This document shows positions 1 through 37,387 of a DNA stretch of 37,387 nt, piece by piece; within the stretch, counting starts at the first letter, position 1, and each line of letters opens with the position of its first letter. The translations under genes and the position numbers were made by a program. The stretch is from assembly GCF_015207455.1 (NCBI RefSeq), contig NZ_JADEWV010000048.1:1-37387 (forward strand), in the 5' to 3' direction. The notes under the pieces are model-generated. The model saw only the letters and a list, made by a program, of their open reading frames with translations. It was not told the DNA's origin and ran no database searches. This stretch comes from Microcoleus sp. LEGE 07076 (GTDB taxonomy: Bacteria > Cyanobacteriota > Cyanobacteriia > Cyanobacteriales > Microcoleaceae).

Positions 1-201
1 CCGATCAATTGATGAAAAGGATTTTTGCAAGAGGTCTATTGATCTTATGCAATTTTGCGGTGCGCGAGTGTAAATAATTTCCCTCTCGACTTTTTAAGCT
101 TTCCAGGCTGCTGGCTACAGATGCAAGAATAATTTCGATCTTACTGCTCTATTTGATATCATAAGTAATAGTCTGAAATAATTTTATATTTTTGCAATAA
201 A

Positions 202-978
202 ATGGCAGTAACTACACACCAACTTATTCAGTGGAAACAGCAAGGACGTGCAATTGTCGCGCTGACAGCTTACGATTGTGCGATCGCCAAACTGCTCGAC
301 CAAGCAGGTACAGACATCATCCTAGTCGGCGATTCCCTGGCCATGACTGTCTTAGGCTACGAGACAACACTGCCCCTAACCCTCGATGAAATGCTGCACC
401 ACGCTAAAGCAGTGCGTCGCGGAGTCAAACAAGCATTAATTGTGGTCGATTTGCCGTTTTTGACTTACCAAGAAAGTCTGCAGCAAGCCATGCACTCAGC
501 CGGGAGAGTTTTGAAAGAAACTGGCGCTCAAGCTGTCAAATTGGAAGGCGGATATCCAGCAATGGCGACTACCGTTTCGCAGCTAACATCCGCCGGAATT
601 CCGGTGATGGGACACGTCGGTTTAACTCCGCAGTCGGTACACCAACTCGGCTACAAAAAACAAGGCAAAACAGTGGAATCTGCCGATCGCATCATAGCAG
701 AGTCTATCGCACTTCAAGAAGCCGGTGTTTTTGCGATCGTCCTCGAACACATTCCCGCAGATTTAGCCGCTCAAATTACCCAAAAATTAACTATTCCCAC
801 CATTGGCATCGGGGCCGGGCCGCACTGCGACGGACAAGTTTTAGTTACTTCCGATTTGTTAGGACTTTCGGAAAAACAACCGCCTTTTGCCAAAGCTTAT
901 GTCAATTTGCGAGAAACAATTACTCAAGCTGTAACAGATTATTCCCTAGAAGTTAGAGAAGGCAAATTTCCCCAATAG
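202..978 (+). CDS. panB: 3-methyl-2-oxobutanoate hydroxymethyltransferase (PanB)
   Basis: PanB transfers a hydroxymethyl group from 5,10-methylene-tetrahydrofolate to 3-methyl-2-oxobutanoate, giving ketopantoate, the first committed step of pantothenate and CoA synthesis in the cytosol. The 258-residue product is close to the usual family length of about 264. Expected metal ligands are visible as D44 (VGDSLAM), D83 (VDLPF) and E115 (KLEGG), and the catalytic Glu as E182 (LEHIP). The ATG follows an AT-rich leader without a strong ribosome binding site. The gene stands alone and converges on the tatA-type gene downstream. Identity is secure from motifs along the whole length. Confidence 0.96.
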
Positions 979-1043
979 GTTCTCCGTCAGGACTTCAGTT
1001 CTTAAAAATAATCAGGACTTGCATTCCTCACTACAAACCTAAT

Positions 1044-1235
1044 TTACACTTTTGGCTGGTCTTCTTCTTCCTTCTCCTTCTCAACAGATTCATCATCTTC
1101 TATACCGACCCCTTCCTTAAAACTCCGCAGCGTTTTACCCAAAGCATTTCCCAACTCAGGAATTTTCTTAGGGCCAAAAATTAGAATAGCCACTACCGCA
1201 ATAATGCCCATTTCGGGCAGTCCCAGACCAAACAT
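1044..1235 (-). CDS. tatA: Sec-independent translocase protein TatA/TatE family
   Basis: Small 63-residue subunit of the twin-arginine translocase, which moves folded proteins across the plasma or thylakoid membrane. The layout is typical: a short N-terminus (MFGLGLPE), one membrane helix at about residues 9-20, the FGPKKIPELG hinge, an amphipathic helix (LGKTLRSFKEG), then a strongly acidic tail (EKEKEEED). A longer reading frame extends upstream to 1334, but the ATG at 1235 is chosen because GAGGAGAT lies just upstream and the family starts with MFGLG. The gene is divergent from pcyA and convergent with panB. TatA and TatB-like roles cannot be told apart from sequence; the FGPKK motif and short length favour TatA/E. 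Confidence 0.92.
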   Translation of the reverse strand: MFGLGLPEMGIIAVVAILIFGPKKIPELGNALGKTLRSFKEGVGIEDDESVEKEKEEEDQPKV

Positions 1236-1364
1236 ACAGTCATCTCCTCTAAAACTTGCTCGATCGCAAGTCAATCTGCTGGTATCCTTAAAAGTATCTA
1301 CCTTTTTTCCTGCATCCTGCAACCGTAGAATCAAGTTTTATTAAGCATCGCCCCATAAATAGGA

Positions 1365-2102
1365 ATGTTAGAAATATCCCAGCCTTCTCTGCGCCACCAA
1401 CAGCACTACCTCATCCGCGAATTAGCACAGCGGATGGAAGCAGTATGGCACCGCTATCTCGACCTCGAACCCTACCACCTCCCCGCTGAGTTGGGATACA
1501 TAGAAGGGCGCTTGGAAGGAGAAAAACTGATCGTGGAAAACCGCTGCTATCAAACGCCGCAGTTCCGCAAAATACACCTCGAACTCGCGAAAGTCGGGCC
1601 GGTGCTGGATATTCTGCACTGCGTGATGTTTCCCAGACCTAATTACGCTTTGCCGATGTTCGGTACCGATATCGTAGCAGCCAAAGGCAAAATTAGCGCG
1701 GCGATCGCAGACCTTTCTCCCCTCAATCAGAGCCGCACTTTGTCGGAAGCCTACCAAACCCAACTGCAAAATTTGCCGCTCAACCAATTTTCTTGTCCCC
1801 GCCAAATTCCAGAATGGGGGGATATTTTCTCAGAATTTTGCCTGTTTGTGCGGCCCGATTCACCGGAAGAAGAAACCCGATTTTTAGACATAGTTGAATC
1901 CTACGTTGAAATTCACTGCCAGTTAGCAGTCGCTGCAGAACCAGTCTCTCCGGCCGAAGCATCGAAAATTCTCGACGCTCAAATTTACTACTGCACCCAG
2001 CAGCAGCAAAACGACAAAACCCGCCGCGTACTTGAAAAAGCTTTCGGTCAAGATTGGGCAGAAAATTACATGACTGAGGTACTTTTTGATTTCCCTAAAT
2101 AG
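1365..2102 (+). CDS. pcyA: Phycocyanobilin:ferredoxin oxidoreductase (PcyA)
   Basis: PcyA reduces biliverdin IXalpha by four electrons from ferredoxin to phycocyanobilin, the chromophore of phycobilisomes and cyanobacterial phytochromes. The 245-residue protein matches the family along its length, with the blocks EGRLEGEKL, ENRCYQTPQFRK, HLELAKVG, LDILHCVMFP, ISAAIADLSP and NDKTRRVLEKAFG. Residues known to be catalytic in the Synechocystis enzyme (Glu76, His88, Asp105) are present at a constant offset as E73, H85 and D102. The gene is divergent from tatA and about 70 bp upstream of devB on the same strand. Its presence indicates an organism that makes phycobilins. Confidence 0.97.
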   Translation: MLEISQPSLRHQQHYLIRELAQRMEAVWHRYLDLEPYHLPAELGYIEGRLEGEKLIVENRCYQTPQFRKIHLELAKVGPVLDILHCVMFPRPNYALPMFGTDIVAAKGKISAAIADLSPLNQSRTLSEAYQTQLQNLPLNQFSCPRQIPEWGDIFSEFCLFVRPDSPEEETRFLDIVESYVEIHCQLAVAAEPVSPAEASKILDAQIYYCTQQQQNDKTRRVLEKAFGQDWAENYMTEVLFDFPK

Positions 2103-2120
2103 CTGAAATCTGTTTACAAT

Positions 2121-2174
2121 ACTTAATAGTAGGTGTGAAAAAACTTAATCAGGAAATCACCTACTTTATTAAGT
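2121..2174 (+). promoter_or_regulatory. Inverted repeat just upstream of the devB start codon
   Basis: ACTTAATAGTAGGTG at 2121-2135 pairs with CACCTACTTTATTAAGT at 2158-2174, with a 2-nt bulge, around a 22-nt A-rich loop. The right arm ends one base before the devB ATG at 2176, so in mRNA the hairpin would cover the translation start region. It could be a repressor operator, a translational control hairpin or a chance palindrome. The structure is read directly; the function is inferred. Confidence 0.4.
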
Positions 2175-2175
2175 C

Positions 2176-3816
2176 ATGGGAAAGGAATCGCGGGTCAAGG
2201 ATAAATCATTTTTAAAACCCCCAGGGGGACGAGTCATCGGTTTAGCGCTCGCTGCTACTGTCATAATCACAGGAGTCGGTTTTTGGCAAGTATCTCAAAT
2301 TAGAAAAGCCGAAGAGTTAAAGGAGGCTGCAACGGCGGCTGCAACTCCAGCCTCTACCCGCAACAGTGTCACAGCTTTGGGTAGGTTGACTCCGCAGGGG
2401 GAAGTGATTAAATTGTCCGCCCCTTCGGCGTCGGAGGGAGCGAGAATTGAAGAGTTGCGGGTGGAAGAGGGCGATCGCGTCAGTCAAGGACAAATCATAG
2501 CAGTTCTCGATACGCGCGATCGACTGCAAGCCATCCTGTTACAAACCGACAAAGAAGTCAAAGTCAAACAAGCAGAATTAGCCAAAATTCTAGCCGGGGC
2601 AAAAACCGGGGAAATCGTCGCCCAAAAAGCCGAAGTTTCCAAGTCACAAGTTCAGCGTCAAAGAGAAACTGAAGGCGAATCAGCCAATGTCGCCCGCTTA
2701 GAAGCCGGGCTGCAAAGAGAAACCGAAGCCGAACAAGCAAACGTAGCTAAATTTGAAGCCGGGCTGCAAAGAGAAACCGAAGCCGAACAAGCAAACGTAG
2801 CTAAATTTGAAGCGCAACTACAAAGAGAAACTCAAGTGCAGCAAGCCAAACTGGCGAGGCTGGAAGCTCAACTGCGCGGCGAAATAGCCTCTCAAAATGC
2901 CACAGTCGATCGACTAAAAGCCGAATTAGCCAACGCCGAAGCCGAGGAACAACGCAACAAAGAACTCTCCGAAACAGGCGCAATTTCCGCTTCCACCTAC
3001 GACACCAAACGCTTAGCAGTAGCTACAGCCCAACAGAAAGTTAAAGAAGCAGAAGCTATATTAGAAAAAACCGTCGCAACATTGCAACAGGAAATAGTTG
3101 AAACTAAAGCCACCATCAAACAAACAGTAGAAACAGGCAAACAAGAAATCAACCAATCCCGCGCCAATCTCCAACGCAAAATAGAAACCGGAAGGCAAGA
3201 AATTAACCAAGCTAGAGCCACTTTAAATCAAAAGATAGAAACAGGAAGACAGGAAATCAATCAAGCCGAAGCAATGCTGAAACAAAAATCAGAAACCGGC
3301 GAAGAACAAATCAATCAAGACAAAGCAACTTTAGACCAAATAGCAGAAGTCCGTTCCGAAGACGTACAAGCCGCCCAAGCCGCCGTCGAAAGTGCGATCG
3401 CCACCAAACAAAAAGCCCAAGTAGACTTAAACTTAAGCTACGTAAAAGCACCCGTATCCGGTTCCGTACTCAAAATTCACACCCGCCAAGGAGAACGCAT
3501 CGACACTCAAAATGGCATCGTAGAACTCGGCCGTACCGATCAAATGTACGCCATAGCCGAAGTCTACGAAACAGACATTTCCAAAGTACGAAACGGCCAG
3601 CGCGCCACAATCACCAGCCCCGTTTTTGCAGGCACTTTGGCAGGAACTGTCGCTCGAATCGGCCAACAAATCGGCAAAAAAGATGTCCTGAATACTGACC
3701 CCGCCGCCGACACCGACGCCAGAGTTGTAGAAGTAAGAATTCGCCTCGACCCCGAATCGAGCAAGAAAGTTGCAACTCTCACAAACTTACAAGTAGAAGT
3801 TAAAATAGACATCTAA
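2176..3816 (+). CDS. devB: DevB-type ABC exporter membrane fusion protein (HlyD family)
   Basis: Periplasmic adaptor of a DevBCA-type exporter, joining the inner-membrane ABC transporter to an outer-membrane TolC-like channel. The 546 residues comprise a basic N-terminus, a membrane anchor at about 20-38, a first biotinyl-lipoyl half (about 68-118, VSQGQIIAVLDTRD), a very long coiled coil (about 120-415), the second lipoyl half (SYVKAPVSGSVLKIHTRQGERI, about 421-442) and a beta-barrel domain (to the C-terminus). The coiled coil is repetitive: 18-residue units LQRETEAEQANVAKFEAG at about 160-240 and ETGRQEINQARATLNQKI at about 317-388. From memory, other family members are nearer 450-500 residues. 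In heterocyst formers DevBCA exports the envelope glycolipid; the substrate here is unknown. devC follows after 160 bp. Confidence 0.92.
   Translation: MGKESRVKDKSFLKPPGGRVIGLALAATVIITGVGFWQVSQIRKAEELKEAATAAATPASTRNSVTALGRLTPQGEVIKLSAPSASEGARIEELRVEEGDRVSQGQIIAVLDTRDRLQAILLQTDKEVKVKQAELAKILAGAKTGEIVAQKAEVSKSQVQRQRETEGESANVARLEAGLQRETEAEQANVAKFEAGLQRETEAEQANVAKFEAQLQRETQVQQAKLARLEAQLRGEIASQNATVDRLKAELANAEAEEQRNKELSETGAISASTYDTKRLAVATAQQKVKEAEAILEKTVATLQQEIVETKATIKQTVETGKQEINQSRANLQRKIETGRQEINQARATLNQKIETGRQEINQAEAMLKQKSETGEEQINQDKATLDQIAEVRSEDVQAAQAAVESAIATKQKAQVDLNLSYVKAPVSGSVLKIHTRQGERIDTQNGIVELGRTDQMYAIAEVYETDISKVRNGQRATITSPVFAGTLAGTVARIGQQIGKKDVLNTDPAADTDARVVEVRIRLDPESSKKVATLTNLQVEVKIDI
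2701..2808 (+). repeat. Exact 54-bp tandem duplication inside devB
   Basis: The unit beginning GAAGCCGGGCTGCAAAGAGA is present at 2701-2754 and repeated base for base at 2755-2808, with weaker copies on both sides. It adds exactly 18 residues of coiled coil per copy and keeps frame. Perfect identity, including third positions, points to a recent duplication. Confidence 0.9.
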
Positions 3817-3818
3817 GA

Positions 3819-3852
3819 TTGTTGACTGTTGACTGTTGACTGTTGACTGTTC
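3819..3852 (+). repeat. Heptamer tandem repeat (TGTTGAC)n
   Basis: About four to five copies of TGTTGAC start three bases after the devB stop codon. The same heptamer family appears at 19141-19176, 21618-21652, 23251-23338 and 37017-37123. This is typical of short tandemly repeated repetitive (STRR) sequences of filamentous cyanobacteria. Confidence 0.85.
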
Positions 3853-3869
3853 GCTGTTGTCATTAGTGA

Positions 3870-3960
3870 CCAATGCCCAATGCCCTGCGCGGGCCAATGC
3901 CCTGCGCGGGCCAATTCCCTGTTTGCCCAATTCCCTGTTTGCCCAATTCCCAATTCCCTC
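3870..3960 (+). repeat. CCAATGCCC/CCAATTCCC repeat array upstream of devC
   Basis: Repeated units such as CCAATGCCCTGCGCGGG (twice) and CCAATTCCCTGTTTGC (twice) fill the space before the devC start. The reverse complements of the same units form the array at 5140-5310 on the other side of devC. The array happens to be open in the devC frame, so automated start calling could wrongly extend devC through it to 3873. Confidence 0.85.
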
Positions 3961-3977
3961 TTCCTCCTTCCTTCATT

Positions 3978-5138
3978 ATGGCAAAAATACCGCTAGCTTG
4001 GGCACAGTTAACCCGCGAAAAAATGCGCTTAGTAATCGCGCTAGCCGGCATCGGATTTGCCGACTTGCTGATGTTTGTACAGTTCGGATTTAGAGATGCG
4101 CTGTTTGAAAGTTCCATCACCTTTCACTCGCAATTAAAAGGCGATATTTTTATCACCAGCACCCAGTCAACGGCTTTAATAGCCATGAAAAGTTTTCCCC
4201 AACGCCGTTTGTATCAAGCTTTGAGTTTTAATGGCGTTACCGGAATCAGCCCGGTATATCTAGGCTTTGGTTTGTGGAAAAACCCCGAACCAGGTAAAAA
4301 CAATACCCGCCAACTGATGGTAATCGGTTTTGACCCCGCTCGTCCCATCTTTGAGCTGCCGGAAGTCAAAGATAATTTGGACAAAATCAAAATTTCCGAT
4401 GTGGTTTTATTCGATCGAGCTTCGCGCCCGGAGTTTGGCCCAGTAGCGAAATATTTCAACCAGGGAAAGCCTGTGGAAACTGAAATAGATAACCGCCGCG
4501 TTACTGTAGAGGGGTTATTTACTTTAGGAGCATCTTTCGGTGCTGATGGCAATATTATTACCAGCGATTTGAACTTTCTGCGGATTTTTCACAGCAGACG
4601 AAGTAGAGGTTTAATTGATGTCGGAATTGTGCATTTGCAGCCGGGAGCTGATGTCAAAGCGGTGATTGCAAAAATGAGGGCAACTTTACCGCAAGACGTG
4701 ACAATTGCTTCTAAAGAAGAATTTGTCGCTTTTGAGAGAAAATATTGGGAAGAAAGCACGGCGATCGGATTTATTTTCACTCTCGGCGCGTCTATGGGAT
4801 TTATTGTCGGCATCGTGATTGTCTATCAAATTCTCTATACTGATGTTACTGACCATTTGCCAGAATACGCTACGCTGAAGGCGATGGGATACAAGGATAT
4901 CTACTTTTTGAGTGTGGTTTTTCAAGAGGCTTTAATTTTGGCAATCCTTGGTTATTTGCCCGGACTGGGGATTTCTGTGGTGCTGTACAATTTAGCTAGA
5001 ACTGCTACGAGTTTGCCGATGTACATGACTTTGGGGAAAGTTGTAACTGTGTTTGTAATGACAACGATCATGTGTTCAGTATCGGGGGCGATCGCAGTTA
5101 GGAAGTTGCAGGCGGCTGACCCGGCTGATATTTTTTAA
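3978..5138 (+). CDS. devC: DevC-type ABC exporter permease
   Basis: Integral membrane permease of the DevBCA-type exporter (MacB/FtsX-like fold). The 386 residues show one N-terminal membrane segment (about 15-35, LVIALAGIGFADLLMFVQ), a large periplasmic domain, then three C-terminal membrane segments (GFIFTLGASMGFIVGIVIV, the ALILAILGYLPGLGISVVL region, VVTVFVMTTIMCSVSGAIAV), ending RKLQAADPADIF as is typical of DevC. The ATG at 3978 (MAKIPLAWAQLTREKMR) is chosen over an in-frame upstream start because the upstream residues are encoded entirely by a simple repeat. The partner ATPase gene devA is separated by 1.2 kb holding a repeat array and an Uma2 gene. Confidence 0.94.
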   Translation: MAKIPLAWAQLTREKMRLVIALAGIGFADLLMFVQFGFRDALFESSITFHSQLKGDIFITSTQSTALIAMKSFPQRRLYQALSFNGVTGISPVYLGFGLWKNPEPGKNNTRQLMVIGFDPARPIFELPEVKDNLDKIKISDVVLFDRASRPEFGPVAKYFNQGKPVETEIDNRRVTVEGLFTLGASFGADGNIITSDLNFLRIFHSRRSRGLIDVGIVHLQPGADVKAVIAKMRATLPQDVTIASKEEFVAFERKYWEESTAIGFIFTLGASMGFIVGIVIVYQILYTDVTDHLPEYATLKAMGYKDIYFLSVVFQEALILAILGYLPGLGISVVLYNLARTATSLPMYMTLGKVVTVFVMTTIMCSVSGAIAVRKLQAADPADIF

Positions 5139-5139
5139 A

Positions 5140-5310
5140 TGGGAATTGGGAATTGGCCCGCGCAGGGAATTGGGAATTGGCCCGCGCAGGGAATTGGTCA
5201 AACAGGGAATTGGGAATTGGCCAAACAGGGAATTGGCCAAACAGGGAATTGGTAATTGGGAATTGGTAATTGGGAATTGGTAATTGGTAATTGGTCATTG
5301 GTAATTGATA
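5140..5310 (+). repeat. GGGAATTGG repeat array downstream of devC
   Basis: A 170-bp run of GGGAATTGG, CCCGCGCAGGGAATTGG, CAAACAGGGAATTGG and TAATTGG units begins right after the devC stop. The CGCGCAGGG and CAAACAGGG units are reverse complements of those at 3870-3960, so devC is bracketed by inverted arrays. Confidence 0.88.
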
Positions 5311-5380
5311 GCTTTGCCGATCGAACGCTATGCTGTAGGAGAGCATCCGTCTCGATCGCACTCTCCCTCGGTTATGCGCT

Positions 5381-6199
5381 ATGACCCAAAGCTTCAACCC
5401 CACAGCGTTGCCTCCCGCCTTTCCCCACCACACTCAACTCCCCGAATCTGATGGCACGTTTGTGAAAAACTTTCAACAACATCCCCAGAGTATCCTGCTC
5501 ACTGATTCTCTCGAAACTACCCTGCAAAATCTACATCCTGACGGACAATATGCGATCGGGCAAGATTGTGGCATCTACTGGCGCGAAACCGACCCTCCAG
5601 AAAAGGGTGCCGAAGCCCCTGACTGGTTCTACGTTCCCAACGTCCCGCCGCGATTAGACGGGCAATACCGCCGTTCTTACGTGTTTTGGCGTGAATATAT
5701 GGTGCCAACAATTGCGATCGAATTTGCTAGCGGCGATGGTTCTGAAGAACTCGACAGCACTCCCTTATCTGCTTTACCATCTGGCGGGAACCAGAAACCA
5801 GGCAAATTTTGGGTATACGAGCGGATTATCCGAATTCCCTACTACGCTATTTACAAAATCCAAACCAACGAATTAGAAGTCTACAATTGCGTGAATACTA
5901 GATATCACCGATTGGAACCGAACAATCGCGGACATTACCCGATCGACCTGATGGGAGTAGAGTTGGGTTTATGGTCGGGTAGCTATCAAAATCAGGCACA
6001 GCAGTGGTTGCGCTGGTGGGATAACCAGGGGAATTTGTTGCTGACGGGGAGCGAACAAGCCCGACTCGAACGCCTCCGTACCGAACAAGAAAGCCAGCGC
6101 GCCGAAGCCGAAAGCCAACGCGCCGATGCTGAACGAGAACAAAAAGAGCGATTGGCGGCTTATTTGCGATCGCAGGGAATCGATCCCGATCGCATTTGA
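5381..6199 (+). CDS. Uma2 family (DUF820) putative endonuclease
   Basis: Member of the Uma2/DUF820 family, which has a PD-(D/E)XK nuclease fold and is greatly expanded in cyanobacteria; its cellular role is not established. The 272-residue protein has the family's recognisable blocks APDWFYVPNVPP (D81), TIAIEFASGDG (E114), PGKFWVYE and IPYYAIY, then a charged C-terminal helix rich in Glu, Arg and Gln (about 225-262) and the common ending YLRSQGIDPDRI. It sits between devC and devA, preceded by a repeat array and followed by a MITE-like repeat, which suggests insertion into an older devBCA operon. Family assignment is firm; nuclease activity is inferred from the family. Confidence 0.9.
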   Translation: MTQSFNPTALPPAFPHHTQLPESDGTFVKNFQQHPQSILLTDSLETTLQNLHPDGQYAIGQDCGIYWRETDPPEKGAEAPDWFYVPNVPPRLDGQYRRSYVFWREYMVPTIAIEFASGDGSEELDSTPLSALPSGGNQKPGKFWVYERIIRIPYYAIYKIQTNELEVYNCVNTRYHRLEPNNRGHYPIDLMGVELGLWSGSYQNQAQQWLRWWDNQGNLLLTGSEQARLERLRTEQESQRAEAESQRADAEREQKERLAAYLRSQGIDPDRI

Positions 6200-6240
6200 G
6201 CCTTGGCTGTTGCCCTATATCGCATTAGTTCGAGCTTTTT

Positions 6241-6348
6241 CAGGACTTGCACACTCCGCCTTCATCACCTGGTTTTTACCAAAAGATACGTTATAGTCCC
6301 CAGATTCGCTGAAAAACCCGGTTTCTCACCACCCGCGCGTAAGTCCTG
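6241..6348 (+). repeat. MITE-like repeat with CAGGACTT termini
   Basis: The segment begins CAGGACTTGC and ends GCGTAAGTCCTG, giving 8-bp perfect terminal inverted repeats, and contains an AAACCCGGTTTCT half-palindrome. Matching fragments occur at 14608-14640 (AGGACTTACGCAGAAACCGG) and 33151-33180 (CGGTTTCTGACCACCCGTGC). It fills most of the gap between the Uma2 gene and devA. Confidence 0.6.
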
Positions 6349-6369
6349 CTTTGAAATTTAGTCATTACC

Positions 6370-7092
6370 ATGAACAATGTACCAGTTGTTGCAATTAAAA
6401 ATCTCAACCATTCCTTCGGCGAAGGACAACTTCGCAAACATACATTATTTGACATCAACCTCGAAATTTATCCGGGGGAAATAGTGCTGATGACCGGGCC
6501 TTCCGGGTCAGGTAAAACAACATTGTTAACCTTGATTGGAGCATTGCGATCAATCCAAGAAGGCAGTCTCAAAATTCTCGACCAAGAGTTGCGGGGAACC
6601 CGAAAAAACAAATTAGTAGAAATTCGGCGCGACATCGGCTATATTTTCCAAGCTCATAACTTGCTCAAATGTTTAACAGCGCGGCAAAATGTACAAATGT
6701 CTCTGGAACTGCACAAGCATCTTTCTCGGCAAGAAACTAACGATAAAATAGAAGGAATTTTGGAAGCTGTAGGCTTGGGAGAAAGAATAGATTATTACCC
6801 GGACAGTCTGTCCGGCGGACAAAAACAAAGAGTTGCGATCGCCCGAGCATTAGTCAGTCAACCAAAATTAATCTTAGCCGACGAACCCACCGCAGCTCTA
6901 GACAGCAAATCGGGTAGAGATGTCGTCGAAATCATGCGAAGTTTAGCCAAAGAACAGCACAGCACCATTTTGCTCGTCACCCACGACAACCGCATTTTAG
7001 ATGTAGCCGATCGCATTATTCACATGGAAGACGGCTACCTCGCACAAGACACCGCCACAAGCGCCACAACCGAGGTTCTTGCCAGCAAATAA
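6370..7092 (+). CDS. devA: DevA-type ABC exporter ATP-binding subunit
   Basis: Cytoplasmic ATPase that powers the DevBC exporter. The 240-residue protein carries all ABC motifs: Walker A GPSGSGKT (43-50), Q-loop Q94 (YIFQAHNLL), signature LSGGQ (147-151), Walker B LILADEP (167-173) and the H-loop His205 (LVTHD). YIFQAHNLL and the 240-residue size fit the DevA/LolD-like subgroup. It lies 1.2 kb after devC on the same strand and ends just before a convergent gene. The Uma2 gene and repeats between devC and devA mean it may need its own promoter or read-through. Confidence 0.94.
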   Translation: MNNVPVVAIKNLNHSFGEGQLRKHTLFDINLEIYPGEIVLMTGPSGSGKTTLLTLIGALRSIQEGSLKILDQELRGTRKNKLVEIRRDIGYIFQAHNLLKCLTARQNVQMSLELHKHLSRQETNDKIEGILEAVGLGERIDYYPDSLSGGQKQRVAIARALVSQPKLILADEPTAALDSKSGRDVVEIMRSLAKEQHSTILLVTHDNRILDVADRIIHMEDGYLAQDTATSATTEVLASK

Positions 7093-7109
7093 ACTTAATT
7101 AAAATCAAC

Positions 7110-8021
7110 TTATTTGCGGGAGCTAGGGCGCTTTCCCCCTGTTTTTGTAGAACTTTTAGATCCACTTTTACTTGGACTTTTGCTCCCTACTTTTGTTCCT
7201 TTTGAACCCTTAGCAGAAGCAACATTGTTTTCCTTTTCGTTCGCAAGTCTGGCCGCCGCCGCTCTCGTAGTCCTAAAGGTAACATTCACCCCTTCATTTG
7301 ACTGTTCCAGCACCAACATCGGCGTTGGTTTTGCTTTTTGATCCCACTCAATATGAACGATGCGACCTTGAATAGTCGGCTGCCAACTGTCGTGATCGTC
7401 TGAAGGACTCAGGTAAGTTTCCAAACAATCAATAATTTGATTTATTGTCGCCGACGTTGCCTGCGTCGGCAGTTTCATCAGCTTAATTTGAATCCGAAAC
7501 AGCACTCGCTTTTCTATTTTTACTGCCGGATCGCCAGTTTCGTATTCGATATCAAACATCGAATCCACTTGTCTGCCGATCCCCGCAGTTCCGTTTTTAT
7601 CTCCTACAGCACCCTGAGTCGGACGCAGGGCAATACTAATTTTGTCTTTGACTTTTACCTTAATTTGGTTCACAATGGCAAAGTGAAAAACCTCTTCCGC
7701 CATCCGCATTCTCAGGTAGTCTAAATTAAAGTCTCGCGAGTGGATGAGGTCGGGATTTTTTTCCATCTTTGTCATGGTTTCCAGAGCCATTTTGTATTTT
7801 TTCTGGAGTTCTCGATTTCTAAACTCCTCAAATTTGAGCTTCTTGCTCAAATCGTTTAGTTTTAACTTGGTAAACACCGCTAAACCGATAAGCAATAACA
7901 ACAGTGCTCCCGATGCTCCCATCAAGATTTGATCGGAGGCTAAACTTCCAGGTTTAGCCTGTTTGGGCTTGGGAGAGGCTACTGCCAACCTTGGTTCTAC
8001 AAGGATTATTTTGGTTGACAT
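7110..8021 (-). CDS. Uncharacterised one-TM protein with Lys/Ser-rich tail
   Basis: Not recognised as a named family. The 303-residue protein has a proline/lysine-containing N-terminus, one clear membrane helix (about 33-51, MGASGALLLLLIGLAVF), a coiled-coil-like segment (about 52-88, rich in Lys, Leu and Glu), a folded middle region of about 170 residues, and a very basic low-complexity tail (about 270-303) of Lys, Ser, Gly and Thr repeats such as GSKSPSKSGSKSS. The tail could bind nucleic acid or an anionic surface. It converges on devA with an 18-bp gap. No enzyme motif is visible. The start ATG at 8021 is the first in frame. Confidence 0.8.
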   Translation of the reverse strand: MSTKIILVEPRLAVASPKPKQAKPGSLASDQILMGASGALLLLLIGLAVFTKLKLNDLSKKLKFEEFRNRELQKKYKMALETMTKMEKNPDLIHSRDFNLDYLRMRMAEEVFHFAIVNQIKVKVKDKISIALRPTQGAVGDKNGTAGIGRQVDSMFDIEYETGDPAVKIEKRVLFRIQIKLMKLPTQATSATINQIIDCLETYLSPSDDHDSWQPTIQGRIVHIEWDQKAKPTPMLVLEQSNEGVNVTFRTTRAAAARLANEKENNVASAKGSKGTKVGSKSPSKSGSKSSTKTGGKRPSSRK

Positions 8022-8560
8022 GGGCTTTTAAAGGGTAAGATTTGGCGCTATATTTATACGGGATTCCAGAGTAGAGCTGGCTGTGCAACTCGATCGACTA
8101 ACATCGATCTGTTTCTATCACTATTTGCCTACAACTGGATTTCTACAACTCGAACAGGCACCCTCTAATTAATACTTGATCTTTAACTGCAAGCAGGTTC
8201 CCGGAATATCGGAAAATCTCGATCGGGCAATTGGAAAAAGAAATGGTGAATCGTCTGTGTTATATTATACCAATATAGGTCAAAAAAAGTTCGTTCGGCG
8301 GGTTCCGTTTCTAGGAAAAGAAAAGCAAACACACATAAATTAATACTAACTCTGGGAGCGATTGCCGAAAACAGTTCTGCAAAACAACCGATCGCCCGGA
8401 CGATCCAATGTCGGAGGCTCCCAGAGTGCTAATTGCTACGCGCTAGCTCGCAGACGCTGCTTGGTAGAGTCAGTAGTTTGGTTTGAGATCCGGAGCTAGC
8501 GGTGCGATCGAACAACCTGTCCTTAGCTAAGATTACAGCTAATACCACAAATATTCGATC
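8022..8560. other. Intergenic region upstream of dnaX
   Basis: This 539-bp gap lies between two divergent genes. No coding frame is supported. It contains an inverted repeat ACTCTGGGAGC (8349-8359) and GCTCCCAGAGT (8417-8427) enclosing 57 bp, and GCTAGC-containing short repeats around 8440-8500. The palindrome-bounded segment could be a repeat relic or a structured RNA; no known RNA family was recognised. Confidence 0.6.
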
Positions 8561-10564
8561 GTGACCTACGAACCCCTCCATCACAAATATCGCCCTCAGA
8601 CATTTGCCGAATTAGTCGGCCAAGAGGCGATCGCCCAAACCCTCACCAGCGCCATCCTACAACAGCGCATAGCACCAGCATATCTATTCACAGGCCCCAG
8701 AGGAACAGGCAAAACCTCCAGCGCCAGAATTTTCGCCAAATCCCTCAACTGTATTTCTACTGGCGTCCCCACCCCAAATCCGTGCGGCAAATGCAACGTT
8801 TGTCAAGAAATTACCCGAGGTTCAACCCTAGATGTCATCGAAATCGACGCCGCCAGCAACACCGGAGTAGATAACATCCGGGATTTAATCGAACGAGCCC
8901 AATTTTCCCCCGTACAGTGCCGCTACAAAGTATATGTAATCGACGAAGTTCATATGCTCAGTACCCAGGCATTTAATGCCTTATTAAAAACCCTAGAAGA
9001 ACCGCCGGATCGCGTCGTATTCGTCCTCGCTACAACAGACCCCCAAAGAGTCCTGCCAACCATCATCTCTCGCTGCCAAAAATTCGACTTCCGCCGGATT
9101 CCCCTCGACTCAATGACCGCCCACTTGCACAAAATTGCCAAATTAGAAAACATCAATATTGCCAGCGAAGCAGTACAAATGATAGCTCAAATCGCCCAAG
9201 GAGGACTGCGAGATGCCGAAAGCTTGCTCGACCAACTCAGCTTATTTTCCGGTCAAATCACAATCGAAAAAGTTTGGGATTTAGTCGGTGCCGTCCCCGA
9301 AAACGACTTGATGGAACTACTGCAAGCGATCGAAAAAGATGACGCAACAGCATTAATAGACATGACCCGCCACCTCCTAGACCGCGGCCGGGAACCGCTA
9401 ATCGTCCTGCAAAGTCTCGCCAGTTTCTACCGAGATTTGCTGATCGCCTCATCAGCACCAAAACGCTCAGACTTAGTAGCTTTAACAGCCGCCACTTGGG
9501 CAAAACTTTGCGACTTTGCCCGCAACTGGAATGCCGAGTTAATTTTGGCAGGTCAGAAACACTTGCAAACCCACGAAGTACAAATTAAAAACAGCACTCA
9601 GCCGCGTTTGTGGCTGGAAGTAACCCTGTTGGGATTGTTGCCCTCAGCAATTAGAACTCAGCAGCAACCAGCACCCGAACCAGGTAGAAATATTGCTCAA
9701 TCTCCCCCCCATGTTGCCACTCAAATAGCCAATATCGAACAGCCTCCCGCAGCCAAACCTCAAAATCAGACCCCAACTTCGCAACCTATTGCTAATCGCA
9801 CAGAAAGCCCGCCTCCCGCACCGATTCCTGCACCTATACCAACTGCTGAAACAAATTATTCACCTACTAATTTAGCCAGCGAAATTGATTTAGATAAAGT
9901 GTGGGAACAGGTACTTAACCGCGTGCGCCCCCACGGCACTCAATCGCTGCTCCGGCAACACGGACAGCTAGTAATTTTCAGCAATGATACGGCTCAGGTT
10001 AAAATTAGTTCGCAGCCGCTGCTCAAGATGGTTAAAGACAAAGTAGCTAATATTGAAGAAGCTTTTGCACAAGTTTTTAACAGACAAGTAACAGTAAAAT
10101 TGGGATTAACAAATCCTGCCGAAACTAATAGTTCCAGCCTCAAGGAATTGCCTGCTTCTAACGGGGGTGTTGCCGAAATTCCTAGAAATTATCATCCTGT
10201 GAGTGATGCGAATCAGCAGGTGCCGCACTCACAGAATTCTGAGATTTTTGATAATCTTTCTAGAGATGAGGGAGCAGAACAAAAACACCCGCCAGCGGCT
10301 AAAAATACTGCTATTAATGTCCCAGCAATTGATGACTTTACAGGTTCTCAGAATGAATTAAATGCTCGCACTGTAGCGGTACGGGCTGATGCTCTGTCTG
10401 TGGGGAATACGAGCAGGCAATGGGCTGACATGTTTGAGGGAGAAGTAGTCGATTTGTCGGATGATTTGGAGATTTGGGAGTCAGCGACTTTCGGTTTGGA
10501 AACTGAGGCTGAGCTTGCCGAGTTATCTTCGGAGTTTGAGCCGGATGATTTTATAGATTGGTAG
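8561..10564 (+). CDS. dnaX: DNA polymerase III subunit gamma/tau
   Basis: Clamp-loader ATPase subunit of the replicative polymerase. The 667-residue protein has the AAA+ core at the N-terminus: Walker A GPRGTGKTS (45-53), a zinc module C64, C75, C78, C81 (CGKCNVC), Walker B VIDEVH (126-131), sensor 1 ATTD (157-160) and the SRC arginine finger (170-172). A proline- and glutamine-rich linker spans about 365-435, followed by a tau-like region and an acidic C-terminus. Translation appears to start at GTG (MTYEPLHHKYRPQTF). No intein is present, unlike some cyanobacterial dnaX genes. No obvious slippery A-run for programmed frameshifting was seen. Confidence 0.96.
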   Translation: MTYEPLHHKYRPQTFAELVGQEAIAQTLTSAILQQRIAPAYLFTGPRGTGKTSSARIFAKSLNCISTGVPTPNPCGKCNVCQEITRGSTLDVIEIDAASNTGVDNIRDLIERAQFSPVQCRYKVYVIDEVHMLSTQAFNALLKTLEEPPDRVVFVLATTDPQRVLPTIISRCQKFDFRRIPLDSMTAHLHKIAKLENINIASEAVQMIAQIAQGGLRDAESLLDQLSLFSGQITIEKVWDLVGAVPENDLMELLQAIEKDDATALIDMTRHLLDRGREPLIVLQSLASFYRDLLIASSAPKRSDLVALTAATWAKLCDFARNWNAELILAGQKHLQTHEVQIKNSTQPRLWLEVTLLGLLPSAIRTQQQPAPEPGRNIAQSPPHVATQIANIEQPPAAKPQNQTPTSQPIANRTESPPPAPIPAPIPTAETNYSPTNLASEIDLDKVWEQVLNRVRPHGTQSLLRQHGQLVIFSNDTAQVKISSQPLLKMVKDKVANIEEAFAQVFNRQVTVKLGLTNPAETNSSSLKELPASNGGVAEIPRNYHPVSDANQQVPHSQNSEIFDNLSRDEGAEQKHPPAAKNTAINVPAIDDFTGSQNELNARTVAVRADALSVGNTSRQWADMFEGEVVDLSDDLEIWESATFGLETEAELAELSSEFEPDDFIDW

Positions 10565-10598
10565 TTAAAATTGTTGAGTAATAAGTAAGGAATGAGCA

Positions 10599-10698
10599 TT
10601 AAATAACTTACACAAGGAAAGTGGGATGTCCCGCCCGCCCTTTTGGGACTGGCGGGCGGGACATCCCAGAATAATAATTAAAATTGTAAGTTATTTAA
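10599..10698. repeat. Palindromic MITE-like repeat downstream of dnaX
   Basis: Outer inverted repeats TTAAATAACTTACA (10599-10612) and TGTAAGTTATTTAA (10685-10698) enclose an inner perfect 18-bp-arm hairpin TGGGATGTCCCGCCCGCC (10622-10639) / 10651-10668 with an 11-nt loop. A related sequence with the same outer motif and a different G+C-rich palindrome is at 37291-37387, and a partial one at 23096-23146. The inner hairpin could also stop dnaX transcription. Confidence 0.8.
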
Positions 10699-10799
10699 TT
10701 CGCGATCCTAAGTATGCGGAAAAATTTAACTGAAGCTCAATATTTTGCAAATAATTTAGGATTGCTATAATTGAATTTATCCCGAATCAAACTCAAAAC

Positions 10800-11162
10800 A
10801 TGAAAATAAAGTTACTGATACCTGCTTTGCTTTCGTTTTCTATAGTGGCGGTTCCTGCTAGGGCGGGTGAAACTCGGTGTGGGTGGCTGTACAATCCAAC
10901 GCCGGCGAATTGGTTTCTCACAGACAAGGCTGGAAGTTGGACGATATCTGTGCAAGGAGGATATCAAGCCAGAGGTATGGACTTTTTGCCCAATATTGAC
11001 AGCCGGCAATTTGTTAAAACTAATGGCAATTACGGATATGGCTGCGCTTGTTTAAGCGTGACACCAAATCGCAAGCAGATGAGAATTACTGAGATTAAAA
11101 GCGGCAAAGCATTACCGCTATCGACTTGTCAGCGCGATCGCAATTTGCCTAAAAGACCTTAG
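10800..11162 (+). CDS. DUF4087 family exported protein
   Basis: A 120-residue protein with an N-terminal signal peptide (about 1-22, LLIPALLSFSIVAVPARA) and a single small domain matching DUF4087 features: ETRCGWLYNPTPANWFLTD, then TISVQGGYQA and GYGCACLSV. Several cysteines (in RCGW, GYGCACL and near the C-terminus) suggest a disulfide-bonded periplasmic or secreted protein. Function is unknown for the family. It lies alone between a palindromic repeat and the convergent EamA gene. The ATG is the first in frame and begins the signal peptide. Confidence 0.85.
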   Translation: MKIKLLIPALLSFSIVAVPARAGETRCGWLYNPTPANWFLTDKAGSWTISVQGGYQARGMDFLPNIDSRQFVKTNGNYGYGCACLSVTPNRKQMRITEIKSGKALPLSTCQRDRNLPKRP

Positions 11163-11303
11163 CTGATGTCATCTCGGTACGATCAGTTGTATTTATTTGT
11201 GAGTGCGAATCTCCCACAATCCCTCAACTCGATCGTACTTCTATGCTAACTGATTAACCGGAAAGGAGCTGAGATGTTGCCGGACACGACATCATTAAAA
11301 TAT

Positions 11304-11726
11304 TTACAATGATGAAAGTATCACTGCAACTACCGCAAAAAAAAGAGCGAGTGTTTGAAATAATGTAATCGGTTCTTTCAGGAAAATAAATGATAGCAAT
11401 ACAGTCACAATCGGGTATAGAGAAGTAATGCTTACTGTACTGGCAACTGGGCCTTTGGCAATGGCTATAAAAAACACTAAGGATGCAACTGTTCCGCAAA
11501 CACCCACCAATAGAGCAAATATAATTCCTCTCAAGTCTCCCTGCAAATTAAAATTGTTTGTTTTTACAATAATCAATAAAGTAGCTAAAATAGCACCGAC
11601 TGCTTCGTAGACGAAAGCCGTATTGTAGTCAATGTATTGAGTAGCTAATTTGCTAAAAAATCCCCAAAAACCGTACAAGAGAGAACAGCATAATGCGTAA
11701 ATCAACCAATCTGCTATTTTAAGCAT
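11304..11726 (-). CDS. EamA-domain 4-TM transporter (DMT superfamily)
   Basis: A 140-residue, very hydrophobic protein with four predicted membrane helices and one EamA-like domain. Typical features are YGFWGFFSKLAT near the N-terminus and ASTVSITSLYPIVTVLLSFIFLKEPIT towards the C-terminus, the latter being the hallmark end of an EamA unit. Most EamA transporters have two such units in about 300 residues; single-unit proteins of this size probably act as dimers. Substrate is unknown. The six-copy 90-bp array begins 15 bp upstream of its start codon, so its promoter must lie in or beyond that array. Confidence 0.85.
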   Translation of the reverse strand: MLKIADWLIYALCCSLLYGFWGFFSKLATQYIDYNTAFVYEAVGAILATLLIIVKTNNFNLQGDLRGIIFALLVGVCGTVASLVFFIAIAKGPVASTVSITSLYPIVTVLLSFIFLKEPITLFQTLALFFAVVAVILSSL

Positions 11727-11740
11727 TGCTGTTAGGGTTG

Positions 11741-12280
11741 GGTGAAAAATAATGACGAGTAGGGTGCGTCATTTGAGAATACTCTAATTTTGCTGGCGCT
11801 GATCTAAAGTATGACGCACCCTACAATTCCGGTGAAAAATAATGACGAGTAGGGTGCGTCATTTGAGAATACTCTAATTTTGCTGGCGCTGATCTAAAGT
11901 ATGACGCACCCTACAATTCCGGTGAAAAATAATGACGAGTAGGGTGCGTCATTTGAGAATACTCTAATTTTGCTGGCGCTGATCTAAAGTATGACGCACC
12001 CTACAATTCCGGTGAAAAATAATGACGAGTAGGGTGCGTCATTTGAGAATACTCTAATTTTGCTGGCGCTGATCTAAAGTATGACGCACCCTACAATTCC
12101 GGTGAAAAATAATGACGAGTAGGGTGCGTCATTTGAGAATACTCTAATTTTGCTGGCGCTGATCTAAAGTATGACGCACCCTACAATTCCGGTGAAAAAT
12201 AATGACGAGTAGGGTGCGTCATTTGAGAATACTCTAATTTTGGTGGCGCTGATCTAAAGTATGACGCACCCTACAATTCG
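11741..12280. repeat. Six tandem copies of a 90-bp hairpin-bearing unit
   Basis: Units start at 11741, 11831, 11921, 12011, 12101 and 12191, each beginning GGTGAAAAATAATGACGAGT. The first five look identical; the sixth differs at 12242 (TGGTGGCG instead of TGCTGGCG) and at its last base. Each unit holds a 14-bp perfect inverted repeat, GTAGGGTGCGTCAT and ATGACGCACCCTAC (11759-11772 and 11811-11824 in unit 1). The array separates the 3' end of clpX from the start of the EamA gene. It has no CRISPR-like spacers. Confidence 0.97.
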
Positions 12281-12298
12281 ATTGTGTAAGTTGTGCTG

Positions 12299-13633
12299 TT
12301 AAGCCGACTCGGGCTTCGGTAGCGAAGACGGAAGCATTAACAATTCGGCAGTCGATCGCTTCTCAACCATTTCAGACGTAATCGTACACCGCGTCACATC
12401 CTTGCGCGAGGGCAATTCGTACATCACGTCCAACATCAATTCTTCGACAATTCCTCTCAGCGCCCGCGCTCCAGTTTTGCGACGGTATGCTTCCTGGGCG
12501 ATCGCCCGAATCGCATCCGGCTTAAAGTCCAACTGCACGCTATCCATCTTCAGCAGCTTTTGATACTGCTTAACCAAAGCATTGCGCGGCTCAGTCAAAA
12601 TCGCCATCAACGTTTCCTCATCCAGCGGCTCTAACACTGCCGCCACCGGCACCCGCCCAATAAACTCAGGAATCATCCCAAACTTCACCAAATCATCCGG
12701 TTCCAGTTGCTTGAGCACGTCGGCTGCCCGTTTTTCCTTGGGTACAGCTTCTCCCGGCTGAATAAAACCCATTGACTTTTTACCCGTTCTCTGCTCGATC
12801 ACTTTGTCCAAACCGACAAAAGCGCCGCCGCAAATAAACATAATATTGCTCGTATCAATTTGGATGCAGTCTTGATAGGGATGCTTGCGGCCGCCTTGGG
12901 GAGGTACATTGGCGATCGTCCCCTCCAGCATCTTCAGCAGCGCCTGCTGCACCCCTTCCCCCGACACATCCCGCGTAATCGAAGGATTTTCGCTCTTCCG
13001 GGCAATTTTGTCAATTTCATCAATATAAATAATTCCGCGCTGCGCCTCTTCCACATCCATATCTGCCACTTGCAGCAGCCGCAGCAAAATATTTTCCACA
13101 TCTTCCCCGACATAGCCCGCTTCCGTCAGCGTCGTCGCGTCAGCCACCGCAAACGGCACCTCCAGCATATCCGCCAAAGTCTGAGCCAGCAGCGTTTTCC
13201 CGCAGCCCGTCGGCCCGATCAACAAAATATTCGATTTTTGCAGTTCTACTTCTTCCGGTGGGTGCTTGCCGCTATTTTTGGCATGGATAAAACTCAGTCG
13301 CTTGTAGTGGTTATAAACCGCCACCGACAGCACTTTTTTCGCCTCATTTTGACCGATCGCATTTTCGTCCAGGTACTTTTTAATTTCCCTCGGCTTGGGA
13401 ATTTGGCTCATCGACATACTTTTGCCCGAGGTAGCGCGGCGCTTTTGGGCTGTTTCCGGCTTCGGAGCCGCCGGCACTGCACTCGAATCAAACAACTCCT
13501 CATCTAAAATTTCATTGCACAAGTCAACGCATTCGTCGCAGATATACACCCCCGGGCCTGCGATCAACTTGCGTACCTGCTCTTGAGACTTGCCACAAAA
13601 CGAACATTTTAGATGGGAGTCGTACTTAGACAT
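12299..13633 (-). CDS. clpX: ATP-dependent Clp protease ATP-binding subunit ClpX
   Basis: AAA+ unfoldase that feeds proteins to ClpP. The 444 residues include the N-terminal zinc-binding domain (C10, C13, C32, C35), Walker A GPTGCGKT (140-147), the pore-1 GYVGED motif (173-178), Walker B IIYIDEID (201-208), and the ClpP-docking loop region [10 protein letters not shown], where MGF takes the place of the E. coli IGF tripeptide. The C-terminal small domain ends with [13 protein letters not shown]. The gene follows clpP by 9 bp, so the two are almost certainly co-transcribed. A hairpin array begins just past its stop codon. Confidence 0.97.
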
Positions 13634-13642
13634 AACAGCCTC

Positions 13643-14332
13643 TTAATTCAGTGCAGTGACATTTTCTCCCGCCGCCGGAAGGTTTTCTTTTGCGATAACT
13701 CGATCGACCAATCCGTAATCTTTGGCTTCCTCGGCCGACATAAAAAAGTCGCGCTCAGTATCAGCCTCCAACTTATCGAGCGCTTGACCCGTGTGGTGCG
13801 CTAAAAGTTGATTCAGCTTACGCTTATGATAAAGGATTTCTTTGGCTTGAATCTCAATATCAACTGCTTGACCTTGAGCGCCTCCGAGCGGCTGGTGAAT
13901 CATAATCCGGGAACTCGGAAGAGACATCCGCTTGCCGTGAGTTCCTGCTGTCAGCAGAAATGCGCCCATACTCGCGGCCAAGCCGTAACAAATCGTCACC
14001 ACATCCGGGCGGATTTGTTGCATTGTGTCATAAATTGCCATACCGGCCGTCACCGAGCCGCCGGGGGAATTAATGTACATTTGGACATCTTTTTCTGGAT
14101 CTTCAGCATCCAGATACAATAGCTGAGCTACCAGCGAGTCAGCCACTTCGTCGGTTACGGGAGTTCCTAAAAACACGATTCGCTCCCGCAGCAAGCGCGA
14201 GTAAATGTCAAATGCCCGCTCGCCCATTCCCGACTGTTCTAGTACCATCGGCACTACATTGCTGGGACTAGAGCTGACATCAAAATCGTTATAGCTCGTA
14301 ATTAGGTAATTGGAAGATTGAGATACAACCAT
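13643..14332 (-). CDS. clpP: ATP-dependent Clp protease proteolytic subunit ClpP
   Basis: Serine protease that forms the degradation chamber used with ClpX. With the ATG at 14332 the protein has 229 residues; a longer frame starts at TTG 14359 but adds an atypical leader, so the ATG is preferred. The catalytic triad is S121 ([11 protein letters not shown]), H146 (RIMIHQP) and D195 ([18 protein letters not shown]). The N-terminal extension before VPMVLEQ is about 27 residues, longer than in E. coli. Cyanobacteria have several clpP paralogues; the one next to clpX is usually the ClpX partner. Confidence 0.95.
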
Positions 14333-14832
14333 AAGACACCAGTCAAGGATACTAGACAATTTGTTGCTGATGAAAGCTTGAAATTAAGCCGCCAGCTTTT
14401 AACTATTATGCCTCTTCTGAACCGACATGGGGAGAATCAGGAGTTTTGAGTTTTCAAATTGCTTTCTTTGCTGGGTTCGGCGCTGACGCTACTGCCAGCG
14501 ACCGCAGGGTGAATGAGTTAAAATACTTAGCGATCCATCGTCGCTGTTTCTAGTTTCTAGTCTTCTAGTTTCTAGCGCGCGCCCCAAGCTTGTATAAAAC
14601 TTAGCTAGGACTTACGCAGAAACCGGGTTTCTCAACGAAAAATCTAGATTTTATCCGCCAAATCAGGGTCAGAAACCGGGTTTCTCGCCCCCGCGAACAG
14701 AAACCCGGTTTGTTGGCAAAATCTTGGTTGAGTGGCGAGAAACCTAAACAGAAACCGGGTTTCTTTGTAAGGATAAGGTGCTTGCTAAGCGCACTCTGCG
14801 CTTGTATTTTTTGGCAAGTGAACTAGAAGGTT
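14333..14832. other. Repeat-filled gap between tig and clpP
   Basis: This 500-bp gap interrupts the tig-clpP-clpX order on the - strand. It contains TTTCTAG direct repeats around 14548-14575 and four AGAAACCGGGTTTCT-type palindromes (listed separately). No coding frame is supported. It probably holds the tig terminator and/or clpP promoter in addition to accumulated repeats. Confidence 0.6.
14618..14764. repeat. Four AGAAACCGGGTTTCT palindromes
   Basis: The 15-bp palindrome AGAAACCGGGTTTCT is at 14618-14632, 14671-14685 and 14750-14764, with a shortened version in the AGAAACCCGGTTT form at 14699-14712. Longer hairpin pairs of the same motif are at 24527-24586 and 33094-33158, and a single arm is near 6311-6327. 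It is a dispersed intergenic repeat family. Confidence 0.85.
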
Positions 14833-16254
14833 TTACTCTTCGCCTACGACTTCCACATCGATGACGCTCGTGGCTGCTTCTTCGGAAATTTCAGAGTCTG
14901 CTTCTGTTTCTGTTTCTGTTTCTTCGGGAGTCAGAGAGCCTTCAGGTACGAGTTCGATTGTCCCTTTTTCTTCCAACCATTTCAGAGTTTTTTGTTTGAG
15001 CAAGTCTTCTGCGACAAATTCCTGCAACCTTTGGGGATCAAAATCTCCTTTGGGAAACTGCTTTCTGACTTTTGCTACTTCTGCTGCTACTTCTGCTGGT
15101 TCAACAGATAGAGATTCCAGCTTGGCCACTTCTGCCAGAGCTAGAGACTGCTTGAGGCGATCGACTGCTTCCGGGCGCGAGCGTTCCCGCATCGGAGCCA
15201 TATTTTCTTCGGTAAAGAGTTGGTTGATATCTATGCCGTAGTTTTTCAATTGGAGGGCTTGTTGGTTCAGCAAGTAATCGATTTCGCGATCGACCATTGT
15301 TTCGGGAATTTCCACTTCTATTAGCTGCACGAGTGCTGCTGATATAGCTTTTTCCTTATTAGCTGATGTCTTGTTTTCTTGGTCTCCTTTAAACCGATTT
15401 TCTAGGGATTCGCGCAGTTCTGCCAATGTTTCAAACTCGCTAACTTCTTTGGCGAAATCGTCGTCCAACTCCGGCAATTCTTTTTCCTTCAGTTCTTTGA
15501 GAGTAATCGTAAACACTGCCGATTTTCCGGCTAATTCTTCGCTGCTGTACTCGTCGGGGAACTTCACGGAAACTTCTCTTGTTTCTCCCGGATTCATCCC
15601 GATCATGCCTTGGATAAAGCCTGGTACAAACTGATCTTCTGACAGTTCTACTTGAAAGTCTTGTGCATCGCCTCCGGGAATTTCAGCCGGAGTTTCGCCT
15701 TCGGGTGCTTCCGCAAATCTGCCGGCGAAATCAACCAAAGCTACGTCTCCCAACTGAGCCGGCCGGCCTTCTACGGGGATTAAAGTGGCTTTGTCCGATC
15801 GATATTTTGCCAGTACCTCATCCACCTGAGCCTCATCGTACTTAGCTTCTTCTGCTTGAAGCTGCAAGCCGGTGTACTGATTCATTTTCGCTTCAGGTTG
15901 TACATCAACCTTAGCTGAAAAAGTCAGAGGCTGTTCTGGATCGAACTTTTCTAGTAATTCTTCAAACTCGGTACGCAGTTCAAAACTGCCAATTGCCTGA
16001 ATTTTTTCTTGTTCTAGAGCTTTTTGCAGCGAGTCGTTAATCAAATTTTCCAAAGCCGTCGCCTTCAAGCGAGTCTGCCCCAGGCGCTGTAGCAAAACTT
16101 GGCGGGGAACTTTGCCTTTGCGGAACCCAGGAATATTGATATCGCGAGCAAATTGTTTAATTACTTGCTCGTAGGCTTGTTTTGACTTTTCTGACGGAAT
16201 TTCGATTTCCAAACCAATTTGGCTAGCTGGAAGTTTTTCCTGGGTTACTTTCAT
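14833..16254 (-). CDS. tig: Trigger factor
   Basis: Ribosome-associated chaperone and peptidyl-prolyl isomerase that meets nascent chains at the exit tunnel. The 473-residue protein has the ribosome-docking signature GFRKGKVP (43-50), an FKBP-type domain (about 160-260, beginning GDVALVDFAGRF), and the helical C-terminal chaperone arms. The C-terminus is a strongly acidic Glu/Thr tail (ETETEADSEISEE), longer than in E. coli (432 residues) as is usual in cyanobacteria. It is the first gene of the tig-clpP-clpX cluster, with a repeat-containing gap before clpP. Confidence 0.96.
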   Translation of the reverse strand: MKVTQEKLPASQIGLEIEIPSEKSKQAYEQVIKQFARDINIPGFRKGKVPRQVLLQRLGQTRLKATALENLINDSLQKALEQEKIQAIGSFELRTEFEELLEKFDPEQPLTFSAKVDVQPEAKMNQYTGLQLQAEEAKYDEAQVDEVLAKYRSDKATLIPVEGRPAQLGDVALVDFAGRFAEAPEGETPAEIPGGDAQDFQVELSEDQFVPGFIQGMIGMNPGETREVSVKFPDEYSSEELAGKSAVFTITLKELKEKELPELDDDFAKEVSEFETLAELRESLENRFKGDQENKTSANKEKAISAALVQLIEVEIPETMVDREIDYLLNQQALQLKNYGIDINQLFTEENMAPMRERSRPEAVDRLKQSLALAEVAKLESLSVEPAEVAAEVAKVRKQFPKGDFDPQRLQEFVAEDLLKQKTLKWLEEKGTIELVPEGSLTPEETETETEADSEISEEAATSVIDVEVVGEE

Positions 16255-16802
16255 CGGCTTTTGTGATATTTAACAATAATCTCATAAAATACATACAAAT
16301 CTGACTTTGCCTGCATTTTAAGTTTCTACCTTTTGACTTCTAGTGGCACAACTACAAACACCTCTACCGGATGAGACTGCAAGTCGTTTCCGGCTACTTT
16401 TTTGGATCTTGCCAAATAGTTTTGATTTGAGGATACTAGCTTTTGCTGCTAGGAATGTGAAGGTTAAGTCCACTAATCGCCGATGCAACATAGCACATAT
16501 CGCCCTGCGATGTCAATGCGCGTTGGTGTCGCAGCCGGTCAAAGTCAATAGCTGCAGCACGTATCGGGGTTGGTGCTTTGTCGATCGCCAGACGATCCCA
16601 TAGCTGCAAGCTTCGCTAAGGGCGAAAGATGCTAAACTCGGATTGAGTGCGATCGACGGCTGTGGTTCACTGCACCCTTGGCACAGGCTCGCACCCCTGA
16701 TGTCGCACAACAAAATTAATAATTAAGTTTGATATTGATGATTGCGATTATTTAAATTTTTGATTTCGATCGTTTAAGCTCTAATTTGTGGAGGAAACTA
16801 AT
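16255..16802. other. Divergent intergenic region between tig and asd
   Basis: About 550 bp between two divergently transcribed genes. It should hold both promoters. Small open frames here have no recognisable product and unlike codon use. The final 90 bp before asd are very A+T rich (TTGATATTGATGATTGCG). No riboswitch-like structure was recognised. Confidence 0.5.
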
Positions 16803-17846
16803 TTGTCTCAATCCTATCGAGTTGCCATTTTAGGAGCCACCGGCGCAGTCGGTGCCGAGTTGCTAGAACTCCTTTACAGCCGGAGTTTTCCGATTTCTGA
16901 CTTGAAGCTGTTGGCTTCAGAGCGCTCAGCCGGCACAACTTTGCCTTTTGGCGGCGAGATGCTGCTGGTAGAAGCAGTTTCGGCGCGAGCTTTTGATAAT
17001 GTAGACATAGTCCTCGCCTCGGCGGGCGGCTCTACTTCTCAACTGTGGGCCCCCAAAGCAGTGGCCGCTGGGGCAGTAGTAATCGACAATTCCAGCGCTT
17101 TCCGCATGGATGCGACGGTACCGCTAGTGGTTCCCGAAGTCAATCCCCAAGCGGTGGCATCTCACCGAGGGATAATTGCTAATCCCAACTGCACCACGAT
17201 TTTGATGGCAGTTGCCGTTTGGCCGCTTCACAAAGTTAGGCCAGTGCAGCGCATCGTTGTAGCGACTTACCAGTCTGCCAGCGGCGCGGGGGCGAGGGCA
17301 ATGGAGGAAATGAAAGCTCAAGCAAGAGCAATTTTGGCAGGGGAAACTCCCAAAACAGATATATTTCCCTACCCTTTAGCTTTTAATTTGTTTCCGCACA
17401 ATACGCCGATTAACGATTTGGGGTATTGTGAGGAAGAAATGAAAATGGTAAACGAAACTCGGAAGATTTTTGGTACGGACGAGATTAAAATTACGGCAAC
17501 TTGCGTGCGGGTTCCCGTACTGCGCGCCCATTCGGAGGCGATTAACCTAGAGTTTGCAGAGCCTTTTAGCCCGATCGAGGCTAGGGAAATCTTGAAGGGG
17601 GCGATCGGGGTTAAGCTGGTAGAAGACTGGCAAGCTAATTATTTCCCGATGCCAGCAGAAGCCAGCGGTAAAGATGAGGTGTTAGTCGGCAGGATTCGCC
17701 AAGATATTTCTCACCCCTGCGGGTTGGAGATGTGGCTGTCTGGGGATCAAATCCGCAAAGGGGCGGCTTTAAATGCGGTGCAGATAGCTGAGTTGCTGGC
17801 CCAAAAAGATTTGTTGCCAACCCAAGTGGCGGCGGCTTCTAACTAG
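16803..17846 (+). CDS. asd: Aspartate-semialdehyde dehydrogenase
   Basis: Reduces L-aspartyl phosphate to aspartate semialdehyde with NADPH, at the branch to lysine, threonine and methionine. The protein has the nucleotide-binding GATGAVG near the N-terminus, the active-site Cys in IANPNCTTI (C130 in this numbering), and a conserved His in RVPVLRAHSEAI. I choose TTG at 16803 because GGAGGA sits 8 bases upstream and the product (SQSYRVAILGATG) then aligns with the family N-terminus; a GTG at 16788 in the same frame would add five residues but overlaps that Shine-Dalgarno. dapA follows after about 110 bp on the same strand. Confidence 0.93.
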   Translation: MSQSYRVAILGATGAVGAELLELLYSRSFPISDLKLLASERSAGTTLPFGGEMLLVEAVSARAFDNVDIVLASAGGSTSQLWAPKAVAAGAVVIDNSSAFRMDATVPLVVPEVNPQAVASHRGIIANPNCTTILMAVAVWPLHKVRPVQRIVVATYQSASGAGARAMEEMKAQARAILAGETPKTDIFPYPLAFNLFPHNTPINDLGYCEEEMKMVNETRKIFGTDEIKITATCVRVPVLRAHSEAINLEFAEPFSPIEAREILKGAIGVKLVEDWQANYFPMPAEASGKDEVLVGRIRQDISHPCGLEMWLSGDQIRKGAALNAVQIAELLAQKDLLPTQVAAASN

Positions 17847-17954
17847 GGGGAACCCTAGCAAGCATGGAAATTGAAATTGGGGATTTTAGATAAACCTTTC
17901 ATCTGAAATCAAAAATTTAAAATCAAAAATCAAAAGTCTAAAATCGGAGAAAGT

Positions 17955-18857
17955 GTGGTAAAGTTTGGACGGGTTCTGACTGCAATGATTACGCCGTTTA
18001 AGGAAGACGGCAGCGTTAACTATGCGGTAGCAGAACAATTGGCAGTTCATTTAGCCGATCGCGGTACTGATGGCTTGGTAGTGTGCGGAACTACTGGCGA
18101 GTCTCCCACTATGAGCTGGGATGAAGAATACGAATTATTTCAGGTGGTGCAAAAGGCAGTCTCCGGTAAAGCTTTGGTAATAGCAGGAGCCGGCTCGAAT
18201 TCTACTTCAGAAGCAGTCTCCGCTACGCAAAAAGCAGCTAAACTAGGATTGGACGGGTGCTTGCAGGTGGTTCCTTATTACAACAAGCCGCCACAAGAAG
18301 GTTTGTACAATCATTTTCGGACGATCGCGCAATCTGCACCAGAATTGCCTATAATGTTATATAACATCCCCGGTCGTACAGGCCAAAATATGTTGCCGGA
18401 AACAGTAGCTCGACTGGCCCAAATCCCCAACATTGTGGCCGTAAAAGAAGCAAGTGGCAACTTGGATCAAGCCAGCCAAATCCGACGCTTGACACCCCCT
18501 GAATTTGCCATCTATGCTGGAGATGATTCCCTAACTTTGCCAATGTTGGCGGTAGGAGGATCTGGTGTAGTTAGCGTAGCCAGCCATCTGGTAGGAGAGC
18601 AACTGCAACAGATGATCGCAGCTTTCGAGGCCGGTCAAGTTCAAGTCGCTACCCAGATTCACTTGCAACTTTTTGACCTGTTTAAAGCTCTTTTTCTCAC
18701 CACAAATCCCATTCCCGTCAAGGCAGCTCTCAAACTTCAAGGCTGGGATGTAGGTTCCACCCGTCCGCCGCTGTGCGATCCGCCCGTTGAGATCACTCAA
18801 AAGTTAAAGGACGTACTGAATCAGCTAGCCCTGGTATCAGCTAGCCCGACTACATAG
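17955..18857 (+). CDS. dapA: 4-hydroxy-tetrahydrodipicolinate synthase
   Basis: Condenses pyruvate with aspartate semialdehyde, committing carbon to diaminopimelate and lysine. The 300-residue TIM-barrel protein shows GTTGESPT (45-52), the Tyr of LYNIPGRTG (Y136) and the Schiff-base Lys in [10 protein letters not shown] (K164). Translation begins at GTG with GGAGA about 6 bases upstream. It uses the product of the preceding asd gene, so asd-dapA forms a pathway operon, followed by rnj after about 350 bp. All catalytic residues look intact. Confidence 0.96.
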
Positions 18858-19206
18858 GCGAGAACGAGTTTTCAGACAACTGAATATTGGTTGTTATTAG
18901 TCATTAGTCATCAGTCACTGGTTATGAGCTATGAGTTATTAGCTGATAATTAAGAATTGCTGATTGAGGATTGGAGACAACTGACTGTACGGGAGAGTAA
19001 AACCCCGTCGGGGAGTTTTCCACAAAAATCTGGAAAAAAATCGCCCCCATCCACGAACAACAGATAGTAAACACCTCCCAAAAAGCTTGTATAGAACAGG
19101 CAGGATGCCGGTTCCACAGGGATTATTGGAGAGGTCTAGACAGTAGCGACAGACAACAGTCAACAGACAACAGTCAAATAACAAAAATAACTAACAAAGG
19201 ATACGC
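18858..19206. other. dapA-rnj gap with short direct repeats
   Basis: The gap contains TTAGTCATTAGTCATCAGTCA repeats in short form near 18897-18917, CCCCGTCGGGGAG (19001-19016 region), and AACAGTCAACAGACAACAGTCA heptamer-type repeats near 19155-19176. No gene is supported. AAAGGAT directly before 19207 is the rnj ribosome binding site. Confidence 0.55.
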
Positions 19207-21075
19207 ATGATCAAGAATACAACTGCATCGGCTCTAAAAGTTATTCCCCTCGGCGGGCTCCACGAAATCGGCAAAAACACTTGTGTGTTCGAGTACGGCG
19301 ACGAAATAATTCTTTTAGATGCAGGTTTAGCCTTCCCGACAGATGGAATGCACGGCGTAAATATTGTCCTCCCAGACATGACTTACCTGCGGGAAAACAG
19401 CCACAAAATTAAAGGTATGATCGTGACTCACGGTCACGAAGACCACATTGGGGGCATCCCTTATCACCTCAAACAATTTGAAATTCCAGTCATCTACGGC
19501 CCGCGTTTGGCGATGGCTTTGCTAGCCGGAAAATTGGAAGAAGCAGGAGTATCCCACCGCACCGAATTGAGGACAGTTAGACCCCGCGACACGGTAAGAA
19601 TTGGCAAGAATTTCTTAGTCGAATACATTCGCAACACTCACTCGATGGCAGACAGTTTCACGGTGGCAATTCACACTCCTGTGGGAATTTTGATCCACAC
19701 CGGAGACTTTAAAATTGACCATACTCCTGTAGACGGCGAGCATTTTGATTTGCAAAAGCTGGCGGAGTACGGCGAGAGAGGCGTGCTGTGCTTGATCAGC
19801 GATTCTACTAATTCGGAAGTTCCTGGTTTTACAGCTTCAGAACGTTCTGTTGCTCCGAATTTAGACAGAATTATCGCTCAAGCAACGGGACGGATAATGA
19901 TCACGACTTTTGCTTCGTCGGTACACCGATTGCAAATTATTTTGGAATTGGCTAAGAAAAACAATCGGTACGTCGGAGTGGTGGGTCGATCGATGTTGAA
20001 CGTCATCGCTCACTGCCGCAATCTCGGCTACATCAAATGCGAAGATAGTATTTTCAAACCGCTCAAAGAAATACGAAATTTGCCAGAAGACAAAATTTTG
20101 ATTTTGACGACGGGTTCCCAAGGCGAACCGATGGCGGCAATGACTCGCATTGCTAACGGCGAACATCACGAACTGAAAATCAGAAAAGGCGATACAGTCA
20201 TTTTCTCGGCTAATCCGATTCCGGGAAATACGATCTCCGTGGTAAACACGATCGACAAACTGATGATGCTGGGCGCAAACGTAGTTTACGGGCGCGACAA
20301 AGGAATTCACGTTTCGGGCCACGGCTGTCAGGAAGACCAAAAGTTAATGATCAACATGACTCGTCCCAAGTTCTTCTTGCCGGTACACGGGGAACACCGG
20401 ATGTTGGTTCAGCACTCCAAAACGGCTCAAAGCATGGGCATTCCCGCGAGCAACATGGTGATTATTGACAACGGCGATGTCGTAGAATTAACGGAAAATT
20501 CGATCGAAGTTAGCGGTAAAGTACCTTCAGGAATTGAATTAGTAGATGCTTCTCGATCGGGCGTTGTCAAGGCGAATATCCTGAAAGAACGCCAGCAGTT
20601 AGCTGGAGACGGTGCCGTGACAGTAGCTGCGGCTTTGAATTGGGAAGGCAAATTAGTTGCAAAGCCGGAAGTCCACTTAAAAGGTGTAGTCACATCAGCC
20701 GATCGCGCGCAGGTGATCGGATTAATCAATCAAACCATTGAAACAGTTTTGAGCGATCGTTGGACAGAATTTGTCAAACCCCCCACTGATGACTCGCAAA
20801 TCGAAGTTGACTGGGTAGGAGTTCAAACCCAAATCGAAAAAGCAATTGGGCGAGTCCTGCGCCGGGAACTGCAAAGCAATCCGATGCTGGTATTCCTGAT
20901 GCAAATTCCAGAAGAAGCAGTGCGATCGGAAACCGTGCAAACACCTCAACTGTCGATCGAAGCACCTAAGCTAGTATCATCAGCGCCATCCGCGCCAGTA
21001 CCAGCCCCTGTGAATAAAGTAACAGGTCGTCGCCGTCCTCGGACTGCTGCAAAAGTAGCTTCCGTCGTCTCGTAG
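19207..21075 (+). CDS. rnj: Ribonuclease J
   Basis: Endo- and 5'-exoribonuclease of the metallo-beta-lactamase/beta-CASP family, central to RNA turnover in cyanobacteria. The 622-residue protein has the metal site HGHEDHIGG (75-83), the downstream metal-binding His and Asp in TGDFKIDHTP, beta-CASP motifs (SDSTNSE, TTFASSVHR, VHGEHRML) and a C-terminal domain ending in a basic tail with GRRRPRTAAK. AAAGGAT precedes the ATG. Gene order asd-dapA-rnj is recurrent in cyanobacteria. All active-site motifs are present. Confidence 0.95.
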   Translation: MIKNTTASALKVIPLGGLHEIGKNTCVFEYGDEIILLDAGLAFPTDGMHGVNIVLPDMTYLRENSHKIKGMIVTHGHEDHIGGIPYHLKQFEIPVIYGPRLAMALLAGKLEEAGVSHRTELRTVRPRDTVRIGKNFLVEYIRNTHSMADSFTVAIHTPVGILIHTGDFKIDHTPVDGEHFDLQKLAEYGERGVLCLISDSTNSEVPGFTASERSVAPNLDRIIAQATGRIMITTFASSVHRLQIILELAKKNNRYVGVVGRSMLNVIAHCRNLGYIKCEDSIFKPLKEIRNLPEDKILILTTGSQGEPMAAMTRIANGEHHELKIRKGDTVIFSANPIPGNTISVVNTIDKLMMLGANVVYGRDKGIHVSGHGCQEDQKLMINMTRPKFFLPVHGEHRMLVQHSKTAQSMGIPASNMVIIDNGDVVELTENSIEVSGKVPSGIELVDASRSGVVKANILKERQQLAGDGAVTVAAALNWEGKLVAKPEVHLKGVVTSADRAQVIGLINQTIETVLSDRWTEFVKPPTDDSQIEVDWVGVQTQIEKAIGRVLRRELQSNPMLVFLMQIPEEAVRSETVQTPQLSIEAPKLVSSAPSAPVPAPVNKVTGRRRPRTAAKVASVVS

Positions 21076-21090
21076 TACGATCGTGATTGG

Positions 21091-21295
21091 CAACCGCAGA
21101 TGAACGCAAATGAACGCAGATAGATTTAATTTAATAATTATCTGCCTTCATCTGTGTTGATCTGCCTCAATCTGCGGTTAAAAAACCGTATTGAATTAAA
21201 ACTTTGATTTCAACCGCAGACGAACGCAAATGAACGCAGATAGATTTGATAACTATCTGCGTTCATCTGTGTTGATCAGCCTCAATCTGCGGTTG
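21091..21295. repeat. Two copies of a CAACCGCAGA...TCTGCGGTTG hairpin repeat
   Basis: Copy 1 (21091-21180) and copy 2 (21211-21295) each start CAACCGCAGA, contain GAACGCAAATGAACGCAGAT, and close with ATCTGTGTTGATC and TCTGCGGTT, so each is an interrupted palindrome of about 85-90 bp. A one-sided fragment lies at 30692-30737. Located between the convergent rnj and the MoaD-like gene, the pair may act as a bidirectional terminator. Confidence 0.85.
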
Positions 21296-21303
21296 AAAAT
21301 TAA

Positions 21304-21579
21304 TCAGCCGCCAGCAACTGCTGGAACAATGCTCACTTCATCGCCATCTTGGAGGGAAGTTTCTGTGCCTTCCAAAAAGCGGATATCTTCGCTGTTGACG
21401 TAGAAGTTCAGAAACCTGCGGGGTTCTCCCTTTTCGTCGCACAAGCTTTTTTTGATGCCGGGGCAATTTGTTTCTAGCGATTCAATCAGTTCGGAAATGT
21501 TGCCGCCGCCGCATTCGATAGTGGCTTGATTGTTAGTGAATTTTTGCAGGGGAGTGGGTATTAAAACTTTAACAGTCAT
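21304..21579 (-). CDS. MoaD/ThiS family sulfur-carrier-like protein
   Basis: A 91-residue beta-grasp protein ending in the diglycine (VPAVAGG) needed for C-terminal adenylation and thiocarboxylate formation in MoaD/ThiS/CysO-type carriers. [16 protein letters not shown] is the family signature. It lies 100 bp downstream of thrC on the same strand, suggesting co-transcription, and a second MoaD-like gene lies upstream of thrC. The family serves molybdopterin, thiamine, cysteine or homocysteine synthesis; which one applies here cannot be read from sequence, but the gene neighbour points to amino-acid sulfur chemistry rather than to molybdopterin (no moa genes are nearby). Confidence 0.88.
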
Positions 21580-21588
21580 TTTTTTAGT

Positions 21589-21652
21589 CCTTAGTCAGTA
21601 GTCAGTAGTCAGTAGTCCTTAGTCAACAGTCAACAGTCAACAGTCAACAGCT
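21589..21652. repeat. AGTCAGT and CAACAGT heptamer arrays
   Basis: AGTCAGT units (21596-21616) followed by CAACAGT units (21624-21652) fill most of the thrC to MoaD-like gap. They are the reverse complement of the TGTTGAC heptamers near devB. Confidence 0.8.
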
Positions 21653-21679
21653 TGATAACTAATGACTAATGACTAATAA

Positions 21680-22978
21680 TTAAACCGAAACTTGCTGCCA
21701 TTCTAAGCGTTCGAGTGTCCGGGCGCGTTCGAGGGCACGCTCGAAGGCTTCGATTTTTGGTTCGAGGGTGATGGGTTCGCCGATGTAACCTTGGACAGCT
21801 TCTTGGGTTTTCAAGCCGTTGCCGGTGATGTAGGCGACGGTGGTTTCGTCGGGGTTGATTTTACCTGCTTCTACAAGTTTTTTCAAGACTGCGATCGTTG
21901 TGCCGCCTGCGGTTTCGGTGAAGATGCCTTCGGTTTCGGCTAGCAGTTTCATGCCTTCGATGATTTCGGTGTCGCTGACGGATTCGATATTGCCGTTGGT
22001 TTTGCGGGCGATTTCCAAGGCGTACATACCGTCGGCTGGATTGCCGATCGCGATCGACTTAGCAATGGTATTCGGTTTCACCGGTGTCACAAAATCGCGA
22101 CCTTCGCGGTATGCTTGGGCGATCGGCGAACAGCCGTCGGCTTGCGCGCCGCTGAACCGCACTTTTTTGTCGTCCACTAAACCGACTTCGATAAATTCTT
22201 GAAAACCTTTGTAGATTTTTGTGAATAAGGAACCGGAGGCGAGGGGGGCGACGATGTGGTCTGGCAATTGCCAGCCTAGCTGTTCGGCAACTTCGTAACC
22301 GAGAGTTTTCGAGCCTTCGGAATAGTAGGGGCGCAAGTTGATATTGACAAATCCCCAGCCGTGTGTATTGGCTACTTCGCAGCAGAGGCGGTTAACTTGG
22401 TCGTAATTGCCGTGAACTGCCATGACAGTAGGATTGTAAATCAGAGTGCCGAGGACTTTGCCTGCTTCTAAGTCGGAGGGAATGAAGACTACGCAGTCGA
22501 GGCCGGCGTGGGCGGCGATCGCAGCGGTGGAGTTGGCTAAGTTGCCGGTGCTGGCACAGGATACCGTTGTGAAACCCAATTCTCTAGCTCTGCTGAGGGC
22601 GACTGACACCACTCTATCTTTGAAGCTGAGAGTGGGCATATTGACGGCATCGTTTTTAATATAAAGATTTTTTAGACCCAGGCGGCGCGCCAAGCGGTGG
22701 GATTTTACTAAAGGAGTCATCCCCGTACCGACATCAATGACGTTATCTGTAGCGACTGGTAAAAATGCGCGGTAGCGCCAGATCGAGTTGGGGCCGGCTT
22801 GGATGGTTTGGCGGGTAACGGTGCGCCGGATCGCATCGTAGTCGTACTTGACTTCTAGCGGGCCAAAACAGCAATCGCAGACGTGCTTGGCTTGGAGTTC
22901 GTACTCTTCGCCGCATTCTTTACATTTAAGGGCTGTGAAGGTTGCTGCTGTGGATTGGGTTCTGGTCGCTTGGGTCAT
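21680..22978 (-). CDS. thrC: Threonine synthase
   Basis: PLP-dependent enzyme that converts O-phosphohomoserine to threonine. The 432-residue protein has an N-terminal zinc-ribbon-like cysteine set (C19, C22, C34, C37), the GTGMTPL block, the PLP lysine K120 in TLSFKDR, the phosphate-binding STGNLANS and the VAYITGNGLKT segment. This is the fold-type II, short plant/archaeal-like class. It is flanked on both sides by MoaD/ThiS-like carriers in the same orientation. The usual role is threonine synthesis; involvement in a sulfur-transfer reaction is only a hypothesis drawn from context. Confidence 0.96.
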   Translation of the reverse strand: MTQATRTQSTAATFTALKCKECGEEYELQAKHVCDCCFGPLEVKYDYDAIRRTVTRQTIQAGPNSIWRYRAFLPVATDNVIDVGTGMTPLVKSHRLARRLGLKNLYIKNDAVNMPTLSFKDRVVSVALSRARELGFTTVSCASTGNLANSTAAIAAHAGLDCVVFIPSDLEAGKVLGTLIYNPTVMAVHGNYDQVNRLCCEVANTHGWGFVNINLRPYYSEGSKTLGYEVAEQLGWQLPDHIVAPLASGSLFTKIYKGFQEFIEVGLVDDKKVRFSGAQADGCSPIAQAYREGRDFVTPVKPNTIAKSIAIGNPADGMYALEIARKTNGNIESVSDTEIIEGMKLLAETEGIFTETAGGTTIAVLKKLVEAGKINPDETTVAYITGNGLKTQEAVQGYIGEPITLEPKIEAFERALERARTLERLEWQQVSV

Positions 22979-23095
22979 AGCTCAACTCTCTAGTTTTGCG
23001 ATGTTTTCTAATTCTTAGGACAGATTAGCACGGTGGATCTACCCCGTCAACCATACCCGACTTTTTTGGTCGGGATTGATTTAGCTGTAAATATG

Positions 23096-23146
23096 CACTT
23101 TATTTAACTTGCATCTTTGGGCGGGCGGGACGCCCACCCCACAAGA
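23096..23146. repeat. Partial copy of the TTATTTAACTT/GGGCGGG repeat
   Basis: ACTTTATTTAACTTGCATC followed by GGGCGGGCGGGACGCCCACC and CCACAAG resembles the repeats at 10599-10698 and 37291-37387 but lacks the second A+T-rich end. Confidence 0.6.
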
Positions 23147-23250
23147 ATTAGACTCGTTTTCTGGCTCTAACTGGGAATGCAAATCCTCATCCCCGCGTGC
23201 GGGCCCGATCGAAGTCAAGGATGATTTGCCAACGGAATTGTTACAAAACT

Positions 23251-23338
23251 TAACAGTCAACAGTCAACAGTCAACAGTCAGTAGGGGCGGTGCCTGTGAG
23301 TGCGGGCCCTTCTTAACAGTCAACAGTCAACAGTCAAC
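23251..23338. repeat. CAACAGT heptamer arrays (two blocks)
   Basis: Four to five units at 23251-23280 and three to four at 23315-23338, separated by about 35 bp. Same family as the arrays at 3819-3852 and 37017-37123. Confidence 0.85.
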
Positions 23339-23345
23339 GGCCCTG

Positions 23346-23606
23346 CTACCCGCCGCTGACGGGGGGGATGAGTACAACTTCGTCGCCGTCTTGGAGGATG
23401 GTGTCGGGAGAGACGAATTCTAGGTTGAGGCCGAAGCGGGTACGATCGCGCCACTGTTCTAATTGAGGATACTGGGCGATCGATCTTTCGAGAACTTGAG
23501 ACACTGGAGTTTCCCGAGGAAGTTCTACAGTAATTTCAGAAACTCCGTAGGCTTCACCGAAGGCGGCGAACAGTTTAACGGTGACGTTAATCGAAGAGTT
23601 AGACAC
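23346..23606 (-). CDS. MoaD/ThiS family sulfur-carrier-like protein, second copy
   Basis: An 86-residue beta-grasp protein (SNSSINVTVKLFAAFGEAYG at the N-terminus) ending ILQDGDEVVLIPPVSGG, with the diglycine required of thiocarboxylate carriers. The central QWRDRTRFGLNLEFV region is typical of a cyanobacterial subgroup. The frame stays open to a TTG at 23657, but the GTG at 23606 gives the usual family N-terminus and is preferred. It is clearly different in sequence from the carrier at 21304-21579, so this is not a recent duplication. It lies upstream of thrC on the same strand, 367 bp away, with repeats between. Confidence 0.87.
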   Translation of the reverse strand: MSNSSINVTVKLFAAFGEAYGVSEITVELPRETPVSQVLERSIAQYPQLEQWRDRTRFGLNLEFVSPDTILQDGDEVVLIPPVSGG

Positions 23607-24103
23607 GGCTGTGGTAGTGCGATCGACAGTTTGGCAGTTATCAACTAAACCATACAATTAATTGGGAATTAAGCACGCCACGCCTTAGAATTAAAAGCGG
23701 CAATCTCTAGTTACGTTTTAGCCCATCCGGCAAATATGACTGTTGATTGCAGCAGAAAGTTTGAAGAGTATTGTATGCCGATCGCTATTACCAACCAGAC
23801 ATTAGAAGCCGTTGGCATCCACTTAAATGCACTTAACTGCGGTCTAGCCGGCTGCGGTTTTGGCTGCTGCAAAACTATGTTTCGAGGACACAGTATAAAT
23901 AATTGACCGTAATTGTAGGAGAGTACAAAACATCGCACTAAATTTAGCGGTCAACAACGCAGACCCTGCCCTGCTAAACCGCTGGTTGGCGACTAAAATT
24001 CTGGTTGTCAAGTCCAGCTTATAATTCCCAAAGCTTTGCCCTATTTAGCAAGCATGACGTTCTATCTAAGAATAATAGTCAAGTTAACGCGATCGAGATA
24101 TTT
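23607..24103. other. Intergenic region upstream of the 95-residue protein gene
   Basis: About 500 bp between divergent genes. TGTAGGAGAGTACAAAACATC at 23916 onward looks like a leader-type sequence, and similar TGTAGGAGAG strings occur at 5333 and 26586, but no start codon follows at a suitable distance. No coding frame is supported. Confidence 0.5.
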
Positions 24104-24391
24104 ATGGCAAGTAACGATTTTAAAGTGCTGCAAATTATTGAAGCTAAAGGCTGGTATGCCTTTGGGAGTACAAAGCAAAGCCAGCACGTAGAGAGGTGGG
24201 TCAGACCTGTCGTGTGTTGGGTTTTAATAGAAGATAAAAAAAAGCGGCGGATTGTGACTGCTACCGCTAGCTATCAGATCCAGATTGACGACAAAGAAGT
24301 CGAATTCTTTGCTCACGAAAGCGAAATTCAAGATATCGAGAGTCTGCCGAAGTCAGTCTCGGTATCAGAATTTCTGAAAACTGAAGATTGA
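24104..24391 (+). CDS. Hypothetical 95-residue protein
   Basis: A small soluble protein of no recognised family. It starts MASNDFKVLQIIEAKGWYAFG and contains VERWVRPVVCWVLIEDKKKRRIVTATASYQI, with alternating hydrophobic residues that suggest beta strands, and an acidic C-terminal third (FFAHESEIQDIESLPKS). The ATG at 24104 is preferred over an in-frame TTG at 24005, whose extra residues look like non-coding sequence. There is a weak GAGAT upstream. The conserved-looking composition and clean reading frame support a real gene. No functional motif is seen. Confidence 0.7.
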   Translation: MASNDFKVLQIIEAKGWYAFGSTKQSQHVERWVRPVVCWVLIEDKKKRRIVTATASYQIQIDDKEVEFFAHESEIQDIESLPKSVSVSEFLKTED

Positions 24392-25071
24392 GATTGGAAG
24401 AGAAGGAGATTATTTAATAATTTATTAATTATTCCTTAGTAATTCCTTAAACTTGCTGTCCGATTCTATTTCAATTGGAGACAAAACCTCTAGATTAGGG
24501 TGTTCTGGAGGCACTCCAATCAAAGAAACCGGGTTTTTTTCTTATTTGCGGGCGGCCGCCAAGTGTTTTCCCAAAAAACCCGGTTTGCGATCGCCCATCC
24601 GTGCCTAACTATTTATTTCAAGCACGAATAAATCGATGCTTTTGCGTTGCTGCATCAGAAAGCCCAATGCCTCAAGTAGCCAAAAAAAATAGACCTCTTG
24701 CCTCAGTCCTTTTAATCAAATTGTGGGACGATGCTCAGAGCAACGTCCCACAAGAAAAAAAGATTTTTGTGCGATGGCACGCGAGCATCGTCCTAACTAT
24801 TTTTGCAATTACGTCAAATAAAGAGGCCGGAAGATTGCTGGCAATGCCAACACGCTTCCGACCTTGCTGAATAACAGGGTATGCATATGTTTCTAAAGTA
24901 TGGCAGGCAAGCTTTCGAGATATCAAGAGGGCTATTGCAATCACCCACTTTTGCTTTTAAGGTATGTTTGCAAGGCTCATACCATTTTAGACTTAAAATT
25001 TGAAAGTTGAGAGCTGGCGATGGTTACAGCTTAAGGATTCTAGCGGTTTTTATGTAGCGGTTGCTACAACT
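24392..25071. other. 680-bp intergenic region with hairpin repeats
   Basis: It contains the AAACCGGGTTTTTT hairpin pair at 24527-24586 and a second inverted repeat TTGTGGGACG (24721-24730) / CGTCCCACAA (24744-24753). An open frame at 24601-24870 runs through the second hairpin, starts at GTG and shows no family features, so I do not call it. The region lies between two convergent genes, so promoters are not expected. Confidence 0.55.
24527..24586. repeat. AAACCGGGTTTTTT inverted repeat pair
   Basis: Arms AAACCGGGTTTTTT (24527-24540) and AAAAAACCCGGTTT (24573-24586) are perfect 14-bp complements with a 32-nt G+C-rich spacer. Same family as 33094-33158. Confidence 0.85.
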
Positions 25072-26448
25072 TTAAATCCCGCTCACAACAGGTTCAGGCT
25101 TCTGCTGTGGCATCCGCCGCCCCAGTAGAGCCATCCGCACTCCGCCGGCCGGCCCTAAAGTCACCCCTCGGCGTTTTGCCTCTACCGGCTTTTTCTCGGC
25201 CAATACCAAGTCGAAATCGCGCAAAATGGTTGCCAGCACCAGTTTCATCTCCAACTGCGCCAGCGCCAAGCCGATACAGCGGCGGCTGCCGCCTCCAAAG
25301 GGCAAATACTCGTAAGGCGAGAATTGCCTCTCCAAAAACCGTTCCGGCTTAAATTGCAGCGGTTCTGGATACAAATCCTCGCGCCTGTGGGTTAAATAAA
25401 TCGAGCCGAAAACCACCGTACCCGGTTCGAGTTGATGTCCCATCAGTTCCAGGGGCTGGCGCACTACTCGCGGAAATGTCAGCATTCCCACCGGGTAAAT
25501 TCTGAGTGTCTCTTGACAAACTGCACTCAGGTACGGCAACCGGGAAATCTCCATCGGGTCGGGATTTTCGCCTAAACTGTCTAATTCTTGCAGCAGTTTC
25601 TGGCGCACCGCAGGCAAACTGTGAGTCCAGTAAAATGCCCAAGCTAAGGCAGTTGCTGTGGTTTCGTGGCCTGCAAACAGCAGCGTCATCAACTCGTCGC
25701 GCAATTCTTCATTCGTCATCGGTTCGCCGTTTTCGTCGCGCGCGGCCATCATTAAGCTGAGAATGTCGGCGCGGTTGCTGTCTGGTTGCAGTCTGCGTTC
25801 GGCAATTTCGGCGTCCATCAGTTCCTGAATTTTGCGCTGCTGCTGTTTCATTCGTCCCCAAGGACTCCAAGCGCCCCAATCTTGCTGCATCCAGGGCAGA
25901 AATAGCATACTCGATCGCAGCGGAGAGCCGGTGGTATCGATAATTGAAGCCAGCAGCGGAGACAGTTGCTGCAACCGCGGCCCTTCATCTAGTCCGAAGA
26001 CTACTTGCAAAATTACCCGCATGGTGATTTCTTGCATGGCGGTGCGGGCGACAAAAGGTCGATCGACCGTCCATTTGGTGGCAACATCTCGAGTAATATC
26101 GCAAATTTGTTGAGCGTAGTTACGCATCCGTTCGCCGTGAAAGGGCGGCATCAATAATTGGCGCTGGCGTTTGTGCTTTTCTCCGGAGATTACAATCATC
26201 GATTGTTCTCCCAGCAAAGGTTTGAGAATACCGTTGATATCGCCTGGAGCCTCAAGGGCTTTGCTGTTGAGCATTTCCTGGATCGCTTGCGGGTTGTGGA
26301 TCATCACGAAGGGTTCAAGGTTTCCCCACCGAGTCGTGAAAATCTCGCCGTACTTTTTGGCGCTGACATCCATGTATCTAAGCGGATCGCCAATCCATTG
26401 AATTAGCTGCACGAAGCGGGGGTTTTTGGGGCCGTCAGGTAGTGTCAT
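25072..26448 (-). CDS. Cytochrome P450 (CYP110-like)
   Basis: Haem-thiolate monooxygenase of 458 residues. It has the I-helix AGHETT (259-264), the K-helix ExxR as ETLR (313-316), and the haem-binding loop FGGGSRRCIG (384-393) with Cys391 as the axial ligand. There is no obvious N-terminal membrane anchor. The N-terminus LPDGPKNP and the C-terminal RGVTLGPAGGVRM motif fit CYP110, the cyanobacterial P450 family active on fatty acids and terpenes; the substrate here is unknown. It has no adjacent reductase gene, so electrons presumably come from ferredoxin. The ATG at 26448 is the first in frame. Confidence 0.93.
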   Translation of the reverse strand: MTLPDGPKNPRFVQLIQWIGDPLRYMDVSAKKYGEIFTTRWGNLEPFVMIHNPQAIQEMLNSKALEAPGDINGILKPLLGEQSMIVISGEKHKRQRQLLMPPFHGERMRNYAQQICDITRDVATKWTVDRPFVARTAMQEITMRVILQVVFGLDEGPRLQQLSPLLASIIDTTGSPLRSSMLFLPWMQQDWGAWSPWGRMKQQQRKIQELMDAEIAERRLQPDSNRADILSLMMAARDENGEPMTNEELRDELMTLLFAGHETTATALAWAFYWTHSLPAVRQKLLQELDSLGENPDPMEISRLPYLSAVCQETLRIYPVGMLTFPRVVRQPLELMGHQLEPGTVVFGSIYLTHRREDLYPEPLQFKPERFLERQFSPYEYLPFGGGSRRCIGLALAQLEMKLVLATILRDFDLVLAEKKPVEAKRRGVTLGPAGGVRMALLGRRMPQQKPEPVVSGI

Positions 26449-26833
26449 GTCAATTGCGGTGTGTTGTGTTGCAGGAGTTAGGCAGAATCAAAGGATCTCG
26501 AAGGGTTGGAAGGTTTATGCAATCTCTCCGAACCCTTTTTAAAGAAGATGGAATTGGGTAATACCAGCTACGAAAAACAATGAACTGTAGGAGAGATACA
26601 AAAGAAGCATCTGTGTTTTGTATTTGTAGTGCGAGCGTCTCGCTCGCTTGGTGATATATTCGCAAGCCAGGACGCTCGCACAGCGTTAAAATAATACTTT
26701 TTGCATTCCTTGAGATGTTCTCGATCCAAACTCCTACAGAACAAGTAATTGCCTATTCTTTAATTCTTCAATCAAAGTCTTCAATGCCTCAATCGAAAAT
26801 GCTATAATTCCCATCTCTAATTATATTAATCGA
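26449..26833. other. Gap upstream of the P450 with a GTGCGAGCGTC hairpin
   Basis: GTGCGAGCGTC (26629-26639) and GACGCTCGCAC (26671-26681) form an 11-bp perfect inverted repeat around a 31-nt spacer. The rest shows nothing recognisable. Both flanking genes are on the - strand, so the gap should hold the P450 promoter and possibly the terminator of the GerMN-like gene's upstream neighbour. Confidence 0.55.
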
Positions 26834-27439
26834 TTATTCTCGAACTGTGCTGACAATGTTCTGTCCGAGCTCTGTAAAACGCACTGTTTTGATTTGCCAA
26901 GGAGCATAACGGATCAAAGTTTGGCGCACGCCTCCAAACAAACCTAGCATTTGACAGCTCGACAGATTTTGCAGTTTCTGCCGGGAATTCCCGAAGGCCC
27001 GCAGATCCAGGGTAGCTATTCCGAGGTCGCGGTCGATCGTCAGCCGATAGCCAACCAAACCGAGACTATCGAAAATCTGCTGCTTTAACACTTCATTAAC
27101 GGCGGATGACATTAACTGATTGTTTGGGCCTGTTACTGTTTCCGGGTTGAGAGTTTGACAGAGATTGTCTACCTTATAAATTTTAACGGTGACAGTATTC
27201 TCTGATGCTACTCCAGTGGCTAAAACTGGGGGAATAGAGTTAGAGGGGAGCGCGGATTGAGTCGATCGACCCTCAACTAGATTTCTCGTTAGCTGTAGGT
27301 CTCTGAATTTACCGACGCCCGTTCGGGATTGGCTCCCGTTTGCGGTTAAGTTCGCTGCATCATAGGTGAAACAACTGCTACCACCCATCAAAATTAATCC
27401 TGCGGCTAAATACTCGAACTGTTTGCAAATACGGTTCAT
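26834..27439 (-). CDS. Exported protein with a GerMN-like domain
   Basis: A 201-residue protein with an N-terminal signal or lipoprotein-type sequence (EYLAAGLILMGGSSCFT; the cysteine could be lipidated, though GSSC is not an ideal lipobox), a low-complexity linker, and a C-terminal domain of about 120 residues. The domain begins TVTVKIYKVDNLCQTL, continues with NEVLKQQIFD and LGIATLDL, and ends RQTLIRYAPWQIKTVRFTELGQN, a pattern like GerMN domains, which bind cell-wall or envelope components. Two cysteines (NLC and SSC) may pair. The assignment rests on pattern resemblance only. Confidence 0.65.
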   Translation of the reverse strand: MNRICKQFEYLAAGLILMGGSSCFTYDAANLTANGSQSRTGVGKFRDLQLTRNLVEGRSTQSALPSNSIPPVLATGVASENTVTVKIYKVDNLCQTLNPETVTGPNNQLMSSAVNEVLKQQIFDSLGLVGYRLTIDRDLGIATLDLRAFGNSRQKLQNLSSCQMLGLFGGVRQTLIRYAPWQIKTVRFTELGQNIVSTVRE

Positions 27440-28127
27440 AGTTTCTAATACTCAACTAAATGTCTGTGCATTGAGGGTGAAGTTTGGTGGTAGAAAGCAC
27501 TTAGTCCCTGATTACACTCACTTAAGAGTATTTCCCGCCATCCGCAATACGGACACGAAAATAAGTTAATGGTTCTGATTAATACCTGTATTTTAGTGTT
27601 GTTTCACGTAAATGGGCAACGCAATTGATGCGATCGCGCGCGGATGGCTCCGTATCCCATCAGATTAAGCTTGCAGCGCTAGACCGGAAGTCATATCAAA
27701 TACCCGGTCAGCGGTGTGGTTTGGCGTTGCCACTCGCTCCATGCCGATGTGTGATTTAAAAAGCATTTTTTCCGGTTGGCAAAACCTTGACCTTGATTAG
27801 TAGTAATAAGGACATAGTTTCGACTTGCGCGCGCATTTTACTATCTCCTTCGCAGCGGTCGTATCAATTGGTTTAGTGTGCATTTATACAAAAAAAATCG
27901 GCGTTAAGAATCCCTGATGACTCGGTGGTTGAAACCAGGACTATACAAAGTTTTGTCGGCGACCCTGACTAAGAAATAAAGGGGGTATTTAAGGCGGATT
28001 TGGTAGGGCAAACGTGCAAGTCGCGAACCACATAATTCCCCAGCCAGCCTCTGGCGGATCGAGGGTGCGATCGCAACATTTGGTGATTTTTCTATCCAAT
28101 TCCATCAAAAATAGTGAGCACATCGTC
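27440..28127. other. Intergenic region upstream of the COP23 gene
   Basis: About 690 bp between divergent genes. Apart from a possible very short ORF (27756-27836, listed separately) nothing recognisable was found. The frame of the COP23 gene is open upstream to a GTG at 28014, but that segment lacks protein-like features. Confidence 0.5.
27756..27836 (-). CDS. Possible 26-residue ORF with strong ribosome binding site
   Basis: On the - strand AAGGAGAT precedes an ATG by 6 bases, and the frame encodes 26 residues (MRAQVETMSLLLLIKVKVLP and six more) with a Leu-rich centre. A good Shine-Dalgarno is uncommon in this window, which is the only reason to list it. It could equally be chance. Confidence 0.2.
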   Translation of the reverse strand: MRAQVETMSLLLLIKVKVLPTGKNAF

Positions 28128-28694
28128 ATGAATCAGCAATTATTGACCAAAGTTTTGGCGGCAAGCGCGATCGCCCTCAGCAGCCTGACAGCGCCTTTTG
28201 AGCCTAGTTACGGCTGGAGTTCACCCACAGAAAAGGGATTTTCGTGCAGCAACTCGACCGGTGCGCCCGTAACGGTGTACCGAAACTCTAAAGGTGCGAT
28301 CGAGCCTTGGATTGAGTGGACTTCAGATTATTTTTCCAGTTCTGGCTACAATCGGCAAACTCGGTGTCAATTAGTCAGCCAGCGCCTTGAAATCTACCGC
28401 CGGAACCGGGCGCTCAAGTACATTACAGCAGGTCAGATGAACGGCCAAAACGTCATCTGTACGGCGAATCAAGTCAACGGTTTGTGTCAAAATTTGATTT
28501 ATACTCTCAGACCCGGCCAAGACCCGATCGGCTCTTTGTATAATTTGTTAGCTTGGCGTCAAGGATATGTCGGGATGCCGTCTTTTGATGAAACCCGTAA
28601 GATTCCTTACATTGATGTGAGGGGAAAACTAGAAGAAAGCACGGAGGAAGGGGAACAAGAACCTATTTTTTCGCCATCCTCCAGCCTTCATTAA
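28128..28694 (+). CDS. COP23-domain exported protein
   Basis: A 188-residue protein with a signal peptide (about 1-29, LLTKVLAASAIALSSLTAP) and one COP23-type domain. Four cysteines (C40, C80, C111, C120) and the blocks PVTVYRNSKGAIEPWIEW, YNRQTRCQLVSQRL, YITAGQMNGQNVICTAN and LIYTLRPGQDP define the domain. COP23 was named for a circadian-oscillating membrane protein of Synechococcus/Cyanothece-type cyanobacteria; its biochemical role is unknown. The C-terminus is an acidic tail (EESTEEGEQE). The ATG at 28128 is chosen because it starts the signal peptide. The next gene has the same domain fused to a protease. Confidence 0.85.
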   Translation: MNQQLLTKVLAASAIALSSLTAPFEPSYGWSSPTEKGFSCSNSTGAPVTVYRNSKGAIEPWIEWTSDYFSSSGYNRQTRCQLVSQRLEIYRRNRALKYITAGQMNGQNVICTANQVNGLCQNLIYTLRPGQDPIGSLYNLLAWRQGYVGMPSFDETRKIPYIDVRGKLEESTEEGEQEPIFSPSSSLH

Positions 28695-29409
28695 TATTTG
28701 GGCAACTTTCAATTCGATCGCCAATTCGGGAGGGCTATCGAGAAAAATTGGCGAGTCTAACTGCAGTACGCATCCAGATGGCGAAATTTTCTTCTCTGGG
28801 GCGATCGGACAATTTTCGCGGCCGACAGCAGTTCGCCCACCAACCCATGGAAGTTGCCAGGAAGCTGGGGGATGTTTAGTTCCGCAGGGATATTGAGTAT
28901 AAATTAGCACTGACAAGCAGGGAATCAACAGCAGCGGGACATTAGCTGCTCGCCCGCCGGATTCCCTGCCGGTGCTGAGGTTTTGGCAGTAGCGCGGGGG
29001 TTGTAGAGTTGCTGCTGCCGAAATCTTTCCCTCAAAGCTATAGCTTGCGGTATACAAATCAGGTTAAAATTGCCAGGAGCGGTAGTCCGATTTTTAATGC
29101 CAAAAATTTCTTGGTGGGACTTAACGGTGCGGGCAAGTATCGACATCCCGATTTTGAGGTCTATACTTTTGAACGCGGAAGCGAACGGACGCGAGAATTT
29201 TGGGAAAAAATGGTTAAATCCAGTGGGAGAATGCCGATCGGTATTAAGTAAGTCTGCAGCAGGAAAAAACACAACTGTGTTAAAAAAGCTCGATGAGGCT
29301 AAAACCCTCCTGTCTTCTGCCTCCTGAATCCTGCCTCGTGCCAACTACAAATATTTACGCCGTTATACTTGTACTTGCAGTTTGTCTCGTCGGATCTAGG
29401 GAGTTAGCG
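28695..29409. other. 715-bp gap between the two COP23 genes
   Basis: Small open frames exist on both strands but none has family features, and they overlap one another. No remnant of a COP23 domain could be read here in any frame. It likely holds the promoter of the protease gene. CTTCTGCCTCCTGAATCCTG near 29312 resembles a simple repeat. Confidence 0.5.
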
Positions 29410-30648
29410 ATGAATGTATCGAGTTTGCGGTTCGGGGCGCTGACCATCATCTTGACCGGTGCAATAACGGCGACAGCAATTGTCTGTCAACAATATGCTG
29501 CTTGTGCCAAAACAGCCCAAGAAATTGCCCAGGTAGCAACGTTGAGCACCGTCGAAGTTAACAATACGCTGGGTTTTGCTACTAGCGGTTCGGGAGTAAT
29601 TATTGCAAAGCAAGGCAATATTTATACGGTTTTGACTGCGAATCACGTTGTTGCCAGTCTCGCCCAAGAATACAGCATTCGCACTCATTTAGAAAAAAAT
29701 TATAGAGCAATCAGAATACAGCGGCTGCCGAAAAAAGACCGCGATATAGACTTAGCTCTGATCCAATTTTACAGCCGAGAAAATTATCCAGTAGCGCCAA
29801 TTGGCGAATCAAAACGTGCTGTAGTTGGTTCTACTATTTACGTTGCTGGCTATCCACTGCCCATCGCTTCTTGGTATGAAAGAAAACTTGAATTTACAGT
29901 AGGTATTGTTTCTTCTCGCCTCGATCGCGCATCATCGGGGTACGGGCTCCGGTATCAAGCTGTCACCAGGCGCGGCATGAGCGGCGGGCCTGTATTTGAT
30001 GCTGATGGCACTGTTGTGGGAATTCACGGTCAGGGAGATACTGTTGGTACGGTGATGAGCCAGTGGAACGGTCAGGTTGAGGAGATTAAAACAGGGTTGA
30101 ATGCGGCAATCCCGATCGATTCTTTGATGTCGTTGCGATCGCAAACCTTACCGAACGGGTTTGATATTCTCAGCAATATTTCGCTCCAGCCCAGCCCCAG
30201 CTACAATCAATCAAATCTGGGACTCGGAGGCTTTGTCTGCGATACCTCCACCGGCGAACCCATGACTGTGTATCAAAATCCGCAAGGGTTTAGGGAACCT
30301 TGGATTCGCTGGAATTCTAATTTCTTTTCGGGTTCTGGCTACGATCCTCTGACTCGCTGCAAACAAGTCACTCAGCGCCTAGAAAATTACAGCCGCAACA
30401 AACAGCTAAATTATGTCACTGTCGGCATTGTCAACAATCAGAAAGTGATTTGCACCAGCAGTCGCGTTAACGGGCCGTGCGAAGGTTTGATCTACACGCT
30501 GCGCCGCGATCAAGATCCGGCTCCAGCACTCAGCAGTTTTTTTGTGTGGCTGGGGAATCAGAAGGCTAGACCTTCTCTTTTTGAAAGCAGCACTCCGGTT
30601 TATATTAATGTTGGGGAACGGCTGGGTTTAGATGTTAGCGAACCCTAA
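29410..30648 (+). CDS. Trypsin-like serine protease with C-terminal COP23 domain
   Basis: A 412-residue exported protein. A signal peptide (about 1-33) precedes a chymotrypsin/trypsin-like domain with an apparent complete triad: H79 (LTANHVVA), D114 (DIDLALIQF) and S191 (RRGMSGGPVFD). After a short linker (about 255-280) the C-terminal third is a COP23 domain (GFVCDTSTGEPMTVYQNPQG, YDPLTRCKQVTQRLENY, VTVGIVNNQKVICTSSRVNG, LIYTLRRDQDP) with the same four-cysteine pattern as the preceding gene. The ATG at 29410 is preferred over an in-frame start at 29293 because it begins the signal peptide. The COP23 part may anchor or target the protease. Confidence 0.9.
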   Translation: MNVSSLRFGALTIILTGAITATAIVCQQYAACAKTAQEIAQVATLSTVEVNNTLGFATSGSGVIIAKQGNIYTVLTANHVVASLAQEYSIRTHLEKNYRAIRIQRLPKKDRDIDLALIQFYSRENYPVAPIGESKRAVVGSTIYVAGYPLPIASWYERKLEFTVGIVSSRLDRASSGYGLRYQAVTRRGMSGGPVFDADGTVVGIHGQGDTVGTVMSQWNGQVEEIKTGLNAAIPIDSLMSLRSQTLPNGFDILSNISLQPSPSYNQSNLGLGGFVCDTSTGEPMTVYQNPQGFREPWIRWNSNFFSGSGYDPLTRCKQVTQRLENYSRNKQLNYVTVGIVNNQKVICTSSRVNGPCEGLIYTLRRDQDPAPALSSFFVWLGNQKARPSLFESSTPVYINVGERLGLDVSEP

Positions 30649-30974
30649 TTTGTACTAAACTTATTACAAAAATCAGAAACTATTCAAAAAAATATCTGCG
30701 TTTATTTGTGTTGCATCTGCTTAGAATCTGCGGTTTCTGTATCGCTCCAAAACTTGTTAAAAAAATCTGTTAAACAATATTTTTTTTGCTAAATCGTGCT
30801 GATTTGCTGATGAAAATTTCGCACTCATTGGGAAAATAGAAATATTTGAGTGATATCGTGTCCGGTAAATTGAGGTTCTTCCTTACTTGGTATGCCAAAC
30901 TAACAATTAAAATACCAAGTAAGCAAACATCTATTTTTGTAGTTTTCAAAATTCCTAAAGCCATACGCCGAGCG
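30649..30974. other. Gap between the protease gene and the IS1 element
   Basis: It carries a one-sided fragment (30692-30737, TATCTGCG to CTGCGGTTTCT) of the hairpin repeat seen at 21091-21295. On the - strand a frame reading from the IS end into this gap (about 30770-30974) is rich in Leu, Ile, Phe and Lys and could be the end of a disrupted gene, but it matches nothing I recognise. Confidence 0.45.
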
Positions 30975-31831
30975 GGCGTTGCTGAATTTAGGTATGATTT
31001 GTACGATCGCAGGGATGTATTAGTTACTTTATTTGCCTCGCTCGAACGCGATTGAAATGATTCCCTGGATAGGGAACCGGAACCTCCCAAAACTTAAGAT
31101 AATGAATTAATAAGCGAATGCATTTTTTGAGCATATCTCTCGACTTAGAATAGCAAAGTGTCTTGCGATGAAGTCGGGCTTGCGTAATGTCGTAGTCGCG
31201 TATTTTCTCCCTCTACTCGGGTCATGTAAGTTTTACAGATAATTTGGTCTCCATCTGGAATAAACATGGGATAAACTGGCCATCCATCTGTTACATAAAA
31301 ATAACATTTCCAGTTACCCACTAATTCCCATAAGGGTCGAAAAGTTGCTGCACTATGGTCGCCCGCACCCATCCTAAAATCCCTGGCTGAAAGTGATTAA
31401 CTGCCGTCGCTCACCAAATTTTATTTTTTTTTACCAACAAATGTTTCTAGTTCATCAAGTTCTCCAACTTTGGGAATTGTCTCTGGTTCATAAGCATCAG
31501 GCAGCAATTCTCCTACTTGTTTGACCCAATTGATGATGCTGGTGTGATGTACTCCTTTAATCCTCTCTATTGCTCGAAAACCCAGATTATTGACATACAT
31601 TGTGAGGCATTCACGTTTCACATCCTCAGAGTAACCTTTATGAGGTTTATAGCAATCTATAAATTGTCTGCCACAATCGACACAAATATAATTCTGTTTA
31701 CCTTTTTTATGACCATTTTTATTAACGTAAGTTGACTGACATTCAGGACATTGCATAAGCTCTATGTTTTTTGAAGTGTTATTTTCTGGCAATCGTACTC
31801 TCAATCTATCATACCCTAATTCAGCAACGCC
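30975..31831 (-). mobile_element. IS1-family element, decayed
   Basis: About 857 bp bounded by imperfect terminal inverted repeats: GGCGTTGCTGAATTTAGGTATGA at the left, and its near complement TCATACCCTAATTCAGCAACGCC at the right (about 21 of 23 match). It encloses a broken IS1-type transposase. Flanking 8-9 bp do not match, so no target duplication is visible. The right end abuts the transposase remnant at 31832-32922, in whose coding frame it is inserted. Confidence 0.75.
31024..31756 (-). pseudogene. IS1-family transposase pseudogene
   Basis: The first frame encodes an InsA-like part: a zinc-ribbon (MQCPECQSTYV, ICVDCGRQF), a helix-turn-helix-like region (GFRAIERIKGVHHTSIINWVKQ) and ELDELETFVGKKK at an A8 run, the usual frameshift site of IS1. 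The InsB-like part follows in other frames: after NKIW comes a TGA stop, GILGW is followed by a one-base deletion before GDHSAATFRPLWEL, and after TRLRHY an extra base shifts the frame before ARLHRKTLCYSKS. The end is readable (LLIHYLKFWEVPVP). At least three lesions beyond the programmed shift make it inactive. Confidence 0.8.
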
Positions 31832-32922
31832 ACTCTGGATAATATCCTGTGAACCTATAATAAGCTTCTACTTAGGCTTTTAAGTAAAGAGATTCGTTAA
31901 AGTTATCCCAGCTCATCCGGTCTAAAAATACATATCCTTCAAAACAACTGGCTGATAGTTTGGCTCGCCTCTCTACGCTTTTCCCTGCTTTTCCTCTGAC
32001 AATGGGACTAATATGGGGTTGGCTTAAACTTACTATTCTATCCTCAATACTCTGTTTGTTATTGTCAAACAACCATTGCTGTTGGCAAGAGACTTATTCT
32101 GTGAGGACTAGCAAGGTTTTATATTGCTTTTTATTCAAAGCTTATAGGGTCGCACCTGCATCAATTAAGTGTTCAATATGAGAATCGTTTCTTTTGATAT
32201 ATTGAAGTTGTTTTTTGATAGCCTGTCTTCTTTTGTTTCGGGTTGGTCGTCTTTGTTGGGCTACTGCTAAGTAATTTTTTCTGGCCTTATTACGGTAGGT
32301 TCTTGGTTTTTTGTGGATTTTTTCTTTGATTTGTTTATACAGGATGTCTATGATTTTTTTTGTATGAACTCGGGCTGCGTTTAATAGTCCTAGGTCGGTC
32401 GGATAACTAATGTCGGCTGGGGCGCAGGTTGCATCTATGATTAGTTTGTCGCGATTGGGTGACTCATTTTTGGCATCCGAATCCTTTTTTTTCGGGTTTG
32501 ATTGGGGTGGTAGAACGCATTTTTAAGGGCCATGCGTTCGTTGAATTTATTAATTTGGTTCGGACTGATACGCCCGTCGAAAGTGTACTAATAGTGATGG
32601 GTCAAATGGTAGTTCATTGCTGTAGCTCGATTGACCGATAAAGTATTGTAGATAGGGGTTTTCACGGATCTGTTCGACTGTTTCACGCGGAGCTAATTCC
32701 GAGTTTTTATTTGATGATTAATGCCCCCAATGCCATCCGAAAGGATTTGGCTGGCGCGCCCTTTTCTGTGGGGAAGTTTTGAGCATATTCTGATTCAAAT
32801 TCTGACCACGGGATACATTAGTTCGCCCATTTTTACCCAACGGTTGTCTGCTGACAACATTCCTCCGAAAGGCAGTTCAAACTCGGATAGGGGCTAGAGG
32901 CAAGCTCAGCTTTTTTGTACAG
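31832..32922 (-). pseudogene. IS1182-type DDE transposase pseudogene, interrupted by IS1
   Basis: Reading the - strand across frames gives a recognisable IS1182-like transposase: ELPFGGMLSADNRWV, then a frameshift, APAKSFRMALGAL-like sequence, ETVEQIRENPYLQYFIGQSS, ELPFDPSLLVHFRR, later KLIIDATCAPADISYPTDLG and FDNNKQSIEDRIVSLSQPHI, then NESLYLKA, a TAA stop and VEAYYRFTGYYPE. It stops right at the IS1 end, so the C-terminal catalytic part is missing. Start codon loss (CTG at 32922), several frameshifts and at least three internal stops show it is dead. Confidence 0.75.
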
Positions 32923-33093
32923 GATCGCAGGTTGTGATGCACGGGTTTTGACCTATTCTACCTGTTTATCACGGCGACTTTACTCTCGATCGCGCGATCA
33001 AAAACCCAGACGAGGCAATATGCGATCGATTATTCAGCAAACCCTACTTATGGGAATGCGACTTTCAGACAGAACTGACATACTCCCAGGACT

Positions 33094-33158
33094 AGAAACC
33101 GGGTTTTTTACCAAATCTGCGTAGTGTAACGCCTCTTCTCGTAAAAAACCCGGTTTCT
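33094..33158. repeat. AGAAACCGGGTTTTTTAC hairpin
   Basis: Arms of 18 bp, AGAAACCGGGTTTTTTAC (33094-33111) and GTAAAAAACCCGGTTTCT (33141-33158), are perfect complements around a 29-nt spacer. It is the longest member of the AAACCCGGTTT family in the window. Confidence 0.88.
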
Positions 33159-33182
33159 GACCACCCGTGCGTAAATCCTAAG

Positions 33183-33293
33183 CTACTCACTCAGAATGAC
33201 GGTTAACAGCACCACATCCTGTTCCGATTCTGCTGCTGAATTGTCATTTGGGCGCTCGGATTCGTGATCGTCAGGCACGAATTCCTGTGACAT
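33183..33293 (-). CDS. Possible 36-residue acidic peptide
   Basis: On the - strand CAGGAGAAG is placed about 8 bases before an ATG, and the frame encodes 36 residues starting MSQEFVPDDHESERPNDNSA and ending QDVVLLTVILSE. The first two thirds are strongly acidic and polar, and the last third is hydrophobic, which resembles a leader-plus-core or a short membrane- or partner-binding peptide. An imperfect palindrome lies directly upstream of the ribosome binding site. No homologue is recognised and no processing enzyme is nearby. It is listed because the initiation signals are good and the composition is protein-like. Confidence 0.4.
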   Translation of the reverse strand: MSQEFVPDDHESERPNDNSAAESEQDVVLLTVILSE

Positions 33294-33759
33294 AATTATC
33301 TTCTCCTGGTTTTGGGTTTTCTAGAAAAACCCAAAAACCCAGCCGCCCCGCTTTTCAACGCATAGCAGGGCGGCTACAGAGAATGTTAAGATTCTCGGAG
33401 CCTCCAGACTGCTGGTATCAGTTTGGCGGTTAGCTGTCCATTGCTGTTTGCCGCAGCTTTGGGCGAAGCGAAGCGGAGGGAGTGCAACTAGATTTCTGGG
33501 CGGAGCGAAGCGGAGGGGATGCAGGCTGCCTCCTTTACAAGCAAGCAACCTCTAATTTCAAAGCGTAGCCGCAGATGGGGGTCGCCGTCAACCGATTTTA
33601 GATTTTAGATTTGGGATTTTAGATTTGGGATTTTGGATTGAAGAATTTATCCCCGGACTAATCTGGGGGCTTTGGGGGTTTTGATTGCGGATTTGGGGGT
33701 TTTGGGCGATCGCACCAACTATCCTCAGAAAACCAACAATGGTATTTTCCACTTACCAA

Positions 33760-36700
33760 CTAAAGCGGCGATACTTTATCCCGTTCAATCTCCCGATCCG
33801 AGACACTTTTCCCATCCAAAATTGTGCCATCATCCGGCGGATTTTGCGGGCGATCGCGTTTCGTAAAGCGATCGCGAGCCGAGACAATCACCACATACAA
33901 AACTGGAACTATAAACAAACTCAAGAAAGTAGAAACAACCATCCCTCCGGCGATCGCATTCCCTAGCGATCGGCGGCTCGCAGCCCCCGCACCTTCTGGG
34001 TTAATCAGAGGAGCAATACCCAAAATAAAAGACAGAGAAGTCATCAAAATCGGTCGCAAACGCTCCTGAGACGCCTCAACTGCTGCCTTAGTAACTGAAT
34101 ACCCCTGCTCCCGCAACTGATTAGCAAACTCCACGATTAAAATCGCATTTTTACTAGCCAACCCAATCAACATCACCAAACCAATCTGACAATAAACATC
34201 ATTTGCCAAACCCCGCAGCGACTGAGCTAAAAGTGCCCCTAAAATCGCCAGAGGAACCGCCAGCAAAATAATAAAAGGATCGACATAATTTTCGTACTGA
34301 GCCGCCAAAACCAAGAACACAAAAATCAGCCCCAAACCAAAAATAATTGGAGCTTGACCCCCAGACTCAATTTCTTCTAAAGAAGTCCCCGACCATTCAT
34401 AGCCAAAACCCGCTGGTAAAACTTGACTTGCCACCTTTTCCATCGATTTAATTGCCTGTCCAGAGCTCGATCCCGGAGCCGGAGAACCCGTAATTTCAAT
34501 TGACCTGTATAAATTGTAGTGATTAACAGTTTGGGCTCCCACCACCGGAGTTAGCTTCACCAAATTGCTCAAAGAAATCATTTCATTCTTTCCAGATCGC
34601 ACATACAATTTACCAATATCTTCAGGGTTAGCGCGAAACTGTTTGTCCGCCTGAACGTACACCCGATAATTGCGCTGCTGGAGATTGAAATCGTTGACAT
34701 ACTGCGAACCCAGAGCCGTTTGCAGCGTACTGAAAATATCATCAAGAGAAATATCCAAAGCCTTCGCCAGATTGCGGTCAACCTCCACAATTAACTGAGG
34801 CGTATTCGCTGCAAACGTACTAAATACCGCCTGCAATCCCGGTGTCTGATTCGCCTGCTTCAAAATCCCGCCCATCGTCTGAACCATTGCATCTAAACCG
34901 CTGTTACCTTTGCGGTCTTGCAATTGAAATTGGAAGCCTCCAAATTGACCTAAACCTTGAATGGCTGGCGGATTCACCGGAAAAATTCTCGCTTCTGGAA
35001 TCGCCATCAGCTTACCCCGCAAGCCGCCAATAATTGCTTGTACAGTTTGACTTTCTCCGTGACGTTCGCTCCAGGGTTTAAGCGTAGTAAAAATAATACC
35101 TTGGTTGGAAGTGCTACCGCTAAAACCGAAGCCTCCTACTGAAAAAGTACCGACAACTTCAGGAAGCTTAAGAATTTCTTGCTCAACTTCATCCATTACT
35201 TGCCGAGTATATTGCAGAGAAACGCCTTGGGGGCCTTGAATAATTGTCAAAAAATAACCCTGGTCTTCTTCTGGGATAAATGCTGTTGGTACTGATAGAT
35301 AAAGCCAAGCTGTTAATCCCAGAGAAGCGATGAATAGGAGGGTGACAACAGTTTTAAATCTTGTGAGAAATATCAAGGATTCCCGGTATTGGCGCTGCAT
35401 CCAATCGAGAACTCTATTAACGCGATCGAACACCCAACCCAGCGGCCCACCATACTTCTGCCCCCGCCGCAGCAATATAGCTGCCAGCGAGGGCGTGAGG
35501 GTAATAGCCATAAAGGTAGAAAGCAGTACAGAAAAAGCAATTGTCAGCGCAAATTGTTTGTAAAGTGCTCCCGTAGTTCCGGGGAAAAATGCCACTGGGA
35601 CGAACACTGCCATCAACACTAAGGAAGTCGCAATCACAGCGCTAAAAAGCTCCCGCATTGACTCGAAAGCTGCTTGGCGGGCACTCATGCCTTGGCGAAT
35701 CAAACGGTCGATATTTTCTACTACAATAATAGCGTCGTCAACCACCAACCCTGTCGCTAGTGTTAGACCAAACAGAGATAGGCTGTTAATTGTAAACCCG
35801 AAAATTTTGATAAAAGCAAAAGTTCCAATCAAAGAAATTGGAATTGTGATGGTGGGAATAATTGTAGTCCGCCAGTCTTGCAAGAAAACAAAAATTACTA
35901 TCACCACTAGCAGAACTGCTTCAAATAGCGTTTTTATGACTTCTGCCATCGACTCTTGGACAAATAAAGTCGTGTCCAGTGCTACTCTATGTATCAAGCC
36001 GGGAGGGAAACTAACAGCTAGTTTTTCCATTTCTGCTTTGACGGCATTGGCAACATTCAAAGCATTGCTTCCCGGCAGTTGGTAAATGCCTAAACCTACG
36101 GCATCATTGCCTCTAAATCTCAGAAAAGAGTTGTAGTTTTCGGCTCCTAATTCGGCTCTTCCAACCTCTTTTAATTTAACTAATGTTCCGTTTGCCTCTG
36201 TTTTGAGGACAATGTTTTCAAATTCTGCGGGTTCTTTGAGGCGACTTTCAGCACGCAAGTCAATTTGATACATTTGCCCGTCTGGGGCTGGTTCTTGCCC
36301 AACTCTGCCGGCACCAACTTGTAAGTTTTGTTCGTTAATCGCCCTGGTTACGTCTTGCATTGTGAGACGGCGAGCTGCTAACTTATTGGGGTCGATCCAC
36401 AGGCGCATTGCGTAGCGGCGTTCTCCAAAAATTCGCACGTCGCCAACGCCTTTTACCCGCTTTAGGGCATCTGCTAAATACAAGTCGGCGTAGTTGCTTA
36501 AAAATACGGTGTCGTATTCTTTGTTTTCTGTAAATAAGCCGATCGCCAGCAGGAGACTGGTAGATTGTTTGGTAACTCTCACTCCCGTGCGCTGTACGGC
36601 ATCTGGTAGTTGCGGTTGTGCGACTGCAACTCGATTTTGAACATCGACGGCGGCAATATCTTTGTTGCGCGACGGGTCAAACGTGGCAGTAATGGTGCTA

Positions 36701-36963
36701 GTACCATCATTGCTGCTGCTAGAAGTTAAATATTTTAGTCCTTCAACGCCGTTAATTTGCCTTTCTAGGATGTTTGTTACGGCATTTTCGACAATTTCGG
36801 CACTGGCCCCGCTATAGTTGGCTGTGACGCTGATTTGGGTGGGGCTGATGTCGGGGAAGCGTTCGATCGGCAGTGTAGGAATGCTAATTGCGCCTACCAA
36901 AACGATAACTATGGCGCAGACGCTAGCAAATACTGGTCGTTTAATAAAGAAATCTGCAAACAT
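33760..36963 (-). CDS. RND multidrug efflux permease (HAE1/AcrB family)
   Basis: Inner-membrane proton/drug antiporter of a tripartite efflux pump. The 1067-residue protein begins MFADFFIKRPVFASV, typical of AcrB-like pumps, and has the expected 12 membrane helices with two large periplasmic loops. Proton-relay residues are present: D409 and D410 in GLVVDDAIIVVEN, and the Lys in LIGLASKNAILIVEFANQ near residue 940. The periplasmic porter motif GGFGFSGSTSNQG is also seen. The C-terminus is a short charged tail. The usual membrane fusion partner is not in the window; upstream of its start there are only repeats up to the window edge. Confidence 0.95.
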   Translation of the reverse strand: MFADFFIKRPVFASVCAIVIVLVGAISIPTLPIERFPDISPTQISVTANYSGASAEIVENAVTNILERQINGVEGLKYLTSSSSNDGTSTITATFDPSRNKDIAAVDVQNRVAVAQPQLPDAVQRTGVRVTKQSTSLLLAIGLFTENKEYDTVFLSNYADLYLADALKRVKGVGDVRIFGERRYAMRLWIDPNKLAARRLTMQDVTRAINEQNLQVGAGRVGQEPAPDGQMYQIDLRAESRLKEPAEFENIVLKTEANGTLVKLKEVGRAELGAENYNSFLRFRGNDAVGLGIYQLPGSNALNVANAVKAEMEKLAVSFPPGLIHRVALDTTLFVQESMAEVIKTLFEAVLLVVIVIFVFLQDWRTTIIPTITIPISLIGTFAFIKIFGFTINSLSLFGLTLATGLVVDDAIIVVENIDRLIRQGMSARQAAFESMRELFSAVIATSLVLMAVFVPVAFFPGTTGALYKQFALTIAFSVLLSTFMAITLTPSLAAILLRRGQKYGGPLGWVFDRVNRVLDWMQRQYRESLIFLTRFKTVVTLLFIASLGLTAWLYLSVPTAFIPEEDQGYFLTIIQGPQGVSLQYTRQVMDEVEQEILKLPEVVGTFSVGGFGFSGSTSNQGIIFTTLKPWSERHGESQTVQAIIGGLRGKLMAIPEARIFPVNPPAIQGLGQFGGFQFQLQDRKGNSGLDAMVQTMGGILKQANQTPGLQAVFSTFAANTPQLIVEVDRNLAKALDISLDDIFSTLQTALGSQYVNDFNLQQRNYRVYVQADKQFRANPEDIGKLYVRSGKNEMISLSNLVKLTPVVGAQTVNHYNLYRSIEITGSPAPGSSSGQAIKSMEKVASQVLPAGFGYEWSGTSLEEIESGGQAPIIFGLGLIFVFLVLAAQYENYVDPFIILLAVPLAILGALLAQSLRGLANDVYCQIGLVMLIGLASKNAILIVEFANQLREQGYSVTKAAVEASQERLRPILMTSLSFILGIAPLINPEGAGAASRRSLGNAIAGGMVVSTFLSLFIVPVLYVVIVSARDRFTKRDRPQNPPDDGTILDGKSVSDREIERDKVSPL

Positions 36964-37016
36964 TATTTGGGTAATCGGTAGTTGCTATATCAATTCCGGT
37001 TGCACCGTCAGGTGAT

Positions 37017-37123
37017 TGTTGAGTGTTGAGTGTTGACTGTTGAGTGTTGACTGTTGAGTGTTGAGTGTTGAGTGTTGAGTGTTGAGTGTTGAGTGTTGAG
37101 TGTTGAGTGTTGAGTGTTGACTG
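37017..37123. repeat. TGTTGAG/TGTTGAC heptamer array
   Basis: About fifteen uninterrupted 7-bp units, mostly TGTTGAG with three or so TGTTGAC. It is the longest heptamer array in the window and lies about 55 bp upstream of the RND start codon, where it could change promoter spacing if its copy number varies. Confidence 0.95.
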
Positions 37124-37290
37124 AATTTGATGATTCCGATACTACCGGAAACGATATTATTTGACAATTGCTAATTCCTAATTGCACTTCAGTCAAAAAA
37201 TCAAATATCCCCCTTTTTAAGAGCGGAGCAATCAAGTAGTTTCACATAAAGTACGTAGTTGCGCTTTAGCGCTCTTAAGATGTGAATTAA

Positions 37291-37387
37291 GGAATGAGAA
37301 TTAAATAACTTGCAATCTTTATTGTTCTTGTGGGATGGGCGGGAGAGCCCGTCTAGAAAGGACGGGCTCTCCCGCCCATCCCACAAA
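37291..37387. repeat. MITE-like repeat with a 26-bp-arm palindrome, cut by window end
   Basis: GGAATGAGAATTAAATAACTT (37291 on) is nearly the same as the start of the repeat after dnaX (10590 on). It is followed by arms at 37328-37353 and 37361-37386 (TTGTGGGATGGGCGGGAGAG at the left start) that are perfect 26-bp complements with a 7-nt loop. The right end is outside the window. The hairpin would also make a strong terminator. Confidence 0.85.

Follow-up and report, generated by a model that had tools for sequence, protein, structure and literature searches.

Organization of the locus

The window, that is, the whole stretch of 37,387 nucleotides of Microcoleus sp. LEGE 07076 that was analysed, contains a gene for a pyridoxal phosphate (PLP) enzyme with a small sulfur carrier gene on either side:

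21304..21579, minus strand: carrier A, 91 aa, C-terminus ...VPAVAGG; MetO/CysO-type sulfur carrier (ThiS, 65.2 bits)
21680..22978, minus strand: PLP enzyme, usually labelled thrC, probable MetM; 432 aa (PALP, 259.5 bits)
23346..23606, minus strand: carrier B, probable MoaD type; GTG start, C-terminus ...IPPVSGG (ThiS, 59.3 bits)

An earlier note on this DNA had described two unlike carriers of the ThiS/MoaD fold, both ending in GG, which flank thrC on the same strand; the coordinates, the Pfam scan and the lack of any mutual match between the two carriers of this locus at E 1e-3 bear this out. Carrier A weakly matches some B-type carriers of other genomes (14-19 bits), and the reading frame of carrier B stays open to a TTG at 23657. 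As the note had it, no molybdenum cofactor or thiamine gene was seen among the 13 window ORFs scanned or in the translations read from 17000 to 28000. The genome holds three ThiS-family matches, namely carrier A, carrier B, and, on a different contig, a true ThiS.

The arrangement is not due to chance, because in 110 of 130 cyanobacterial enzyme loci carrier A is encoded downstream of the enzyme and in its orientation (within 400 bp in 101 of these), and in 18 of the 130, belonging to six families, a B-type carrier lies within 1.4 kb upstream. Hence the gene order is not peculiar to this strain. The genes asd, dapA, and rnj beside the pair were considered as part of a conserved cluster and set aside, since within flanks of about 4 kb dapA and rnj recur in two other loci of the 130 and asd in none.

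Kinship of the PLP enzyme

The window enzyme passes two NCBI threonine synthase models, TIGR00260 comfortably (347.8 bits, cut-off 167.1) and NF006050 narrowly (306.9 against 303), which counts against reading it as a MetM. An actinobacterial copy from Nonomuraea passes TIGR00260 (270.1) and fails NF006050 (261.9), so TIGR00260 does not separate the MetM kind from the ThrC kind. The motifs of the window enzyme are NLRPYYSEGSKT and ASGSL, where canonical threonine synthases have SVNPYRLEGQKT-like and GNAGN motifs instead. The former, NLRPYYSEGSKT, is found in all 130 cyanobacterial copies; the latter two, taken from solved threonine synthases, are absent from the window enzyme and are both present in the other ThrC of the genome (contig C71). 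The N-terminus shows a four-cysteine zinc-ribbon pattern, and a C-terminal RL[ED]WQ tail is shared by 116 of the 130 copies.

Identity between the window enzyme and 81 actinobacterial copies is 50-55%. In a midpoint-rooted tree of 58 sampled rows, 24 enzymes from cyanobacteria and 16 from actinobacteria form one group with a support of 100/99, and the second ThrC of the genome groups with three solved ThrCs (100/100); the tree tool warned of long branches that meet, including where the MetM and ThrC groups join. The window 'thrC' is thus not the canonical threonine synthase of its genome, which lies elsewhere, and the idea that it is the only threonine synthase is ruled out by that second copy. 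Judged by its sequence, the window enzyme is a probable MetM, a PLP-dependent homocysteine synthase.

An A-type carrier follows the enzyme on the same strand in 81/81 actinobacterial loci, with gaps of -4 to 148 bp, and a SAM riboswitch precedes the gene in 16/16 scanned loci and in Nonomuraea (17/17 in all). No SAM riboswitch was found in the window or in any of 16 cyanobacterial loci, which is counted against the MetM/MetO reading; a low-threshold Rfam search upstream of the enzyme gave no lead. At one haloarchaeal locus and one Chloroflexota plasmid locus no sulfur carrier is annotated beside ThrC.

The two sulfur carriers

Carrier A is 41-51% identical to 66 actinobacterial carriers and ends in GG, while 12 of 81 actinobacterial carriers end in GGC. 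Carrier and enzyme are not neighbours in 18 genomes from two families, which weighs against a MetM/MetO pair. The nearest solved structures of carrier A are CysO (3dwg, 5.9e-19) and 4n6e (1.6e-18), and the genome has two CysK-type enzymes. This could mean that carrier A serves a cysteine synthase, as CysO does, or protein modification, and merely sits beside the enzyme. Such an arrangement is very improbable, as carrier and enzyme are same-strand neighbours in both phyla, in the proportions given above, and the number of carriers follows the enzyme and MoaE in all 13 genomes of family f7.

Carrier B is closest to the solved MoaD structures 5mpo (1e-7) and 1vjk. Its best NCBIfam model is TIGR01682 moaD at 59.6 bits, under the cut-off of 66.15, and it is called MoaD-type only for that reason. 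MoaE is encoded elsewhere in the genome (C327), and B-like carriers adjoin MoaE in other genomes (L348, L349). Carrier B is probably, by sequence, the small subunit of a molybdopterin synthase. The order B-enzyme-A, recurring as it does in six families, might suggest that both carriers feed the enzyme, but this is scarcely credible given the MoaD-like sequence of B, the B-like genes beside MoaE, and the 111 of 130 enzyme loci whose fetched stretch lacks a B-type carrier; carrier B was rejected as part of the pair on the same grounds. The earlier note had raised the prospect of both carriers being dedicated to MoaE or ThiG, which probably applies to B, as a MoaD for MoaE, and A is not so assigned.

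Candidate homocysteine genes in the genome and in the phylum

The survey comprised 145 cyanobacterial genomes, 10 of which are less than 90% complete or more than 5% contaminated, and the enzyme occurs in 130. As many as 88 of these 130 have no PF01053 match at E 1e-30, and therefore textbook pathways do not explain their homocysteine. Likewise, the Microcoleus genome has no full-length enzyme of the metB/C/Y/Z family (PF01053), with nine matches only, of 19.9-28.7 bits; the eight that were retrieved match other PLP families better. No MetX was found in it at E 1e-60, a threshold adopted because neither the 145 genomes nor the 14 controls gave a score that reached the 500-bit cut-off. By these criteria none of metX, metY, and metB, whose absence the earlier note proposed to check, was found; a second candidate homocysteine gene, PF01837, is present. 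The genome also has a PLP enzyme of the PF06838 'methionine gamma-lyase' family (645 bits), which is counted against the MetM/MetO reading.

In family f7, the 11 genomes without the enzyme each have three PF01053 matches (11/11), and in the one examined MetY adjoins a MetA-like gene; the two f7 genomes with the enzyme have no PF01053 match (2/2). One of the latter, G119, has a MetX-like match of 267.9 bits, a further point against MetM/MetO. The ThiS-family count equals one, plus one for MoaE and one for the enzyme where present, in 13/13 f7 genomes and 114/145 overall; these tallies and the co-distributions were built from genome lists copied by hand from result tables.

As to partner proteins, the genome has a MoeZ-like E1-rhodanese on contig C9, adjoined by a JAMM protein, the two kinds of protein that the earlier note proposed to look for. 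The JAMM protein is weak as a required partner, with matches in only 98/145 genomes and none in 34/130 enzyme genomes (E 1e-10).

The PF01837 protein

The PF01837 (HcyBio) protein of this genome (G000:C122:41633-42682, 501 bits) lies outside the window. By a rival account, homocysteine would be made from aspartate semialdehyde through PF01837 (HcyBio/DUF39), the route known from methanogens and Desulfovibrio, and the main role of the window enzyme would be that of a second threonine synthase or deaminase. The pathway is described in extracts on Desulfovibrio vulgaris and Methanosarcina acetivorans (PMC5764234, PMC12068725). PF01837 occurs in 129/145 genomes, this one included, and is absent from all 11 f7 genomes without the enzyme; G143 has it and lacks both the enzyme and a PF01053 match. 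Against it, the genome already has a canonical ThrC, and the M. acetivorans enzyme, according to the excerpted text, cannot do without its Cys54 (PMC12068725). The first cysteine of the Microcoleus protein is residue 72; its residue 52, which would be the counterpart of Cys54 in an alignment of cyanobacterial rows only, falls in a column with Glu in 21 of 23 rows, Gln in one, and a gap in one, and a cysteine ahead of residue 72 occurs in only 4/23 rows, spread over three positions. No CBS domain was found in three PF01837 proteins scanned. A candidate NIL/ferredoxin partner was looked for in 20 loci around the gene by a simple 4Fe-4S-type motif (CxxCxxCxxxC), and no ORF of at least 70 aa carried it. 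Searches of PDB, plasmid, and viral sequences for relatives gave no lead. Overall, this account is rather unlikely.

Both genes are present in 127 genomes, both absent in 13, and discordant in 5 of 145 (Fisher p 5e-14, relatedness ignored), so distribution cannot decide between them. Such co-distribution, together with G130 (L157), where the two genes are divergent and about 1 kb apart, may indicate that MetM/MetO and PF01837 belong to a single pathway, or that they run in parallel and are used under different conditions. That is quite improbable, as G130 is the sole such case among 130 enzyme loci, the enzyme is in 0/20 PF01837 loci, and 11 of the 13 genomes that lack both genes belong to f7, where one event may lie behind them, the other two being incomplete genomes (G081, G093). 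A bolder version holds that MetM/MetO and a PF01837 protein devoid of the archaeal catalytic cysteine work in a single pathway across cyanobacteria, which is retained or discarded as a whole and which MetA/MetY has supplanted in one family with small genomes; the carrier thiocarboxylate would then be the general methionine sulfur donor of the phylum. This version is rather unlikely to hold.

Evidence from Microcystis

A literature search found no proof of the MetM/MetO pathway in cyanobacteria. According to the excerpted text of one Microcystis study (PMC12172450), its ThrC is 51.6% identical to MetM, threonine raises thrC 10.5-fold and its metO-like neighbour 6.8-fold, and thrC returns to the control level once methionine is added; this response is counted for the MetM/MetO reading. 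The same extract states that the enzyme in vitro forms threonine from O-phosphohomoserine and also deaminates threonine, that the assay otherwise gave one unidentified peak, seen also without a sulfur source, and that cells with a high level of ThrC showed no increase in methionine (PMC12172450). The threonine formation and the lack of a methionine rise are counted against the MetM/MetO reading, and the former favours the PF01837 route. The sulfur source named there was Na2S rather than a carrier, and the authors hold that ThrC is not fully a MetM in cells (PMC12172450).

Proposed pathway

Carrier A and the PLP enzyme are predicted to be a cyanobacterial MetO/MetM pair that makes homocysteine, from which methionine is formed, with carrier B as MoaD, at a probability of roughly 0.68; the reading draws on the genes, tree grouping, motifs, gene order, and co-distribution. 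The earlier note had proposed that the ThrC-like enzyme takes a carrier thiocarboxylate to give homocysteine, and this is well supported for carrier A by kinship with the SAM-riboswitch-linked actinobacterial pairs and not for carrier B.

The MoeZ-like E1-rhodanese would adenylate carrier A at its GG end, which would become a thiocarboxylate, by analogy with Mycobacterium, where a single E1-rhodanese, MoeZR, serves both MoaD and CysO (PMC3227635). The enzyme would bind O-phosphohomoserine drawn from the threonine branch. In ThrC, removal of phosphate gives a PLP-bound vinylglycine-type intermediate, and the same is expected here. By comparison with MetM, the carrier sulfur would add at the gamma carbon, in place of water at the beta carbon, to give homocysteine. 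Its release from the carrier may be hydrolytic or may depend on the JAMM protein beside E1. Carrier B would act as the MoaD partner of MoaE.

If this is true, what is routinely annotated as threonine synthase would be an enzyme of methionine formation in most surveyed genomes, and metabolic models need correcting; three sulfur carriers may then share one activating enzyme. With PF01837 as the rival gene, the question lends itself to a sharp test.

Comparison with known systems

Hasebe et al. are said to have described in 2024 that Streptomyces MetM/MetO forms homocysteine from O-phosphohomoserine and a carrier thiocarboxylate, a precedent for ThrC-like sulfur transfer that the earlier note did not name. 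The window pair is most likely of this known kind, and the extension to cyanobacteria is predicted. A ThrC-like enzyme is followed by a GG-type carrier in both, and the window enzyme groups with actinobacterial copies, S. albulus MetM itself being outside the comparison. The window pair differs in its lack of a SAM riboswitch, in its cyanobacterial RL[ED]WQ tail, and in a genome that also has PF01837.

The Mycobacterium CysM/CysO system, of which Mec is a part, shares a fold-type-II PLP enzyme, a carrier related to A, and a JAMM protein in the genome. However, the window enzyme is ThrC-like, its expected product is homocysteine and not cysteine, and the JAMM gene lies by E1 and not by the carrier. 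In Wolinella MetY/HcyS, a protein thiocarboxylate is the sulfur donor for homocysteine, as proposed for the window pair; MetY belongs to PF01053 and has O-acetylhomoserine as its substrate, whereas the window genome has no full-length PF01053 match.

With the canonical threonine synthase (TIGR00260) the window enzyme shares the family, the PLP lysine motif SFKDR, and the expected substrate O-phosphohomoserine, and differs in having NINLRPYYSEGSKT and ASGSL for the SVNPYRLEGQKT-like and GNAGN motifs. The HcyBio/L-ASST (PF01837) route would fill the same step and its gene is present in the genome, but its substrate and chemistry, as given in the extract, differ from those of MetM/MetO (PMC5764234).

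The enzyme and its two carriers

Three genes on the minus strand lie where the earlier note had placed them, both small products ending in GG and scoring well above the Pfam ThiS cut-off of 22.5 bits:

21304-21579, minus strand: carrier A, GG end (Pfam ThiS, 65.2 bits)
21680-22978, minus strand: PLP enzyme (PALP, 259.5 bits; TIGR00260 thrC, 347.8 bits)
23346-23606, minus strand: carrier B, GG end (Pfam ThiS, 59.3 bits)

The earlier note had proposed that the ThrC-like enzyme might take sulfur from a carrier thiocarboxylate to yield homocysteine. The most likely reading, to which we give roughly two chances in three, is that carrier A and the enzyme are a MetM/MetO pair, as in Streptomyces.

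Heptamer tandem repeats (AACAGTC, TAGTCAG) occur in both intergenic gaps flanking the enzyme gene (21585-21677 and 23252-23338). The plus-strand genes at 16788-21075, convergent with carrier A and hardly conserved, were named asd, dapA and RNase J-like by reading their translations.

The host genome (6.79 Mb, 99.6% complete) holds three ThiS-family matches, namely the two carriers and a true ThiS on contig C474 (TIGR01683, 76.8 bits over 37.45). The two carriers, already described as unlike, belong to different families, the closest solved structures being CysO (3dwg, 5.9e-19) and 4n6e for carrier A and MoaD proteins for carrier B. The pair's neighbour, carrier B, is most likely a MoaD because of these structures, its top NCBIfam model (moaD, 59.6 bits, slightly below the cut-off of 66.15), the one MoaE match in the genome, and its recovery, as query, of the MoaE-adjacent carrier in 8/8 loci selected for having a ThiS-family match beside MoaE. 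These matches were strong in L348 (73.6 bits) and L349 (82.5 bits), and weak in the remaining six loci (15-33 bits).

Divergence from canonical ThrC

The window enzyme is distinct from canonical ThrC. The genome encodes a second TIGR00260 protein (contig C71, L006; 333.3 bits). In a 58-sequence alignment this protein and three solved ThrCs have a SVNPYRLEGQKT-like motif and GNAGN in common, replaced by NLRPYYSEGSKT and ASGS, respectively, in the window copy and its relatives. All 130 cyanobacterial copies have NLRPYYSEGSKT exactly, 126 have ASGSL, and 127 show a zinc-ribbon pattern of four cysteines; of the three that lack it, two are fragments. Likewise, the first motif in relaxed form was found in 77, and ASGS and the zinc ribbon in all, of 81 actinobacterial copies (the best 80 of 585 relatives plus Nonomuraea). 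In a maximum-likelihood tree, samples of 24 of the 130 cyanobacterial and 16 of the 81 actinobacterial copies cluster together (support 100/99) and the C71 copy clusters with the solved ThrCs (100/100); the tree is midpoint-rooted with several long-branched outgroups, joins of which, by the tool's own warning, may be false. Counter-evidence is that the window enzyme narrowly exceeds the NCBI threonine synthase model NF006050 (306.9 vs 303). An RL[ED]WQ tail at the enzyme C-terminus (window about 21683-21715) is seen in 116/130 cyanobacterial copies and is absent from the Nonomuraea copy.

Distribution among cyanobacteria

Called at E below 1e-140 and 70% identity or more, the enzyme is present in 130 of 145 cyanobacterial genomes. 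The survey of gene order that had been suggested placed carrier A behind the enzyme and in the same orientation in 110 of the 130 fetched loci (101 within 400 bp, nine at 494-1064 bp; one cut by a contig end). Of the other 20, family f28 accounts for 12 and f22 for six, while the last two lie at contig ends; an A-type carrier was confirmed elsewhere in one genome of each family (G052 and G063, respectively). In 18/130 loci, each with carrier A as well, carrier B is found no more than 1.4 kb upstream of the enzyme. Three cyanobacterial A-type carriers end in GGY, GGV or GGR.

As for the conventional homocysteine genes, on which the earlier note had also asked for a check, the host genome gave no match to PF01053 (metB/C/Y/Z-family enzymes) at E 1e-30 or to MetX at 1e-60, matches found in 54 and 22 of the 145 genomes, respectively. 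At the same threshold, PF01053 is without a match in 88 of the 130 genomes with the enzyme and is matched in 12 of the 15 without it. In family f7, the 11 genomes without the enzyme each have three PF01053 matches, and the two with it have none, one of them (G119) having a MetX-like match (267.9 bits). The three PF01053 proteins of the f7 genome G001 are a MetY (655.6 bits over 495.1), whose gene has one for a MetA-like protein after it (236.1 bits, under a cut-off of 460.5); a cystathionine gamma-synthase-like protein, below cut-off; and one matching no NCBIfam model at 1e-60. The ThiS-family count equals one, plus one for MoaE and one for the enzyme where present, in 13/13 f7 genomes and 114/145 overall (24 of the 31 exceptions above, seven below). 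G143 (3.76 Mb, one contig) is unusual in having lost its sulfur carriers altogether; it has MoaE and PF01837 and gave no ThiS-family, MetM-level enzyme, PF01053 (E 1e-30) or JAMM match.

Possible carrier activation

The E1 and JAMM protein that had been suggested as a check were found side by side. One of three ThiF-family matches in the host genome, on contig C9, is a 390-aa E1 with a rhodanese domain (PRK07411, 789.3 bits over 633), adjoined on the same strand by a 153-aa JAMM protein. An E1 relative lies within the 1.5 kb flank, same strand, in 29 of the 30 loci of the best JAMM matches, the thirtieth being at a contig end. According to PMC3227635, one mycobacterial E1-rhodanese, MoeZR, sulfurates both MoaD and CysO; the C9 protein may similarly charge carrier A. 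The case for JAMM as a required partner is weak, with no match to it in 34 of the 130 enzyme-bearing genomes. A further 629-aa protein (G000:C463, L021:448-2337) has JAB near its N-terminus and ThiF/E1 near its C-terminus, with a weak anti-phage cap2_3 match (78.4 bits vs a cut-off of 320).

Possible rival routes to homocysteine

A PF01837 (HcyBio) protein could make homocysteine in cyanobacteria instead. Such proteins occur in 129/145 genomes, the host included (391 aa; G000:C122:41633-42682, L370:4589-5764), their distribution agrees with that of the enzyme in 140/145, and with a NIL/ferredoxin protein the family yields homocysteine in methanogens and Desulfovibrio, according to PMC5764234 and PMC12068725. 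This rival stands but is weakened by several features. Cys54 is essential in the M. acetivorans enzyme (PMC12068725), whereas the first cysteine of the host protein is residue 72, the column of its residue 52, the putative counterpart of Cys54, is Glu in 21/23 aligned cyanobacterial rows, its own included, and a cysteine precedes residue 72 in only 4/23 rows, at scattered places. Moreover, a simple motif found no 4Fe-4S-type ORF in 20 PF01837 loci, and Pfam no CBS domain in three PF01837 proteins. Less probably, the MetM/MetO pair and the PF01837 protein share a pathway; in one of 130 loci (G130) roughly 1 kb separates the PF01837 and enzyme genes, which are divergently oriented.

The host genome also encodes a 410-aa PLP protein of the PF06838 'methionine gamma-lyase' family (G000:C329, L017:985-2217; 645 bits), which was entered among the results against the MetM/MetO reading.

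According to PMC12172450, the Microcystis ThrC, whose gene has a metO-like neighbour, made and deaminated threonine in vitro and yielded an unidentified peak whether or not sulfide was added, the sulfur source named being sodium sulfide, not a carrier; methionine was not raised in high-ThrC cells, and the authors consider that the protein falls short of full MetM function in cells. In the same text, threonine induced thrC and the metO-like gene, with methionine and SAM lower, and methionine brought thrC back to the control level, a pattern that we read as methionine-responsive control. Cyanobacterial homologues had, according to that text, been noted in the Streptomyces MetM/MetO publication.

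Comparison with actinobacterial MetM/MetO

A search of a plasmid collection found an enzyme in Nonomuraea gerenzanensis that is 54% identical to the window enzyme, in the order SAM riboswitch (68.7 bits), enzyme, A-type carrier. Of 585 confirmed relatives in named genomes, the best 80, ranked by likeness to this query, are all actinobacterial by title. In these and Nonomuraea, an A-type carrier follows the enzyme on the same strand (81/81 loci; gap -4 to 148 bp). The earlier note had seen a real, conserved unit. The carriers end in GG (66), GGC (12; for example L241, L247, L252 and L290), GGA, GGAR or GGQ (one each), and those other than GG would need trimming before activation. SAM riboswitches regulate methionine and SAM genes, and one lies directly upstream in 16/16 loci given to Rfam (16 of the best 80), which marks the actinobacterial genes as methionine genes. 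The Streptomyces pathway is already published; in cyanobacteria its role is putative. The actinobacterial loci of SAM riboswitch, enzyme and carrier match Streptomyces MetM/MetO, reportedly described by Hasebe et al. in 2024, a ThrC-like enzyme and a sulfur carrier that make homocysteine from O-phosphohomoserine.
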